From Ahrensia sp. (GTDB lineage: Bacteria > Pseudomonadota > Alphaproteobacteria > Rhizobiales > Rhizobiaceae), in assembly GCA_002706335.1 (NCBI GenBank), contig PAKZ01000024.1:124001-188000 (forward strand): a DNA stretch of 64,000 bases. The letters are read 5' to 3'. The translations under genes were made by a program, and so were the position numbers. The notes beneath the pieces were generated by a model, which made no database searches, was not told the origin of the DNA, and worked only from the letters and a program-made list of their open reading frames with translations. Each line of letters opens with the position of its first letter. Position 1 is the stretch's first letter. Shown here piece by piece: positions 1-64,000 of the stretch.

Positions 1-680
1 GCAGCGATGTCACCGAGGTGACGACGACAGCCATGACTCGCAGCGGATTCCCCGTATCGGTGGCGCTGAAGGGCGCGGCTGCCAAACGCACGATCAAGGG
101 TGAGTCGCTGGACGCGGGCGAAATCCTGCGCTTCCTCGATATTTACGGCCAGATTCGCGGCGGCATCATGAATCTGTCGCTCAAGGCCGTCGGTGAAGAC
201 ACGCTGACCGGCACGGCGGACATGACGGATTTCCGCATTTTCAACGAACCGAGGCTCAATGCTCTTGTTTCGACGAAGTCGGGTGGGGAAGCCAGCTTGA
301 AAGAGGCGATCAAGCGCGATATCGACACGCGCGAGGTCGTATTCGACCGCTCATCCGCGACGCTGACGATCTCTCCCAGTAGGCTCGACATCAAGGACGG
401 GGCCATTCGCGGTCCGCTGGTCGGCTCGACCTTCAGGGGCACGCTCTACGACAAGAACGACCGGATGCGCATCGCCGGCACCTTCATGCCCGCCTATGCG
501 GCGAACAGTCTTCTTCCCGGCATTCCGATCCTCGGACTGGTGCTCGGCAACGGGCGCGACAGGGCGCTGATCGGCGTGACCTATCTGCTGGAAGGCGATA
601 CGAAGAAGCCGAAGATCACGGTCAACCCGCTCTCCGCGATCGCGCCCGGCGTGTTTCGCTCGATCTTCGAGTTCCGCTGA
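1..680 (+). CDS. AsmA-like/DUF3971 protein, C-terminal part (partial)
   Basis: The reading frame is open from the window edge (first full codon at base 3) to TGA at 678-680, so only the last ~225 residues are present. They form repetitive beta-rich sequence with a hydrophobic, glycine/leucine-rich stretch (SLLPGIPILGLVLG) and a closing segment resembling the end of large YhdP/AsmA-like proteins (DUF3971 plus AsmA-like C-terminal region). Such proteins are anchored in the inner membrane and span the periplasm; several affect lipid transport to the outer membrane. The ending 'PLSAIAPGVFRSIFEF' is typical of the family in alphaproteobacteria. The gene converges with tyrS, which ends 10 bp away. 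Family call from general resemblance; the N-terminus is not visible. Confidence 0.7.
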   Translation, partial: SDVTEVTTTAMTRSGFPVSVALKGAAAKRTIKGESLDAGEILRFLDIYGQIRGGIMNLSLKAVGEDTLTGTADMTDFRIFNEPRLNALVSTKSGGEASLKEAIKRDIDTREVVFDRSSATLTISPSRLDIKDGAIRGPLVGSTFRGTLYDKNDRMRIAGTFMPAYAANSLLPGIPILGLVLGNGRDRALIGVTYLLEGDTKKPKITVNPLSAIAPGVFRSIFEFR

Positions 681-690
681 CGGCCGGCCC

Positions 691-1941
691 TCAGGCCGGC
701 TTGACCAGAACGTGCTTCTTCTTGCCGAGCGAGAGCTTGATGACGCCGTCGCGCAAGTTCGACTCGTCCAGCGTCATGCGCTCGTCGCTAACCTGATCGT
801 CATTGACACGGACCGCGCCGCCCTTGACGTGACGGCGCATCTCGCCATTGGAGGCCGCGAGCCCGGCATCCACGAAGAGGGCGAGGACGCCGACGCCGGA
901 TTTCAGCTCGGATGCCGGTACCTCCATCGTCGGAAGCGTGTCGGCGAGCGCACCTTCCTCGAAGGTCTTGCGCGCGGTCTCGGCAGCCCGATCCGCGGCT
1001 TCGCGCCCGTGCAGAAGCGCGGTCGCCTCGTTTGCAAGCACCTTCTTGGCCTCGTTGATCTCGGCGCCGCCGAGCGCTTCCAGTTTCGCGATCTCGTCGA
1101 TCGGCAGGATCGTGAAGAGCTTGAGAAAACGGCCGACATCGGCGTCTTCCGTGTTCCGCCAGTATTGCCAGAAATCCCATGCGCTGAATTGTTCGGCGTT
1201 GAGCCAGACCGCGCCTTGCGCGGTCTTGCCCATCTTCGCGCCGGAGGCGGTGGTGAGCAACGGTGTGGTCAGCGCATAGAGCTGATGCGTTCCCATCCGG
1301 CGGCCGAGATCGACCCCGTTGACAATATTGCCCCACTGATCGGAGCCGCCCATCTGCAGATTGCAGCCATATTTCCGGGCGAGCTGCACATAGTCGTAGG
1401 ACTGGCAGACCATGTAGTTGAACTCGATGAAGCTCATCTCCTGCTCGCGCTCGAGGCGCAGGCGCACGGAATCCATGGTCAGCATGCGGTTGACCGAGAA
1501 ATGCCGGCCGACATCGCGCAGCATTTCAATATAGCCAAGCTTCAGCAGCCAGTCGGCATTGTCGACCATCATCGCGTCGGACGCGCCGTCGCCGAAATTC
1601 AGCACCTTGGAGAACACGCCCTTGATCGAGGTCTTGTTGGCCTCGATTTCCTCGACCGTGCGCATGGCGCGGGTTTCGTCCTTGCCCGAGGGGTCGCCGA
1701 CCATCGTCGTACCGCCGCCCATCAGCGTGATCGGCTTGTTGCCCGACTGCTGGAGCCAGTAGAGCATCATCATCGTCAGGAAGTTGCCGATATGCAGGGA
1801 CGGTGCGGTGCAGTCATACCCGACATAGGCGACGACTTCCTTCTTCGCAGCCAGTGCGTCGAGACCTTCGAAGTCGGAGCACTGGTGGATGAACCCGCGT
1901 TGATCGAGGATATTGAGGAAATCGGACTTGTAACCGGACAT
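691..1941 (-). CDS. tyrS: tyrosyl-tRNA synthetase
   Basis: Charges tRNA-Tyr with tyrosine (class I aminoacyl-tRNA synthetase, cytoplasmic). A Rossmann catalytic domain carries the HIGH-type motif (HIGN, about residues 50-53) and a KMSKS-type motif present as KMGKT (about residue 240). A C-terminal S4-like RNA-binding domain contains '[11 protein letters not shown]'. The 416-aa length is normal for bacterial TyrS. I start at the ATG at 1941 (MSGYKSDF); an in-frame ATG 15 bp upstream (1956) is possible. Divergent from anmK across ~100 bp, an arrangement seen in other Hyphomicrobiales. Confidence 0.96.
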
Positions 1942-2038
1942 GGTGTCTGCCTGCATGCTTGGGAGAATGCGCCGGCATCTTGTTGGCGCGGCGGGGCTTT
2001 AGCACTAAAGGGCGAGTGTGGACAAGGAGAGGACTGGC

Positions 2039-3166
2039 ATGCGCCTCATGCGCGCGATCGGGTTGATGAGTGGCACGTCGATGGACGGTATCGATGTCGC
2101 CATGATCGAAACCGACGGCATTCATGTCGGGCAATGCGGGCCCTGGCTTTCCGTGCCGTACGATCCGGATTTCAGACGCAGGATTGAGCAGGGCCTGAAG
2201 GACGCGCAGGCTATCGGCGAACGCGGCGAGCGGCCCGGCGGGCTGGCGGAGCTAGAGCGCGATCTGACGCTGCGCCACGCGGACGCCGTCCGGGCGTTCC
2301 TCGGCGAACACGGCTTGCGCCCGGACGAGATCGACGTGGTCGGCTTCCACGGGCAGACGGTGTTGCACCGGCCGGAACGGGCCCTGACCGTGCAGATCGG
2401 CGACGGGGCGCTTCTGGCCCAGGAAACCGGAATTGCTGTCGTCTCGGACATGCGCGCCAAAGACATGACGCATGGCGGGCAGGGCGCGCCGCTGGTGCCC
2501 GTCTATCATGCGGCGCTGGCCGCAGGGTTGCCGGCCCCGCTGGAGCCGGGTTTCGGATCGGTCGCCTTCGCCAATATCGGCGGTATTTCCAATGTGACCT
2601 TCGTCGCACCCGGTGCACCGCCGGTGGCCTTCGACAGCGGACCCGGCAACGCGTTGATCGACCAGTGGGTGGAGCAGAATGCAGGCGTTCCCTTCGACGA
2701 CGGCGGCCGGATCGCCAGCGAAGGCAGCGCCGACATGGCCGTGGTCGAACGCTATCTGTCGGCGCCGTTCTTTGCCAGGAACGGGCCGAAATCGCTCGAC
2801 CGGGGCGATTTCACGCTGGACGGGGTGGATGGCATGGAATTGTCCGACGGAGCGGCAACACTTGCGGTCCTGACGGCGGCGGCGATCGCCAGGGCCGCGG
2901 AGAAGATCGAGACCGCGCCGGCATTGTGGATCGTGTCGGGCGGCGGGGCGCGCAACGATGCGATCATGGACGCACTGCGCAAGGCGGCGGACGGGGCGTC
3001 GCGGATAGTTACCGCGGGAGAGGCCGGCTTCAATGCGGACATGATGGAGGCGGAGGCCTGGGCCTATCTCGCAGTGCGGTCCCTCAAGGGGTTGGCGTTG
3101 ACCTTCCCGACGACCACTGGATGTTCCGAGCCGGCGACGGGCGGCATTTTCTCCAGCCCCCGCTGA
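2039..3166 (+). CDS. anmK: anhydro-N-acetylmuramic acid kinase
   Basis: Phosphorylates and opens 1,6-anhydro-N-acetylmuramic acid from peptidoglycan turnover, giving MurNAc-6-phosphate for cell-wall recycling. The N-terminal phosphate loop 'GLMSGTSMDGID' and the C-terminal 'VSGGGARND' motif are signatures of the AnmK branch of the ASKHA kinases. Length 375 aa is normal. The ATG at 2039 is preceded by a good ribosome site (AAGGAGAGG); a GTG at 2018 in the same frame has no comparable site. Confidence 0.95.
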   Translation: MRLMRAIGLMSGTSMDGIDVAMIETDGIHVGQCGPWLSVPYDPDFRRRIEQGLKDAQAIGERGERPGGLAELERDLTLRHADAVRAFLGEHGLRPDEIDVVGFHGQTVLHRPERALTVQIGDGALLAQETGIAVVSDMRAKDMTHGGQGAPLVPVYHAALAAGLPAPLEPGFGSVAFANIGGISNVTFVAPGAPPVAFDSGPGNALIDQWVEQNAGVPFDDGGRIASEGSADMAVVERYLSAPFFARNGPKSLDRGDFTLDGVDGMELSDGAATLAVLTAAAIARAAEKIETAPALWIVSGGGARNDAIMDALRKAADGASRIVTAGEAGFNADMMEAEAWAYLAVRSLKGLALTFPTTTGCSEPATGGIFSSPR

Positions 3167-3297
3167 CCGGCGCACAATCTTGCCTTGCCGCTTGCGCGCG
3201 CGTAGTAGCGAGGAGGTCTCGATCCGCGAGGCGAGAGTGTCCGCACGGGTTCGGCCATGCGCCGCCGCACGCGTCGGCTGTCACTGACCGGTTGTCC

Positions 3298-4935
3298 ATG
3301 CGCTATCTGATCCTCCTCATCGTCACGCTCCTGATCGCCGCGCCGGGTATATCAACGCTGCCGCCGATCGACCGCGACGAAGCGCGCTATGTGCAGGCGA
3401 CGAAGCAGATGGCGGAGACCGGTGATTATGTCGACATCCGGCTGCAGGAGGAGTCGCGCTACAAGAAGCCGGTCGGCATCTACTGGCTGCAATCGGCGGC
3501 GCTGATCGTCACCGGACAGGGCGCAGATGCGCCGATCTGGATCTACCGGCTCGTTTCCGTGCTCGGCGCGGTCATCGCGGTTCTGGCGACCTGCTGGACG
3601 GGGTCGCGTCTGTTTGGCCCGCAGGCGGGGCTGATATCCGGCCTCCTGCTTGCCGGCACGTTCGGCCTCGCCTTCGAGGGACATATCGCCAAGACGGACG
3701 CAATCCTTTTGGCGCTTACCGTGATCGCGCAGGGCGCGCTGGCACAAGTTCATTACCGCTCCCGGCAGGGCGAGGCGGTGCCCGGACATCTTTTCTGGGC
3801 TTTTTGGGTCGCGCAGGGATTGGCGATCCTGGTGAAGGGGCCCGTCGCGCCGTTTATTTCGGTTCTTACCGTAGTGGCGCTCTGGGCATTGGAACGAGAC
3901 ATCCGTTGGCTTCGTAACCTTCGAGTTCTGCCGGGGTTCGGTATTGCCGTGCTGATCGCGTTGCCATGGCTTGTGGCTATTTCCTGGAAAAGCGGAGGCG
4001 CGTTCTGGCGGGAAGCGGTGGGCAACGACTTGCTCGGGAAGGTCGCGCAGTCGCAGGAATCGCATGGCGCGCCGCCGGGCTATTACATGCTCACCTACGG
4101 CCTCTATGTCTGGCCGTTCGGCGTACTGCTGCTAGGAGCCGGGCTGATGGCCATTCGCAAGGCGCGGAGCGACCCGCGCCTGATGTTCCTGCTTTGCTGG
4201 TACATTCCCTTCTGGCTGGTGCTCGAGGCCATTCCGACGAAGCTTCCGCATTACGTCCTTCCCGCCTATCCGGCGCTTGCGCTGATTGCGGGATGGGCTG
4301 CGAGCCAGACCGCGGATTTTGCCTCCGTGACGCTATCGCGGTGGCAGAAACCGCTGGTGTGGCTGTCCATTTTCGGACAGGTCGTCGTCAGCCTGGGTCT
4401 CGCCGCACTGGCCGTGCTTGGTCCGATCTATCTCGGCAGCGGCGCGAGTGGTGCCGGTTTTGTCACCGGTGTCGCAGTGTTGGCAGCCGGATATTTCGCG
4501 TTTCCGCGCAATGGGCAGGTGGAGTTGCGCCGCGTCGCCTATGCGCTGGCGGCCAGCGTGGTCACCTATAGCTTGCTGTTTACCTTTGTCGCGCCATCCT
4601 TCCAGCGTATCTGGATCTCGCCGCGCATCGCGCTGGCTTTTCAGGCGAACAAGCCCTGTCCGAATTCTCGTCTTGCTTCGGCGGGCTTTGGGGAGCCGAG
4701 CCTTGTCTTCCTGACCGATACCGAAACGCAGCTGACCGGCGTGCAGGGCGTCGTCGACCATCTCCTGGCGGATCCCGCCTGCGCGGTCGGGATCGCGCCG
4801 ATGCGCGATGCGAAGGCGATGCAGGATGAGATCGAGGCCGGCGGCCGTTCGCTCAGTCAGATCGCCGAGATCGGCGGCATCAACTATTCGAACGGCAACG
4901 ACCTGTCGCTCAGGATGTACCGGATCGCGCCCTGA
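3298..4935 (+). CDS. ArnT-like glycosyltransferase (GT-C, PMT family)
   Basis: A 545-aa polytopic inner-membrane protein with about ten hydrophobic segments. The first extracytoplasmic loop after TM1 has the 'PPIDRDEARYVQATKQM' motif with the acidic pair (DE) used for catalysis in the ArnT/PMT superfamily, followed by 'YKKPVGIYWLQ', also conserved there. These enzymes move sugars from polyprenyl-phosphate carriers to lipid A or other cell-envelope acceptors; the acceptor cannot be inferred here. The frame is open much further upstream (from 2665, overlapping anmK), but the translation becomes a membrane protein only from the ATG at 3298. Confidence 0.88.
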   Translation: MRYLILLIVTLLIAAPGISTLPPIDRDEARYVQATKQMAETGDYVDIRLQEESRYKKPVGIYWLQSAALIVTGQGADAPIWIYRLVSVLGAVIAVLATCWTGSRLFGPQAGLISGLLLAGTFGLAFEGHIAKTDAILLALTVIAQGALAQVHYRSRQGEAVPGHLFWAFWVAQGLAILVKGPVAPFISVLTVVALWALERDIRWLRNLRVLPGFGIAVLIALPWLVAISWKSGGAFWREAVGNDLLGKVAQSQESHGAPPGYYMLTYGLYVWPFGVLLLGAGLMAIRKARSDPRLMFLLCWYIPFWLVLEAIPTKLPHYVLPAYPALALIAGWAASQTADFASVTLSRWQKPLVWLSIFGQVVVSLGLAALAVLGPIYLGSGASGAGFVTGVAVLAAGYFAFPRNGQVELRRVAYALAASVVTYSLLFTFVAPSFQRIWISPRIALAFQANKPCPNSRLASAGFGEPSLVFLTDTETQLTGVQGVVDHLLADPACAVGIAPMRDAKAMQDEIEAGGRSLSQIAEIGGINYSNGNDLSLRMYRIAP

Positions 4936-4948
4936 CCCGGGGGCGGCC

Positions 4949-5623
4949 TCACTTCAGGCGCTTAACGGTCTCCGGAACGAGTTCGCCGCGCAGCCGGGCG
5001 TCGAGATAGTCCTCGCATTCGGCCATCAGCGTTTCGGTCTGGTCCGTGAAGAAGTGGTTGGCGCCTTCCAGTGTCTTCTGGGTGATCAGGATGCCCTTCT
5101 GGGTGTGGAGCTTGTCCACAAGGCCCTGGACGTCCTTCGGCGGCGCCACCTTGTCTTCCGAGCCGTGAATGATCAGGCCGGAGGAGGGGCAGGGCGCCAA
5201 GAAGGAGAAGTCGTAGGTGTTGGGCTGCGGCGCGATCGACAGGAAACCCTCGATCTCGGGCCGGCGCATCAAGAGTTGCATGCCGATCCAGGCTCCGAAC
5301 GAATAGCCGGCGATCCAGCAGGATTTCGAATCCGGATGTAGCGACTGCACCCAGTCGAGCGCGGCGGCGGCGTCGGAGAGTTCGCCTGCGCCATGGTCGA
5401 ATTCGCCCTGGCTGCGCCCAATGCTGCGGAAATTGAAACGGAGCGTGGTGAAGCCGCGTTTCTGGAACATGTAGAACAGGTTGTAGACGATCTGGTTGTT
5501 CATCGTGCCGCCGAACTGCGGATGCGGATGAAGGACCATCGCGATCGGCGCGTTCTTTTCCGTGGAAGGCTGGTAGCGGCCTTCGAGCCGACCGGCGGGA
5601 CCGGCGAAAATCACCTCTGGCAT
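4949..5623 (-). CDS. alpha/beta hydrolase
   Basis: A compact 224-aa serine hydrolase of the alpha/beta fold. It shows an oxyanion-side 'LHPHPQFGG' segment, the nucleophile elbow 'AGYSFGAW' (GxSxG), a late acidic 'HGSEDKVAPP' and the catalytic His in 'GANHFF'. This set matches the DUF3530/dienelactone-like 'CocE/Ser hydrolase' proteins found next to the suf operon in many rhizobia. Substrate unknown. The start at 5623 (MPEVIFAG) is where family similarity begins; an in-frame upstream ATG at 5659 adds 12 residues. Divergent from the cysteine desulfurase gene. Confidence 0.88.
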   Translation of the reverse strand: MPEVIFAGPAGRLEGRYQPSTEKNAPIAMVLHPHPQFGGTMNNQIVYNLFYMFQKRGFTTLRFNFRSIGRSQGEFDHGAGELSDAAAALDWVQSLHPDSKSCWIAGYSFGAWIGMQLLMRRPEIEGFLSIAPQPNTYDFSFLAPCPSSGLIIHGSEDKVAPPKDVQGLVDKLHTQKGILITQKTLEGANHFFTDQTETLMAECEDYLDARLRGELVPETVKRLK

Positions 5624-5802
5624 GTGTACTCCGTAACGGGGGTGCCCACCCGCCCGCAAACCGGCTCCTCCAAATGGAAATCCGGTCGGTTGACGGTAGC
5701 GAGTGGCATCTCTAAGACAATCAGAAAGCTTCCAAACTGGCGTGTCGGTTCACGCGGAGCCGCTGTCTTAAGGCGTTTGGACTGCAGAATTCAAGGAAAT
5801 TG

Positions 5803-6993
5803 ATGGAAGTCTTGCCCATGGCGACGGGAAAGCAGGCCATTTACCTGGATTACAACGCGTCCGCGCCGCTTCTCGGCGAGGCGCGCGCGGCGATGATCGG
5901 CGCGTTCGATATAGACGCCAACCCGTCTTCCGTGCATGCGGCGGGCCGGGCGGCACGGGCGCTGGTGCAAAAATCCAGGCGCAGCGTCGCCGCGCTGGTC
6001 AATGCGAAACCGGATCATGTGGTCTTCACCTCGGGGGCGACCGAGGCGGCCGCGACGCTTCTGACGCCCAACTATTCCTTCGGTCGTTCGCCGCTCACTT
6101 TCTCGCGGCTCTATGTCTGTGCGGCGGACCATCCCTGCATGCTGGCGGGTGGGCGATTCGCCAAAGACGCGTTGGTGACGCTGCCGGTGCAGGCTTCCGG
6201 GCTTCTCGACCTCGCAGCGATGGAGACAGCGCTCGAAGGACATGACAATACGTCAGGCTTGCCGCTTGTCGCCGTGCACTGGGCCAATAACGAGACCGGC
6301 GTGCTCCAACCGATTCGCGAGGTCGCGGCGCTGGTGAAGGCGAAGGGCGGTGTGCTCGTGGTCGATGCCGTTCAGGCGCTGGGGCGCATTTACATCGATA
6401 TTACTGATGGTTGTGGCGATTATCTGATTCTTTCTTCGCACAAGATCGGCGGTCCGAAAGGCGCAGGCGCCTTCGTCGCTGCTTCGGACCTGATGATGCC
6501 GATGCCGCTGATCACTGGAGGCGGGCAGGAACGTGGGCATCGCGGAGGCACCGAAGCCGTCGCCAACATTGCCGGCTTCGGCGCAGCGGCCGAGGTCGCC
6601 GCCGAAACGGTCGCGCGATTCGGGGACCGCGCGGAGATCCGCGACCGGCTCGAACGGACGATCCTTGATATCGCGCCGGATGCTGTCATCCATGGTGGCG
6701 ATGCGCCACGCCTGGCGAACACACTTTTCTTCACCATTCCCGGCCTCAAGGCAGAAACGATGCAGATCGCCTTCGATCTTGCCGGGCTTGCGGTTTCAGC
6801 CGGCTTGGCCTGTTCGTCGGGCAAGGTCGGCCGCAGCCACGTCCTGACGGCGATGGGCATCACGTCGGAAGAAGGCGCGATACGCGTCTCCTTCGGCCGG
6901 GAGACCGGAGAGGAGGCCGTCGCGAAGTTTGCGGAAGCGTTTCACAAAATTGTCTCACGGGCGCGGCCGGAAAATCGTCTCGAAAGGGCTTGA
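5803..6993 (+). CDS. cysteine desulfurase (IscS/NifS-like, class V aminotransferase)
   Basis: PLP enzyme that strips sulfur from cysteine for iron-sulfur cluster or thiocofactor synthesis. Visible: 'YLDYNASAPL' N-terminal signature, 'TSGATEAA' PLP phosphate-binding loop, 'SSHKIGGPKGAGAF' with the PLP Schiff-base lysine, and 'GLACSSG' with the persulfide-forming cysteine. It is the first of two desulfurases in the locus (the second is SufS at 11217) and belongs to the IscS/NifS-like group rather than SufS. The start at the ATG at 5803 follows AAGGAA at 5793-5798; a TTG at 5800 and an ATG at 5818 are alternatives. 141 bp separate it from sufB, and that gap holds an iron-box candidate. Confidence 0.93.
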   Translation: MEVLPMATGKQAIYLDYNASAPLLGEARAAMIGAFDIDANPSSVHAAGRAARALVQKSRRSVAALVNAKPDHVVFTSGATEAAATLLTPNYSFGRSPLTFSRLYVCAADHPCMLAGGRFAKDALVTLPVQASGLLDLAAMETALEGHDNTSGLPLVAVHWANNETGVLQPIREVAALVKAKGGVLVVDAVQALGRIYIDITDGCGDYLILSSHKIGGPKGAGAFVAASDLMMPMPLITGGGQERGHRGGTEAVANIAGFGAAAEVAAETVARFGDRAEIRDRLERTILDIAPDAVIHGGDAPRLANTLFFTIPGLKAETMQIAFDLAGLAVSAGLACSSGKVGRSHVLTAMGITSEEGAIRVSFGRETGEEAVAKFAEAFHKIVSRARPENRLERA

Positions 6994-7036
6994 GAAAAGC
7001 GCTTCGGTAAAACATATGTCAGAAAGTCATATTTTT

Positions 7037-7059
7037 CAGTTTAGAACTTTTCAAAACTG
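7037..7059. promoter_or_regulatory. Irr/ICE-like iron-control palindrome upstream of sufB
   Basis: An interrupted palindrome, CAGTTTAGAA-ctt-TTCAAAACTG: 10-bp arms with 9 of 10 complementary positions and a 3-bp centre. The core TTTAGAA-N3-TTCAAAA differs by one base from the rhizobial iron control element (TTTAGAA-N3-TTCTAAA) recognised by Irr. It lies ~75 bp before the sufB start codon, in a position where binding would affect transcription of the suf operon. The assignment to Irr is inference from the match; RirA or IscR control is not excluded. Confidence 0.6.
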
Positions 7060-7134
7060 CTTTATCACCTATCTCAACGGATAGGCGTCCATACCGGCCC
7101 CGCCCGGGACGAGAATGCAAGAACGGAGTTCGCA

Positions 7135-8604
7135 ATGCCCGCTGTACAGGAAACGATTGATCAGGTCCGCAAGATTGACGTCGACCAGTACAAATATGGC
7201 TTCGAGACGCTGATCGAGAGCGACAAGGCGCCGAAGGGTCTCAGCGAAGACATTATCCGGTTTATCTCGGCAAAGAAGCAGGAGCCGGACTGGATGCTGG
7301 AATGGCGTCTCGACGCCTACAGCCGCTGGCTGACCATGGAAGAGCCGACCTGGGCACGCGTCGAGTATCCGAAGATCGATTTCAACGATCTCTATTACTA
7401 TTCCGCGCCGAAGAGCATGTCAGGCCCGCGGACGCTCGACGAGGTCGATCCGGAACTGCTGAAGACCTATGAGAAGCTCGGCATTCCGTTGGCGGAGCAG
7501 GAAATCCTTGCCGGCGTGCAGGAGCGCAAGGTTGCGGTCGACGCCGTATTCGATTCCGTCTCCGTCGTCACGACCTTCAAAAAGGAACTGGCCAAGGCCG
7601 GCGTGATCTTCATGTCGATATCGGAGGCGATCCGCGAATATCCGGACCTCGTGAGGAAACATCTCGCCTCGGTCGTGCCGGTCTCCGACAACTATTATGC
7701 GGCGCTCAATTCCGCGGTCTTCACCGACGGCTCCTTCGTCTATGTACCGAAGGGTGTGCGCTGCCCGATGGAACTGTCGACCTATTTCCGCATCAACGAA
7801 AAGAACACCGGCCAGTTCGAGCGCACGCTGATTGTCGCCGAAGAGGGGGCCTACGTCTCCTATCTGGAAGGCTGCACCGCGCCGCAGCGCGATGAGAACC
7901 AACTGCATGCCGCCGTGGTCGAACTGGTCGCCATGGACGATGCCGAGATCAAGTATTCGACCGTCCAGAATTGGTATCCGGGCGATGCCGAGGGCAAGGG
8001 CGGTATCTATAATTTTGTGACGAAGCGCGGCGATTGCCGCGGCAAGAATTCAAAGATTTCCTGGACACAGGTTGAGACCGGTTCCGCCATCACGTGGAAA
8101 TATCCGTCCTGCATCCTGCGCGGCGACGGGTCTCGAGGCGAGTTTTACTCGATCGCGGTGTCGAACGGCGCACAGCAGATCGACAGCGGTACCAAGATGA
8201 TCCATCTCGGCAAGAACACGTCGAGCCGCATTATCTCGAAGGGCATTTCGGCGGGCAAATCGAACAACACCTATCGCGGCCGCGTTTCGGCGCACCGCAA
8301 GGCGACGAATGCGCGCAATTTCACGCAGTGCGACTCGCTTCTGATCGGCAACGACTGCGGCGCGCATACCGTGCCCTACATCGAGGCGAACAACGCGACC
8401 GCGCAGTTCGAGCACGAGGCGACGACGTCCAAGATCTCCGAGGACCAGCTGTTCTATTGCATGCAGCGCGGCATCCCGGAAGAGGAAGCCATCGCCCTGA
8501 TCGTCAACGGCTTCGTCAAGGAAGTCATCCAGGAACTGCCGATGGAATTTGCCGTGGAGGCGCAGAAGCTGATCGGGATCAGCCTCGAGGGATCTGTTGG
8601 CTAA
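7135..8604 (+). CDS. sufB: Fe-S cluster assembly scaffold SufB
   Basis: Core scaffold of the SUF machine: with SufC and SufD it forms the SufBC2D complex on which Fe-S clusters are built from SufS-delivered sulfur. The 489-aa protein has the long right-handed beta-helix region and conserved C-terminal motifs such as '[27 protein letters not shown]' (quoted in part: the segment around residues 405-425) and the ending '[19 protein letters not shown]'. Full length. The start ATG at 7135 follows ACGGAG. It overlaps the next gene by 8 bp. Confidence 0.97.
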
Positions 8605-8983
8605 TACGTTGCTCGCGATCGCCCGGATCGCGTTCGGCGTTTTCTTCGTCGGCTCGGCCATTTTGAAGATGGCGGAGACCGATTACATGGTCGGGATGCT
8701 GGCGGAAGCCGGTTTCAGCGCGCCTCTGCCATTCGTATACATAGCGATGGCGGCGCAGATTGCCGGGGGCGGGGCGCTAATCCTCGGCAGGCTGGTTGTT
8801 CCGGCTGCATTCGGATTGATCGCCTATGTAGCGATCGTGAACTGGTATTTGCACCCGTTCTGGGTGCTGAGCGGTGAAGAAGCTGCGATTCAATTTCAGC
8901 TCTTCACCAAGAACTTGGGAATCATGGCCGGCTTGTTGTCGGTCGCGGGCGCTGACGCGTCGAGACGAGGGATGGCGGGTTAA
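8597..8983 (+). CDS. DoxX-like small membrane protein inside the suf operon
   Basis: A 128-aa protein with four predicted hydrophobic segments (about residues 5-25, 45-65, 70-90 and 105-120). The first contains '[18 protein letters not shown]', typical of DoxX/DoxD family proteins. Starts at TTG 8597, overlapping the sufB stop by 8 bp, which suggests translational coupling. DoxX-like proteins are poorly understood; some are linked to thiol or redox stress. Its presence between sufB and sufC is not part of the textbook SUF operon. Expression is likely; function is unknown. Confidence 0.75.
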
Positions 8984-8984
8984 A

Positions 8985-9152
8985 ATGCTGGCTGATCCGG
9001 TTGGTCTGGTTTTCTACGGGCTCGTCTGCGGCACACTCGCCGCCTTCGCGCCCTCGTTCGGTACACGCCCGCGCCGCGCGCTCATTGGCGCGATCGTGGG
9101 TATTGTGGCTGCGATATTACTGCCGATCGTGCGATCGGCGACGGGACTATAA
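8985..9152 (+). CDS. small membrane protein (55 aa) inside the suf operon
   Basis: Begins at ATG 8985, one base after the stop of the DoxX-like gene, and ends 12 bp before sufC. The peptide starts MLADPVGLVFYGLVC and has two hydrophobic segments separated by a short basic loop (GTRPRRAL), consistent with a two-helix inner-membrane miniprotein. I recognise no family. Small membrane proteins at this place between sufB and sufC occur in some rhizobial suf operons, so it may be real, but the only direct support is spacing, hydrophobic pattern and strand. Confidence 0.6.
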   Translation: MLADPVGLVFYGLVCGTLAAFAPSFGTRPRRALIGAIVGIVAAILLPIVRSATGL

Positions 9153-9164
9153 GTGAGAGAAGAT

Positions 9165-9920
9165 ATGCTTGAGATCAAGAACCTGCACGCACGCATCGCC
9201 GAGGACGGCACCGAGATTATCCGCGGCCTGAACCTTTCCGTGAAGGCCGGCGAGGTGGCTGCGATCATGGGGCCGAACGGGTCGGGCAAGTCGACGCTTT
9301 CCTATATTCTCGCGGGCCGCGACGACTATGAGGTGACCGAGGGCGACATCCTTTACAACGGCGAGAGCATTCTCGACATGGATCCCGCAGAGCGCGCCGC
9401 CGCCGGCATCTTCCTCGCCTTCCAGTATCCGATGGAAATTCCGGGCGTGGCGACCATGCAGTTCCTGAAAGTCGCGATGAACGAGCAGCGCAAGGCGCAC
9501 GGCCAGGACGAGCTGACGACACCGGACTTTATCCGTCTCGTCAAGGAAGCCGCCGGAAGCCTTGATATTTCGATGGAAATGCTCAAGCGCCCACTCAATG
9601 TCGGCTTTTCGGGTGGCGAGAAAAAGCGCGCGGAAATCCTGCAGATGAAGCTGCTGGAGCCGAAGCTTTGCGTGCTGGACGAAACAGACTCCGGTCTTGA
9701 TATCGATGCGCTGAAGATTGTCTCCGACGGCGTGAACTCGCTTCGTTCGCCGGATCGCGCGACCATCGTCATCACACACTACCAGCGCTTGCTTGACTAC
9801 ATCGTGCCGGACACCGTGCATGTCCTGTCGAAGGGACGCATCGTCAAGACCGGCGACAAGTCCCTGGCGCATGAACTTGAGGCCAATGGCTACGCCGACA
9901 TCATCAATGAAGCGGCCTGA
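9165..9920 (+). CDS. sufC: Fe-S cluster assembly ATPase SufC
   Basis: ABC-type ATPase that drives conformational change in the SufBC2D scaffold. Visible: Walker A 'GPNGSGKST', the Q-loop region 'FLAFQYPMEIPGV', the SUF-specific signature 'FSGGEKKRAE' and Walker B 'LCVLDETDSGLD'. 251 aa, normal length. The ATG at 9165 (MLEIKNLHA) follows a GAGAGAAG site; the in-frame GTG at 9153 would add four residues. Confidence 0.97.
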   Translation: MLEIKNLHARIAEDGTEIIRGLNLSVKAGEVAAIMGPNGSGKSTLSYILAGRDDYEVTEGDILYNGESILDMDPAERAAAGIFLAFQYPMEIPGVATMQFLKVAMNEQRKAHGQDELTTPDFIRLVKEAAGSLDISMEMLKRPLNVGFSGGEKKRAEILQMKLLEPKLCVLDETDSGLDIDALKIVSDGVNSLRSPDRATIVITHYQRLLDYIVPDTVHVLSKGRIVKTGDKSLAHELEANGYADIINEAA

Positions 9921-9942
9921 TACAGGCGGAAGGAGACGACGG

Positions 9943-11214
9943 ATGACTGTCCAGTCGAAACTGCCGCTGACGGCGGCCGAGACGGCGCTTGTCGATCAGT
10001 TTGGTGCGCAATTCGGTTCGCTGCCCGGCAATGCCGAGGTGGTGAAGCTGCGCGACCGCGCCATTCAGGCCATCAAGGAAAACGGCCTGCCGACCCGGCG
10101 CGTGGAAGCCTGGCATTACACTGATCTGCGCCGGTTGCTAGCAACGTTGCCGGGCTATGTGCCGTCGGGCGAGGCGCAGGACCTGGAGCGGATCGTGGAC
10201 GCCGCCGCGCGGCTGGTGCTGCGCAACGGCAAGGTCTCCGCGACCGAGTCCGTCGAACAGCTGACGGTGAACTCGATGTCCGATGCACTTCGAGCCGACG
10301 TGTCTGGCGTGTCCATGAACGATCACGGCATCCATGACGCGACCGGGCTGATCAACTCCGCCTTCGTCACCGACGGCTTCGTCATCAATGTCGAGAGCGG
10401 CGCGAAAATCGCGAAGCCGGTCGAGATGCAGTCGCTGCATGATGGCGGTCAGGTTCATGTCCGCAATTCGGTCACCATCGGCGAGGGTGCGTCCGTGACG
10501 GTCTTCGACCGGCATGCGGGCAGCGATACGGAGGTTCTTGAAACCGCCGTCACCGAACTGAAATTGCGCAAGGGCGCCGAGGCGCTCTGGGTCACGATCC
10601 AGGAAACTGGCGATGCCGCCACGCATCTGTCGCAGATGAACGTGACATTGGAGGAAGACGCAAAGCTAACGCTCTTCATCGTCAATCTGTCGGGCAAGGT
10701 GATTCGCCAGGAAATCAACGGCGACGTTGTGGGAGAGGGCGCCGACCTGACCTTCCGAGCGGTCAATCTGATCGGCGACGACGCCCATTGCGACATAACG
10801 CTGTCGCTGGGCCACCTCGTGCCGAACACGACCTCGACGGAAACCGTACGCAATGTGGTGACTGGCAAGGCGCAGGGCGTATTCCAGGGCCAGATCCGGG
10901 TCGGCCGGATCGCCCAGAAGACCGACGCTCAGATGGCCTGCAATACGCTGCTCCTGTCAGACGATGCCGGCTTTTCGACCAAGCCGGAACTGGAAATCTT
11001 TGCCGACGATGTCGTCTGCGCGCATGGCGCGACGGTCGCCGAGATCGATGAGGACCATCTTTTCTACCTGATGGCGCGGGGCATTTCCGAGAAGACCGCG
11101 CGTGGCCTGCTGATAAAGGCCTTCGTCACCGAAATCGTCGAGGAACTGGAAAACGAGCCGCTGATTGAGGCGCTGGAAGCGCGTATCGACCGCTGGCTCG
11201 AGGTGCATGCCTGA
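9943..11214 (+). CDS. sufD: Fe-S cluster assembly protein SufD
   Basis: SufB paralogue and partner in the SufBC2D scaffold. The C-terminal part carries the shared SufB/SufD motif region ('DDVVCAHGATVAEIDEDHLFYLMARGI' in part, about residues 355-380) with the conserved histidine of SufD. 423 aa. The start ATG at 9943 has an AAGGAGACGACGG site just upstream; the longer open frame from 9793 overlaps sufC and is not used. sufS begins 2 bp after its stop. Confidence 0.96.
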   Translation: MTVQSKLPLTAAETALVDQFGAQFGSLPGNAEVVKLRDRAIQAIKENGLPTRRVEAWHYTDLRRLLATLPGYVPSGEAQDLERIVDAAARLVLRNGKVSATESVEQLTVNSMSDALRADVSGVSMNDHGIHDATGLINSAFVTDGFVINVESGAKIAKPVEMQSLHDGGQVHVRNSVTIGEGASVTVFDRHAGSDTEVLETAVTELKLRKGAEALWVTIQETGDAATHLSQMNVTLEEDAKLTLFIVNLSGKVIRQEINGDVVGEGADLTFRAVNLIGDDAHCDITLSLGHLVPNTTSTETVRNVVTGKAQGVFQGQIRVGRIAQKTDAQMACNTLLLSDDAGFSTKPELEIFADDVVCAHGATVAEIDEDHLFYLMARGISEKTARGLLIKAFVTEIVEELENEPLIEALEARIDRWLEVHA

Positions 11215-11216
11215 TC

Positions 11217-12452
11217 ATGGATGCGAAGACCCCAGCCTATGACGTGGAGGCGATCAGGGCGGATTTTCCGATCCTGTCGCGCGAGATCCATGGCAAGCCG
11301 CTCGTCTATCTCGACAATGGCGCATCCGCCCAGAAGCCGCGCCAGGTGATTGACGCGGTCAAGGCCGCCTATGAGCACGAATATGCCAATGTTCATCGCG
11401 GCCTGCATTTCCTGTCGAATGCAGCCACGGACGCCTATGAGGCGGCTCGCGAGAAGGTGCGGCGATTCCTGAACGCCGAGTCGTCCGAGAATATCGTCTT
11501 CACCAAGAACGCCACAGAGGCGATCAACACCGTCGCCTATGGCTGGGGCATGCCCAATATCGGCGAGGGCGACGAGATCGTCGTGTCGATCATGGAGCAT
11601 CACGCCAATATCGTGCCGTGGCACTTCATTCGCGAGCGGCAAGGTGCAAAGCTGGTTTTCGCACCGGTTTCAGACGACGGGGCGCTGGATATCGAGGCGT
11701 TCGCCGCCAGCCTGACCGAGCGGACCAGGCTGGTCGCGATCACGCATATGTCGAATGTGCTCGGCACAGTCGTTCCGATCAAGGAGATCTGCCGGATCGC
11801 GCATGAGCGCGGCATTCCGGTGCTGGTCGACGGCAGTCAGAGCGCGGTTCACATGCATGTCGACATGCAGGACCTCGACTGCGACTGGTATGTCTTCACC
11901 GGCCACAAGGTCTACGGTCCGTCCGGTATCGGCGTGCTCTACGGCAAGTCCAAATGGCTGGAGGCCATGCGGCCCTTCCAGGGCGGCGGCGAGATGATCG
12001 GCGAGGTCACGGTCGACAATATCACCTATAACGAGCCGCCGCATCGCTTCGAGGCCGGTACGCCGCCGATCGTGCAGGCGATCGGGCTCGGCTTCGCGCT
12101 CGACTATATGGACAGTATCGGCCGCGAAGCGATCGCTGCGTATGAGGCGGAGCTGCGGGCCTACGCGCATGAGCAGCTCGGGCGGATCAATTCGCTGCGC
12201 ATCATCGGCGATGCACCGGGCAAGGGCGCCATCGTGTCCTTCGAGATGGAAGGCATCCATGCGCACGACGTGTCGATGCTGATCGACCGTGCGGGCGTCG
12301 CGGTTCGCGCCGGCACCCATTGCGCGCAGCCGCTCTTGTCGCGGTTTGGCGTGACCTCGACATGCAGGGCATCCTTCGCCATGTATAATACCAAGTCGGA
12401 AATCGACGTTCTGGCCGAAGCGCTGGAAAAAGCGCGAAGCTTTTTCGGCTGA
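11217..12452 (+). CDS. sufS: cysteine desulfurase SufS
   Basis: Group II PLP cysteine desulfurase of the SUF pathway, 411 aa. Motifs: 'VYLDNGASAQKP' near the N-terminus, 'HHANIVPW' (PLP-stacking His), 'FTGHKVYGPSG' with the PLP lysine, and 'RAGTHCAQPLL' with the catalytic cysteine in the long SufS-type loop. SufS normally needs SufE or SufU as sulfur acceptor; no such gene is visible in this operon. Follows sufD by 2 bp. Confidence 0.97.
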   Translation: MDAKTPAYDVEAIRADFPILSREIHGKPLVYLDNGASAQKPRQVIDAVKAAYEHEYANVHRGLHFLSNAATDAYEAAREKVRRFLNAESSENIVFTKNATEAINTVAYGWGMPNIGEGDEIVVSIMEHHANIVPWHFIRERQGAKLVFAPVSDDGALDIEAFAASLTERTRLVAITHMSNVLGTVVPIKEICRIAHERGIPVLVDGSQSAVHMHVDMQDLDCDWYVFTGHKVYGPSGIGVLYGKSKWLEAMRPFQGGGEMIGEVTVDNITYNEPPHRFEAGTPPIVQAIGLGFALDYMDSIGREAIAAYEAELRAYAHEQLGRINSLRIIGDAPGKGAIVSFEMEGIHAHDVSMLIDRAGVAVRAGTHCAQPLLSRFGVTSTCRASFAMYNTKSEIDVLAEALEKARSFFG

Positions 12453-12465
12453 AGGGACAGGAAAA

Positions 12466-12867
12466 ATGGACGAGCAACACAAGCCGGAAGAACAAGCGGA
12501 CGGGCAAGCTGAGCCTGCCAATGACGACGCGGTCACGGCGACCGCGCTTCCGCGCGAGGAACTGGCGCGCATGACCGACGATATCGTGTCGGCCTTGAAG
12601 ACCGTCTACGATCCGGAAATCCCGGCGGATATTTACGAACTCGGTCTGATCTACAAGGTGGATATCGAGGACGACCGCACGGTCAAGATCGACATGACCT
12701 TGACCGCGCCCGGGTGCCCGGTGGCCGGCGAGATGCCTGGGTGGGTGGAGAACGCCGTGCGCACGGTCGAAGGCGTAATGGATGTCGAGGTCGAGATGGT
12801 GTTCGACCCGCCCTGGACGCCGGACCGGATGTCGGAAGAGGCGCAGATCGCGGTGGGGTGGTACTAG
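12466..12867 (+). CDS. sufT: SUF-associated DUF59/MIP18 protein (SufT-like)
   Basis: 133 aa: a charged, Gln/Glu-rich N-terminal tail (1-30) followed by a DUF59 domain with 'VYDPEIPADIYELGLIYKV' and 'MTLTAPGCPVAGEMP', the latter containing the conserved cysteine. Proteins of this family (SufT, MIP18, PaaD) help Fe-S cluster maturation of client proteins. Located between sufS and sufA, as in other Hyphomicrobiales. The ATG follows AGGAAAA. Confidence 0.92.
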   Translation: MDEQHKPEEQADGQAEPANDDAVTATALPREELARMTDDIVSALKTVYDPEIPADIYELGLIYKVDIEDDRTVKIDMTLTAPGCPVAGEMPGWVENAVRTVEGVMDVEVEMVFDPPWTPDRMSEEAQIAVGWY

Positions 12868-12934
12868 ATCGCCACCGGTTGCGGACGCGCCGCCGCATCA
12901 CCAGATTAAAACGAGTGCAAACAGGGAAATTCAG

Positions 12935-13312
12935 ATGGCCCTTGCAATCATGACTATGACAGACGCCGCCGCGGACCGCATCCGCGAGATCGTGTCCTCG
13001 CGCGAGAACGCCCAGGGCGTGCGCGTCGGCATCAAGAAGGGCGGCTGCGCCGGAATGGAATACACCGTCGACCTGGTCGCCGAGCCGGATTCCAAGGACG
13101 ACCATATCGAGCGCGACGGCGCGCATCTGTGGGTGGACCCCGCCGCGATGCTCTATCTGCTCGGCACGGAAATGGATTTCGAGGTGACGAAGCTGCGCAC
13201 CGGTTTCGTCTTCCACAATCCGAACGAATCGTCTGCCTGCGGTTGCGGCGAATCCGTCGAACTGCAGCCCGCCGACCTGCAGAAACTGGCCGAGGCGCGA
13301 GGCTCTCTCTGA
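12935..13312 (+). CDS. sufA: A-type Fe-S carrier SufA (HesB/IscA family)
   Basis: Receives and carries Fe-S clusters to apoproteins. 125 aa with the three conserved cysteines of the A-type family: one in 'KKGGCAGMEY' and the pair in 'CGCGESVE'. The ATG at 12935 is where similarity starts; the open frame extends upstream into sufT in another phase. Last gene of the suf operon, followed by a strong bidirectional terminator. Confidence 0.95.
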   Translation: MALAIMTMTDAAADRIREIVSSRENAQGVRVGIKKGGCAGMEYTVDLVAEPDSKDDHIERDGAHLWVDPAAMLYLLGTEMDFEVTKLRTGFVFHNPNESSACGCGESVELQPADLQKLAEARGSL

Positions 13313-13334
13313 TCCGGCCCCGCAAGCGGATATG

Positions 13335-13363
13335 AAAAAAGCCCGGGCATGCCCGGGCTTTTT
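13335..13363. terminator. bidirectional intrinsic terminator between sufA and rhlE
   Basis: Perfect palindrome: A-run, GCCCGGGC, AT, GCCCGGGC, T-run. The GC stem is flanked by A6 on the left and T5 on the right, so it works as a Rho-independent terminator in both directions. It sits between the convergent sufA and RNA-helicase genes. Confidence 0.92.
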
Positions 13364-13384
13364 CGTTTGATTCGAGAGATGAGC

Positions 13385-14815
13385 TTACTGGCCGTTCATC
13401 ATGAAGGCGGGGATGTCCTCGCCGAAACCGACCGGTACCGGCCCGTCGTCATTGTTGTGGCGACGGCGATCCTTGCTGCGGTCCCGTTTTTGTTCCGGTC
13501 GAGCATCGCGCTTTTCACTCGTACGCGGCGCTTCTTCGGCAGCCACGACCTCGGCAACGGGCGTCTCGGACGCTTCCGCGCGCGCCTCGCGATCCTTGCC
13601 GCCACGCTTGCCACGCTCCCGCTTTTCGCCCTTGTCGCGACGGCGGCCGCGCTTGCTGTCGCTCGCGTCATCGTCGGCGCTCGCTTCCGGTATCGGCTCC
13701 AGCCATTCGATTTTATTGGTAATGAGCTTCTCGATAGCCTCGAGATGCTTAATCTCCGGCTTTGAGACCAGCGTAAACGCCGCACCCTCCCTGCCGGCGC
13801 GGCCGGTACGGCCGATACGGTGGACATAGTCCTCCGCATGGATCGGCACGTCGAAATTGAAGACGTGGCTGACATCGGGGATGTCTAGACCGCGCGCCGC
13901 GACATCGGACGCGACCAACAGCTGGATCTTGTTGTCCTTGAAGCCTGCGAGCATCGCCATGCGCGAACGCTGGTCCATGTCACCATGAAGCGCTCCGACG
14001 GAGAAACCGTGGCGGTCGAGCGAGCGGAACAGGTCGGATACGTCGCGCTTGCGGTTACAGAAGATGATGCCGTTCTTCAGGTTCGCCTGATTGCGGATCA
14101 GGTCTCGCAGAGCCGCGCGCTTCTCGTAGTCCTTCTTCGAGACGCCGAGCAGCTTCTGTTCCACCGTCGTCGCCGTCGACGCGGCGCGCGACACTTCCAC
14201 GCGCACCGGTGTGTGCAGGAACTGGTCGGCGAGCCGGGTGATCTCTGGCGGCATGGTCGCGGAGAAGAACAGCGTCTGTCGGGTGAACGGGATCAGCTTG
14301 CAGATGCGTTCGATGTCGGGGATGAATCCCATGTCGAGCATGCGGTCCGCTTCGTCGATGACAAGGATCTCGACGCCTGTAAGCAACAGTTTGCCGCGTT
14401 CGAAATGGTCAAGCAGGCGGCCGGGCGTGGCGATCAGCACATCAACGCCGCGCTGCAGCTTCCGGTCCTGCTCCTCGAAGGAGACGCCGCCGATCAGCAA
14501 AGCGACATTCAGCTTGTGATTGATACCGTATTTGTTGAAGTTTTCTTCCACCTGCGCTGCAAGTTCGCGGGTCGGTTCGAGAATCAGCGTTCGCGGCATG
14601 CGTGCCCGCGCGCGGCCCCTTTCAAGGCGCGTGATCATCGGGAGTACGAAGCCGGCAGTCTTGCCTGTGCCCGTCTGGGCGATACCGAGGACGTCCTTGC
14701 CCTCGAGCGCGTGCGGAATGGCCTGTTCCTGGATTGGCGTCGGTTGTGTGTAACCGGCGGCCTCTACGGCCTTCAGGACTTTATCGGAAAGTCCGAGTTC
14801 TGAGAAAGATGTCAA
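13385..14815 (-). CDS. rhlE: DEAD-box RNA helicase (RhlE type)
   Basis: ATP-dependent RNA helicase involved in ribosome assembly or RNA decay. Ordered motifs: Q motif 'PTPIQEQAIP', motif I 'AQTGTGKT', Ia 'PTRELAAQV', II 'VIDEADRMLDMGF' (DEAD), III 'FFSATMP', V 'ATDVAARGLDIPDV'-like and VI 'HRIGRTGRAGR'. The C-terminal ~110 residues are a low-complexity Arg/Lys/Asp/Glu tail typical of RhlE proteins. Family similarity begins at 'TSFSELGLSD', which points to a TTG start at 14815 (476 aa). The next upstream ATG (14911) would add 32 unlike residues. Confidence 0.92.
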   Translation of the reverse strand: MTSFSELGLSDKVLKAVEAAGYTQPTPIQEQAIPHALEGKDVLGIAQTGTGKTAGFVLPMITRLERGRARARMPRTLILEPTRELAAQVEENFNKYGINHKLNVALLIGGVSFEEQDRKLQRGVDVLIATPGRLLDHFERGKLLLTGVEILVIDEADRMLDMGFIPDIERICKLIPFTRQTLFFSATMPPEITRLADQFLHTPVRVEVSRAASTATTVEQKLLGVSKKDYEKRAALRDLIRNQANLKNGIIFCNRKRDVSDLFRSLDRHGFSVGALHGDMDQRSRMAMLAGFKDNKIQLLVASDVAARGLDIPDVSHVFNFDVPIHAEDYVHRIGRTGRAGREGAAFTLVSKPEIKHLEAIEKLITNKIEWLEPIPEASADDDASDSKRGRRRDKGEKRERGKRGGKDREARAEASETPVAEVVAAEEAPRTSEKRDARPEQKRDRSKDRRRHNNDDGPVPVGFGEDIPAFMMNGQ

Positions 14816-15076
14816 TGGATATCCACGTTTCGTAAATCGAATACGGATGAAACTGCGCGGGAAATGCCGTGCACTCGCCTGTCGCCTAGGCTTTTGCCGG
14901 CCGAAAGTCAACCGAAAGCCCGGAATTTCAGCGCTTTAGAGCATGAATTGTGACATGCAACTGCAACAAAGGCGAAGAATTACGCGGTGCTTTTTCGCGA
15001 AATTCGCAATCCGGCGCTCCGGCCTCTCCGTAATGTCAGCGATGTCACGAGACATCCTACTAACAGGAGGTATTCA

Positions 15077-15562
15077 ATGAAACCGATCAAGACCGCTATT
15101 ATTTCGGCCATGGTTCTGGCGCTTGGTACCGGCTCGTCGCTGGCCATGAACAAGGACATCGTCGACACGGCGGCCGGCAATGCGGATTTCGAGACCCTGG
15201 TTGCAGCGGTGCAGGCGGCGGGGCTTGTCGACACGCTGAAGGGTGAGGGACCGTTCACGGTGTTCGCCCCCACGGACGACGCGTTCGCCGCGCTCGGCTC
15301 CACCGTCGACGAGCTGCTCAAGCCCGAAAACAAGGACAAGCTGACGGCGGTTCTCACTTATCACGTCATTCCGGGCAAGGTGATGTCGTCCGACCTGACC
15401 GACGACGCGATGGTCGCGACCGTGCAGGGCTCGGACGTGACGATCGATCTCGACAACGGGCCGATGGTGAACGATGCCAACGTCACCACCGCAGATATCG
15501 AGACATCCAACGGCGTCATCCATGTGATCGACAAGGTGATCGTGCCGGAAGGCGTGCTCTAA
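15077..15562 (+). CDS. exported fasciclin-domain protein
   Basis: 161 aa: a signal peptide ([17 protein letters not shown], cleavage near SLA-MNK) followed by a single FAS1 domain with the two conserved blocks '[16 protein letters not shown]' and '[10 protein letters not shown]', ending in '[13 protein letters not shown]'. FAS1 domains mediate adhesion or protein-protein contact at the cell surface or in the periplasm; small rhizobial versions of this type are known. The ATG follows a near-perfect CAGGAGG site. Monocistronic; a hairpin follows. Confidence 0.92.
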
Positions 15563-15586
15563 AGCATAGCGCACGAACCGATATTG

Positions 15587-15608
15587 GCCCGGCGGATACC
15601 CGCCGGGC
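15587..15608 (+). terminator. hairpin after the fasciclin gene
   Basis: A perfect 9-bp GC-rich stem (GCCCGGCGG / CCGCCGGGC) with a 4-base loop, 25 bp after the fasciclin stop codon. It is followed by ATTTCTC, a weak T-run, so it is a likely but not strong intrinsic terminator. Confidence 0.6.
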
Positions 15609-15725
15609 ATTTCTCGCGCGGCGTCCGATCTGATTGAAGCAATCAGATCTGCAAACCTGCTGCGCCAGCTTTGTGTGTGGACCGGTAATCTTTCCAATCA
15701 TGACTCAACATGATCGGGTACCGGT

Positions 15726-16493
15726 CTAGTAGCGGAACTGTTCGGCCAGGATGCGTTCGTCCCATGAGTGGGAGCCGTCGAACAGGATCGTTGCGGTGGC
15801 GTCGCGCGCTTCCTCGATGCGCACGGAGCGCACGGATTTTACTTCCGTGTGGTCCGCTACCGCGTTGACCGGCCGCTTGACTGGTTCCTGGACCGTGAAG
15901 GTGACCGAGACCTGATTCGGCAGAAGCGCTCCGCGCCAGCGGCGCGGCCGGAACGGGCTGACCGGCGTCAGCGCCAGAAGCGGCGCGTCGATCGGGATGA
16001 TAGGCCCTTGCGCAGATAGATTGTAGGCCGTCGATCCGGCGGGGGTGGCCAGCAGGACGCCGTCGCAGATCAGTTCGGCGAGCCGTTCCTTCCCGTCGAC
16101 GTGTATCGCGATCTTCGCGGCTTGATAGGATTGCCGGAAGAGCGAGACCTCGTTTATCGCGAAAGCCTCGGTTACTTCGCCGTTCATGTCCTCGGTGAGC
16201 ATTCTCAGCGGCCTGATCGTCTCCGCTTCGGCCGCGGCGATCCGCTCGCGCAATCCGTCCTCGCGAAAATCGTTCATCAGAAAGCCGATGGAGCCGCGGT
16301 TCATCCCGTAGATCCGCTTGCCGGTGTTCATGAAGCGGTGGAGCGTCTGCAGCATGAACCCGTCGCCGCCCAGCGCCACGATCGTCTCGGCTTCCTCGAT
16401 CGCCTCCTGCCCATAAAGGGCCGACAGTACCGCCGCGGCTTCGCGCGATTCAGGCGTGTCCGATGACAGGAAGGCGATGGAGTCGGGATTCAT
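15726..16493 (-). CDS. nadK: NAD kinase
   Basis: Phosphorylates NAD to NADP. 255 aa with the '[13 protein letters not shown]' GGDG motif that binds the nucleotide phosphates, 'NEVSLFR' (NE motif) and '[19 protein letters not shown]', the conserved substrate loop of the family. Full length for the short bacterial form. The gene ends near the fasciclin terminator and its start lies 100 bp before tRNA-Thr, pointing away from it. Confidence 0.95.
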
Positions 16494-16593
16494 CGTCAGG
16501 CTTTCGTTCAGATTTTCGCGACGGCGCTTATCACAGCCTATCGAAATAGTCTCTTTACAGATTATATTTATATACGTATCGCGTGCAGCATGT

Positions 16594-16669
16594 GCCCTTG
16601 TAGCTCAGTTGGTAGAGCATCTGATTTGTAATCAGAGGGTCGGGAGTTCGAGTCTCTCCGGGGGCACCA
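16594..16669 (+). tRNA. tRNA-Thr (anticodon TGT)
   Basis: A 76-nt cloverleaf including an encoded CCA end. Acceptor stem GCCCTTG pairs with CGGGGGC (two G-T pairs), the D-arm includes AGCTCAGTTGGTAGAGC, the anticodon arm CTGATTTGTAATCAG exposes TGT, and the T-arm has GGGAGTTCGAGTCTCTC. The 3' half from 16623 is the left attachment site of the genomic island: 48 bp are repeated exactly at 41059-41106, so the gene is left intact by integration. Confidence 0.98.
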
Positions 16670-16670
16670 T
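16623..16670 (+). repeat. attL: 48-bp direct repeat in the tRNA-Thr 3' end
   Basis: The last 47 bases of tRNA-Thr plus one base (from GATTTGTAATCAG to GGGGCACCAT). Identical to 41059-41106 in the same orientation; flanking sequence differs on both sides. It is the left edge of the island and abuts the integrase gene. Confidence 0.95.
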
Positions 16671-16723
16671 ATTTTTCAATATGTTACGCCAATTGCGTTC
16701 CACAAATTGCGCTAAAAATGCTA

Positions 16724-16742
16724 TCACACACCTCTCACACAC
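16724..16742. repeat. tandem TCACACAC motifs, candidate integrase arm sites
   Basis: Two copies of TCACACAC spaced 11 bp start to start (16724-16731, 16735-16742) between attL and the integrase start. Related CACACAC motifs occur just inside attR (40981-40987 and ~40995-41001). Paired short direct repeats about one helical turn apart on both sides of the core are typical of tyrosine-integrase arm-type binding sites. Confidence 0.45.
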
Positions 16743-16756
16743 TGTGCGGGGTGGAT

Positions 16757-17944
16757 ATGGCGTCTCACAAAATCCTGGGCGGAAAAGTCCGAATCTATCG
16801 CAGACCGGAGAGTTCGGTCTGGCAATGCGCCACGTATCTTGAGGGAAAGGAGCGGCGCGTCAGCACGAAAACCGACAGCCTTTCCACAGCAAAGGACTTC
16901 GCCGAGGACTGGTACTTGGATCTGCGCGGCAAAAAGGCGGCAGGGCTGCTCAAGGTGGAAAAGACCTTCAGGGATGCCGCGAAGCTTTTTGAACGGGAGT
17001 ACCTGATCAACACGGCGGGTGAACGCAATCCGCGATACGTGCAGGATCACTTTGCGCGCTTGCGCAATTACCTTCTGCCGTTTTTCGGCGATACGCCCGT
17101 CCGGGAAGTCACGTCCGGCCTTGTCCAGAACTACCGGACGATGCGCAGCGCGGCGGAAGATGGTGGCAAGAAACCTAGCCGGAGCACGCTGCACCACGAG
17201 ACCGTGACAATCCGGCAGGTCATGAAGGTTGCGCTTCGGCACGGTTGGATTGACCATCTGCCGGATTTTTCCATGCCTTATCGTTCCTCTACGAAAATCA
17301 CCCATCGGGCGTGGTTCTCACCAGAAGAATACCGACAGCTCTATACCGCCACACGTGAGCGGGTGAAGCAGGCACAGGGGCAATCGCGCCAGTGGGCGGT
17401 GGAGCAGTTGCACGACTACATCCTTTTCATGGCGAACACTGGCCTGCGTCCGGATGAGGCCAATAGGCTGGAATACCGAGACGTTGCCTTCGATGAGGAT
17501 GAGGATAGCGGCGAACGCATCCTCCTCATCGATGTTCGGGGGAAGCGCGGTGTGGGGTATTGCAAGAGCACCAGCGGCGCGGTGCACCCGTTTGAGCGCC
17601 TCATCAAAAGAAATAGGCCAAAGCCCACCGATCTTGTGTTTCCTGCCGATCACAAGAAGCAGTTTCACCGTATTTTGGTCGAGACCGGCCTGAAAACAGA
17701 TCGTCAGGGCAACCGCCGGTCGTCTTACAGCCTGCGGCATACCTACATCTGCCTGCGACTGATGGAAGGCGCGGACATCTACCAGATCGCCAAGAATTGC
17801 CGCACAAGCGTGGAAATGATCGAGAAGTACTACGCCGCTCACATCTCCAACAGCATCAGCGCTGCCGCAATCAACGTGAGGCGTCCTGTCAGGTCAAAGA
17901 GCCACTCGCCGACATATGACGAGATGAACGCGCATCGGGGTTGA
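16757..17944 (+). CDS. tyrosine site-specific integrase (tRNA-Thr island)
   Basis: Catalyses integration and excision of the island at the tRNA-Thr 3' end. 395 aa: an N-terminal arm/core-binding region (residues 1-150) and a C-terminal catalytic domain with the first catalytic Arg in 'NTGLRPDEANRL', the second box 'SYSLRHTYICLRLMEG' (Arg-His; the usual box I His-x-x-Arg is Ser-x-x-Arg here) and the nucleophile Tyr in 'IEKYYAAH'. The ATG at 16757 (MASHKILGG) is 87 bp from attL; an upstream ATG at 16718 overlaps the arm repeats and is less likely. Confidence 0.93.
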   Translation: MASHKILGGKVRIYRRPESSVWQCATYLEGKERRVSTKTDSLSTAKDFAEDWYLDLRGKKAAGLLKVEKTFRDAAKLFEREYLINTAGERNPRYVQDHFARLRNYLLPFFGDTPVREVTSGLVQNYRTMRSAAEDGGKKPSRSTLHHETVTIRQVMKVALRHGWIDHLPDFSMPYRSSTKITHRAWFSPEEYRQLYTATRERVKQAQGQSRQWAVEQLHDYILFMANTGLRPDEANRLEYRDVAFDEDEDSGERILLIDVRGKRGVGYCKSTSGAVHPFERLIKRNRPKPTDLVFPADHKKQFHRILVETGLKTDRQGNRRSSYSLRHTYICLRLMEGADIYQIAKNCRTSVEMIEKYYAAHISNSISAAAINVRRPVRSKSHSPTYDEMNAHRG

Positions 17945-17987
17945 TTAGTGCGGCGGTAAGCGCGTTACATCGCGCAAACTTCGTACA

Positions 17988-18851
17988 TCACAGGCAGGCA
18001 GTGACACCGCCGAAGTCACCGGAAGAGGCTCGACGGGAAAGGGAATTCCGTCGTCTGCAAGGGGTGGATTGTTCACATGAAAGATGTGCCTCAATGCGGC
18101 TCTTGATAAGTGGAGGAGCGTCGAGGATGAGCATCTGGTAGCGTTGCTGTGCATAGGCATGGCGAAAGCCGTGCGTGTTCCGAAGGCCCGCCTTGAGCGT
18201 GTAATACTCGAAACGCTTCATCTGCTCGGCGTAGCTGAGGTTCGCCGGGATCAGAGAGCCGTTCGGGGCGAACTTCTGGATTTGCGCCAGGATCTTGCGC
18301 TGCGTTTCCGTGTTGATCGGAATCAGACGCGGACGCCCGCCCTTGGTCCAGCTGCTCTTCAGGAAAATGCTGTCCTTCTTGATGCCGATATGCGGGCGGA
18401 ATTTCATCGCTTCTTCCCGCCGCAGGCCGAACGCCACCTGAAGAAGGATGGCGGCTTTCACATACGGGCAGCCGATATCGCGGTATTTCCCCGGATCAAG
18501 ATGCTGCGCGCGGTTGGCGTCGCCGTGCTTGCGCGCTTCCACGCCAAAGGTGGCGTTGTCTTTCGGGATCACCGAAAGCTTGTCCACCTTCTCCGCCCAC
18601 CACCTGAGCCAGGTCAGGCGGTTGCGGATCGTCGCGTCATCGAGATCGCCGCCCTTCCACTTCTCAACAAGGGCGGAAACATGCTTCGGCTTCAAAGATT
18701 TCGCCGAAGGCAGTTTGTATCCGAGGTTGTTCAGTTCATTCGCTATCGCGGTCAGGCCGCGTTTTCGGTTTGTTTGGGTCCCGTGTGACCCGTCGCGATT
18801 GCGACGGCACAGCCGGACCAGATCCATGGTCAGATCGTCCATCGTGCTCAT
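17988..18851 (-). CDS. integrase-domain protein, C-terminally truncated
   Basis: 287 aa related to the integrase-domain proteins carried on rhizobial/gamma mobile elements: an N-terminal helical SAM-like part ('RNRLTWLRWWAEKV') and a recombinase core with box I Arg in 'FGLRREEAMKFRP' and box II 'THGFRHAYAQQRYQ'. After that box the sequence departs from what is expected (no LGHxR or Tyr nucleophile region) and ends in unrelated Ser/Arg-rich residues at the TGA near 17990. Other frames of the next 150 bp do not supply the missing end. Probably a non-functional remnant, or a protein without strand-transfer activity. Convergent with integrase 1. Confidence 0.75.
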   Translation of the reverse strand: MSTMDDLTMDLVRLCRRNRDGSHGTQTNRKRGLTAIANELNNLGYKLPSAKSLKPKHVSALVEKWKGGDLDDATIRNRLTWLRWWAEKVDKLSVIPKDNATFGVEARKHGDANRAQHLDPGKYRDIGCPYVKAAILLQVAFGLRREEAMKFRPHIGIKKDSIFLKSSWTKGGRPRLIPINTETQRKILAQIQKFAPNGSLIPANLSYAEQMKRFEYYTLKAGLRNTHGFRHAYAQQRYQMLILDAPPLIKSRIEAHLSCEQSTPCRRRNSLSRRASSGDFGGVTACL

Positions 18852-18990
18852 TCCTCTTTTTCAAGATCGGTGAGTGTTGATGGCCGTTGCGGTTCCGTAG
18901 AATCCGCAACCCGCAGACACTGTCCGCGGTCAGGGCCTGGACGTGTTCTGAAATCCTTTCATAGCGGTAGAGCCTCCCTTGAACCGACGG

Positions 18991-19098
18991 TCAGTCGGCC
19001 CCCATTGGCTCGCCCTGATGGGCGCCCGGCATTCGAACCTGTGGGCTCTGCATGCCAATTGTTTCGCCGCGTGGCGGCGGTCGTGCTTGAGCAATCAT
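18991..19098 (-). CDS. possible 35-aa small protein
   Basis: Starts at ATG 19098, preceded by an excellent ribosome site (AAAGGAG, 7 bases upstream), and ends at TGA 18991-18993. The peptide MIAQARPPPRGETIG... is Pro/Gly/Arg/Met-rich with no recognisable domain. The only support is the ribosome site and its isolation in an otherwise empty stretch. It may be a leader peptide or artefact. Confidence 0.3.
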   Translation of the reverse strand: MIAQARPPPRGETIGMQSPQVRMPGAHQGEPMGAD

Positions 19099-19588
19099 TG
19101 TGCTCTCCTTTGGCTGTAAAACGGGATTGAAGATCGATCGGCCGTTTGCGCGATCGAGGGCATTTTCGCTCAGTTGATGAAAATCGCGCCAGCCGAATCC
19201 GCGTAAAATGACAAGGGTGTGTGTTCTCGAGGTCACGCACCCGTCACCTGCAATCCCTTCCGGAAAACCCCGTGAGCGCTGGATATACGGCGATGCCGTC
19301 ACTCCCCGATGGTATCGTTGAGTGACGGCCCGCCAGGCCGGACCCCGGCATTTGTCGGACGTATGACGAGAGCCTGTTTCAGGCCCCGGCGGGTTTGGCG
19401 GACGGCATGACCGTTCGCGGGCGTATCGACCGGTTCAGGCGCAGTCCTTTTTTGCGCAGGCCACGATCAGGATGCGGGCTTCACAGTCGCCAGGAGCAAG
19501 TCCCGGGCAGGGGGCTTTGGTTCTGTCATGCCCCTTCTCGTCCCTTCCCGATGTCTCAGACCAATCGCGTTCGGTATCTCGTGAAAAT

Positions 19589-19675
19589 GGCCAGCCGCAG
19601 CTGCCCCGCAAGACCTTTCCGCCGCAGGCGGTCTCCCGAGAAAGGTCTTGCAGGTCAGCTTGGGCGCGGCTGGCC
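19589..19675 (+). ncRNA. compound hairpin upstream of the small island gene
   Basis: Nested perfect inverted repeats: GGCCAGCCGC (19589-19598) with GCGGCTGGCC (19666-19675), and inside them GCAAGACCTTTC (19608-19619) with GAAAGGTCTTGC (19640-19651), around a loop that itself contains CCGCAGGCGG. About 87 nt in all, ending 57 bp before the ATG of the 67-aa gene. Could be a structured 5' leader, small RNA or DNA hairpin used by the element; sequence alone does not decide. Confidence 0.45.
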
Positions 19676-19732
19676 CGTTGCTTTCACGACCGAAGCGAAA
19701 GGCGCTGAGGACAAACGAAAAGGAGAACGACG

Positions 19733-19936
19733 ATGAAACAGAAACAAATCAAAGCACCCACCCACGAAGTCTTCCATGTGGTTGGCGATGGTGAGAACGC
19801 CCGCTGGACCAAGATCGGTGTGGCCTGGGCGCATAAGGACAAGGAAGGCCTGAACCTGGCGGTCAATTACAGCCCGCTGGTGAACGGACGAACCGTGGTC
19901 CGAAAGATCAAACCCGCAACAGAGGCCTCGAAATGA
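19733..19936 (+). CDS. small conserved mobile-element protein (67 aa)
   Basis: A 67-aa protein, MKQKQIKAPTHEVFHVVGDG..., with an aromatic/glycine pattern ('WTKIGVAWAHKDKEGLNLAVNYSPL') seen in short proteins carried by integrative elements of proteobacteria; no function is known. AAAAGGAG lies just before the ATG. Its stop codon lies within the hairpin of a strong terminator, so it is a separate transcript. Confidence 0.75.
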   Translation: MKQKQIKAPTHEVFHVVGDGENARWTKIGVAWAHKDKEGLNLAVNYSPLVNGRTVVRKIKPATEASK

Positions 19937-19949
19937 GGCCTCTTTTTTT
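19921..19949 (+). terminator. intrinsic terminator after the 67-aa gene
   Basis: Perfect 9-bp stem AGAGGCCTC / GAGGCCTCT with a 5-base loop followed directly by seven T residues. The stem overlaps the last codons of the 67-aa gene. Confidence 0.9.
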
Positions 19950-19992
19950 GTCCGCATGCCGGGGAATAGCAATGTCTTTGGATCGGGGTACT

Positions 19993-20469
19993 TCAGTCGC
20001 CATTTTCAAGGCGCTGAAGCCCGGCGGTGACACCGTCCAGCGAAAGCTCATTCTCGATTTTACTGCCGCTGCCATCCACGTAGCTGATCCGTAATGTGAC
20101 CCCTCGCTTCCAGCGCGCCAGGCGATTGGCGTCGAGTGGCACTGCCGAAAAGCAGCCTCCGATGTTGCAGGTCGCAAAGACAGCGCGTTCCTCCGGGCCC
20201 TGATCGACGCGCATAAGAATGCCACCGGGCAGGCTGATCCCCAAAGGCGTGACGATAAGCGCGAACAGCCCCTTGTCTCTTCTCACGATGTTGATCTTCA
20301 CAGCGGTACGGTTGTCCGCAGAGGACGCGGCCTGAGCAAGTGAGCAGCGGTCAGCTTCGCACCCATATTGCCATGCGCCGATGTCTTCGGCCATGACCTG
20401 TGTGGTCGCCAGAATTATTGACGCAAACATGCCTATACAGGCAGATGAAGGGTTGATTCCTGAAGCCAT
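19993..20469 (-). CDS. IalB-family (invasion-associated locus B) exported protein
   Basis: 158 aa with an N-terminal signal peptide ('GMFASIILATTQVMA') followed by an IalB-like domain: 'DIGAWQYGCE', paired cysteines, 'LGISLPGGILMRVD' and 'FATCNIGGCFS', all typical of the family first named in Bartonella. IalB proteins are small periplasmic/outer-membrane proteins of uncertain role. It is transcribed away from the TpsB gene; only ~50 bp separate the two starts. The start could also be the internal ATG at 20430. Confidence 0.85.
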   Translation of the reverse strand: MASGINPSSACIGMFASIILATTQVMAEDIGAWQYGCEADRCSLAQAASSADNRTAVKINIVRRDKGLFALIVTPLGISLPGGILMRVDQGPEERAVFATCNIGGCFSAVPLDANRLARWKRGVTLRISYVDGSGSKIENELSLDGVTAGLQRLENGD

Positions 20470-20518
20470 TATCGTTTTGTTAACTCGTTGCTTAATGGCT
20501 TTCCATGGGGTTTGGGGA

Positions 20519-22192
20519 ATGCGGCCGTTTATTGCCGCCTGTGCGGGTGGTCTTTGTCTTTTTTCGGCCTCATCGGCATTGGGTCAAACCGTACCTTCTC
20601 CTGAAAGCGGCAGCCATATTGCGGATCGGTTTGAAACCGAACAACCGGCAACTGTTCAGCCGCCTTCTGCCTCTCTTCAGCTTGAATCGACTAATCCGCC
20701 CGCATCGGCCGATCAGATCAAATTGACCGTCAATCGGTTCGTTTTCTCGGGTAATTCTGTCTATGGGAGTGACGAACTGGAAGCGCTAGCGAAAGGCGTT
20801 TCGGGCGAGACAAATCTTCAGACGGTCTATGAACTTGCCGCCGCAATTACCGGGAAATACAGCGAAGACGGATACATCCTGACCCGTGCGATCGTGCCGC
20901 CTCAGGAACTTGATCCCAATGGCGCTGTCGTGCGCATCGAGATCATCGAAGGCTATATCGATGAGGTTGTCTGGCCCGCCGAGGTGGCGGCTTTCGAGGA
21001 TGTCTTTTCCACCTACTCGGCGCGGATAACCGCATCGCGACCGCTCAATATCGCCGTCCTGGAGCGCTATCTCCTTCTGGCGAACGACTTGCCCGGCCTC
21101 TCCTTCGAAACGACGCTGGAACCATCAGAACAAAATGCCGGTGCCGCCAGGCTGATTGTCAGTTCAAGTTACAAGGCGACGGGGTTTTCGGCCTCCGTCG
21201 ATAACAAGGGCACCGAGGGGCGCGGGCCTTACCAGCTGTCGGCGTCGGGTACGGCCAGCAATCTGCTGAAGCATCAAGAACGCTTCAGCGCGAGATGGGC
21301 AGGATCGGCCGAGTTTGAAGAACTCCAGTACGCCGAAATTCGCGCGGAAAAGGTTCTCAATGCCGAAGGGCTGACCGCCGGGGTTCAGTTTTCTTACGAC
21401 ACTGGCGAACCTGGCACGGAAGCGCTGCGAACCCTGGAATTCGGCAGTGAGAGCATCAGCCTCTCGGCTGATCTCACTTATCCGCTGATCAGAAGCCGTT
21501 CGCACAATCTGTGGCTGACCGGCACTGTTTTCGCTCGTGCGTACCGTTCTGATGCCTTGGGCGCGGCCTTCAACGAGGATCGGCTCAGAGGGATTCGTCT
21601 GGGTTTTCGGTACGATCAGTTTGATCGCTTCAACGGCATTTCCCGACTTGAAGCGACTTACAGCCAGGGCATTGAAGGCTTGGGCAGCACGAAAAACGAA
21701 AATCCGCTTGCTTCCCGCTCGAACGGGCGCGTTGACTTCACCAAGATCGAGCTGTCCGGCAGCCGATCCCAACCTCTTAGCGACGGTTGGTCTGCATTTG
21801 GCCGCATCGACGGCCAGATTTCAGGGACGCCCCTTCTCTCGTCGGAAGAGTGTACCTATGGCGGCAGCGCGTTTGGTCGCGCTTTCGATCCGTCCGTCCT
21901 TTCTGGCGACCACTGCGTGAAGCTGCTTGGCGAGCTTCGTTACAATGTGGACTGGACCGATCTTGGGCTCTCGCAATCCCAAGTTTACGCCTTCTCTGAT
22001 TATGGCAGGGTCTGGCGCATGGCCCCCGGCGTCGGAACGCCCGCAGCAGACGATGCATCGAGTGTGGGGGCTGGCCTGAGACTGGCCTGGGGAGAGCATC
22101 TATCCGGCGATATCGAAATCGGGCACAAACTGTCCGGCCCGGCAAGCGTCGATGCCTGGCGGTTCGGCTTCAGTCTCACGGCGCGGCATTAG
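20519..22192 (+). CDS. two-partner secretion outer-membrane transporter TpsB (ShlB/FhaC family)
   Basis: Exports the adjacent TpsA protein across the outer membrane. From the chosen ATG (20519) it is 557 aa: signal peptide (MRPFIAACAGGLCLFSASSALG), a short Pro/Ser/Gln-rich linker, a POTRA module (about 65-150, 'VNRFVFSGNSVYGSDELEAL...ILTRAIVPPQ'), a second POTRA, and a 16-strand barrel of alternating residues ending in 'WRFGFSLTARH' with aromatic/His end as in TpsB proteins. In-frame starts further upstream (20381, 20495) lack the signal-peptide context. 11 bp before tpsA. Confidence 0.92.
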   Translation: MRPFIAACAGGLCLFSASSALGQTVPSPESGSHIADRFETEQPATVQPPSASLQLESTNPPASADQIKLTVNRFVFSGNSVYGSDELEALAKGVSGETNLQTVYELAAAITGKYSEDGYILTRAIVPPQELDPNGAVVRIEIIEGYIDEVVWPAEVAAFEDVFSTYSARITASRPLNIAVLERYLLLANDLPGLSFETTLEPSEQNAGAARLIVSSSYKATGFSASVDNKGTEGRGPYQLSASGTASNLLKHQERFSARWAGSAEFEELQYAEIRAEKVLNAEGLTAGVQFSYDTGEPGTEALRTLEFGSESISLSADLTYPLIRSRSHNLWLTGTVFARAYRSDALGAAFNEDRLRGIRLGFRYDQFDRFNGISRLEATYSQGIEGLGSTKNENPLASRSNGRVDFTKIELSGSRSQPLSDGWSAFGRIDGQISGTPLLSSEECTYGGSAFGRAFDPSVLSGDHCVKLLGELRYNVDWTDLGLSQSQVYAFSDYGRVWRMAPGVGTPAADDASSVGAGLRLAWGEHLSGDIEIGHKLSGPASVDAWRFGFSLTARH

Positions 22193-22203
22193 AGGAAGCA
22201 GAG

Positions 22204-24981
22204 ATGATCATTCGACATAAAGCTCTGCTGGCGACAACCGCCCTGGCGACTGTCTTGTCTTCTGTCGCGCTGGCCGAGGGGCCGGGCGGTGAAATCATCG
22301 CCGCAGGTGAAGCCAGCGTGTCACGCCCGGATGATCACAGCACTGTTGTGAACCAGAGGTCCGCCAAAGCAATCATCGACTGGCGCGACTTCAGCATTTC
22401 TGCGGATCACAACGTCGAGTTCGTTCAGCCCGATATGGAATCTGTCATCCTAAATCGCGTCTATGGAGGCGAGCCGTCGAAGATCTACGGCGGCATGAGC
22501 GCAAACGGAACCGTCATGCTCGTCAATCCGGACGGCATTCTGTTTGGCGCGGGCAGCACGATTGATGTCGGCGGCCTCGTTGCCACAACCAGTGACATCG
22601 CCAATGCCGAATTCATGTCGGGCAACTACGAATTCAGCAAGCCCGGCAATCCGTCCGCATCCGTCATCAATGAAGGTTTGATCACGGCTCGCGAGGGCGG
22701 CATTACTGCGCTTGTTGCGCCGGGCGTGCGCAACAGCGGCATTGTGTCTGCGCGCCTTGGCACGGTGGCAGCCGCATCTGCAAACGAGTTCACGCTCGAT
22801 CTCTACGGCGACAGCCTGGTGAAGCTGAAGATTGATGACGAAATCGCCGATGAGGTCATCGATCTGGCGACCGGGCAAACCATGAGCGCTTTGGTCGACA
22901 ATCAGGGCACTTTAAGCGCGAACGGCGGAACTGTCGCGCTTACCGCGACTTCGGCAAGACGCATCGTGGATCACGTCATCAACAATGACGGTGTCATCGA
23001 AGCCAATAGCGTCGGTGTGAAGGCCGGTAAGATTGTCTTGGGCACTCAAACCGCTTCTTCGAAGGCTGTAGACGCGCCGGATCAGCGTGCCCGGGTATCG
23101 GGGACACTTTCAGCGCAAGGGCGCGATACCGGCGAGGTGGGTGGCGATATTGCAATTGTTGGTGAGATCATCGGCCTGACGGGAGCTGATATGAATGCCA
23201 ATGGCTCGGCCGGGGGCGGGACTGTGCTTGTCGGGGGCGATGTTCAGGGTGGAAATGCCGATCCTGAAATGCTGGCGCGCTATGGCCTTTCCCTTGAAGA
23301 GCAAGGTCTTGAAACAGCAACTGCTGTCACCGTCGATGAAAACAGCACAATCAATGCGTCCGCGACCAGGGCGGGAGATGGCGGCAAGGTTGTCGTATGG
23401 GCGGATAATACCACTCGTTTCGCCGGCGAAATCCAAGCTCAGGGTGGCAGCGAGACCGGCGATGGTGGGTTTGTGGAAGTCTCAGGTAGAAACCGTATTG
23501 ATATCGCTTCTGTGCAAATTAGCGCCGCAGCACCGCACGGATCGGGGGGGACGGTATTATTCGATCCAGATTATCTCATAATTTATCATTATGATGAAAT
23601 CCTGGAACCGCTCTCATTCCCAAATAATGTAGCGCGTCCCCATCTCTACAGCTTCATCTCTGACGCTGACGTATCTGCAATCCTGTCTGGCGGTTCAAAC
23701 GTAATTCTCGATGGAATTGCCGGGATAGAGCAGTACTCAAGAATTGTGAATACCTTCAACTCCCTTGAGGCCGGGATCCTTCATCTGACGGGCTCTGAGT
23801 TCACCACTACAGACCTTATCGATCGTCAGCTTTCACCTTACTTTCTTAGCGTTCAATCTCTTGGGCAACCTTTGGACGTTCAGGTCGATATACCGGCTGT
23901 CCAAACAGTCATGGATCTCACGCAGTCCGGTGTCGAAGAGATCGTTTCACACACTGTCTCTTCCCGTCTGGTTATCAACGAGATGAATGTAACTGGGGGA
24001 AGCCTGGCGTTTACCGCGCCCAATATCGCTATTGTACCTCAGAACGGCGCAACCAGCGCAGTTTACGAGTTTGGTTCAGCCGATTTGATTTTCACCTTGA
24101 ACAAAGGTGATGCAACGCCGGACGAGGATCAAACGGCGCCGGGACGAGACTTCGCAATATCCCAAAACGCGCTCCTAAGCGGTACCGGAGAGTTGTCGAT
24201 ACGCGGCGGCGGCCAATCAGTTGCTGTGGAATATAACGGTAGCTTCGCGGACTTCGATCGGGTGAATATTCTCGGAGGGAGTGTGACGTACGGAAATGAT
24301 CGCTCCACCGCGAATGAAATTTTCATTCAAAGCGACGTCTTTGAATTTGTTAACGGCGGGCCGCTCTATGGCACGCTTAATCCAGATCCCGTACCTAATC
24401 CGTCGGGCTGCCCCACTTGCAGCATGGTAGTGAACGGGACGGTGATCTACGGTGAAGTTGTTGAGCCGCCGACTGAGCCCGAACCACCATTACCCGATCC
24501 ACCTTTGCCTGATACTCCTACCGGCGGGGATGGCCCGATAGAAGAAGACATCATCACGATTTCGATGGAGTTGAGGCCCTATCAGTTTCAGGTCCTCAAC
24601 TTCGGAGAGCGCTCAGACAGGAGTCTTGACGGTGATTGGTACGACAAAATCGAGTCATCGAGCCACGGCAGAACTGACCGTGCTACTCAAGTGTCCCAAA
24701 ATATGGTGTCTCTAACTGGAATAGAAGGGCTTCCAAAAATATTTCAATGGGTTAAGCTCGGTAAATATAAAGAATTAATAGCTTATAAGTTTTTTGCTGA
24801 ATTGGATTTAGCTGGTGCATTGCTGAATCACACCGGCGAATTTGTAAAAGAATCTGGAAACAATACTCAAAATCCGTTAATGTCAGTTTCTATTGCCGCC
24901 GATATTAAGCAACGCAGCGAGGGCAGCTACGCCTATGAGCGCGCTGTCGGAAGATTTTATAGATGGGAAACGCTTGAGTGA
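22204..24981 (+). CDS. two-partner secretion exoprotein TpsA (filamentous haemagglutinin family)
   Basis: 925 aa: signal peptide (MIIRHKALLATTALATVLSSVALA), then the TPS domain (about 25-270) with 'NPDGILFGAGSTIDVGGLVATTSDI'-type NPNG/L-like motifs, then beta-helix repeats, a Pro-rich spacer ('PEPPLPDPPLPDTP', about 760-775) and a distinct 130-residue C-terminal region of different character and lower GC. Probably an adhesin; the short length and C-terminal module also allow a toxin-like effector. Overlaps the next gene by 4 bp, so the two are likely translated together. Confidence 0.88.
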   Translation: MIIRHKALLATTALATVLSSVALAEGPGGEIIAAGEASVSRPDDHSTVVNQRSAKAIIDWRDFSISADHNVEFVQPDMESVILNRVYGGEPSKIYGGMSANGTVMLVNPDGILFGAGSTIDVGGLVATTSDIANAEFMSGNYEFSKPGNPSASVINEGLITAREGGITALVAPGVRNSGIVSARLGTVAAASANEFTLDLYGDSLVKLKIDDEIADEVIDLATGQTMSALVDNQGTLSANGGTVALTATSARRIVDHVINNDGVIEANSVGVKAGKIVLGTQTASSKAVDAPDQRARVSGTLSAQGRDTGEVGGDIAIVGEIIGLTGADMNANGSAGGGTVLVGGDVQGGNADPEMLARYGLSLEEQGLETATAVTVDENSTINASATRAGDGGKVVVWADNTTRFAGEIQAQGGSETGDGGFVEVSGRNRIDIASVQISAAAPHGSGGTVLFDPDYLIIYHYDEILEPLSFPNNVARPHLYSFISDADVSAILSGGSNVILDGIAGIEQYSRIVNTFNSLEAGILHLTGSEFTTTDLIDRQLSPYFLSVQSLGQPLDVQVDIPAVQTVMDLTQSGVEEIVSHTVSSRLVINEMNVTGGSLAFTAPNIAIVPQNGATSAVYEFGSADLIFTLNKGDATPDEDQTAPGRDFAISQNALLSGTGELSIRGGGQSVAVEYNGSFADFDRVNILGGSVTYGNDRSTANEIFIQSDVFEFVNGGPLYGTLNPDPVPNPSGCPTCSMVVNGTVIYGEVVEPPTEPEPPLPDPPLPDTPTGGDGPIEEDIITISMELRPYQFQVLNFGERSDRSLDGDWYDKIESSSHGRTDRATQVSQNMVSLTGIEGLPKIFQWVKLGKYKELIAYKFFAELDLAGALLNHTGEFVKESGNNTQNPLMSVSIAADIKQRSEGSYAYERAVGRFYRWETLE

Positions 24982-25562
24982 AATTACCAATAATAATTTT
25001 TTCTATTTCGTTATTTATATTCCCTGCATTTGCTGCAGAGAAGAATGATGTAGTGTTGAATAGTTGCTTGATGGTTTTGGAAGTAGATATAGTTGAACGG
25101 GCCGCGCAAAGCAGTAGCTCAACTGAATGGTTAAAGCGAGTGTCGAAGGAGCAAAGCCTCGAACGATTTAAGGATGTTTTCCTTGACGCATGTGGTCGTG
25201 AGTATGAGCCCGCCAAAAATATCCTCGCGTCTGGCAATTACGATAAGCAGCTACTCGAAAGAAGTCTGGCTGTGAAGAATGAGAGAATATATACGATGCT
25301 GTCAGCTATCCAGGCGTTGAGGGATAGCGAAGAAATGACAGAGGATGAGATTCGTAATTTCATTGAGGAGTATACGGCCTTTTCCTATCAATATATTCTT
25401 GGTAAAAAATCTTGGGAGGATTTGCTGAATTCTTACATTTCTGGAAATTATCTTCTTTATATTGAGGTTGCGCCCACTTTCGGCGGAATTTATTATAAGC
25501 GCGACCCTTCCGATCTCCGCGTTCACAGTAATTTTCAACTGAAGTCTCTGAGTTCGCTCTGA
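24978..25562 (+). CDS. small exported protein downstream of TpsA (unknown)
   Basis: 194 aa starting with GTG that overlaps the tpsA stop (GTGA). It has a clear signal peptide (MKLPIIIFSISLFIFPAFAAEK) and a helical, acidic mature part with three cysteines; no recognisable domain. Low GC like the end of tpsA, unlike tpsB. The gene coupling suggests a partner of the TpsA C-terminal region (assembly factor, anchor, or immunity-type protein); function not established. Confidence 0.7.
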   Translation: MKLPIIIFSISLFIFPAFAAEKNDVVLNSCLMVLEVDIVERAAQSSSSTEWLKRVSKEQSLERFKDVFLDACGREYEPAKNILASGNYDKQLLERSLAVKNERIYTMLSAIQALRDSEEMTEDEIRNFIEEYTAFSYQYILGKKSWEDLLNSYISGNYLLYIEVAPTFGGIYYKRDPSDLRVHSNFQLKSLSSL

Positions 25563-25619
25563 AAAATCTCCGATGCCTGTAGACCGCACCATAGCGGCCT
25601 TATTCCCGGCTTCCTGACA

Positions 25620-25761
25620 GAACATCCGGTGCGCCTGCAACGGCTTCGCCGTCTTTCGCTTTGCACGCCCCTGCGGGGTGCAGGGCCCCGTCTGTCCTGT
25701 CTCTCCGGCTGCCGTAAGGCCGCGATGGTCGCGGTCTCCAAACGGCAAAAGGAGACAGATC
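25620..25761 (+). promoter_or_regulatory. GC-rich structured leader of the ArdC-like gene
   Basis: The 140 bp before the ATG contain CCGCGA-TGG-TCGCGG (25720-25734, perfect hairpin) enclosed by TGCCGT (25710-25715) / ACGGCA (25742-25747), extended after an internal loop by TCTCC (25702-25706) / GGAGA (25751-25755). The last arm includes the ribosome-binding site AAAAGGAG, so the fold could hide it. Regulatory role is inference. Confidence 0.4.
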
Positions 25762-26649
25762 ATGTCACGCACATCAAAGTTCGATGTTCATCAGGAAATC
25801 ACCGATCGCATTGTCGATGCGATTGAAACCGCAGGCGACTTCCAGCTTCCCTGGATACGCCGCAAGGGCGGATGCTTCGCTCGTCCCGTCAACGTTGCGT
25901 CCCGTAATCCCTATAACGGCGTCAATATCGTGAGCCTCTGGGTCTCGGCGCTGAAGCACGAATATCCGTCCAACGTCTGGGGCACATACCGCCAGTGGCA
26001 GCAGGCTGACTATCAGGTCCGCAAAGGCGAGAAAGCCTCGCTCGTCGTTTTCTACAAGACCGTCGATGTCGAAATTCAGAACGAAGAAACCGGCCAGGCT
26101 GAAGCCGGTGAGCGGATGTTCGCCCGTGCCAGCTGGGTTTTCAACGCAGCGCAGGTCGATGGTTATCCGATCGATGAACCTGAAGTCCCGGAAACTGAGA
26201 GCTTCGATCCGATCGACAAAGCCGAGGCGTTCGTTCAGGCGACTGGAGCCACCGTCGAAGAGGGCGGTGACGTTGCCTGCTATGTCCCTTCTCTGGATCT
26301 GATCCGGATGCCGGAGCGTCGGCGCTTCACCGGGACTGAAACCACGTCACCGGCCGAGGGCTTCTATGCCACGCTGTGTCATGAGCTCGTGCACTGGTCC
26401 GGTGCCGAGAAACGTCTTGGGCGCGATATGAGCGGCCGTTTCGGTACCGAAGGCTACGCCATGGAAGAACTCGTAGCCGAACTTGGTGCGGCCTTCCTTT
26501 GCAGCGATCTCGGTATCAGCCAGGAACCGCGTCCGGATCATGCCTGCTACGTCAAGAACTGGCTGGCCGTGCTGAAGAACGACAAGAAGGCTGTGTTTGC
26601 GGCAGCGAGCAAGGCGTCTGAAGCTGCAAACTGGTTGAGCGGCGCTTAG
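25762..26649 (+). CDS. ArdC-like antirestriction / ssDNA-binding protein
   Basis: 295 aa: an N-terminal ArdC-N domain (DUF1738-type; 'NPYNGVNIVSLW', 'GTYRQWQQADYQVRKGEKASLVVFYK') and a C-terminal zincin-type peptidase-like domain with 'CHELVHWSG' (HExxH). ArdC on conjugative plasmids binds single-stranded DNA and protects incoming DNA from restriction; related proteins are common on integrative elements. The start ATG at 25762 has AAAAGGAG upstream. It sits ~1 kb before the island's own restriction cluster. Confidence 0.9.
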   Translation: MSRTSKFDVHQEITDRIVDAIETAGDFQLPWIRRKGGCFARPVNVASRNPYNGVNIVSLWVSALKHEYPSNVWGTYRQWQQADYQVRKGEKASLVVFYKTVDVEIQNEETGQAEAGERMFARASWVFNAAQVDGYPIDEPEVPETESFDPIDKAEAFVQATGATVEEGGDVACYVPSLDLIRMPERRRFTGTETTSPAEGFYATLCHELVHWSGAEKRLGRDMSGRFGTEGYAMEELVAELGAAFLCSDLGISQEPRPDHACYVKNWLAVLKNDKKAVFAAASKASEAANWLSGA

Positions 26650-26695
26650 GCGCCGTTCAGTTCAAACGCAAGAACAGGATTGTGAATTTGCAACG

Positions 26696-27160
26696 TCACG
26701 GGTTCTCAAAATGAGCCCGTATGGTCGGGCATTCCTGAAGCATTTCAATCAAGATGACGTTGGCTTCTTTGACGAGTTTTCTGTTTCTCAGGCTCATCGA
26801 ATTATGAGACTTGCCACCATGAAACAAGTTATGTCGCACCCTGCATACCGCGAAGACGAAATCCTGGATGGTGTTTGGAGGGGGCATTTCGGTAAACTCA
26901 AAAGTTCCGCCAGCGCCGCTTTGCCGCCGGGGCGGATGGGCTAGTATCGTGGGGGCAAGTTTTTCGTTCCTTACCCTTGTAAGGAAGCCATTTCCCAACC
27001 GTTCATTGGCGAATCTTTGCCAATCCACGCTGAGCCTATTGTTGTGATTGGTGAAGTAATCCTCGCGTTTCAGCGCGTACTCCATCCTGGCAAATACCTT
27101 AAAAAGTTTAACCCCTCCCGCCGGTAGCGCCATCGCGTGCTCCATATTGATATCCGGCAT
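26696..27160 (-). CDS. HEPN-like hypothetical protein (154 aa)
   Basis: A helical, mostly polar protein. Near the C-terminus it has 'FAVCRVRHNLFHGGKSHN' (residues ~102-120), containing Arg-x4-His (R109-H114), the pattern of the HEPN ribonuclease/Apea-like fold, followed by an amphipathic helix. The motif 'RNNLFHGGK' is known from HEPN-like domains in defence and stress proteins. Family assignment is from this motif only. It is transcribed opposite to the ArdC and restriction genes and lies between them. The start at 27160 has no strong ribosome site; ATG 27145 is an alternative. Confidence 0.55.
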   Translation of the reverse strand: MPDINMEHAMALPAGGVKLFKVFARMEYALKREDYFTNHNNRLSVDWQRFANERLGNGFLTRVRNEKLAPTILAHPPRRQSGAGGTFEFTEMPPPNTIQDFVFAVCRVRHNLFHGGKSHNSMSLRNRKLVKEANVILIEMLQECPTIRAHFENP

Positions 27161-27733
27161 AACTTCACTTTCTCACTGATCTTCCAATTCTGAAATCATA
27201 CCATGAGATTCCGGTTGTGTGCCGCCTAAACGGTGCGTCTCGCCGGGGGCAGTCGGTCCCGCGTCCCGCCTTCGGCGTCGCTTCGCTGACGCTCCCTCGG
27301 CTACCCTTTTAACCGGTCTCGACGCTGCCGAGTTCGCTCAGGCACGCGAAATGGCCGCTGCCGCGGTCATTCCGCGACCTTCGACTCAATGGCCAATGTC
27401 TGAAGGCCTCAGCATACGCTTCGGCCCTGATCGCACCGCCGATGGCGCTGCGCTTTCCGTTCTAGGAAGATCGACAAAAGCCCCCAGCACGGATCAAAGC
27501 TGTGAAGTTTCTAATCAAGACATGGCGCTCCAGCAGACGCGCCCATAGCCTCATCTCACCGCATACGCTTTTTTAGCGGAGAGCAGGGTTGGAACATATT
27601 GAGAACATCGTCTATTCGTGGCATTATGCTAACATCGCTGACTAGCGGGATAGCCCACCGATTCGTATCGATATCCGACGGCCGCGAGTAGAAGCAGATA
27701 AAGAACAACCGCGACTCTGCAATAGGAAATATT
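27161..27733. other. 570-bp intergenic region before the restriction cluster
   Basis: Between the HEPN-like gene and the methyltransferase gene. An open frame in 27219-27548 has a Ser/Arg/Ala-rich, non-protein-like composition and I do not call it. The left part (27210-27320) is GC-rich with repeated CGTCGC/GCGACG-like words; the right part near 27600-27730 is AT-rich and probably carries the promoter of the methyltransferase operon. I see no controller (C-protein) gene. Confidence 0.5.
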
Positions 27734-28879
27734 ATGTTTAAGTTTTATGAGTTTTTCGCTGGTGGAGGAATGGCTCGCGCAGGTCTGGGGTCTAGTTGGC
27801 AGTGTCTTTTTTCAAACGATTTCGATGACAAGAAAGCTAGTTGCTACATCAATCATTGGGGCAAAGAATCTCTGAAAGTCGGAGATGTGGCAAAGCTCAC
27901 AACGCAGGATCTTCCCGATGCGGCAGATCTGATTTGGGCGTCCTTTCCTTGTCAGGACTTATCGCTTGCAGGGGCTGGCGCTGGTCTCAAGGGAGAGAGA
28001 TCAGGCACGTTCTGGCCATTCTGGAATTTGATCAAGCAACTCGGCGAAGAAAAACGCGCTCCAAAAATTGTCGCGCTTGAGAACGTTTGTGGAGCGCTGA
28101 CATCCCATGGCGGTAAGGATTTTTCCGCGATTTGCGACGCTTTGGCGGATGCAGACTACAAGTTTGGCGCTATGGTCATCGACGCTGTCGATTTTCTACC
28201 GCAGTCACGTCCGCGTTTATTCATCGTGGGAGTTCATTCCAGCCTACAGGCGCCAGCCGATATCATCAGCAACAGCCATCTAAAGAAATGGCATACGCCT
28301 AAGCTCTTGGAGGCGTATCAGGGCTTGAGCAACAGTACCAAACAGACCTGGCTTTGGTGGAAACTACCTCAGGTTCCTGCACGAAACAGCGTATTGGCTG
28401 ATCTTATTGAAGATAAGCCCGAAGGTGTCCGTTGGCATACGCCGGAGGAAACTGAACGTCTTCTGGGTATGATGTCGCCGGTAAACCGGGCAAAAGTAGA
28501 CGCCGCATCAAAAGCAGGAAGACGTGTGGTTGGTAGTATCTATCGACGAACTCGATTGGACGAGAATGGCAACAGGGTGCAGCGCGCTGAAATTCGTTTT
28601 GACGATGTAGCTGGTTGTTTGAGAACGCCAGCTGGCGGATCGAGCCGCCAAGTCATCATGCTTGTAAAAGGGAAAAGCATCCGTTCTCGCCTTCTCTCGC
28701 CGAGAGAAGCCGCCAGGCTTATGGGACTCCCAGAGGAATATGAGCTACCGACGAATTACAACGAGGCGTATCACCTCGCCGGGGATGGCGTCGCAGTTCC
28801 TGTTGTACGTTTTCTCTCCGAAAGCATCCTGGAGCCGCTCCTTCGAGAGACCGAGGGGCAAAAACGGAAGGCTGCATGA
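27734..28879 (+). CDS. DNA (cytosine-5-)-methyltransferase
   Basis: 381-aa m5C methyltransferase with motif I 'YEFFAGGGMARAGL', the catalytic Cys in motif IV 'ASFPCQDLSLAG' (residues 69-80), motif VI 'LENVCG', motif VIII 'QSRPRLFIVG' and motif X near the C-terminus ('YHLAGDGVAVPVVRFLSE'). The target-recognition region (about 185-300) is not matched to a known sequence. AGGAAA precedes the ATG. First gene of a cluster with a DUF4928-like gene (4-bp overlap), vsr and Z1; it would protect host DNA. Confidence 0.94.
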   Translation: MFKFYEFFAGGGMARAGLGSSWQCLFSNDFDDKKASCYINHWGKESLKVGDVAKLTTQDLPDAADLIWASFPCQDLSLAGAGAGLKGERSGTFWPFWNLIKQLGEEKRAPKIVALENVCGALTSHGGKDFSAICDALADADYKFGAMVIDAVDFLPQSRPRLFIVGVHSSLQAPADIISNSHLKKWHTPKLLEAYQGLSNSTKQTWLWWKLPQVPARNSVLADLIEDKPEGVRWHTPEETERLLGMMSPVNRAKVDAASKAGRRVVGSIYRRTRLDENGNRVQRAEIRFDDVAGCLRTPAGGSSRQVIMLVKGKSIRSRLLSPREAARLMGLPEEYELPTNYNEAYHLAGDGVAVPVVRFLSESILEPLLRETEGQKRKAA

Positions 28880-29814
28880 TGGCCGTTCCGTTAAAACAAG
28901 CCCTATCAAAGTTCACAAAAGAGAATAGCTTTAAGAGCAAGGGTCCCTTGTGCGTTGCGCTTGTGACAACACAGCATGCCAAGACAATGGGATTGCCTCT
29001 CGATGAGAAGCAGCTTCTCACGGACGGTGGTGGGCAAGTTCTTGGTTTGGGCAAAGGTGCTGTTCAGTCCATCCTCAAGCGACACGAAATAACCCGCGTC
29101 CTTGCGGCCGAAGGAGGCCGTACCAGTCGCGGAAGTATCGGCAACATGCAGAAGTATGTCGGATTCCTGAACGATTTGGCTTCAAAGGGGCCCGTTGACC
29201 TAGACGAAGTCGAAGAATTCTGGATTCAGCGTGTACAGGAGTTCTTTTCAGCAAAGCCGTTTAAGATCAGGCTCGACGCTTCCAGGAGCTTGCGTACTGT
29301 GGTTCGCCACGTTCTTCAGCAAGCTGAAGAGCGCCAGAAAACGATGACTGGCACTTATTACGTGGGCGGCGTGATGCAGCACCTTATCGGTTCAAAACTG
29401 GATTGTGCTTTGGGGAAAGGCGCCTTCGTTCATAATAGCTTTTCTACATCAGACGCACAGACCGGTCGTGCGGGCGATTTCTTTATTGGAGATGTCGCCA
29501 TTCATGTGACCACGTCCCCTGGCGAGGCCGTCATAGAACGGTGTCGAGAAAACTTGGACCAAGGCTATCGCCCAGTGCTGGTCACTACGCAGCGCGGGCT
29601 AGCTGTTGGTGAAGGGCTGGCCGAAAACGCGGGGATCGGCGAGAGGCTCGACCTTTTCGAAGTCGAACAGTTCATTGCGCTTAATTTGTACGAGTTGGGA
29701 AAATTTGCGGCTGACGGCCGACGCGTTGCCGTGGCTGAGCTTGTGAAGCGATACAATGAGATCGTTGAAGAGTTCGAAACTGACCCCAGCATGAAGATCG
29801 AAGTTACGACTTAG
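28876..29814 (+). CDS. DUF4928-like protein, putative restriction endonuclease
   Basis: 312 aa, starting inside the methyltransferase stop (ATGA-type overlap), so translationally coupled. N-terminal half is helical; the C-terminal half has 'AGDFFIGDVAIHVTTSPGEA' (D201, D206, H210) then 'CRENLDQGYRPVLVTTQRG', which resembles the sheet-helix core of PD-(D/E)xK nucleases but with His-Val-Thr where ExK is expected. DUF4928 proteins occur beside m5C methyltransferases; coupling to the methyltransferase makes this the best candidate nuclease of the system. Catalytic activity is inferred, not shown. Confidence 0.75.
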   Translation: MMAVPLKQALSKFTKENSFKSKGPLCVALVTTQHAKTMGLPLDEKQLLTDGGGQVLGLGKGAVQSILKRHEITRVLAAEGGRTSRGSIGNMQKYVGFLNDLASKGPVDLDEVEEFWIQRVQEFFSAKPFKIRLDASRSLRTVVRHVLQQAEERQKTMTGTYYVGGVMQHLIGSKLDCALGKGAFVHNSFSTSDAQTGRAGDFFIGDVAIHVTTSPGEAVIERCRENLDQGYRPVLVTTQRGLAVGEGLAENAGIGERLDLFEVEQFIALNLYELGKFAADGRRVAVAELVKRYNEIVEEFETDPSMKIEVTT

Positions 29815-29862
29815 GTATGCTGAAACGTCTGGCCATTTCATTGCCCCCGTGGAGTGAGCGAA

Positions 29863-30267
29863 ATGGTTTCTGAGACGCGCAGCCGGACTATGAGAGCCGT
29901 CAAGGGCAAGAACACTTCGCCCGAACTCAAACTTCGGCGTCTTCTCCATCATCAGAGATATCGTTTTCGTCTTCATCGACGAGACTTGCCAGGTAATCCA
30001 GACATTGTTTTTCCGTCCCGAAAGAAGGTGATTTTCGTCCACGGTTGCTTTTGGCACGGACACGGCTGCAAGCGAGGCGCCCGCGTCCCGAAAAGCAATA
30101 CGGCATACTGGCTACAGAAGATCGAAAAAAATCGAGCCCGTGACCTCGTAAGCCAAACGAGGCTGGAAGAGCTGGGTTGGGAAGCCCTGGTCATTTGGGA
30201 ATGCGAGTTGAAAGACGAGACCCAAGCGCTCGAGAAGGCTTCAGCTTTTCTCGATGACGGCTACTAA
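29863..30267 (+). CDS. vsr: Vsr-type DNA mismatch endonuclease
   Basis: 134 aa with the complete Vsr core: 'RSRTMRAVKGKNTSPELKLRRLLH', 'GNPDIVFPSRKKVIFVHGCFWHGHGC' region (catalytic Asp in PDIVF, conserved His and zinc Cys) and 'KNRARD...LEELGWEALVIWECEL'. Vsr nicks 5' of T:G mismatches that arise by deamination of 5-methylcytosine, countering mutation caused by the neighbouring methyltransferase. I choose ATG 29863, with GGAG 8 bp upstream, over the GTG at 29854. Confidence 0.95.
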   Translation: MVSETRSRTMRAVKGKNTSPELKLRRLLHHQRYRFRLHRRDLPGNPDIVFPSRKKVIFVHGCFWHGHGCKRGARVPKSNTAYWLQKIEKNRARDLVSQTRLEELGWEALVIWECELKDETQALEKASAFLDDGY

Positions 30268-30444
30268 GCCCGGAAAATTACGGTCATTCTAACTTTCGGA
30301 TTCAATCAAGTCAGGCCCGCAATAACCCCGCGGCCAGCTTGCGTCTGTGTTGATTCGTAACTACGTAGCATCTATTCGCGTTGACGACGTCACCATACAA
30401 GTGATATCATTCGTGTACATCGTAAACAAATATTGGATAGAGAT

Positions 30445-32772
30445 ATGAAGAAAGATATTGTCGGAATAAACGAGATTGCAGAGTTGGCGGGGGTTTCCAG
30501 GCAGGCTGTTGTCAATTGGCGGGCGCGAGCAGACGATTTCCCTCAGCCCATCGAAGAGCTCGCATCTGGTCCGATTTTTCGGCTCTCTCAAGTTCGTGCA
30601 TGGATGCGTCGTAATAATCGTCGCCTAGACGGCTTACATAACGGCTCGACCTTCTATCCTCGTTTAAAAAGTTTTCGCGACGACAACGATGAGTTGGCGC
30701 AATGCATTGCAGATGTCGTTGGTGAACTGGAGACCTCTGTTACCTCCGACAGTCGCCCAGGCATCCTCCTTGGTAAGATTCAGTCGGGTAAGACGCGGGC
30801 GTTCGTGGGCGTCATCGCTGCGGCCTTCGATCAAGGATTCGATATCGCGCTTGTGCTGACTAAAGGAACAAAAACGCTTTCGGCCCAAACAATATCTCGC
30901 CTCGAAACGGATTTTGAAGAGTTCATTGAGGAGGACGAGCTCTTGGTGTGGGATATCATGCATCTGCCGGGGAAGGTCACACGCAGTGAACTGCGGCGGA
31001 AAATCGTTATCGTAGCGAAGAAGCAGTCGCAGAATCTGAGCCGTCTCGTTGAGTTTATGGATAACCAAGAAGGCCTGCAGAAGCGGAAAGTTCTCATTAT
31101 TGATGACGAGGCAGATCTCGCAAGCATCCGTTTCACTACCAAACGGGGGGACCCCGACGTCTCGCAAGGAACTATTGCTGGCCAGATCGACGTGCTGCGC
31201 GATATGAGTGACCAACTGGCATACTTGCAGGTTACTGCTACGCCTTACTCTCTGTATCTCCAGCCTGCCGAATATGACGATAGCGCAGCCGCTAGCTTTG
31301 TTTTCAAGCCCAAGCGTCCGGCTTTCACCAAACTGCTACCAATACACGGCGGATATGTCGGAGGAGACGATTATTTCGGGTCTTTCGATGAGAATGATCC
31401 TCGCCACTTTCTTCACGTAGAAGTGACTGAAAACGAGCAGGACGCCCTTCGTAAAATCGACCGCCGCCGCATCAATGAAGATGGGGTCCTCCAAAGTCCC
31501 AATACGGAGGGGCTTCGTCGCTCGATCATCACTTTCATCGTCGCCGCAGGCGTCCGCCAGTGGCAGCAGCAGGAGAGCGGTGAGAAGGAAAAGAAATATG
31601 CGATGGTCATTCATAATGATGTGAAGCGGGCCGCGCACGCTTGGCAGGACCAGGTGATTGACTGGATTTTCCAAGGAATCAGGAAAACCGCAGAGTCAGA
31701 TCCTTCCCAGCTTCGGAATATGTTTGACGCTGCATTCGACGATCTAGAGCGGTCCGTAACCGCCTATCACTCTGAAATGCCCGATCGCGAAGAGGCTTTT
31801 GAGGTTTTTATTGATGCGCTCAAATACGACGATGTCGTCGTGGAGAAAGTGAATTCTGACAATGACGTTCTCAGCCTCTTGGATAGCAAGTCTGAGTTAA
31901 AGCTCCGGACGCCATATAATATCTTCGTTGGCGGAAACATTCTCGACCGAGGAATTACGATCCCTAATCTCATCTCATTCTATTACGGACGAAATCCTCG
32001 TACCATGCAGGCGGATACTGTTCTGCAACATTCACGCATGTATGGTGCCAGAGATCGAGCGGACCTCGCCGTAACCCGACTGTACACTTCACGCAGGGTG
32101 TATGATCGCCTCTACTCGATCAACGAGTTTGAGAATTCCCTTCGCAACGCTTTTGAATCCGGCGCGCACGAGCAAGGTGTAGTGTTTCTGCAATCGGATG
32201 CGACGCAACGAGTTCGCCCCTGTGCGCCCAACAAAGTTCTGCTGAGCAATGTCGTCTCCGTGTCTCCGAGCACAATGTTGCTTCCGTCCGATTTTCAAAC
32301 GCGAGGAGGCAAGACAATGGCCAGAATCCAGTCAGAGCTGGATAAGCTGATCTTGACGGAGTGGAGAGACAGCGGAGAATTCATTCCGATTACCCGTGAC
32401 TTTGCGTTCGAACTTATTGCCTTGATGGAAAAGAGCATGGAGTTCGACAACGTCGAGTTCGAGTGGGACGCCATGCGTGGCTTGATTGACTATTATGCGG
32501 AAAAGGATGGCGACGGTAAGCTCCTGTTATTGGCGGAGACGGGTCGCGACCTCGATAGAACCAAGTCCGGTGACAAGTCGGGTCGGTCGATCTTAGGTAC
32601 AGCGCTTAGATCAAAAGTGCTCGATAGTCCTAGGAAAAAGCCCGCCCTGGTCTTACTGCAGCAAAAAGGTGGACGAGATCGCGGATGGTCTGCATTTCCT
32701 TTCTGGTGGCCCATTTTGGCGGCGCCGACTGATGCTGAGCCATGTGTATTCGCCACCAAAGTCGCCGCATAG
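30445..32772 (+). CDS. Z1-domain ATPase with N-terminal helix-turn-helix
   Basis: 775 aa. Residues ~5-55 form an AlpA/MerR-like helix-turn-helix ('INEIAELAGVSRQAVVNW', 'FRLSQVRAWMR'). The rest is a Z1-type superfamily ATPase: Walker A 'GKIQSGKTRAF' (~110), Walker B 'LIIDDEADLA' (~218), 'TATPYSLYLQP', and the hallmark 'DRGITIPNLISFYYGRNP' followed by 'QADTVLQHSRMYGAR'. Z1 ATPases are predicted DNA translocases in m5C restriction systems with Vsr and other partners. It lies ~180 bp after vsr, probably with its own promoter. The fused DNA-binding domain is unusual. Confidence 0.9.
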   Translation: MKKDIVGINEIAELAGVSRQAVVNWRARADDFPQPIEELASGPIFRLSQVRAWMRRNNRRLDGLHNGSTFYPRLKSFRDDNDELAQCIADVVGELETSVTSDSRPGILLGKIQSGKTRAFVGVIAAAFDQGFDIALVLTKGTKTLSAQTISRLETDFEEFIEEDELLVWDIMHLPGKVTRSELRRKIVIVAKKQSQNLSRLVEFMDNQEGLQKRKVLIIDDEADLASIRFTTKRGDPDVSQGTIAGQIDVLRDMSDQLAYLQVTATPYSLYLQPAEYDDSAAASFVFKPKRPAFTKLLPIHGGYVGGDDYFGSFDENDPRHFLHVEVTENEQDALRKIDRRRINEDGVLQSPNTEGLRRSIITFIVAAGVRQWQQQESGEKEKKYAMVIHNDVKRAAHAWQDQVIDWIFQGIRKTAESDPSQLRNMFDAAFDDLERSVTAYHSEMPDREEAFEVFIDALKYDDVVVEKVNSDNDVLSLLDSKSELKLRTPYNIFVGGNILDRGITIPNLISFYYGRNPRTMQADTVLQHSRMYGARDRADLAVTRLYTSRRVYDRLYSINEFENSLRNAFESGAHEQGVVFLQSDATQRVRPCAPNKVLLSNVVSVSPSTMLLPSDFQTRGGKTMARIQSELDKLILTEWRDSGEFIPITRDFAFELIALMEKSMEFDNVEFEWDAMRGLIDYYAEKDGDGKLLLLAETGRDLDRTKSGDKSGRSILGTALRSKVLDSPRKKPALVLLQQKGGRDRGWSAFPFWWPILAAPTDAEPCVFATKVAA

Positions 32773-32795
32773 GCTTCCTCCACCGTTGAGCAATG

Positions 32796-32815
32796 GAGCC
32801 CCGCTTCCGGGGCTC
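32796..32815 (+). terminator. hairpin after the Z1 gene
   Basis: Perfect 7-bp stem GAGCCCC / GGGGCTC with a 6-base loop, 24 bp after the Z1 stop. Downstream bases (TTCGCC) give only a weak T-run. Confidence 0.5.
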
Positions 32816-33246
32816 TTCGCCTGAACGCGACTGAGAAACTCGCCGCGGCGGCGGCTCATTCGTTTTCACCAGGTGAAGGTCAATTGCCCTTCGGGGATTA
32901 ATGCAGGCCTTCGGACGGCGTAAAGGCGGCCCTTCGGCCCCCGCTTCGCGGGCTTCGGCCTTGACTCCGACCGCGCGGCCCGCTCTTGGCTTTGGAAGGG
33001 CAAATGGATCATTGGCGGCATAGGTGCCGCATAGGACGGTCCAGTCGCTTAGTGGCTCTTGGAATTGATGATTTGACTACTTTTAGGGTCTAGATGCGCT
33101 TCCATTAGAAAAGGATGCGACTCGTCTAGTGAGTCCTTCCGAATATCATAATAGCCTTCCAAAATAGAAATTTGACATCCTCTCTTGTTCTCCGACATCA
33201 TGGGCAGGGGTATGCAGGACTTTCTTATTGCGAGGGGAGAAGCTCC
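32816..33246. other. 430-bp intergenic region before the exported 907-aa gene
   Basis: The first part (32870-33000) is very GC-rich with repeated CTTCGG/CCGAAG words, giving many possible hairpins; AATTGCCCTTC (32881) and GAAGGGCAAAT (32996) form an inverted pair. The second part is AT-rich (33060-33200) and may carry the promoter of the next operon. A 49-codon frame on the minus strand (33049-33198) has no ribosome site and is not called. Confidence 0.45.
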
Positions 33247-35970
33247 GTGAGGCCGGTACCAGCACTGATATTTGCTTTTCCATTCCTGGTTTGCGCGCTT
33301 GGAGACGCCCATGCCGATTCCATAGCACCGGCTGAGGCGGTAAAGATCTCAACGCGTCTCGGTGGGTCTGTAGCGAAGGCGTACCTGAGGCATGAATCGA
33401 TCACGATTCCACCTTCGCAACTCACGCCTGAGCAGCGCAGCGCGGAAATTGAGAGAGCGCTTGCCCGGTACCAGCTCACTAAGAATTTCTATAGCGGCGC
33501 TTCGACCGGAACCAAAATGGCAAAGGCCGTTGTTGGTGCAGGCTTCGCACTGGGAACGATTTACACCGGCGGAGCCTTGCCGCTCGTTCTGCTCGCCGCG
33601 GGGTCGTCAGCAAGCCTGGAAATGACAGACCTTTGGATCGAGGAACGTGGAAAAGAGAATTCTGGGCACCTTTTAGCAGCACTTTCTGCCGATCTGATGG
33701 CCGAGACGGGAGTCGCGTCAGCTCAAGAACTTCTTTCTGACCCCGGTCGTATTGGGCGCGTTATTCGCGAGAGAGATCAATTTCTCAGGGATATCAAGGC
33801 CAGGGCAAATGCGTCAGGCGACGATGCGCTTCTAGACGTGGCCGTCGGTGCCCTTGAGGCGTTTGCTGCAAACGTTGATGCTACCGAGTTTGAGTTGCTC
33901 GTCCAGACCGCCGGCACGGTCGCAGATCAGGATCGGCGGTTCACTGATTTCGTGGTCGAAGTGCGCGATAGCACGAAAAGAGTACAAGATCGTCTGCAGA
34001 CACAGGGGGAACTGATAGCGACAATCCAGACTGATGTAACTGCATTGCGGGAGCATGTGGTGGTCCTGGATCAAAAAATCGATACGCTAGGCGCAAATCA
34101 GGACCTCATCGCAGATTTCATGTTCTCGGGATTGAGCTCCGCAGAGAAAGCCGACGCACTCCGGTCGGGCCTGATGGACCGGCGAATTATCTGTCCCGAA
34201 GACAAGCCTGACTGCGATCCCAAAGATGTGAAGGCGGCTATGATCGAGCGTTTCGAAACGGACGCACGCATCAAGGAAAATGTTTTGCTGGCGGGGGATA
34301 TACTAAAGGGAATCAATGATGTTTCCGCCATTGCCTCAAACCTGGATATCGATATCGGGGAAGATGGACAGAAGGCATTGGAAGTCGCCGGTGCGGCTGT
34401 AAACGCCTACATTGGCTTTATGGCTGGAGACTATCTTGGCGCAGTAGCATCAATAACCGGAATTTTCGCAAAAAAGTCTGATCCGGATGCTGAGCGTTTC
34501 AAAATCATGATGAAATATCTGCAGGAGCAGTTCGAAATCGTCAATCAACAATTGGCGACAATTCAGGAAAACCAACAAAAAATATTTGATGCTATCGTCG
34601 CGCTCTCAGAGCAGCTCGAAACTATCTATGTGGAACTTGATGGCCGTCTCAACCGCATGGAGATTGAGCAGCGCAGAATATCAGACAATCTTAAACAGGT
34701 AATCTGGTCTCCTTGGCGGTCTTGTTTCTCGGTCTATGCATATGCTCTCCAAAATGGATACGTTTCACCGGAAACCCTCCGCTTCCAGAATTTTGCCGCT
34801 ATCCGCAGGGTTGCCGATGCGCGCGCGCCACAAGCGCGGGAATGTATGAACGAGGTTACCGTTGCGCTCGACAGTATGACGTCGGTATCCGGGTTTAACA
34901 ATTTTCTGGATCTTTCAATTTCACTTGACCCAGTCAGTGTTGCTTCGGACGGAAGCCTAACGGCTGCCTTGGAGGAAGATGCGAACAAATGGCACGACTT
35001 TGACACGTTGTTTCGGAACAATGTTGCCAATCCTGCAACGCGCATTGTGGAAGACTGGGCCGCTCGAAACAACCTTTCCGAAGAAGCGCGTTTTTATTTG
35101 CTCGCTTCGGACATTTACGCGGTGAGTGAGCTTGAGCAGATCATGTCGCTCATCGCGGATGGCGCCATTGAACCGAACTGTGCAGCAGAAGATGGACGGT
35201 ATCAAAACATTCGCGGACTTGTCTGCCTGCCCGGCCAGAGCCCCGCAACGCTAGCAGCAAAGCACTCTCGCGCCGTACTTGCGACAGGCGTGTTGTTGGA
35301 TGTCTTGGACTGGATGAACGTGGTGGCCCAACTCGGGGATATCTATGACAAGGATCCAGAGAAATTTGCCGAGACGCTAGAAGCGGTAGCCGGGCTTCCG
35401 ACTTACAACGCGGGCAAAGAGATTATTGATCGCTTGATCGACGCGACCACGCTCGCGCTAGCCTCGCAATACCGCATCTACGGCCAAGTTACAGCCCTTG
35501 GTGCGGCTGAAGATATTGCTCAAGGGCGTGCGGGCCGAGATCATTTGTCGGTCCTTGGCAACAATCCGTACCTAGCGGAAAATGTGGCGACTGTTCTTTT
35601 GCATTTGAAACGAAATACCTGGGACCTTGAGGACGGCATTACCGGGCCTCGCTTCGAGGACAGGTATACCCAGGCCTTGCTCTATGCCCGAGGAGAGACC
35701 TCCACTCGTTTCGAGCCGCTTTATGCGCTCTTCGGGCGAGACCATGCATTTGGCCTCGATAAAGAAGGGATCCCATCGCTGGAGCTGTCGGTCGATGGCC
35801 AGATTGCGAATTTACGACTGCCCGCGCCCAAGCAATTGGTTGAAGGCCGCTTCCTATATCCGCCGCGAGTCTATGCGCTCCGAGCGCGCAAGGATGGTCT
35901 AGTTGATCGTAGGCTGGACTATGAGTTCGGTGCTGAAAAGAATCTTGCGCTTAGCATTCTGGAGAATTGA
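33247..35970 (+). CDS. exported 907-aa helical protein with two hydrophobic helices and coiled coils (unknown)
   Basis: No family recognised. From GTG 33247 (GGGGAGA upstream) it has a signal peptide (MRPVPALIFAFPFLVCALGDAHA). The mature protein is almost wholly helical: hydrophobic, glycine-rich segment 1 at ~91-125 ('AVVGAGFALGTIYTGGALPL'), a coiled coil at ~237-293, hydrophobic segment 2 at ~376-410 ('AGAAVNAYIGFMAGDYLGAV'), a second coiled coil at ~416-485, then a ~420-residue helical C-terminal domain. Alternating amphipathic coiled coils and internal hydrophobic hairpins recall alpha-helical pore-forming toxins or surface scaffolds; this is inference. It is translationally close to a PASTA protein (3-bp gap). 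Confidence 0.75.
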   Translation: MRPVPALIFAFPFLVCALGDAHADSIAPAEAVKISTRLGGSVAKAYLRHESITIPPSQLTPEQRSAEIERALARYQLTKNFYSGASTGTKMAKAVVGAGFALGTIYTGGALPLVLLAAGSSASLEMTDLWIEERGKENSGHLLAALSADLMAETGVASAQELLSDPGRIGRVIRERDQFLRDIKARANASGDDALLDVAVGALEAFAANVDATEFELLVQTAGTVADQDRRFTDFVVEVRDSTKRVQDRLQTQGELIATIQTDVTALREHVVVLDQKIDTLGANQDLIADFMFSGLSSAEKADALRSGLMDRRIICPEDKPDCDPKDVKAAMIERFETDARIKENVLLAGDILKGINDVSAIASNLDIDIGEDGQKALEVAGAAVNAYIGFMAGDYLGAVASITGIFAKKSDPDAERFKIMMKYLQEQFEIVNQQLATIQENQQKIFDAIVALSEQLETIYVELDGRLNRMEIEQRRISDNLKQVIWSPWRSCFSVYAYALQNGYVSPETLRFQNFAAIRRVADARAPQARECMNEVTVALDSMTSVSGFNNFLDLSISLDPVSVASDGSLTAALEEDANKWHDFDTLFRNNVANPATRIVEDWAARNNLSEEARFYLLASDIYAVSELEQIMSLIADGAIEPNCAAEDGRYQNIRGLVCLPGQSPATLAAKHSRAVLATGVLLDVLDWMNVVAQLGDIYDKDPEKFAETLEAVAGLPTYNAGKEIIDRLIDATTLALASQYRIYGQVTALGAAEDIAQGRAGRDHLSVLGNNPYLAENVATVLLHLKRNTWDLEDGITGPRFEDRYTQALLYARGETSTRFEPLYALFGRDHAFGLDKEGIPSLELSVDGQIANLRLPAPKQLVEGRFLYPPRVYALRARKDGLVDRRLDYEFGAEKNLALSILEN

Positions 35971-35972
35971 CG

Positions 35973-36698
35973 ATGTTAAAACGTTTGCTCCTTTTCGTCG
36001 TAATCTTGGCGGCAGGACCCGCGATCGCGGATCCTGCTCCTGATTTGCGTGGAAAAACTCTGGAAGAAATCAACACGGAGTTTAGCAATGCGGAATTCTC
36101 CCTCGTGGTTCAGCAGGTGGAAGCTGTTGAACCGCTTGGTCGTGTGTTCCTCCAAATTCCTTCACCGGGAGCCGATATGGGCGAACAAGGCGCAGTTTAC
36201 GTTCGTGTTTCACAAGGTCTCATGATCCCCGTCGGAATCACCGGACGAAAGGTGGAAACTGTCACAGACGAGCTAGAAGCGCAGGGATTTACAGTTGAGC
36301 AAACGGTTACGCAGGTGCTTGGCGTACCAAAGGGTACTGTCGCCGCTTCAATCCCGCCAGAAGAAACATACGTCGATGCTACGAAGGAAGTGGTTTACTT
36401 GCAGGTCTCTGGTGATCCGGGTGTGGCTGTTCCAAATCTGGTGGGGTTGCGCATTAGACAAGCCGAGGACACTTTGAGTGCCCTTGGGCTTCGCGGCAAA
36501 TTGCTGACTGATATTGACGTCCGCCCCATTGGCAGTACGTGCTCAGGCTTCACCTACTACACCGTGGAAATCACGTCTTCAGAGCCTCCGGCTGGAGCAT
36601 ATTTGCCAAAGGCGGGAGAGGTGCGGATGGAGGGGACGCGTATAGTCTCGTCGACTCTCCCAGCCGAACCTTGTACGGCTGATGGTACGCCTTTGTAG
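35973..36698 (+). CDS. exported PASTA-repeat protein
   Basis: 241 aa. Signal peptide (MLKRLLLFVVILAAGPAIA), then three PASTA-like repeats of ~65-70 residues: 'APDLRGKTLEEINTEF', 'PVGITGRKVETVTDELEAQGF' and 'VPNLVGLRIRQAEDTLSALGL' as the repeat starts. PASTA domains bind muropeptides or act as spacers and are usual in Gram-positive kinases and PBPs; a free-standing exported Gram-negative protein is uncommon. ATG 35973 has GGAG 8 bp upstream. Immediately follows the 907-aa gene, so the two probably work together in the periplasm or outside the cell. Confidence 0.8.
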   Translation: MLKRLLLFVVILAAGPAIADPAPDLRGKTLEEINTEFSNAEFSLVVQQVEAVEPLGRVFLQIPSPGADMGEQGAVYVRVSQGLMIPVGITGRKVETVTDELEAQGFTVEQTVTQVLGVPKGTVAASIPPEETYVDATKEVVYLQVSGDPGVAVPNLVGLRIRQAEDTLSALGLRGKLLTDIDVRPIGSTCSGFTYYTVEITSSEPPAGAYLPKAGEVRMEGTRIVSSTLPAEPCTADGTPL

Positions 36699-36790
36699 GG
36701 AGACAAGATTTTGGTCCGCGGCTAACCGAAAAGAGAACCAAGTGGTTATCTGGCCGGGCGTTTTCCGAAATTCCTCGGCGAGAGCTCGGA

Positions 36791-37210
36791 TTAGGAGTAG
36801 TTCTCGGACTGTTGAGTTCGGCGGGAATAATACACCTGCCAGGCCATGCGGATATCCGCGAAAGTCCATTCTTTGCGGCGGCCGTGAACGGGGCTTTTCC
36901 TTGTCGTGCAGTCCATCAGCCCTGAATCCCGCTGGAATTTCATGAACCACGCGACCGATTTTGGTTTGCCGCGCGGGGTCAGTTGTATTTCCCGGATTAT
37001 GCCACTGTGCGCCCATTCCTCAGTCGGGTTTGTTGAGGACGACGGATCGGCGAGATACTGTCTCAGGCGGTCGAGTGTTTCCTGTTCCGGTGTACGGGCA
37101 AGGTCTGAACGGAGCCGATTGACCGCCAGTTCCGCTGCCCGTTCACATGCGGTGTCGATCATCTTGCGAAGCTGTGATTGCGTCAGCACCACAGCAGGGA
37201 TGCTGTCCAT
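36791..37210 (-). CDS. possible recombination directionality factor (139 aa)
   Basis: Begins at ATG 37210 (AGGAAC site) and lies directly downstream of integrase 2 on the same strand. N-terminal coiled-coil-like part ('LRKMIDTACERAAELAVNRLRSDL' in part) followed by a ~50-residue module 'IREIQLTPRGKPKSVAWF...WTFADIRMAWQVYY' that reads like a small winged-helix/excisionase DNA-binding domain. No family is recognised; the excisionase role is inferred from position. Confidence 0.5.
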   Translation of the reverse strand: MDSIPAVVLTQSQLRKMIDTACERAAELAVNRLRSDLARTPEQETLDRLRQYLADPSSSTNPTEEWAHSGIIREIQLTPRGKPKSVAWFMKFQRDSGLMDCTTRKSPVHGRRKEWTFADIRMAWQVYYSRRTQQSENYS

Positions 37211-37302
37211 GTTCCTATCTTTCATTGGTGGATGGATGCAGGCGAAGCCGGGGAGGGCGTCCGGCTATTATTGACGCACAGGCCCGTTAAGCCGGTCAAC
37301 GA

Positions 37303-38676
37303 TTACACGCCTAAAATGTCGCCCAGCTTCTCGGTGACGGGCCGGAGCGGATCCACCAGGCCGAGATCGTAGATCATGGTGGTTTCCAGGTTCCCCTTGT
37401 GATCGACGTAGTGCGACACGGCTTCACGGGAGACGCCGTATCCCGTCAGCATAAGCGAGATCGCGATCCGTTTCAGGTCGTAAAGCTGGAAATGCGCTGG
37501 CACGCCGGGCAGGCTCTTGAACCTTGCCAGCCCTTTCCGAAAATTGTCCCGTGGTTTCGATAGGTCCGCATGGGATGGGAAGACGAGGGCGCTGGCAGGC
37601 CAGCGTGCCCTTTGGGATCGGATCATTGAAGCGACCCGAGGGTGGATAGGCACCGAGCGATAGGCGTATTCGTATGTCGCACGAGACAGCTTGATGCCTT
37701 TGGTATTGTGCTTGTGCCAGATCAGTTGTTCAAGATCGAAATGCGCGAACTCGGCTTTCTGCAGTTCGTTGGGTCGCGCCATTGTCAGCAGCAGAATTCC
37801 CATGAAGTTGCAGAGCTCGGTCATCTGGTCATTGGCAACAGCCACGTGAGCCTTGCGCAGGCCTGCGTCGCGCCGGGCTGTGCCGTCCGGCCCGGTGATT
37901 TCCGGCAGGCATTCCAGCACCGGATTAAATATGTGATGCGCAATCCGTTCGATCTGCTCGGTCGAATAGTTTCGCCGTTGGCGGACAACCTTGCGTTCCC
38001 GGATAGGATCGCAGGGGTTGCGCATATCCACCACCTGCATGCGGATCGCCCAGTTGTAGAGGGCGGCGGTGAGCTTCAGAGCGCTGTTATGGCTGTGCGG
38101 CGACTGGAACTGGCTTGTGAAGCGCTCGATATCGAGCGGCTTGATCGAGGCAAAATCCCGATCGGCAAACATGGTCCCGAAATCCACATAGGATTTGCTT
38201 ACATTCCGGCCTCTGCGGGTTTGCAGTCGGGGAGGGCGCTTGTGCCAGGCGGCGACATGAAGCGCGAACTGGTACTGGTGAGATTCCGAGAGCCCGGACA
38301 TCCGCTTTTCCCAGTATAGGTCTATGATATCCCGAACCGTCAGCAGGTCAGCTCTGTCCAGACCCGCGCCGTCGATGTCCGGGTTTTCACCTGCCGCCAA
38401 CTGTTGCAGCCGTTGATTGACCGCAAGCCGCGCTGAGGCGATGTCCATAATGTTGATCGAGCCAAGCACCTTCCGTTTCCTCCTGCCGCGAAAGGTGTAG
38501 GCATGGACAAAGGACTTGATCCCGTTCGCGGTAACGCGCAGGCCTAAACCCGGCACGGCTCCGTTGCGGATTCGTCCATCTGGTCCCTTCGGATGATCCC
38601 AGAAAATTTCCTGGTCTTTTTCCGGTGGGCATTTTGCAGTATAAACAAAAGTATCAGTAATAAAAATATTTGGCAT
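37303..38676 (-). CDS. second tyrosine integrase (DUF4102 arm-binding type)
   Basis: 457 aa: an N-terminal DUF4102 arm-binding domain (1-105; 'GAVPGLGLRVTANGIKSFVHAYTFRGRRKRKVLGS' in part), a core-binding domain (120-215) and a catalytic domain with box I Arg in 'LTMARPNELQKAEF'. Box II is unusual, 'YDLKRIAISLM' (Asp-x-x-Arg instead of His-x-x-Arg), and the nucleophile Tyr is in 'TTMIYDLG'. Different subfamily from integrase 1. Its 5' end faces the tRNA-Val fragment and the CATGTAAC arm repeats. Confidence 0.88.
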   Translation of the reverse strand: MPNIFITDTFVYTAKCPPEKDQEIFWDHPKGPDGRIRNGAVPGLGLRVTANGIKSFVHAYTFRGRRKRKVLGSINIMDIASARLAVNQRLQQLAAGENPDIDGAGLDRADLLTVRDIIDLYWEKRMSGLSESHQYQFALHVAAWHKRPPRLQTRRGRNVSKSYVDFGTMFADRDFASIKPLDIERFTSQFQSPHSHNSALKLTAALYNWAIRMQVVDMRNPCDPIRERKVVRQRRNYSTEQIERIAHHIFNPVLECLPEITGPDGTARRDAGLRKAHVAVANDQMTELCNFMGILLLTMARPNELQKAEFAHFDLEQLIWHKHNTKGIKLSRATYEYAYRSVPIHPRVASMIRSQRARWPASALVFPSHADLSKPRDNFRKGLARFKSLPGVPAHFQLYDLKRIAISLMLTGYGVSREAVSHYVDHKGNLETTMIYDLGLVDPLRPVTEKLGDILGV

Positions 38677-38678
38677 CT

Positions 38679-38925
38679 CATGTAACGCTCATGTAACGAT
38701 TTATCCACAAATGTTACATGAAAAATACAATATTAGAAAACAAAAATAGAAAAAATGATAAGCTAAAACATATATTTACAGAGAATTTACTTGATCGAAA
38801 AATCCGCCTGGAGCCGTTGACATGGAAGGGGTCACAAGTTCGAACCTTGTACCGCCCACCATATAATTCAACGGTTTAGAGAGGATGATATCTCCTAGAG
38901 CTAACTCATGTAACTTTCATGTAAC
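38679..38925. other. attP-like region of integrase 2
   Basis: CATGTAAC occurs at 38679-38686 and 38690-38697 (11-bp spacing) with an inverted copy at 38713-38720 on one side of the core, and at 38907-38914 and 38918-38925 (11-bp spacing again) on the other side. Between them lies a 45-bp tRNA-Val 3' fragment (38818-38862). Paired arm sites on both sides of a tRNA-derived core are the layout of an unrecombined attP. Confidence 0.7.
38818..38862 (+). repeat. tRNA-Val(GAC) 3'-end fragment (attachment core)
   Basis: TGACATGGAAG (anticodon GAC plus 3' anticodon stem), GGTC variable loop, ACAAG-TTCGAAC-CTTGT T-arm, ACCGCCC acceptor 3' strand, A discriminator and CCA. The upstream sequence cannot complete the anticodon stem or acceptor stem, so it is not a functional tRNA but the 3' half kept by an integrative element. 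Confidence 0.8.
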
Positions 38926-39142
38926 AACCCAATTCCGCAGATATAACCGCCATATCTGAAGCTAGCTTGTGCCGCGCGCCGACTTTCAGACCGCCATGCA
39001 TATTTGGTGCTTGGTGGTGGTCGCTGATGGGGAAAGAAGTAGCTAACTGTGAGTTGTAAGATTGCAGTTACCTCCCCGAAGGGGAGCGCCGATCGGCACC
39101 AATTTCAAAATTGCCGCGAGCGAAAACTGTTCAGTTTCGAGG

Positions 39143-40894
39143 TTATTTCTGAGGTTTGGTCTTCACCTGGGTTCGCTTCTTGCCCAGATATTTCGAGGCC
39201 TGATTGCGTTCCCAGCTTTCTTCCATGGTCGGAAAGGGGTTTAGCGCAGCGAGGCGAACTACGCGCTCCAGCGTCCTTATCAGAGGTCGGTTAGTGGGCG
39301 CCTTGTGGCTGGCGGTGTCAAAAATCATATCAACCAGTTGCAAGGCGAGGTCGATCTTGTTGAGACCGGCATTCGTTCGTGTGTTGTAAAGAGTTGAAAG
39401 CTCCGCACCTGGGTTTTTCGCTTTCTTGCACGCCGCCACTTCGTCAGTCTTGAAAACAACGCCATGCGCTAGCGTTGTCATGGCTTTTGCGATTTCGGTC
39501 GCTGAAAAATTGTCGAACTCAAACGACGTGCGCCAGATCTTGATGTATTCGGGGCGCGTCGCATGGCGGCTGGCGTGAAGCGTTGATGCTAAGCCCTTGG
39601 CTGCTTCCTTCAATTTCCGTGCGTTGTTCTCGTCGTCGAGGATCAGAAACGTAAACGTTTGATGGTGATGCAGGTAATCGACCAAACGCAATATGGCGCG
39701 AAAGCGATCTTCTTTTCGGCCGCCGGTGGCTGTGTCAACGCCGCATAAATCCACGATCTCAATCTGATGTGTACCTGGGGGTGCGCCGAAATAATGTTCG
39801 AAGATTGCTCTAATCGCGGCTTCTTCGCTGGCTCCTTCTACAAAAAGCGTGAGCTTAGGGGCGGGATTCAAATCGAACCGATTGACCACAAACTCCATAT
39901 GCCTGCGGGCGTCAGCGCGAACTGCAAGTTCCGGCACATGAGTTATCACTGTCGAGCTCACTTCGTTGGGATGCGAAAGCTCTTTGCCATATAGGTCTTG
40001 GTACAATAGGCGCAGCATGAATGCGCCGCTTCGAATGGTCTCTGCGGCAAGTGCCTTGTGCTTCAGCCGATCTCGCTCGCGAGGCGAAATAAATTGCAAC
40101 AGCTGGTACCAGCGCTCCAGTGGATCGAGTTGACACTGTTGAAAGGCGAGGGTTTCAAATGCGTGCTTCAGCTTCTCAGGGGTGAGTTTAAATACCCGCT
40201 TCGTGCGGCTCGGGTCCCACGCTTGCGCATAATCTCCCCAATTCCAGGCAACCCCATTGATGGTCATCCATTGGTCGGAAGAAAATCCGCCATCGGAAAC
40301 GATTCTCGTGCGCTGGTTGCTTCGTGTATGCGGGAAATAGCGATCCGAGATAAATTGACACAGCAGGTCGATGGCGGGCCGGAACTCCTTTCCAGTCCCT
40401 CCTTGTTGAATAAGAAGACCCCCGAATTTTTCGAATTCTGCGCCGCGGGCGAGCCACGCCTCCTTGTTCAATCCGTCATCATCGAGAAAGCTGTCAAGGC
40501 TGACTGACGCTGTAAATTGGTCAACCGTGAAGATTAGGGAGGCGATTTGAAATCGTGAGTAATAGGCTTCGCTATCTTGGCTGTTCTTCTTCGGTATGGC
40601 GTGAGGCTGGCCTTGCGTGGTGTCCGTCGCGTATCCTTGCGTAAACCATCGATTGGTTGTGAGTGGCAGCTCCAATGGCTTTCTTGCGTTTGAACTGTAC
40701 ACTCGAAACAGAGGGGAAAAGATACCCAGCCGTTCAAATCGTAAAAGTCGAGCTGCGTCGATGGAAATGCCTCGTGCTTTGGCGAATTTGATAAACTCCG
40801 CCGAGCGAAGCGGGCGGCAGAGGTGAACGCCGCCATGTCTTAAGAGGAGGCGCGCAGCATTAGGAGGTATCGCCAGAAGCTCGGATTTTTCCAT
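39143..40894 (-). CDS. stand-alone TOPRIM-domain protein (583 aa, putative defence)
   Basis: N-terminal ~340 residues have no recognisable motif. Then a TOPRIM domain: 'LTLFVEGASEEAAIRAIF' (acidic E in VEGxSEE, ~353) and 'FTFLILDDENNARKL' (DDE, ~419-421), followed by a helical C-terminus with a basic tail (KYLGKKRTQVKTKPQK). TOPRIM proteins of the OLD-like/DNA-nuclease type are common phage-defence nucleases; unlike OLD there is no ABC ATPase domain in this protein. AT-rich compared with surroundings and located just inside attR. Confidence 0.75.
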   Translation of the reverse strand: MEKSELLAIPPNAARLLLRHGGVHLCRPLRSAEFIKFAKARGISIDAARLLRFERLGIFSPLFRVYSSNARKPLELPLTTNRWFTQGYATDTTQGQPHAIPKKNSQDSEAYYSRFQIASLIFTVDQFTASVSLDSFLDDDGLNKEAWLARGAEFEKFGGLLIQQGGTGKEFRPAIDLLCQFISDRYFPHTRSNQRTRIVSDGGFSSDQWMTINGVAWNWGDYAQAWDPSRTKRVFKLTPEKLKHAFETLAFQQCQLDPLERWYQLLQFISPRERDRLKHKALAAETIRSGAFMLRLLYQDLYGKELSHPNEVSSTVITHVPELAVRADARRHMEFVVNRFDLNPAPKLTLFVEGASEEAAIRAIFEHYFGAPPGTHQIEIVDLCGVDTATGGRKEDRFRAILRLVDYLHHHQTFTFLILDDENNARKLKEAAKGLASTLHASRHATRPEYIKIWRTSFEFDNFSATEIAKAMTTLAHGVVFKTDEVAACKKAKNPGAELSTLYNTRTNAGLNKIDLALQLVDMIFDTASHKAPTNRPLIRTLERVVRLAALNPFPTMEESWERNQASKYLGKKRTQVKTKPQK

Positions 40895-40979
40895 TCTCTA
40901 GAACATAGCACACTCTCAAACTTGCCTTCAGCATTTGGTACCAATCTCGGCGTGGCTATTCGTCCGCGATGCCTGTTTT

Positions 40980-41001
40980 CCACACACAGAATTGCACACA
41001 C
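40980..41001. repeat. CACACAC motifs near attR, candidate arm sites
   Basis: Two CACACAC words (40981-40987 and ~40995-41001) about 60 bp inside attR, in AT-rich DNA. They resemble the TCACACAC pair beside attL. Confidence 0.35.
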
Positions 41002-41058
41002 CAGTTTATCAAAATAAAAAAAATTAATAAAAACAAAATACTAAGTATCGACCTGTCC

Positions 41059-41106
41059 GATTTGTAATCAGAGGGTCGGGAGTTCGAGTCTCTCCGGGGG
41101 CACCAT
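41059..41106 (+). repeat. attR: 48-bp copy of the tRNA-Thr 3' end
   Basis: Identical to 16623-16670 and in the same orientation; the sequence before it (CTGTCC...) does not continue as tRNA. Right boundary of the island. Confidence 0.95.
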
Positions 41107-41186
41107 CCCAACATAATGATTTTCCTGCTGCCAGGCCTGCGAGGGAATGCGCGGTCCGCGGCTTCCGCATTCGTGCGTGTTTGGCG

Positions 41187-41345
41187 TCAGCCTAAATGCG
41201 CGGCGCTTTCGTTCTCGAGGATCTCCTTGAGACGGGCAAAGAACCGGCCGGAAAGCTTGCGCGTTGTACTGTCGAATAGGCGGCTGCCGAACCAGGCGAT
41301 CTTTCCACCGATTTTGGCCCTGGCTTCATAATTGGAGAATGCGGG
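41187..41345 (-). pseudogene. coxG: coxG-like remnant (C-terminal ~53 codons)
   Basis: The minus-strand frame ends 'SNYEARAKIGGKIAWFGSRLFDSTTRKL...FFARLKEILE', matching the end of CoxG/SRPBCC-type CO-dehydrogenase subunit G proteins. The N-terminal two thirds are missing: upstream sequence does not continue the domain. Lies 80 bp inside the chromosome from attR and next to the CoxM/L/S genes, where coxG is usually found. Likely deleted by a rearrangement. Confidence 0.65.
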
Positions 41346-41425
41346 GATCGCAGAGTAAATCAAGCATCGCAGCGATGGAGGCCTCAATACGGATTCCGTC
41401 TTTCATTGCGATGGAAGTTGCCCCA

Positions 41426-42292
41426 TCAGCCCGTTGTTGCGCTGCCGTGTATCATTCTGATCAGCGCGCTTGTGAGCATGCCGTCAGGCGCTGCCAGTTC
41501 CTCCATGATCGTGTAGTGGTTGCGGCCGGCGAGCGTCATCATGGTCACAGGGAGATGCTCGGCGCATGCGCGTTCCGTGAATTCGCGAGACTGGCGCTGC
41601 AATTCGGGTAGCTCGTCGCCGCCGACGAACAGTGCAACCGGAATCGGGCGCACCGGCAAGTTTCTCGACGGTGCGAGCGTCTCGATTTCCGATTGCTGCA
41701 GTCTGAGTTCGTCGTTGATGTATGTTTCGGCGATTGGTTCGAGATCGAAAATTCCGCTGATCGAGATGACGCCGCGCACCATCGGCAGGTTCGCGGACAG
41801 CGTCGCCAGATGGCCCCCGGCCGACCAGCCGCCGACGTAAATGCGATCCGGGTCGAAGCCGAGCTCGGAGGACATGGCGGCGATGAAGGCGAGGGCCTGG
41901 AATACTTCCTCCACGATCTCCGTAAGGGTCGCTTGCGGTGCCAACGTGTAGCCTATGGTGGCCACATCGATGCCGTGGGCGCCAGGGCCGGTGGAGACGA
42001 AACCGAAGATCTCTTTGCTGTTGCGATGCCAGTAGCCGCCGTGGATGAAGACGAAAAGCGGTGCGCCGTCACCGCCGGACGGGAAGAAATCGAACAGGTT
42101 GTTTGGCTTGTCGCCATAGCGGATATCGGGCCGCGCGCTCGGAGCCTCGCGGCAGGCCGCGCTGCGGCATTCCCAATCCTTCAACCGCTCGGCGCTGTCC
42201 ACAACAGCCTCGGAGTTGTTGTAGGCCGCATCCTTTTGCGCCTGCTCCAGACTGAAGAAGCCGGGAATTTTGTCGCGCTCCTGTTGTCGCAC
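41426..42292 (-). CDS. alpha/beta hydrolase, kynurenine formamidase-like
   Basis: 288 aa from GTG 42292 (GGAGG upstream). Oxyanion motif 'FIHGGYWHRNSK' (HGGYW is typical of KynB-like arylformamidases and related esterases), nucleophile elbow 'GGWSAGGHL' and a late His in 'GRNHYTIMEEL'. Substrate unknown; the cox-like neighbours suggest hydrolysis of an amide or ester in the same pathway. Opposite to no gene; ~150 bp separate it from coxM. Confidence 0.85.
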   Translation of the reverse strand: MRQQERDKIPGFFSLEQAQKDAAYNNSEAVVDSAERLKDWECRSAACREAPSARPDIRYGDKPNNLFDFFPSGGDGAPLFVFIHGGYWHRNSKEIFGFVSTGPGAHGIDVATIGYTLAPQATLTEIVEEVFQALAFIAAMSSELGFDPDRIYVGGWSAGGHLATLSANLPMVRGVISISGIFDLEPIAETYINDELRLQQSEIETLAPSRNLPVRPIPVALFVGGDELPELQRQSREFTERACAEHLPVTMMTLAGRNHYTIMEELAAPDGMLTSALIRMIHGSATTG

Positions 42293-42446
42293 CTGAATAG
42301 TCCTCCGTGCGGTAGCCGGCATCGGACCGGCAAACTATGCGCGCCGGATTCCTTGCGCCAGCCGCGAATCCGGCGGGCGCGAAGCCGTTTTTCTTGTTTA
42401 TCTTTCGCGGGATCAGTCAGCCCCGCCGCCTGAACTATTCGGTGAC

Positions 42447-43250
42447 CTATCCGGATTGCTGGGCAAGAGCGACGGCGCGCCGCGCCATAACCATCACGAG
42501 ATTGGCGCGGTATTCATTGTCGGCGTGGATATCGGACATGAGTTCCGAGGCGTCGATCGAGATACGCTCGAGCGCGGTCGCGTCGAAGCTTTCCGCGAGT
42601 GCCGCTTCAATGTCCGAGGCGCGGAAAACGGACGGTCCGGCCCCGGTGACAGCCACGCGAACAGCGCTGGTTGTCTTCGCGACAAAGACCCCGGCCAGCG
42701 CGTAACGAGACGCCGGGTTGGCGAACTTCATGTAGGCGGCGACTTCGGGGAGCGGGAAACGTATGGCGGTGACGAGTTCGCCGGGCTCAAGCGCGGTCTC
42801 AAACATGGCGACGAAGAAATCGTCGGCGGCGATGGTGCGTTTGCTGGTCACGATCTCCGCGTTCAGCGCCAGGACGGCTGCGGGGTAGTCGGCGGCCGGA
42901 TCGTTGTTGGAGATGGAGCCGCCGATTGTTCCGCGATGGCGAACCTGTTGGTCGCCGATGCGCGAGGCGAGATTCGCCAGAGCCGGGAGCTTTTCCTTGA
43001 CCAGCGGCGACGCGGCGACATCGGCATGGCGTGTCATTGCGCCGATGACGAGGATGTCGCCTTCCATCGCTACGTCGGCGAGACCCGGAAGGCCGGAGAG
43101 ATCGACTAGGTCCTCCGGCGCGGCGAGGCGCTGCTTCATGGTGGGAAGCAGGGTCATGCCTCCGGCGATCGGCAATGCTTCGTCATTGCCGGAAAGCAAG
43201 GCCAGCGCGGCATCGAGCGTGTCTGGTTTGTGGTAGTTGAACGACCTCAT
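42447..43250 (-). CDS. molybdenum hydroxylase FAD-binding medium subunit (CoxM-like)
   Basis: 267 aa of the FAD-binding family (CoxM/XdhB-like). 'LPIAGGMTLLPTMKQR' is the AGGxxLxPxM FAD motif and 'RHRGTIGGSISNNDPAADYP' the TIGGxxxxxDPAxD motif. Passes electrons between the iron-sulfur subunit and acceptor. 11 bp downstream of the large subunit gene. Confidence 0.93.
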   Translation of the reverse strand: MRSFNYHKPDTLDAALALLSGNDEALPIAGGMTLLPTMKQRLAAPEDLVDLSGLPGLADVAMEGDILVIGAMTRHADVAASPLVKEKLPALANLASRIGDQQVRHRGTIGGSISNNDPAADYPAAVLALNAEIVTSKRTIAADDFFVAMFETALEPGELVTAIRFPLPEVAAYMKFANPASRYALAGVFVAKTTSAVRVAVTGAGPSVFRASDIEAALAESFDATALERISIDASELMSDIHADNEYRANLVMVMARRAVALAQQSG

Positions 43251-43261
43251 TGATCCTGTCC

Positions 43262-45649
43262 TTATTCAGCCGCGACTGGTGTCCGCGCGTTGCGGATGAT
43301 GTTCCAGATGTGATTGGGGGACGCCGGCATGTCGACATGGGCGATGCCGAGCGGTTTCAGTGCATCAACCACCGCGCTGATGATGGCCGCCGGCGAACCG
43401 ATCGTGCCGCACTCGCCGCAGCCCTTCACACCCATCGGCGTGTGCGTGCAGGTCGTCGAATGCGGTTCGATGACCAGTTGAGGGAAATTGTCGGCGCGCG
43501 GCATGCAATAATCCATGAAGGACCCCGACAGGAGTTGTCCGGAGGTGGGATCATAGACCCCGTGCTCGAATAGCGCTTGGCCGATGCCCTGCACGATGCC
43601 CCCATGCAATTGGCCCTCGACGATCATCGGGTTGATGATCGTGCCGACATCGTCGACCGCTGTGTACCGCTCCAGCGTCACGATCCCGGTATCGGGGTCA
43701 ATCTCGACCTCGGCGAAGTGTGCGCCGCCCGGGTAGGTGAAGTTCACCGGGTCGTAATAGGACTGTTCCTCCAGTCCCGGCTCCAGCGTCTCAAGAGGGA
43801 AATCGAAGGGCACATAAGCGGCGCCGGCGATTTCCTGGAAGGACTTCTTCCGGTCGGTGCCGGCCACGGAGAAGGTACCGTCCTCGAAAACGATGTCTTC
43901 GAGCGAGGCCTCAAGCTGGTGAGCGGCGATCTTGCGGCCCTTCAGGATGACCTTGTCGCTGGCCTGCGAGAGCGCCGCACCGCCGACAACGAGCGAACGT
44001 GACCCGTAGGTGCCCATGCCGAACTGCACGCGGTCTGTATCGCCGAAGACAATATCGATGTCCTCGAACGGAACGCCGAGGCGATCCGAAACGATCTGAG
44101 CGAAGGTAGTCTCGTGGCCCTGGCCATGGTTATGGGTGCCGATCAGCACCGTCACCGCACCCGAGGGGTGAACGCGCACAGTCGCGCTTTCGTAGAGCCC
44201 GCCGCGCGCGCCGAGTTGGCCGGCGAGGCGCGAGGGGGCAAGGCCGCAGGCCTCGATATAGGTCGAAATACCGAGACCGCGATATTTGCCTCGGCTCGCG
44301 GATTCGGCGCGGCGCACCTCGAAACCGGCCACATCGGCGAGTTCCTCCGACCGTTCCAGGCAGCCTAGCGGATCGCCGCTGTCATATTCGACGATAACCG
44401 GCGTCTGGTAGGGATAGGCTTCCTTGGGGATCATGTTGCGCTTGCGGATGTCGATCTTGTCGATCCCCATTTCGCGCGCGGCCATGTCGACCAGCCGCTC
44501 CACCACGAATGTGGCTTCGGGACGTCCGGCGCCGCGATAGGCGTCGACTGGCACGGTGTTGGTGAACACGCATTTCACTTCGCAGTAGATCGACGGGATC
44601 TGGTAAACGCCGGACAGAAGTGGCGCGTAGAGGTTGGTCGGAATGTTTGGCCCGAAGGTGGAGAGATAGGCCCCCATATTTGCGAGCGTCTTCACCCGCA
44701 TGGCAAGGAACTTGCCGTCCTCATCGAGCGCTAGTTCAGCCTCGGTGACATGGTCACGGCCATGCGCGTCGGAGACGAAGCCTTCGGAACGCTGCGCGAC
44801 CCATTTTACCGGACGGCCTAGCTTGCCCGCTGCCCAGGTTACCACCGCTTCCTCGGCATAGTGGAACTGTTTCACGCCGAAACCGCCACCGACATCAGGC
44901 GCGACCACGCGGAGCTTGTGCTGGGGAATGCCGAGCACCATCTCGCCCATCAGAAGCCGCACGACATGCGGAAATTGGCTGGTTGTCCAGAGCGTGTAGC
45001 GCCCGGAGGCGAATTCGAACTCGCCGATGGCCGCCAGCGGTTCCAGGGGATTGCCGATAAGGCGGTTGTTGACGAGTTCGATAGAGGCAACATGCGCGGC
45101 GTTCTCGAACGCAGCGTCGACGGCTGAGGAGTTGCCGAGCTCCCAGTCGGCGCAAAGATTGTTCGGGACGTCGTCATAGAGCTGTGGCGCGTTTGGGCGC
45201 AGGGCATCCACCAGGCCGACGACCGCCGGAAGAACCTCATAGTCGACCTCGATCATTTCCGCGGCGGCTTGGGCCTGTTCGATGGTGTCGGCGACAACGA
45301 AGGCAACCGCGTCGCCGACATAGCGCACCTTGTCATGGGCGATCGGCGGATGCGGCGGCTCCTTCATCGGATCCCCATGCTTGTCGGTGATGCCCCAGCC
45401 GACTGGCAAACCGCCGACATTATCGGCCTTCATGTCCTCGCCTGTGTAGACGGCTTTAACGCCCGGCTGCGCGAGCGCCTTCGAGACATCGATCGAGTTC
45501 AGCTTCGCATGAGCATGCTCGGAGCGTAGAAATACGCCTGCAAGCATACCGGGTCGCTTGATATCCGCGACATAAGTGCCTTTACCCCGGACGAAGCGGG
45601 CGTCTTCCTTGCGTTTCGGTGACGAGCCGATTCCAACCACTGCGTTCAT
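43262..45649 (-). CDS. molybdenum hydroxylase large subunit (CoxL/xanthine dehydrogenase family)
   Basis: 795-aa molybdopterin-binding subunit. Contains '[11 protein letters not shown]' (first molybdopterin motif), '[12 protein letters not shown]' and, near the end, '[12 protein letters not shown]' with the conserved Glu-type region of the active site. The active-site loop is AYRGAGRPE rather than AYRCSFR, so it is not a form I carbon monoxide dehydrogenase; it may hydroxylate an N-heterocycle or aldehyde. ATG 45649 is preceded by AGGAG. Confidence 0.93.
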
Positions 45650-45660
45650 TGAAATCTCCT

Positions 45661-46134
45661 TCAGGAGGCTGCTCGCATGGCGGCCGCGCCAGCGATGATA
45701 GACTTGACGATGTTCTGGTAGCCGGTGCAGCGGCAGATATTGCCTTCGAGCCACTCCCTGATCTCGGCTTCGTTGGGATCCGGGTTGTTCTTCACGAGGT
45801 CGATCGCGCTCATCAGCATGCCGGGTGTGCAGAAGCCGCATTGAAGGCCGTGGTTTTCGCGGAAGGCGATCTGCATCGGGTGCAGATCGGCGTCGCTTTT
45901 CGACAGGCCCTCGACGGTCCGCACTTCGCCGCCGTCTGCGGAAACCGCCAGCATCGTGCAGCTTTTCACGGAGTCGCCGTTGACGTGGACAACGCATGCT
46001 CCGCACTGGCTGGTGTCGCAGCCCACATGCGTCCCGGTGAGGGAGAGCTGTTCGCGGATAAGATCGCTCAACAAGGTCGATGGATCGACATCGACCGTAA
46101 CTGGCTCATCGTTCAGCGAAAATGAAATTTGCAT
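45661..46134 (-). CDS. molybdenum hydroxylase [2Fe-2S] small subunit (CoxS-like)
   Basis: 157 aa with two [2Fe-2S] sites: '[16 protein letters not shown]' (plant-ferredoxin type) and '[12 protein letters not shown]...[12 protein letters not shown]' (C-terminal four-helix type). The start is MQISFSLND at 46134, with GGAGAG upstream; it is first in the CoxS-L-M gene order and follows the ABC transporter ATPase by 17 bp. Confidence 0.95.
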
Positions 46135-46151
46135 GGATTTACTCTCCAGTA

Positions 46152-47276
46152 TCAAGCGAGCAGGTGGGCATGATCGATCTGCCATATGGCGAGCACGCGA
46201 TCGCCGATTGACAGGGATTCCTCGAAAAAGCGGCGTTCGGGCACATAGGCGACGAATTCTTCTTCGCCGGCGGCCTCCATCATGACTTTTACAAAGGTGC
46301 CCTGATATTCGACGCCGGTAATTGCGCCTTCGACGCTGGTCGAACCATCCGGCAGATCGCCGCCGGCGCGGACCAGGTCGATGTCGTCCCGCCGAATGGC
46401 AATGTCGAGCGACTGACCGTCCTCTAGACGCTTGCCGTTCGCGAGAGGGATTTCGATATTGCTGTAGGTCGCGCCGGCCATCGTCGCGCGGGTGCCGTTG
46501 ATGTAGCTGACCTTGCCGGAAATCACATTCTGGCCGCCGATGAACTCGGCGACATAGCGGTTTTTCGGCTCGGCATAGACTTCCCGGGCCGGGCCGGACT
46601 GGCGAATCTTTCCTTGGTCCATGACGACGACCATGTCGGCGAGCGCGATGGCTTCCATCTGCGTATGGGTGACATGGATGAAGGTGATGCCGAGATCACG
46701 CTGCATACGGCTCAATTCGGCACGCATCTTGATTCGCAGATGTTCGTCGAGAGCCGATAGCGGTTCATCGAGCAGCAGGACGCGGGGTTCCGTGATCGCA
46801 GCGCGGGCGAGGGCGACACGTTGCTGCTGGCCGCCCGACAGTTGCGAGGGCAGGCGATTGGCGAATTCGGTCAGGTGTACTTTCTCGATCATCGCATCGG
46901 CCTTGGCGTTGCGTTCGGCCTTGGAAAGACCGCGAACGCGCAGCGCAAAGGCGATGTTGTCCCGAACGCTCAGGTGCGGAAAGAGCGCGTAGGACTGGAA
47001 CATCATTGCCGTACGACGTTCCACGGGATCGAGACCGACGACATCCTCGCCGCCTATCAGGATCTCGCCATGGGTCGGATCCTCGTGTCCGGCGATCATC
47101 CTCAGGATGGTACTCTTGCCGCAGCCGGACGGGCCGAGCAGGCAGCAATATGCGCCGTCGGGGATCTTGAGATTGATACCGTCGACAGCGAAGGTCTCGC
47201 CATCATAGCTCTTGGTGACACCAGCGAGCTCAATATCTCCGTTACCAGTTCCCACCTTCGTCTCCATATTATTCAC
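46152..47276 (-). CDS. ABC transporter ATP-binding protein (PotA/FbpC-like)
   Basis: 374 aa: Walker A 'GPSGCGKST', Q-loop '[12 protein letters not shown]', signature '[15 protein letters not shown]', Walker B '[12 protein letters not shown]', H-loop 'HVTHTQMEA', and a C-terminal TOBE regulatory domain (~280-370). Energises the adjacent importer. The GTG at 47276 overlaps the end of the upstream permease gene; ATG 47267 is an alternative. Confidence 0.92.
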
Positions 47277-48156
47277 TGATGTTCTTGCGGGCGGCGTTGC
47301 GCCGTTGCAGGAGGATGATCGATCCGAGGCTGACGCCGATGATAAGAAACGAGATGACCGTCGAGACCGTGCCGAGCGCGTACAGCGCGGGCGAGGTGAC
47401 GTTGAGCGTCATGCTCCAGATTTCGAGCGGCAGCGTGTTTTGGGCGCCCGCGGTCTGGAGAGTTCGGGCGAACTCGTCATAGGACAGGGTGAAGCCGAAC
47501 AGCGCGACCGCGATGAGTCCCGGCGCGAGAACCGGCAGGACAACGAGACCGATCGTCTGGGCCCGTGACGCGCCAAGATCGCGGGCCGCTTCCTCCCAGT
47601 CACTGTTCAGTCGCGACATCACGGCGAACATCACGAGGATGCCAAAGGGCAGCGTCCAGGACAGTTGTGCACCGAGCGCGGAGGTGAACCAGTTGGTCGG
47701 AATGCCGGCCATGTCAAAGCCAAGGCCGATGCCGATGCCGAGAACGAGGCCAGGCGCGACCAGGCTGCCGATCATCAGGTAGAAGACGATGGTGTCGCCC
47801 CTGAAGCGCCTCCGAAAAGCCATGCCGGCCATGAAGGAGAACACCACTGTGATCACGGTCACCGCGATGGCCAGATAGATCGACCGCGTGAATGAGCCGC
47901 TGACGTCGCCGGCGCGAGTCTGCATTATCAGTTCGTTGAACCAGTAGAGCGAGAAACCCCGCATCGGGAAGACAAGCCCGCCGCGCAGATCCTGGAAGGA
48001 CAGGATGTAGATCGAGAGCATCGGTCCGTAGAGCGCGATTACATAAAAGGCGAAGAAAGCGGCGAGGACGTAGAAGGTCCAGGTGCGGTCGGAGGAATTG
48101 CGGCGGGCCCTGCGTTTGCCTCGGGTCGAAATGGTGGCGTTCGTAACGTCGGTCAT
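47269..48156 (-). CDS. ABC transporter permease (PotC-like)
   Basis: 295 aa with six hydrophobic segments and a permease EAA motif, 'EEAARDLGASRAQTIGLVVLPVLAPG'-like (in part: EEAARDLGASRAQ). A basic, polar N-terminal tail (GKRRARRNSSDR) precedes TM1. Overlaps the PotB-like gene upstream by 4 bp (ATGA). Confidence 0.92.
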   Translation of the reverse strand: MTDVTNATISTRGKRRARRNSSDRTWTFYVLAAFFAFYVIALYGPMLSIYILSFQDLRGGLVFPMRGFSLYWFNELIMQTRAGDVSGSFTRSIYLAIAVTVITVVFSFMAGMAFRRRFRGDTIVFYLMIGSLVAPGLVLGIGIGLGFDMAGIPTNWFTSALGAQLSWTLPFGILVMFAVMSRLNSDWEEAARDLGASRAQTIGLVVLPVLAPGLIAVALFGFTLSYDEFARTLQTAGAQNTLPLEIWSMTLNVTSPALYALGTVSTVISFLIIGVSLGSIILLQRRNAARKNISE

Positions 48157-49016
48157 TGCGTTATCTCCTTGCGGATGTCTACGACACGCAGGATCAGTGC
48201 CACCATGAGCATCACCAGGATCGTCAGGACGATCGCGCTGGCCGCGGCGCTTGGGTATTGCAGCACGCCGATATCCTCGTAGAAGGCGCCGACCACAGAG
48301 GCGGTGCCGCCGCCGGACATGACCTTCACCACGAAGAAATCACCCATGACGATAGACACGACGAAGATGGCGCCGAGCGCGATGCCGCTTTTGGACATCG
48401 GCAGGATGATGTAGCGCATGATGTCGAACTTGCTGGCGCCGGCATCGAGTGCCGCCTCGACGACACGCTTGTCGATACGGGCCATGGAATTGAAGATCGG
48501 GACGATCATGAATATCGTCAGCTGGTGGACATAGGCCACAACCACGGCAAAATCGGAATAGAGCAGAAATTCCAGAGGCGCGTCGATGAAGCCCATCGCC
48601 ATCAGCGCCTGGTTGATCAAACCTTCCTTGCCGAGAAGCGGAATCCACGAGATCATACGGATGATATTCGACGTCCAGAACGGCACTGTGCAAATCAGGA
48701 AGAGCCCCATCGCGAGCAGCTTGCTCCTGACATGGAACACCAGGAAATAGGCGACCCAGAAGCCGATAAAGGCGGAGAAAATCAGCGTCAGCGCGGCGAA
48801 TTTGATCGTTTCAAAATAGAGCCTGTACGTCAGCGCCGACTGGAACACATAGGTGTAGTTTTCGAGCGTTGGATCCATGAACATACCGCCGAAACCGTCG
48901 GTCTGCATGATGCTGGCGATTGCCACGACAATGATCGGCATGATGAAGAACGGGACCATTATCGCAAGCAACGGCGTGACATTCAGCCATCCAACAGCGG
49001 TTTTGTTCAATTTCAT
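48153..49016 (-). CDS. ABC transporter permease (PotB-like)
   Basis: 287 aa, six hydrophobic segments, EAA loop 'VVEAALDAGASKFDIMRYIILP'-type (in part: EAALDAGASKFD). Homologous to spermidine/putrescine-type PotB permeases. Second gene of the transporter operon, 113 bp after the binding-protein gene. Confidence 0.92.
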   Translation of the reverse strand: MKLNKTAVGWLNVTPLLAIMVPFFIMPIIVVAIASIMQTDGFGGMFMDPTLENYTYVFQSALTYRLYFETIKFAALTLIFSAFIGFWVAYFLVFHVRSKLLAMGLFLICTVPFWTSNIIRMISWIPLLGKEGLINQALMAMGFIDAPLEFLLYSDFAVVVAYVHQLTIFMIVPIFNSMARIDKRVVEAALDAGASKFDIMRYIILPMSKSGIALGAIFVVSIVMGDFFVVKVMSGGGTASVVGAFYEDIGVLQYPSAAASAIVLTILVMLMVALILRVVDIRKEITQ

Positions 49017-49129
49017 GGACGAGGCTCCAGCATGACTTCTTCATGGGTCGGCGTTGCGACCTGAGGGATGTCTGGCCCCGCACTTCGATGAAGCGGCGGG
49101 ACCGGATCTGTCGGGAGAAGCCGCCGGGA

Positions 49130-50437
49130 TCAGGCGACCTTGAAGTCGTTCCAGCGCTTGTTCATGTAGGCTGCTTCGTCCATCAGCGTATTCCAGCAAG
49201 AGATGTTGGTCACGCGTTCCACGAAGGAGCCGCCGTCGCGCTTCGTGCCGGCTGGTTCCATCGGCACGCCGTAGGGGTCGGTGATCGCCTCGGGAGCGGG
49301 CTTTCCTTCATACCAGTAGGCCCATTCCGTATCCGTCATCTGCGTCTTGGCCGTCGATGGAACCGGGCTGTAGTATCCGTAGCGGGACACGAAGGCGCCC
49401 TGCCAGCCGGACAAGTACCAGTTCATGTACTCGTAGGCTGCGTCGAGCTTCTTGCCTTCGAGATGCTTCATCAGGCCCATGCCGTTGCACCAGCCTCGAT
49501 AACCTTCCTTGCCGTCCTTCTTGTTGACCGGCGCATAGATGCACGGGATTTCCTTGGTGCGAACGGCGGCGACGGCCGGAGACCACATGGACTGGATGAC
49601 GCCCTCGCCGGCGGCCATGAGCTGAACGGACTGGTCGAAGGTCGTCCAGGTGGCGCGGAAGTGGCCGTCACGCTTGAGCTCGATGAGCTTGTCGATCGTC
49701 TTGTCGATCTCTTCCTTGGTCATGTTGCCCTTGTCGCCATACTGGATCAGACCGGCGCTTTCCATGCAAAGCGCGGCGTCCATGATGCCGATCGCAGGCA
49801 CATCCAGAATGGCCGCTTTGCCTTTGTATTTGGGATCGATCAGGTCTTTCCATTCGGTGACCGGATGGTCGACCAGATCAGGGCGATAGCCGATGGAGTC
49901 CGCGTTGTAGACCTGCGGCACGTTGGTGAGCCACTCGGACACGCCGTCATGCAGCTCGGTGGAGTCCTTGCCGTCCAGGTATAGGGCTGCGTAGGGCGAA
50001 ATGCCTTCGTTGGCGATCTTTGCGCCGTCCAGTTCGCCCTTTGTGAAGATTGGCAGGAAGTTGTCGAATTCCTTGATCCGCTTTGCCTCGATGCCCTGGA
50101 TCACGCCGCGCTTGGCGGCGAGCTTGGCCTGCCAGCCCTCCAGATCGCAGATATCGACTGTGTTGGGCTGGGTGATGAAGCGGTTGATCGCGGCGGAGGT
50201 GTCGAGATTCTGCATCGTAACCTTGAAGCCGAGATCCTTGGCTGCCTGGTCGCCAATTGCCTTGACGACCGAATAGGACACGCCGACATGGCGCAATTCG
50301 ATGTCCTTGATTTCTTGCGCCCAGATTGTCGGGAATCCGGTGATCGCTCCCGAGCCTGCGGCGGCACCCGCCGCAGCGGCGCCGGCCTTGAGAAAGCCTC
50401 GTCTGGAGATGTTCGATTTCTTCGTGGATTTGGTCAT
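49130..50437 (-). CDS. ABC transporter substrate-binding protein (PotD-like, Tat signal)
   Basis: 435-aa periplasmic binding protein with a twin-arginine signal (KKSNISRRGFLKAGAAAAG). The mature part has the extracellular solute-binding fold of the PotD/PotF group ('CDLEGWQAKLAAKRGV', 'WKDLIDPKYKGKAAILDV'). Ligand cannot be read from sequence; polyamine or amide-like compounds are usual in this group. First gene of the Pot-type operon. Confidence 0.88.
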   Translation of the reverse strand: MTKSTKKSNISRRGFLKAGAAAAGAAAGSGAITGFPTIWAQEIKDIELRHVGVSYSVVKAIGDQAAKDLGFKVTMQNLDTSAAINRFITQPNTVDICDLEGWQAKLAAKRGVIQGIEAKRIKEFDNFLPIFTKGELDGAKIANEGISPYAALYLDGKDSTELHDGVSEWLTNVPQVYNADSIGYRPDLVDHPVTEWKDLIDPKYKGKAAILDVPAIGIMDAALCMESAGLIQYGDKGNMTKEEIDKTIDKLIELKRDGHFRATWTTFDQSVQLMAAGEGVIQSMWSPAVAAVRTKEIPCIYAPVNKKDGKEGYRGWCNGMGLMKHLEGKKLDAAYEYMNWYLSGWQGAFVSRYGYYSPVPSTAKTQMTDTEWAYWYEGKPAPEAITDPYGVPMEPAGTKRDGGSFVERVTNISCWNTLMDEAAYMNKRWNDFKVA

Positions 50438-50749
50438 TCGTCAGATCTTCCCTGCTTGAATAACGAGCGGCACCTTGCGCCCTGCCACAGCGATTAGATG
50501 AATTTTCCGGATCGAAACAAAATCAGAAATCGAAATCCCAGCCATAAGAAACGCATATACGCCGCCCATTTCATCGTGCACTGCACAAAAATCGCGCATA
50601 TCAACCGGCGGTTATTGGATATTGAATGAACGATAGACAGCAATCCCGCTGCCTTGCCCGATTTTGGATCAAGGGAGCTGATGGAAAAATTTTCCAAATC
50701 ACCGAAATGAGAGATCTACCGTCCGGAAATTCCGGAGGGTAAACGCCGG
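50438..50749. other. promoter region of the Pot-type operon with a candidate operator
   Basis: 312 bp between the binding-protein start and the end of the LysR gene. It holds a perfect 11-bp inverted repeat GTGCA-C-TGCAC (50576-50586), a possible regulator-binding site, within otherwise AT-moderate sequence. No gene seen. Confidence 0.4.
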
Positions 50750-51682
50750 CTAGCCGGTCGTTTGCGCCGGCGTGTCCGCAGGGCGGGGCGGGCGTGGAAT
50801 GCTGCGCAGGTCGGCGCCCTGATCGAGTTGCTGAAGATAGTGCGCTAGGTAGTCATGCAGCGCATTCGCGGCGGGCGACTTCGCGCCCGGCGCTTTGTAA
50901 AGAAGAAGGTCCACTTTTGGCAGGGTCGGGAAATCCGGTCCGCGAACGATTTCACGCATGCCCGGTACGAGTGCACTCCGGCCAAGCACGGTGACCGCCA
51001 TCCCGGAAAACACGGCGGCCTGCAGTCCGCTAACGCTCTCGCTCACGCAGGCGATGCGCCAAGGGTGGCGGGCGGCTTCGAGGCACTCGATCGCATGATC
51101 GCGATAGATGTTCCCGGGCGGCAACAGCGCGAGCGGCACCGGCGTTTCGGTGTGCGCCGTGGAATTGTCGCCTGTCATCCAGATCAGTTGTTCCTGACGC
51201 ACGACCCTGCCGCCGGAAAAATCATTCATCCGGGTCACCAGCGCGAGGTCCACTTCGCCCCGATGCACCAGCCGTACCAGCGGCGTGGACAGAGAGCATT
51301 GGAGCTGCACCTGGACGCGCGGGAAGGCTTGCTTGAACAGGCCAAGGATCGAAGGAAGGAGAAATGACGCATAGAGGTCCGGCGTGCCGAGGACCACTTG
51401 GCCCTCGACATCCGGCGATTCCAGTCTGGACAGCAATTCGTCGTGCAACCGAAGGATGGAGTTTGCGTAAGTCAGGACCAGCTCGCCGTCTGGCGTCAGA
51501 ACCATCTTGCGGCCTTCGCTGCGAAACAGGTTAAAACCGCATATGCTCTCCAAGCGTTGCAATTGCAGCGTGATGGCCGGCTGTGTCCGTCCGAGCCGCC
51601 GCGCGCTCTCCGTTATGTTTCCTGTTTCGGAGACGCTCTGCAGTGTCCTCAGGATGCGGATGTCCAAACTCAAGCTGTTCAT
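50750..51682 (-). CDS. LysR-family transcriptional regulator
   Basis: 310 aa. N-terminal winged helix-turn-helix ('LRTLQSVSETGNITESARRLGRTQPAITLQLQRLE' in part) and a C-terminal LysR effector-binding domain ('GQVVLGTPDLYAS' etc.). It is on the same strand upstream of the transporter operon and is a natural candidate regulator of it. Confidence 0.93.
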   Translation of the reverse strand: MNSLSLDIRILRTLQSVSETGNITESARRLGRTQPAITLQLQRLESICGFNLFRSEGRKMVLTPDGELVLTYANSILRLHDELLSRLESPDVEGQVVLGTPDLYASFLLPSILGLFKQAFPRVQVQLQCSLSTPLVRLVHRGEVDLALVTRMNDFSGGRVVRQEQLIWMTGDNSTAHTETPVPLALLPPGNIYRDHAIECLEAARHPWRIACVSESVSGLQAAVFSGMAVTVLGRSALVPGMREIVRGPDFPTLPKVDLLLYKAPGAKSPAANALHDYLAHYLQQLDQGADLRSIPRPPRPADTPAQTTG

Positions 51683-52241
51683 GGACAGAGGTGCGATCTA
51701 ATTGTTGTCTTTCAGTCATCGGTAGAGGCAAGCAATGGACGTGCCATGTGGGCAAACCTGTCACCTCATGGCTTGGAGCCCGAAAGAGCGAACAAAAAAA
51801 CGTCAGGCCAGGCCGGCGTTGACCATTTCCAAGGCGAATAGCCTTCCAACAGGCTCGCGTAAATCTCAGCCCCAAATTCGACGTATCATTGAAACCTGGA
51901 GCGCAGGCAGGTGCTTAAGTATCCGATGGCGTCATGGCCATTGAAAAAGATGGCGAGGTTCGCGGTCAGAAGTAAATCTCAAATCCGGTTTGATTGTTTG
52001 TGCATGCACGGTTTGTTGGGAGCACATCAACCATCTCAACATCCGCGGAATTGCACACTCCCAACCTGATGAGGCTTTTCCTGCCAATCGAACAGGTTAA
52101 CCTCCGTTCTGTTCTATTTGTAATCAGAGGGTCCTCGGTTCGGGTCCATGCGGGGGCAAAATCTCGAAATGTTGGCGAAGCCGAATTGCCCGGCCACAAC
52201 TTCGGGTCATGGCTGGTTCCGACGGATCTGGTTGACCCTTT
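51683..52241. other. 560-bp region without a gene; contains a tRNA-Thr fragment
   Basis: No protein-like frame on either strand. It contains the degenerate tRNA-Thr 3'-end copy at 52116-52158 and marks the boundary between the Pot/Cox cluster and the hydrolase cluster. Confidence 0.6.
52116..52158 (+). repeat. degenerate third copy of the tRNA-Thr 3' end
   Basis: Shares ATTTGTAATCAGAGGGTC exactly (18 bp) and the acceptor end CGGGGGCA exactly with the tRNA-Thr gene, with ~9 of 17 bases in the T-arm between them; same orientation as attL and attR. The T-stem can no longer pair (CTCGG vs CCATG). Reads as a mutated old attachment site. Confidence 0.65.
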
Positions 52242-53828
52242 TCAAAAGGCTACCGCATCTCCATCCGAGCGGGGGTCCGAAGCGGCTTCCAACAAACCGG
52301 TCGGATGCCGCAGGACAGCTCCGGCGTGGCCGGCGAGGTCCGAAAATTCCGGAATCAACTCGATCTGATGCCCGGCATTCTTCAACTGATTCACCAAAAA
52401 AGGATCGAATCGATCCTCCAGTTTCAGCGTCGTTGTGTCATCGCCCCAGGTCTTGCCAAGCAGCCAGCGGGGAGCGGTGATCGCCTGCTGCAGGTCTGTT
52501 CCGAATTGGGCAAAGCGGGTGAAAACGGCGGCCTGCGTCTGCGGCTGGCCCTCTCCACCCATCGTGCCATATGCGAGTACGCGCCCATCGGAGAGTTGCG
52601 CCAGCGCAGGATTGAGCGTGTGAAACGGCCGCTTGCCGGGAGCTAGTTGGTTCGGGCCGTCACCAAGGGAAAAGCCCGCGCCGCGATTCTGGAATACGAC
52701 GCCGGTTTCAGGGCAAGTCAGGCCCGAGCCGAACTCCCAGAACACGCTCTGGATGAAGCTGACCACCGTGCCATCGGCGTCGGCCGCGCCCATCCAGACC
52801 GTATCGCCTTGTTTCGGGACATGGGGCCAGGGCAGGGCATTCTCGCGGTCGATCCGGCCGGTCAGTTTATCGAGCACGCTGACGTCCAGCCAGCTTTGCG
52901 CCTGCTCAGCCATCGTCGACGGGTCGCCGAGGTGCGCATTACGCAGCAGAAAGGCCTGCTTGGTCGCCTCGATCAGTCCGTGGAGATGGGCGAAGCCTTC
53001 GCCTTGATCGACATTCAGCCGATCAAAAATCGCGAGGATCATCAGCGAGGCCACCCCCTGCGTCGGGGGCGGCATATTGTAGAGCGAACCCCAAGAGCTC
53101 TCGACGCGTAACGGTGTGACGGTTTGGACCTGAAAGAAAGAGAAATCCTGCTGTCGCAGCGGGCTGCCATGTTCAGACAGGTAAGCGGCATGAGCGGCGG
53201 CAATCGCGCCTTTGTAGAAGCTGGCAAGGCCGTTTTCGGCGAGGCTTTCCAGCGTGCGCGCAAGCGCCGGCTGGCACAGACGGTGGCCGGGCGCGGGCGG
53301 GGCGCCGTCGACCAGGAACAGGTCGGCAAAGCCCGGAACCTCCTTCAGCCCGGCCCATTTCTCGGCAGTGGTACGGCTCTGGTTGCCGGTCACGGCAATG
53401 CCATCGCGGGCATAGGCGATGGCGGATCTCAGAAGGTGCGCAAGAGGCAGTCGTTTTGCCTCCGGCACCAGGGACAGGGCTCGTTCCCATCCGCCGATCG
53501 TGCCCGGCACGGTCAACGCGGCCTCTCCGCCGCGCGTCGGCAGCGCCGCCCTGTAGCCGCGATCGGCATACCAGCCCGGCGTGGCCAGTCCGGCGGCTTG
53601 TCCGCAGGCGGAAATGCCGACAGGGGCCTCGCCGGGGCGATGGATCAACCAGAAGCCATCGCCGCCGATCCCGTTCATATGCGGATAGGTGACCGCGATC
53701 GTGGCGGCGGCGGCGACCATTGCCTCGATCGCCGTACCGCCTGTTTCGAGAACGTCGCGGCCGGCCAGGGCCGCCGCTCTGTGCGGCGCCGAGACGGCAC
53801 CGCGATAGCCAATTGCGGAGTGAAGCAT
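52242..53828 (-). CDS. gamma-glutamyltransferase-family proenzyme (HpxW-like)
   Basis: 528-aa Ntn hydrolase that is normally cleaved autocatalytically. N-terminal: 'APHRAAALAGRDVLETGG' and 'NGIGGDGFWLIHRPG'. The small-subunit start is probably the Thr in 'KQGDTVWMGAADADG' with 'FGSGLTCPETGVVFQNRGAGFSL' and 'GTMGGEGQPQTQ' downstream. The length and the linked amidase/HpxZ-like genes suggest an oxamate amidohydrolase-like (HpxW) activity rather than true glutathione metabolism, but this is inference. No signal peptide, so cytoplasmic. Confidence 0.85.
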   Translation of the reverse strand: MLHSAIGYRGAVSAPHRAAALAGRDVLETGGTAIEAMVAAAATIAVTYPHMNGIGGDGFWLIHRPGEAPVGISACGQAAGLATPGWYADRGYRAALPTRGGEAALTVPGTIGGWERALSLVPEAKRLPLAHLLRSAIAYARDGIAVTGNQSRTTAEKWAGLKEVPGFADLFLVDGAPPAPGHRLCQPALARTLESLAENGLASFYKGAIAAAHAAYLSEHGSPLRQQDFSFFQVQTVTPLRVESSWGSLYNMPPPTQGVASLMILAIFDRLNVDQGEGFAHLHGLIEATKQAFLLRNAHLGDPSTMAEQAQSWLDVSVLDKLTGRIDRENALPWPHVPKQGDTVWMGAADADGTVVSFIQSVFWEFGSGLTCPETGVVFQNRGAGFSLGDGPNQLAPGKRPFHTLNPALAQLSDGRVLAYGTMGGEGQPQTQAAVFTRFAQFGTDLQQAITAPRWLLGKTWGDDTTTLKLEDRFDPFLVNQLKNAGHQIELIPEFSDLAGHAGAVLRHPTGLLEAASDPRSDGDAVAF

Positions 53829-53893
53829 CCGATTTCATCCGTATGCGCTTGGGGAAGTGTCTTCCCTGTCGTTACATCCACCCGGGACGGCGT

Positions 53894-55057
53894 TCAAACC
53901 ATGCCCGCACATTCCGCACGTTGCGGTGGAGCAAGTTCACACGCAAACCGGACCAGCGCCCGGTCGCTGCCCTTGGGCCCGATTAGCGACACCCCTACGG
54001 GAAGGCCCGACCTATCGCGGGCGGGCACGGTTACCTGCGGCAGGCCGGCATGGCCGGCAAGCGACAGCAGGGTGAGTGCCTTGTTCCGGTAGGCCTCCAT
54101 CTCGTCGCCGGTAACGGTGTTCAACGGGGCCGGCGCCGGGGCGGTGGGCAGGATGAGCAGCCGGCGCACGTTGACGACGGAAATCAGGTATTCGGTGATG
54201 CGTGACCGCTGCTCGCGTGCGGTCGCAATCTCGCCGGGGCCGAGAGCGACCGCGCCGGCGAAGCGTTCGCGGATGCCGGGTCCGAAGGCAGGGTCGTTGG
54301 CGGCAATCCAGGTGCGGAAATTCTGCGCCACTTCGGCACCCTGGCAGACGCGGAAGGTGGGCAAGAGGCTCTCGAACATTTTTGGCGAGAAGAGCGTCTC
54401 AACCTCACGTCCCGGCAGCCAGGAAAGGGCAGCGACGGACTTCGGTTCGGCGAGGTTCCAAAACTTCAAGGGGCGCAACAGCTCAGGTTCCGACAGTCTG
54501 GCCTCCGGGGCCAGCAATTCTGCCAGTAGCGTCAGAGTCCCGCCGTCGCGCGTCATGAAACCGGGTACGTCGAAGCTTTGCGCCAGCGGCACGACTCCTT
54601 GGGCGGGCAGCAGCCCGTGTGTCGGACGCCAACCGAAAAGGCCGCAGAAGGAGGCGGGAATGCGCACGGAACCGCCGGTATCGGTGCCGAGCCCGATTTC
54701 GGCCTCGCCCGTCGCCACAGCGACGGCCGAGCCGGAGGAGGAGCCGCCCGGCATCCGGTCCGGGGCGGCCGGGTTCTCCGGCGTACCATAGCGCGCGTTC
54801 TGGCCCATCAGCGAATAAGCCAGTTCGTCCATCTGCGTCTTTCCGACGACCGTCGCGCCGAGGCGCATCAACGTTTCGACGAGCGGGGCGGTCGTTTCCG
54901 CCGGCCGGTGCGTCGCCGCCCATTCCGGGTTGCCGCAACCGGTGGAATGACCGGCGATGTCGAAATTGTCCTTCACCGCGAGGCGCATGCCGGAGAGCGG
55001 ACCGTCCCCGCCGCCGAGCGGCGGATCGAAGCGGGTGACGAAGGGGTCGGTCATCAC
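53894..55057 (-). CDS. amidase (AtzE/HpxY-like, amidase signature family)
   Basis: 387 aa. Ser-cisSer-Lys triad regions visible: Lys in 'MRLAVKDNFDI', the Gly/Ser-rich signature 'MPGGSSSGSAVAVATGEAEI' with 'GLGTDTGGSVRIPASFCGLFG' (nucleophile Ser). Somewhat short for the family (usual ~450-470). Hydrolyses an amide bond, such as a urea-, biuret- or oxalurate-type compound; substrate not proven. In the HpxY/AtzE systems a small partner (HpxX/AtzG) is normally present; none is seen here. Confidence 0.88.
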   Translation of the reverse strand: MMTDPFVTRFDPPLGGGDGPLSGMRLAVKDNFDIAGHSTGCGNPEWAATHRPAETTAPLVETLMRLGATVVGKTQMDELAYSLMGQNARYGTPENPAAPDRMPGGSSSGSAVAVATGEAEIGLGTDTGGSVRIPASFCGLFGWRPTHGLLPAQGVVPLAQSFDVPGFMTRDGGTLTLLAELLAPEARLSEPELLRPLKFWNLAEPKSVAALSWLPGREVETLFSPKMFESLLPTFRVCQGAEVAQNFRTWIAANDPAFGPGIRERFAGAVALGPGEIATAREQRSRITEYLISVVNVRRLLILPTAPAPAPLNTVTGDEMEAYRNKALTLLSLAGHAGLPQVTVPARDRSGLPVGVSLIGPKGSDRALVRFACELAPPQRAECAGMV

Positions 55058-55061
55058 GGGT

Positions 55062-55451
55062 TCACGAGCCTTCCTGCATCAGCGACACATGCGCCGAGAC
55101 GACGCGCCAGCCTTCGTCCGTCTTCATCCATGTCTGACTCTGGCGGCCGATGCGTCCGCCGCCGCGCCGGCGGAATTCCAGGTTGCATTCGCCGATGTCT
55201 TCTCCAAAGGTGACGATCTCGCGGCGCAGTACATCGCGCTGCGGCGAGCCACCGGTTCGGCCCTTTCGGAAATCGCGTATGGCCTCGATACCGTAGAGGT
55301 TTTCGCCGACGCCGTAGCGAAGCGTTACCGGGCTTTCCAGGAACAGTGCGTCGAGACGTTCGAGATCATTCTCCATCAGGGCAGTCTCGTAGAGGTCGCA
55401 CGCTGCCGTCAGTTCGCCGAGGGGATCGGGCAGGTTCAGGGAGGCGCTCAT
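55062..55451 (-). CDS. AtzH/HpxZ-like NTF2-fold protein
   Basis: 129 aa from ATG 55451 (MSASLNLPD). Contains 'DLYETALMENDLERLDALFLESPVTLRYGVGENLYG' (in part) and 'RRGGGRIGRQSQTWMKTDEGWRVVSAHVS', hallmarks of the DUF3225/AtzH family, an NTF2-like fold found beside AtzE-type amidases. The ATGA overlap with the isochorismatase gene indicates translational coupling. Role in the pathway is not established. Confidence 0.85.
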   Translation of the reverse strand: MSASLNLPDPLGELTAACDLYETALMENDLERLDALFLESPVTLRYGVGENLYGIEAIRDFRKGRTGGSPQRDVLRREIVTFGEDIGECNLEFRRRGGGRIGRQSQTWMKTDEGWRVVSAHVSLMQEGS

Positions 55452-56239
55452 TCGTTCGACCCCAGGGCTTCCAGAATCTGGCTTGCCGAATTGACGAAGC
55501 CGAAACACTGGCGGACATTGTAGAGTGTTGCTTCCATGCAGAACTGCGGCGATGTCGTTGCCGTGCAGTCCTCGAGCAGGATCGCGTCATAACCGAGAAA
55601 CGAAGCGTCCTGCAGCGTGCACAACACGCACTGGTCGGCATTGACGCCTGCGAAAAGCAGGGTCGTCAGGTTGAGATTCCTGAGAATGCTGTCCAGTTCG
55701 GTGTCCTGGAAACCGGACATGCGGTATTTCGCGACGGAGACATCACCGGTTTCCGGCCTAAGTTCGTCGACGATATCAGCGGCCCAGCTGCCCTTTTCCA
55801 ACACGTGCGCCCCGTTTTTCGGCAGCGGCTTGCCGATACCGATCGAGCGTCCGTCGGGGTCGTAGACATGTAGCACGGATGGCGGCAGGTTCATCCGGTC
55901 GGCGCGGTTACCCCAGTTCAGCCATATCACCGGCACGTCCTGTGCACGCAATGCGGGCAGGAGCTTTCGTAGCGGCTCGATCGGCTTGCGGGCGGGCGTG
56001 ACATCGACGCCGATATGCGACAGCCAGCCGTCCGCGTGGCAAAAGTCGTTTTGCATGTCGATGACGACGATCCCGGTGCGTCCCAGGTCGAATGTCAGGC
56101 TGCGGCCGTTGTCGGAAACCGATAGCGGCCGTACCGGCACTGGATCGCGTGTCATGTCGACAGCGCCCGCGTTTACTTTCCAGGCGTTGCGAGGGGATGC
56201 GCCGAGAGGCAGGAGCGTGTCCGACGAAGTGTCCGCCAT
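55448..56239 (-). CDS. isochorismatase-family cysteine hydrolase
   Basis: 263 aa. Catalytic triad: Asp in 'IVVIDMQNDFC', Lys in 'VAKYRMSGFQDT' and Cys in 'GVNADQCVLCTLQDA'. Family members hydrolyse N-carbamoyl, ureidoacrylate, biuret or amide bonds. ATG 56239 lies 1 bp after the stop of the cupin gene. Fits an amide/ureido catabolic unit with the amidase. Confidence 0.9.
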   Translation of the reverse strand: MADTSSDTLLPLGASPRNAWKVNAGAVDMTRDPVPVRPLSVSDNGRSLTFDLGRTGIVVIDMQNDFCHADGWLSHIGVDVTPARKPIEPLRKLLPALRAQDVPVIWLNWGNRADRMNLPPSVLHVYDPDGRSIGIGKPLPKNGAHVLEKGSWAADIVDELRPETGDVSVAKYRMSGFQDTELDSILRNLNLTTLLFAGVNADQCVLCTLQDASFLGYDAILLEDCTATTSPQFCMEATLYNVRQCFGFVNSASQILEALGSNE

Positions 56240-56240
56240 C

Positions 56241-56666
56241 TCAGGCCCCCAGCAATACGCGCTTGTCTTCGTCATCGAGCTCGACCTTGTAGCCGGATCG
56301 GATAAGTTCGGAAAATTCCTGGTTTGGGGTCATGACGGTCAGGGTATAGAGCTTGCCCTCACCGGTGTTCTCGATGATGTGAACCGAGCCGGGTTCCAAC
56401 AGAATGGCGTCGCCCTTCGAAATATTCAGTGTGTCCCCGTCCGATGAGGCGGTACCTTCGCCCGCAATGACATAGAAAAATTCATGCGCTTCGGAGTGGC
56501 TGTTCGGCGGGGTCGCTCCGTCCTTGGTGAAGATTTCGATGAGATAAATGTTCTTTGTCGGCGAATTGGCCGGGTCGAACAATATGGCGAAATAGTTCGT
56601 ATCCTCGGGCGCGATCTTCCAGACCTCGGCCTTGCTGACCTGTTCGAACGTGAAAGATTTCTGCAT
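56241..56666 (-). CDS. cupin-domain protein
   Basis: 141-aa small cupin; 'EIFTKDGATPPNSHSEAHEFFYVIAGEGT' holds the first cupin metal-binding motif (H-x-H...E) and 'ILLEPGSVHIIENTGEGKLYT' the second. Could bind or isomerise a pathway intermediate, or sense it. First gene of the minus-strand hydrolase operon (cupin, isochorismatase, HpxZ-like, amidase, GGT-like). The divergent LysR gene is ~110 bp away. Confidence 0.88.
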   Translation of the reverse strand: MQKSFTFEQVSKAEVWKIAPEDTNYFAILFDPANSPTKNIYLIEIFTKDGATPPNSHSEAHEFFYVIAGEGTASSDGDTLNISKGDAILLEPGSVHIIENTGEGKLYTLTVMTPNQEFSELIRSGYKVELDDEDKRVLLGA

Positions 56667-56774
56667 GTCCTATCGTTCCTGTGAAAAGCGGATTGGCTGG
56701 ATGGAGTACGGCGGCTGTGCTATTTTTTGAAACGAAAATCGATTTTCTGCCAACAAAAAGGCAATGAGGCGCGG

Positions 56775-57662
56775 ATGCACGCACGAATTCTCACCTATGT
56801 CGACGAGGTGGCTCGCCAGGGTTCTATTCGCGCTGCGGCGGAAAAACTGAATGTTGCGGCGTCGGCGATCTCTCGACAGATCAAGTCGCTTGAAGACCAG
56901 CTTGGCTCGCCCATCTTTAACCGGCAACCACGCTCGGTGACTCTGACAGCGGCTGGAGAAATCCTGCTGGTGCATATCCGCGAGACATTGCGGGAGATGA
57001 ACCGGACGCGGGCCCTGATCGAGGATCTCAAGGGCCTGCGTCGCGGTGAGGTGACTGTCGCGTTGATGAGCGGTCTGTCCGGCAACATCGTGCCGCGGGT
57101 GACGATGCAGTTCCGCAAAGCCAATCCGAAGGTTCTCATTCGGCTGCAATTGATGACGACACCTGACGAGATGATCGCGGCTGTCGCGGACGGCACGGTC
57201 GACCTCGCCATCGGTTTTGATTTTCCGCCGCGTCCGAATGTGCGCCAGCTTGCCGTCGCGGTCGCGCCGCTCGGCCTGGTCGTGTCCACCTCGCACCCCT
57301 TCGCCGGACGCTCCAGCGTTCGGTTGAGCGAATGTTTCGACTACACCTTCGTTGTCGCTGACTCGACGACGGTGATCCGGCCGCATCTGGAGCAGATTCT
57401 TGCGCAGTCGGGCGAGGGGCCGAGCGACTTTATCGAGACCAACTCGATCGAGGTGATGCGGCACGTGGTCATGGCGGGCGATAGCGTAACGTTTCTGACA
57501 CCATTCGATATCGAAACTGATGCGGCTGCCGGAAAACTGGCATTCGTGCCCGTGCAGGATCTGGCACGGGAAACCCAGCGGCTGGTCCTGTTGGGTCCGG
57601 AGCGGAACCCGACGGCGCTGGGCAGCGTCCTGGCCGAATATTTCAAGGCAGCGATGAACTGA
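56775..57662 (+). CDS. LysR-family transcriptional regulator, divergent
   Basis: 295 aa starting MHARILTYVDEVARQGSIRAAAEK; helix-turn-helix 'AAAEKLNVAASAISRQIKSLED' (in part), LysR effector domain with 'GEVTVALMSGLSGNIVP'. The only plus-strand gene between 41 and 63 kb, divergent from the cupin operon (shared ~110-bp promoter region), so a likely regulator of both that operon and the transporter next to it. Confidence 0.93.
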   Translation: MHARILTYVDEVARQGSIRAAAEKLNVAASAISRQIKSLEDQLGSPIFNRQPRSVTLTAAGEILLVHIRETLREMNRTRALIEDLKGLRRGEVTVALMSGLSGNIVPRVTMQFRKANPKVLIRLQLMTTPDEMIAAVADGTVDLAIGFDFPPRPNVRQLAVAVAPLGLVVSTSHPFAGRSSVRLSECFDYTFVVADSTTVIRPHLEQILAQSGEGPSDFIETNSIEVMRHVVMAGDSVTFLTPFDIETDAAAGKLAFVPVQDLARETQRLVLLGPERNPTALGSVLAEYFKAAMN

Positions 57663-57678
57663 ACTTCTGACCATTTCG

Positions 57679-59367
57679 CTACCTCGAATATAGCCTGTCG
57701 AGGCGAACGAAGCGGCCGAGCAGCGCCAACGCCAGCGTGGTCATGACAATCAGGATCGCAGAGATCGAATGAGCTGTCGGCTCCAGCGCGAAGTTCGCCT
57801 CTGAATAGATACGGACCGGCAGCGTTGTCAGGCGGGCAGTCGTGAGGAAGGCCGTGACGGTCACCTCGCCGAAGCTCATCAGGAAGCCGACTAGACTTGC
57901 GGCGAAGATGCCGGGCATGAGTCCGGGCAGGGTTACTGTGATGAAGCGGCGCACGTGTGAAGCGCCGAGGCTTGCTGCCGCTTCCTCCAGCGAATAGTCG
58001 AGCGACAGGACCGACGTCGTCAAGAGCGTGATGACGAAAGGCAGGATCACGACGACATGAATGGCGGCCAATCCAATGAAGGGCGGGATCATGATGTAGA
58101 TCTGCAGGAGCTTGAGCATGCCGACGGCAATCGCGATACCCGGTAGTGACAGGGGCAGCATCCAGAAAGCGAGTAGAGCGGTGCGGCCCGCGAAGGGGTA
58201 GCGGGCCAGCGCGAAGCCAGCGGGCAGGGCGAGCGCGATGGCACAGGCGACGGACACGAGTGCCAGCTTGACCGAGATGATGAAGTTCGCGGTGTAGTCG
58301 CCGTCGACCAGTACGCGACGATACCATTCGAGCGTGAAGCCCTTGAACCCGGCTGCAGTTGCGAGCGGCACATCGTTGAAACTCTGGATAATGACCAGCA
58401 CGAGCGGCAGGATCAGCAGACCGACGGCCATCGCCAGCAGCAGTCGGCTGAGCAGCGGCCCGACCCGCTCGATCAATATCGCTAACAATGGCGGAACGTT
58501 CCACGGTGTTGAAGGCGTCCCCTTCCGCCAAAGCATGAAGCGGTTGAGGGCAAGGGTCGTCAGCGCGATGAAGAACAGGCCGACCACCGTCATCACCAGC
58601 GACAGCGCCGAGGCCATGGTGGCGTTGAGGTTGGAAATCGCCTCGTTCATCACGAGCATGCCGATCGTCCAGACCTTCTTCCCGCCCAACAGCGTGGCGG
58701 AAACGTAGGAGGTTGTCGTCATCAGGAACACGACGAGGATGCCGGAGCGCAGGCCGGGGAGAGAGAGCGGAAAATCGACGGTCAGGAATCTGATTGCCGG
58801 CGACGCGCCGAGGCTTTCGGCCGCTTCGTGGATGCGCGGCGAGGTGTTTTGCAGATTGTCGTAGAGGGCGAGCACCATGAAGGGCATGAACACCTGGGCG
58901 AGCGCGACGATCACGGCGCCGTGGGTAAACAGCATGTGATTGAAGGGGCCTATTCCGATCCACCCGGCGGCGGTGTTCAGCAGGCCCTTTGGCGCCAGCA
59001 GCAGGATGATGCCGAGCGAACGCACCACGACATTGGTCAAAAGCGGGATCAGAATGAGGGCGAAGGACAGCGCGCGCCATTTCGACGGCATGCGGGCAAG
59101 CCAATAGGCCAGAGGATAGGCAAGAAGTGCCGAAACGGCGGTCACGGCCAGGCCGAGCGCCACCGTTTCGGCGATGATGGAAAGATAGAACGGATCGGAC
59201 AGAATCGTCGTGAACTGAACCAGCGACGGCTTCTGGAACACGGGACCGAAGGGGCTGGGGTATTCATGCAGCGAAAGCAGCACGACAACGCCCATCGGCG
59301 CCGCAAAGGCAAGTAGAAGCCAAGCGGTTACGGGCAGCGACAGAACCGGTCCGATCCAGCGCTTCAT
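57679..59367 (-). CDS. ABC transporter double permease (fused PotB-PotC type)
   Basis: 562 aa with twelve hydrophobic segments in two similar halves, each with an EAA-type loop: 'IHEAAESLGASPAIRFLTVDFPLSLPGL' (in part) at ~170-190 and 'LEEAAASLGASHVRRFITVTLPGLMPG' (in part) at ~440-465. Fused permeases occur in the FbpB/thiamine/polyamine-type importers. Replaces the two separate permeases of the first cluster. The start ATG 59367 overlaps the binding-protein gene end. Confidence 0.9.
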   Translation of the reverse strand: MKRWIGPVLSLPVTAWLLLAFAAPMGVVVLLSLHEYPSPFGPVFQKPSLVQFTTILSDPFYLSIIAETVALGLAVTAVSALLAYPLAYWLARMPSKWRALSFALILIPLLTNVVVRSLGIILLLAPKGLLNTAAGWIGIGPFNHMLFTHGAVIVALAQVFMPFMVLALYDNLQNTSPRIHEAAESLGASPAIRFLTVDFPLSLPGLRSGILVVFLMTTTSYVSATLLGGKKVWTIGMLVMNEAISNLNATMASALSLVMTVVGLFFIALTTLALNRFMLWRKGTPSTPWNVPPLLAILIERVGPLLSRLLLAMAVGLLILPLVLVIIQSFNDVPLATAAGFKGFTLEWYRRVLVDGDYTANFIISVKLALVSVACAIALALPAGFALARYPFAGRTALLAFWMLPLSLPGIAIAVGMLKLLQIYIMIPPFIGLAAIHVVVILPFVITLLTTSVLSLDYSLEEAAASLGASHVRRFITVTLPGLMPGIFAASLVGFLMSFGEVTVTAFLTTARLTTLPVRIYSEANFALEPTAHSISAILIVMTTLALALLGRFVRLDRLYSR

Positions 59368-60404
59368 CCGGCGATCTCCCGGTCGAACTTCGCCTGCCAC
59401 TCGGCGCGATGGGCATTGATGTAATCCCAGTCGAAGTCGACGAGGCTGCTGACGTCGCCGCCGCTGATGACCTTGCCCTGCAGTTCTGCCGGAATCTCAA
59501 CGTTGTCGACCGTCGGCGAGTAGTAGATCTCCTTTGCGTAAGCGAGCATCGTCTCCGGCTCGAGGTGGAGGTTGATCCACTCCTCGGCCAAGACTTGGTT
59601 CTTCGTGCCCTCGGTGATGCAGGCGACGTTCATGGTTACTGCCTGACCCTCGACCGGGCTGGCGATTTCGCAGTTCGGATTGCGGCTTTCCGCATACATC
59701 CGTGTGAAAGACGCGAACTCCACCGACAGGTCGGCGATGTTCTGGTCGAGCATATCGAAGAGCTGCGCCTGGCTCGACTGGATGCCGGCGAAGGGCTTCA
59801 ATTCCTTGACCTTTTCGACGATCGCGTCAAAGTCTTCCATCGGAATGTCCCAGGCCTTCGCGGTCATCATCAGGGCCGAGATGCCTTCGGCTCCCAACCC
59901 GTCTGGCCAAGCGATACGGCCCTTCCATTCCGGGTTCCACATGTCTTTCCACGAGGTGATTGGAGCGGATGCCGCGGTCTTGTCGTAGACGATCGTGCAG
60001 GGGTTGAAGGCGACGCCGTAGCCGCCCTTGCGAGCCAGCGGATACAGATGTTCGAAATTCGGGACGCGGTCCGTCGGCGCCTGGGTGACGCCGTCGGCGA
60101 CAGCCTGGCGGCTTTCATAGATGTTCAGATAGAGCACGTCGAAGCTCGGGCGCCCGCGCTCGGCGTACGCGCGAGCGCGTCGGTCGCCCGTGCCGCCGAG
60201 TACGTAGGAAACCTTGCAGCCATATTTTTCAACGAGCTTCGGCTCGATATAGGCCTTGACGATCTTTTCCTGCGCGCCGCCCCAGATGCCGACGACCAGT
60301 TCGTCGCCCGGTTTGGGTTGCGCATAGGCGGGACGAATGATGGATGCCGGGGCGGCGAGCCCGACGGCCATCATGCCTGCAAATTGTCTGCGGTTCATCT
60401 TCAT
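59364..60404 (-). CDS. ABC transporter substrate-binding protein
   Basis: 346 aa, signal-like N-terminus 'MKMNRRQFAGMMAVGLAAPAS' (twin-arginine RRQFAG), mature part of the PotD/extracellular solute-binding family ('VVGIWGGAQEKIVKAYIEPKL', 'WKDMWNPEWKGRIAWPD'). Ligand not identifiable. Overlaps the double permease gene by 4 bp. Confidence 0.88.
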   Translation of the reverse strand: MKMNRRQFAGMMAVGLAAPASIIRPAYAQPKPGDELVVGIWGGAQEKIVKAYIEPKLVEKYGCKVSYVLGGTGDRRARAYAERGRPSFDVLYLNIYESRQAVADGVTQAPTDRVPNFEHLYPLARKGGYGVAFNPCTIVYDKTAASAPITSWKDMWNPEWKGRIAWPDGLGAEGISALMMTAKAWDIPMEDFDAIVEKVKELKPFAGIQSSQAQLFDMLDQNIADLSVEFASFTRMYAESRNPNCEIASPVEGQAVTMNVACITEGTKNQVLAEEWINLHLEPETMLAYAKEIYYSPTVDNVEIPAELQGKVISGGDVSSLVDFDWDYINAHRAEWQAKFDREIAG

Positions 60405-60440
60405 GGGAGGTCTCCTGTTGGGTTGGAGGTTGGGAGGGCT

Positions 60441-61469
60441 TCAGATGAAAGTCACTGCGCCGCCTAATGCGTCTACGCTGGTGATGGCGCCGACGACCGG
60501 CCTGGGCAGATCGGACGGGATGATCAGGCGGACCGGGCCGCTCGCCGAAGAGAGGTCGACCTCGAATGTTTCTCCGAGATAGTTGACCGAAGTAATAGTG
60601 CCGGAAAGGCTCAGAGGTCCCTGAGGATCGTCGCTCAAGCGCAGACGGGAGGCGCGCAGCACCATTTGCGTCGCGCCGTCCGGGGCACCGGAACAGGCAG
60701 CGCCCTTCGACTGGAAAACCCCGTTCTCAACCTCGCCCGAAACCACGGTGCGGGCACCGAGAAACTTCGCTGTGAAGGCGGTCTTCGGTGTATCACACAG
60801 CATGGTCGGGGTACCGAGTTCGCTGATGATCCCGCCACTCATAACCGCGATCCGGTCGGACATCGACAGCGCTTCCTGCTGATCGTGGGTAACGAAGATC
60901 GTGGTGATGCCGAGCCGTTGCTGAAGTATGCGGATCTCATCGCGCATCTCCGCGCGCAGATTCGCATCGAGATTCGACAGAGGTTCGTCGAGCAGCAGCA
61001 ACTCGGGCTCGATCACCAGAGCCCGCGCCAGCGCGACTCGCTGCTGCTGGCTGCCGGAGAGATTGCCCGGCAACCTTTCTGCATAGGGCGTGAGCCCTAC
61101 TGTCTCGAGCGCCGCCCTGGCCCGTTCCAGCCGCTCGGCGGTGGCGACGTTGCGCATGCGTAGCCCGTAAGCAACGTTTTCCAGCGCTGAAAGGTGCGGG
61201 AAAAGGGCATAGGACTGGAACACCACGCCGATGTTTCGCTTGTGGGCGGGAAGATTCGTGATGTCCTTGCCGTTAACGGTGATATGGCCCGACGCCGGTG
61301 GGACGAAGCCGGCGATCATCCTGAGAGTCGTTGTCTTGCCGCAGCCGGACGGCCCGAGCAGCGACAGCAATTCGCCCCGGTTGATTTCCAGCGTCAGTTT
61401 GTCCACGGCAACGGTGTCGCCATAAACCGCCGTAAGCGCATCAAGGATGAGATAGCCGCGGTCACGCAT
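60441..61469 (-). CDS. ABC transporter ATP-binding protein (PotA/FbpC-like)
   Basis: Walker A 'GPSGCGKTT', signature '[15 protein letters not shown]', Walker B '[12 protein letters not shown]', H-loop 'VTHDQQEAL', and a C-terminal TOBE region (~270-340). 342 aa from MRDRGYLI at 61469; a start at 61487 is possible. Together with the double permease and the binding protein it completes the second importer. Confidence 0.92.
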   Translation of the reverse strand: MRDRGYLILDALTAVYGDTVAVDKLTLEINRGELLSLLGPSGCGKTTTLRMIAGFVPPASGHITVNGKDITNLPAHKRNIGVVFQSYALFPHLSALENVAYGLRMRNVATAERLERARAALETVGLTPYAERLPGNLSGSQQQRVALARALVIEPELLLLDEPLSNLDANLRAEMRDEIRILQQRLGITTIFVTHDQQEALSMSDRIAVMSGGIISELGTPTMLCDTPKTAFTAKFLGARTVVSGEVENGVFQSKGAACSGAPDGATQMVLRASRLRLSDDPQGPLSLSGTITSVNYLGETFEVDLSSASGPVRLIIPSDLPRPVVGAITSVDALGGAVTFI

Positions 61470-63072
61470 AAGTATTGCCTTGATCATTCATGGGAAGGAA
61501 AACCCGGCTTGCTTCGTGGCGCAGGATAATGGTCGCTCCGCGCACTCCGCTCTCGGGAAGGGTGAGTACCGGGTAGGGCAGATAGTCCGGGCTGGGTGCC
61601 GCATGGATCGATAGACGCAGGGCTTCGCCCGATTTCAGGGTCCGGTACAGCCCTTCAAAACGAAGCCGGCACCGGCCCTGGTCAACAGGAGCCACCGTGG
61701 TCGCCAGGGCCAGTGCCGAACCTTGAGACGTTACGAGACAGAGCGTTCCGGCCAGAGCCGAGACGTCGCCGTCGATCGAAACAGACAAGTCTGCCACGGC
61801 CGATCCGGCGACGAGCGTATCCTCGGCGAGGGGCGCGGTTGTGTAGCAGGCGACATCTGCTCGATTATCATGGGCTGCGAGATCGACCGGTCCCTGCGGG
61901 TTACCGGTCGCGCCGCCAACCAGCGGCGCGGGTCGCAACGGGTCATGCACCAGAACATCCTCGCTTTCGCCCGGGATGCTGCCCAATCGTCCGTCGGTGA
62001 GCAGGGTTGCGGCGAGCCCGCCGGACGAAAGGCGATGCTCAGTAGACGGCTCCCCATGGAACTTGCCGGGGTCAGCCGCCCGCCAACTGTCGGTGCCGCC
62101 GTCATAGGCGAGGCAGGCAGCGGGCACGTCGCCGATGCTTTTCAAATAGTGGTCGAAAAAGGAGATCTGGGCTCGGTCGACGGAAAGTTCGGCGCCAGGA
62201 CCTAGCTGGGCCGCCCCGGCGCTGCGGTTCCAGCCGATATGCGCCCACGGGCCGAAAATCAGATGCGTCGTCTCGGGCGAGACCGCGCGAAAGGCGGCGT
62301 CGGCGGCCAGCGTTCCACGAAGCAGGAAATCATGCGCGCCGGCCGTTTGTAGCAGTGGTACTGGCGGCGGCGGCGTAAGCGAACGAGACGGATTGCCGTC
62401 AACCATGCCCTGCGCCCAGCGGATGAGATGTGAGAGGTCCGGTCGCTCGCACAAGAACCGGAAGAGGTCGCGCCAGTCTCGTTCGGGCGCCAGCGCCGTC
62501 AGCGCCTCGGCGTCGCCCCGCCGCTGGGCTTTCAATCGAGCCATCTGGCCTGCCCAGCGTGTGGAGGTCGCGGTCCTAAATAATCCGCCCTCGCTCGCCC
62601 AGTCGTACAAGGGATTCCAGGACGCCATCGAGGTTGCCATGGCGTCGGGCTTTCCGCCCGCTGCCAGCGCAAGGAACTGCGTCGTGCCCTGGTAGGAGAA
62701 GCCATAGGTCCCCAATTTGCCATTCGCGCCAGGAAGGGAACGGGCCCATGCGAGCGTCTCGGCACCATCTTCCGCCTCGTTCGCCAGCGCATCGAAATCG
62801 CCCTCGGAGTCGCCGGTTCCGCGCACGTCCTGGACTACGACGATATAACCGCGCGCGGCATACCACGATGGATGCGCCAAGGTTACGGTCGACGCGATCG
62901 CGCGCCCATAGGGCTGGCGCATCAGCAGAACGGGCAGCGTATCCGCAGTATCAGGGCGCCAGACGGAGGAGACCAGATTGGTGCCGTCCGTCAGCCGCAG
63001 GTCTGCCCGTTCCGGGGCCCTGACCGGCAATGGCGACAGGGATGCGCGCGGAGCGGCCACGTCAAGCATCAT
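61462..63072 (-). CDS. CocE/NonD-family hydrolase
   Basis: 536 aa of the X-Pro dipeptidyl-peptidase/CocE-like family: an N-terminal alpha/beta domain with Ser nucleophile in 'GTYGFSYQGTTQF', a helical cap with 'NPLYDWASEGG', catalytic Asp region 'FLLRGTLAADAAFRAVSP' and His in 'GPWAHIGWNRSAG'; a C-terminal jelly-roll domain (~370-530). Cleaves esters or amides of small substrates. Overlaps the creatininase gene at its 5' end and the ABC ATPase gene at its 3' end. Confidence 0.9.
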   Translation of the reverse strand: MMLDVAAPRASLSPLPVRAPERADLRLTDGTNLVSSVWRPDTADTLPVLLMRQPYGRAIASTVTLAHPSWYAARGYIVVVQDVRGTGDSEGDFDALANEAEDGAETLAWARSLPGANGKLGTYGFSYQGTTQFLALAAGGKPDAMATSMASWNPLYDWASEGGLFRTATSTRWAGQMARLKAQRRGDAEALTALAPERDWRDLFRFLCERPDLSHLIRWAQGMVDGNPSRSLTPPPPVPLLQTAGAHDFLLRGTLAADAAFRAVSPETTHLIFGPWAHIGWNRSAGAAQLGPGAELSVDRAQISFFDHYLKSIGDVPAACLAYDGGTDSWRAADPGKFHGEPSTEHRLSSGGLAATLLTDGRLGSIPGESEDVLVHDPLRPAPLVGGATGNPQGPVDLAAHDNRADVACYTTAPLAEDTLVAGSAVADLSVSIDGDVSALAGTLCLVTSQGSALALATTVAPVDQGRCRLRFEGLYRTLKSGEALRLSIHAAPSPDYLPYPVLTLPESGVRGATIILRHEASRVFLPMNDQGNTYA

Positions 63073-63880
63073 TGAACATCGTTTTCGATGTTATCCGGTC
63101 GAGCGGAAAATCCGCGACTTCGCGTAGAAGTGCAACGAAGCGCTCTGCCGACCGGTCGAGGGCGATTTCGCCACGTTTGGCATCCGCCGCCGCCGCGTTG
63201 CCGCAGGCACCGGAGGGGTGGATGTCCTGGGTTTGCCAGCCGTAACCGATCCCGCCTTCCGGAGTGAGAATCTGATTATTCCGCTCCATCTCGACGGAGA
63301 TCGGCACGAAGTCGTCCGCATGTTGCATGTCGACGAGGTCGGGATGCAGCGCGAGAAGCGCCGATGTCTCGTATTCGCCGCCGTGGATGCCGTGCATCAT
63401 CTCTTGTGCGTCGAACAGGTCGGATATGTCGGCCCCCGCAGTTGCCCGGGAACTGACCGCGAACATGCCAAGTTTGACCCGCAATTCGCGGCAGACGATT
63501 TCCATAACCTGCGGCTGACCGCCATGGGAATTGGCGAATACGATCTTTCGGCATCCGGCACGGTAGACGCTCTCGCCAATCTCGTACCAGACGCGCGCCA
63601 GCGTCTCGTAGCTGAGTGTCAGGGTGCCGGGATATTCGGTGTGTTCGACGGATTTTCCAACGGCCTGCATCGGCAGGATCAACACGGGCAGATCATCGGG
63701 CAATTTGTCGACGACCCGCGACATAATGCCGGCATTTATTGCGCTGTCTACGCGCACCGGTAAATGGGGTCCATGCTGTTCGACCGCTGCGATTGGAAGC
63801 ACGGCGACGACCTTGTTCATGTCTATCTCCGAAAAATCGCGGGTCGTAAGATCCCACCACCAATTCGACTTCAACTTCAC
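63062..63880 (-). CDS. creatininase-family amidohydrolase
   Basis: 272 aa with the metal-binding residues of the family: 'AAVEQHGPHLPVRVD' (Glu, His, Asp), 'FANSHGGQPQVME' (His) and 'GIHGGEYETSALLAL' (Glu). Members include creatininase, mycofactocin MftE and formamide hydrolases that open cyclic ureides or small amides. First gene of a run of five overlapping or closely spaced minus-strand genes, so probably the start of the operon. Confidence 0.9.
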   Translation of the reverse strand: MKLKSNWWWDLTTRDFSEIDMNKVVAVLPIAAVEQHGPHLPVRVDSAINAGIMSRVVDKLPDDLPVLILPMQAVGKSVEHTEYPGTLTLSYETLARVWYEIGESVYRAGCRKIVFANSHGGQPQVMEIVCRELRVKLGMFAVSSRATAGADISDLFDAQEMMHGIHGGEYETSALLALHPDLVDMQHADDFVPISVEMERNNQILTPEGGIGYGWQTQDIHPSGACGNAAAADAKRGEIALDRSAERFVALLREVADFPLDRITSKTMFNDA

Positions 63881-63964
63881 TGCGATGCTCCACCTTCAAT
63901 GCGTCGTGAAGCCACGATAGGCAGAAGTTGAGATGCTTGGAAAGCATCGAAATGAGACCATTAT

Positions 63965-63981
63965 GTTGCCGTATAGGCAAC
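63965..63981. promoter_or_regulatory. candidate operator upstream of the creatininase operon
   Basis: Perfect inverted repeat GTTGCC-N5-GGCAAC in the promoter region ~85 bp before the creatininase start, with a third GTTGCC half-site at ~63993. Typical of a dimeric regulator (GntR, LysR or TetR type). An ATG follows at 63987/63990 on the plus strand, so a divergent gene may start at the window edge. Confidence 0.5.
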
Positions 63982-64000
63982 GACATATGATGGTTGCCGA

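What the first reader, a model, noticed from the sequence alone, without database searches (positions are those of the whole stretch)
33247..36698. Coupled exported pair: 907-aa coiled-coil/hydrophobic-helix protein and a PASTA protein
The large protein has a signal peptide, two internal hydrophobic helices each followed by long coiled coils, and no recognisable family; the partner is a free-standing exported PASTA-repeat protein, unusual in Gram-negatives. The pair sits between a restriction cluster and an integrase, so it is island cargo. The large protein's layout resembles alpha-helical pore formers, and a muropeptide-binding partner would anchor or trigger it at the cell wall. This could be an undescribed defence, antagonism or cell-envelope system.
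Basis: partly seen in the sequence, partly recalled or inferred. Interest (0 to 1): 0.85.

Follow-up and report, generated by a model that had tools for sequence, protein, structure and literature searches.

The report
Mobile exported protein pair, function unknown
Two neighbouring bacterial genes, one for a large exported helical protein of no known family and one for a small exported protein that probably grips the cell wall, travel together on mobile DNA in a few related bacteria; they look like an undescribed cell-envelope module whose job is not yet known.

Summary
The pair is real (33247-36698): a 907-aa exported, mostly helical protein ("BIG") and, 2 nt behind it, an exported protein with three PASTA repeats. 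BIG has no match near a cut-off in Pfam, NCBIfam or PADLOC, only weak rows in PHROGs, and no credible match among solved structures. The pair is cargo of a 24.4-kb island bounded by a 48-bp repeat of the tRNA-Thr 3' end; five genus-mates carry that tRNA without island DNA behind it. In 297 family genomes, own included, BIG occurs in 6 and this PASTA protein in 5, each time beside BIG, in either gene order, although BIG is only 42-47% and PASTA 29-30% identical. BIG relatives sit in four contexts, three apparently mobile. One relative (26% identical) lacks PASTA and has two paralogous exported coiled-coil genes instead. The pore-former idea fits a hydrophobic stretch and conserved cysteines but is unproved: both fold predictions failed (pLDDT 41 and 45). 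Best reading: a mobile two-gene envelope module, perhaps a wall-tethered, membrane-inserting conflict effector (0.3); a static envelope scaffold is as likely.

The parts
33247..35970 (+). BIG: 907-aa exported, mostly helical protein of no known family (GTG start)
   Evidence: homologues
33247..33315 (+). signal peptide of BIG (residues 1-23, AHA|D)
   Evidence: read from the translation; not scored by a signal-peptide program
33526..33618 (+). charge-free hydrophobic stretch 1 (residues 94-124), candidate membrane segment or hairpin
33880..34086 (+). long helix, residues 212-280; coiled-coil periodicity at 230-271
   Evidence: (low-confidence model)
34372..34473 (+). weaker glycine-rich hydrophobic stretch 2 (residues about 376-409)
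34489..34752 (+). second long helix, residues 415-502 of a low-confidence model; coiled coil not significant in my test
34705..35967 (+). C-terminal part, residues 487-907, mostly helical with a small beta element near the end
   Evidence: only residues 271-380 of that model (block means 54-87) are not poor
35973..36698 (+). exported protein with three PASTA repeats (ATG start; alternative TTG 35967)
33172..33201 (+). promoter-like TTGACA-18-CATCAT, 45 nt upstream of the BIG start (weak: 2 sites found in the region, 2.2 expected)
16623..16670 (+). left island end: 3' end of tRNA-Thr, 48-bp direct repeat
41059..41106 (+). right island end: second copy of the 48-bp repeat
16718..17944 (+). tyrosine-integrase-like gene beside the tRNA, probably the island's integrase
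   Evidence: PF00589 E=7.4e-6 but 26.3 bits, just under the cut-off of 27.1

Best explanation
BIG and the PASTA protein are a two-gene module of the cell envelope carried by mobile elements. Shown: the two genes form an operon-like unit, both products begin with a signal peptide, and they occur together in either gene order. Inferred: both act in the periplasm; the PASTA repeats hold the complex on, or read the state of, peptidoglycan; BIG is a disulphide-stabilised helical protein whose hydrophobic segments insert into the inner membrane when the wall or envelope is disturbed, for instance by phage entry, a rival or a competing element, so that the cell is depolarised or the invader blocked. 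It would be a conflict system that senses attack outside the cytoplasm.
Confidence: 0.3

Rival explanations
1. Envelope scaffold or tether: BIG is anchored in the inner membrane by its first hydrophobic segment, reaches through the periplasm with its long helices, and the PASTA protein clamps it to peptidoglycan. It would stabilise or remodel the envelope (stress, metal or surface adaptation) and never form a pore.
For: Long helices in the model (low confidence); three PASTA repeats look like a wall-binding array (muropeptide recognition by PASTA as reviewed in PMC6448482, passages seen); a heavy-metal ATPase and metal-resistance-like genes on one host island.
Against: Rare and patchy (6 of 297 family genomes) and repeatedly on mobile elements, which is unusual for housekeeping scaffolds; beside conflict genes in two of four contexts.
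Confidence: 0.3
2. Competition or exclusion between mobile elements or cells: BIG is an entry-exclusion or killing factor displayed in the envelope, and the small partner (PASTA, or the two coiled-coil proteins in F. pelagi) is its adaptor or immunity protein.
For: The partner gene differs between lineages (PASTA in the window, L002 and L013-L016; two paralogous exported coiled-coil proteins in L017); on mobile or accessory DNA in at least three of four contexts.
Against: No secretion machinery recognised beside the pair in the loci read by eye; PASTA repeats are not a known immunity fold (recalled); no toxin-domain match.
Confidence: 0.15
3. BIG and PASTA are surface or adhesion factors that belong with the two-partner secretion pair at 20381-24981.
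For: Same island; ShlB and TPS Pfam matches.
Against: About 8 kb and a restriction cluster lie between; BIG has no TPS domain; no two-partner genes recognised by eye near the relatives (first 70 residues of each frame only).
Confidence: 0.05
4. The two genes are only neighbours, without joint function.
For: The F. pelagi relative lacks PASTA; a free-standing exported PASTA protein without BIG in the 17 kb read exists in another family genome (L065).
Against: 5 of 5 hits of the PASTA-subfamily profile are adjacent to BIG, in both gene orders.
Confidence: 0.07

Closest known systems
PASTA domain proteins (Pfam PF03793), notably PASTA Ser/Thr kinases PknB/PrkC/Stk
   Same: three PASTA repeats, exported; nearest solved relatives are PknB PASTA arrays
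   Different: no kinase domain, no membrane anchor besides the signal peptide, a separate gene in a Gram-negative, coupled to an unrelated helical protein
ClyA/YaxAB/Hbl-type alpha pore-forming toxins
   Same: helix-rich, long helices, hydrophobic segments that could insert (traits as described in PMC9558359, passages seen)
   Different: no sequence match in the rows shown; 907 aa against roughly 300-400 aa (recalled); a PASTA partner rather than a second toxin subunit; fold not determined
PD-T4-6 kinase defence (PADLOC)
   Same: PADLOC's PD-T4-6 models match the PASTA part of the small protein
   Different: the better match covers model positions 344-520 of 547 only; no kinase, so not a member
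SLATT-type two-helix pore effectors of bacterial conflict systems (PMC7159879, passages seen)
   Same: idea of a small membrane-inserting effector in a conflict operon
   Different: predicted there to respond to a nucleotide signal; BIG is exported, far larger and gave no SLATT match in Pfam

Membership tests
PASTA (PF03793) | match above Pfam's gathering score | tested here: met
   63.4 bits against 23.2, three stretches
PASTA Ser/Thr kinase (NF033483, PD-T4-6) | kinase domain joined to PASTA repeats | tested here: not met
   56.3 bits against 450, model positions 358-526 only; no kinase domain in Pfam
alpha pore-forming toxins (ClyA/HBL/XaxA type) | sequence match to a pore-former family | tested here: not met
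   window BIG: none among its 6 Pfam rows at E up to 1; five relatives: none among the 25 of 33 rows shown; profile against PDB: none among 12 rows at E up to 10
alpha pore-forming toxins (ClyA/HBL/XaxA type) | shared fold | tested here: inconclusive
   models at pLDDT 41 and 45; only the C-terminal model was searched, scattered low Z
alpha pore-forming toxins (ClyA/HBL/XaxA type) | pore formation in membranes | not testable with these tools
   needs liposome or conductance assays
known anti-phage defence systems (PADLOC 2023) | match of the large protein to a PADLOC model | tested here: not met
   0 families at E up to 0.01
integrative island in tRNA-Thr | tRNA end duplicated at the far end, and the tRNA site without the island in relatives | tested here: met
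   48-bp repeat; 5 of 5 genus-mates have the tRNA with no island match in the about 1.5 kb held behind it
integrative island in tRNA-Thr | integrase gene beside the tRNA | tested here: inconclusive
   16718-17944: PF00589 E=7.4e-6, 26.3 bits, just under the cut-off of 27.1

The most novel reading that the evidence does not exclude
A mobile-element-borne immune module that works entirely outside the cytoplasm: a wall-bound PASTA protein senses peptidoglycan damage made by an entering phage or rival and releases a partner helical protein that perforates the inner membrane, with exchangeable sensor genes (PASTA in one lineage, paired coiled-coil proteins in another).
Probability: 0.15. Interest if true: 0.9.

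Novelty: new variant of a known kind. Interest (0 to 1): 0.55.

Why it matters
Most defence systems that I know of sense invaders inside the cell (recalled). A mobile module made only of exported proteins, with a probable wall-binding partner, would let one test directly whether bacteria guard their peptidoglycan against entry. Even if it proves to be a scaffold, it is an undescribed protein family with good evidence of a co-inherited partner, and the different partner genes in F. pelagi offer a natural comparison.

Tried and rejected
Fold prediction of BIG (3 rows) and of its C-terminal part (3 rows) gave unusable models; structure searches with the C-terminal model gave only scattered weak rows, which I do not interpret and which exclude no family. 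The full-length model was not searched.

Internal duplication of the two hydrophobic/helix halves: profile comparison of the segments gave probabilities of 0.6% and 0.5%; no support.

Wider search for BIG (samples overlap): order, 397 genomes, 5 with rows, of which 2 real (window, G217) and 3 weak; class, 385 genomes, only the window; phylum, 299 genomes, 3 with rows, 2 real and 1 weak. The frames behind all four weak rows were read by eye: two ammonium-transporter-like proteins with a kinase-like end, a topoisomerase-III-like protein, and a short coiled-coil protein; none resembles BIG outside the matched stretch.

Plasmids, phages (L014 BIG only) and viral contigs: no match. Weak rows to DUF1664, a PHROGs 'hemolysin' (E=1.5e-4, L002 only, 58 residues) and the like lie in the long helices and are treated as coiled-coil noise. 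A search for genes of the F. pelagi partner type was made with one of the two proteins in plasmids only.

Literature: eight searches about such a pair showed no paper on it in what they listed (one search listed 15 of 583, 8 of 9); one search asked about the Aurantimonas island and listed two papers that I did not open. Passages only were read of PMC7159879, PMC6448482 and PMC9558359.

Full report
What is there. ORF 33247-35970 (+) codes for a 907-aa protein (BIG) and 35973-36698 (+) for a 241-aa PASTA protein (the 243-aa form starts at TTG 35967). The BIG start has GAGGGGAG 7 nt upstream; the PASTA ATG lies 2 nt after the BIG stop and 8 nt after GGAG. Both begin with a signal peptide (AHA|D and AIA|D, by eye). 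The PASTA protein scores 63.4 bits for PF03793 (cut-off 23.2) with three stretches; its nearest solved relatives are PknB PASTA arrays (profile of 3 relatives, E=5.4e-11).

BIG belongs to no curated family that I could find. Pfam, NCBIfam and PADLOC give nothing near a cut-off (for five relatives 25 of 33 weak Pfam rows were shown); PHROGs gives single weak rows in the helical stretches; a profile of 5 relatives finds no PDB chain better than E=0.089. It is predicted to be mostly helix, at low confidence (mean pLDDT 41; C-terminal part alone 45, where only residues 271-380 of that model have block means of 54-87).

Anatomy that stands without a fold. (a) A charge-free stretch at residues 94-124 is the longest of the window's mature protein (31 residues, shuffle P=0.03); it is 35 residues in L002 and in the near-identical L003/L004, but 19 in L006, whose longest run (32) is the second segment. 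(b) The second, glycine-rich stretch near 376-409 is well conserved in sequence but weaker in hydropathy. (c) Heptad periodicity exceeds the null at 230-271 only. (d) Cysteines 316, 323, 493, 533 and 660 are in 5 of 5 aligned rows and 645 in 4 of 5 (L003 and L004 are near-identical, so four distinct proteins), as expected of a protein that folds with disulphides outside the cytoplasm (inference).

Relatives. In 297 genomes of the family, own included, BIG is found in 6: the window, G217 (47% identity), G137, G192 and G256 (44%) and G022 (27% by that search, 26% in the alignment). Contig lengths and titles identify G137, G192, G256 and G022 with records of Aurantimonas manganoxydans, Jiella sp., Aurantimonas coralicida and Fulvimarina pelagi; a Fulvimarina MAG carries the same block. 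L013, L015 and L016 are 99.87-99.92% identical to L014 over 22.7 kb; G137 and G192 share 74 kb at 99.8%, starting beside an integrase-like gene (Arm-DNA-bind_3 25.8 bits, cut-off 27) and running to the end of the Jiella contig. I count these as one element. In G256/L016 the BIG gene is split into frames of 288 and 638 aa. Sampled more widely, no further relative appeared: order 397, class 385, phylum 299 genomes; within the genera of G217, G137 and G022 it is in 1 of 119, 2 of 8 and 1 of 3 genomes, all already known. A scan of 84,980 species genomes by two short conserved patterns found 5 loci; it did not return G217, so it is not exhaustive. Plasmid, phage and viral collections gave none.

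Linkage. The profile of this PASTA subfamily matches 5 of 297 family genomes, in each case beside BIG. The gene order is BIG-PASTA in the window and PASTA-BIG in L002 and L013-L016. For distinct elements (3 PASTA among 4 BIG, n taken as 294) the chance of such overlap is about 1e-6, a figure that ignores kinship. Results against: the F. pelagi locus has no PASTA gene, and its genome is not among the hits. With the general Pfam PASTA model, 5 of 180 family genomes match, 4 over the cut-off (9 of 14 control genomes ring): the window, G137 and three without BIG in what I read. These three are a penicillin-binding-protein end beside murE/murF-like genes on a 3.3-kb contig (possible contaminant), a protein beside phage-tail-like genes (over the cut-off when its full frame is scanned, 24.2 bits), and a free-standing exported PASTA protein. 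PASTA proteins are therefore rare in this family but not unique to the pair.

The F. pelagi variant. BIG follows a transposition module: TniB 49.8 bits (cut-off 22.4), TniQ 53.4 (27), Mu-transposase C-terminal 22.0 (21.7), rve 27.1 (below its cut-off of 32.6), so it is probably cargo of a Tn5053/Tn7-like transposon; I did not look for the transposon's ends. Between TniQ and BIG, in place of PASTA, are two small exported coiled-coil proteins, 33% identical to each other, one on each strand. Either the partner can be exchanged or this is a sister system.

G217. The pair lies on a chromosome between an OmpA-like and a GNAT gene, with a Mutator-family transposase fragment about 4 kb away; whether it is an island there was not tested.

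How it may work. Shown: signal peptides, co-occurrence, mobile DNA. From family knowledge: PASTA repeats bind peptidoglycan or muropeptides (reviewed in PMC6448482, passages). Inferred: BIG sits at the inner membrane through its first hydrophobic stretch. Two readings are level: a triggered, membrane-inserting conflict effector (0.3) and a static envelope tether (0.3). Recurrence on mobile DNA and the nearness of restriction genes and DarTG lean to conflict, but neighbourhood evidence is indirect, and a heavy-metal ATPase shares one of the islands.

Verdict. A real, undescribed, rare mobile gene pair. Membership in the PASTA family is met for the small protein; membership of BIG in pore-former families is not met by sequence and is undecided by fold. 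I rate it a new variant (a PASTA-linked envelope module) rather than a new kind, because the new part, BIG, has no demonstrated function.

Noticed in passing
L017:8863-9291(+) and L017:9309-9785(-): Two paralogous small exported coiled-coil proteins (33% identity) lie between TniQ and the BIG relative of Fulvimarina pelagi, where PASTA is missing; possible replacement partners.
   Followed up: partly
window 39143-40894 (-): 583-aa protein with an OLD-like TOPRIM match just below Pfam's cut-off (22.5 against 23.2 bits) and no PADLOC match; possibly an undescribed defence gene.
   Followed up: no
window 20381-25562 (+): Two-partner secretion pair (ShlB, TPS) with a third, unmatched exported 194-aa gene overlapping the end of the TPS gene.
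   Followed up: partly
[not shown]
   Followed up: no
L013-L016 (22.7 kb; at least 74 kb in G137 and G192): Near-identical island with DarTG and a heavy-metal ATPase in Aurantimonas, Jiella and Fulvimarina genomes points to recent transfer between genera.
   Followed up: partly
L065:8553-9098 (+): Free-standing exported PASTA protein of 181 aa (39.8 bits) without a BIG relative in the 17 kb read.
   Followed up: partly
L066:7775-8785 (+): PASTA match (24.2 bits, cut-off 23.2) in a protein beside phage-tail-like, possibly contractile-injection genes (by eye).
   Followed up: no
L017:67-1911 (+): AAA plus M41-peptidase protein resembling IetA in PADLOC, upstream of the transposition genes.
   Followed up: no
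L016:9959-12738 (+): The BIG gene of Aurantimonas coralicida is split into two frames (288 and 638 aa), unlike its near-identical copies; inactivation or sequencing error.
   Followed up: no
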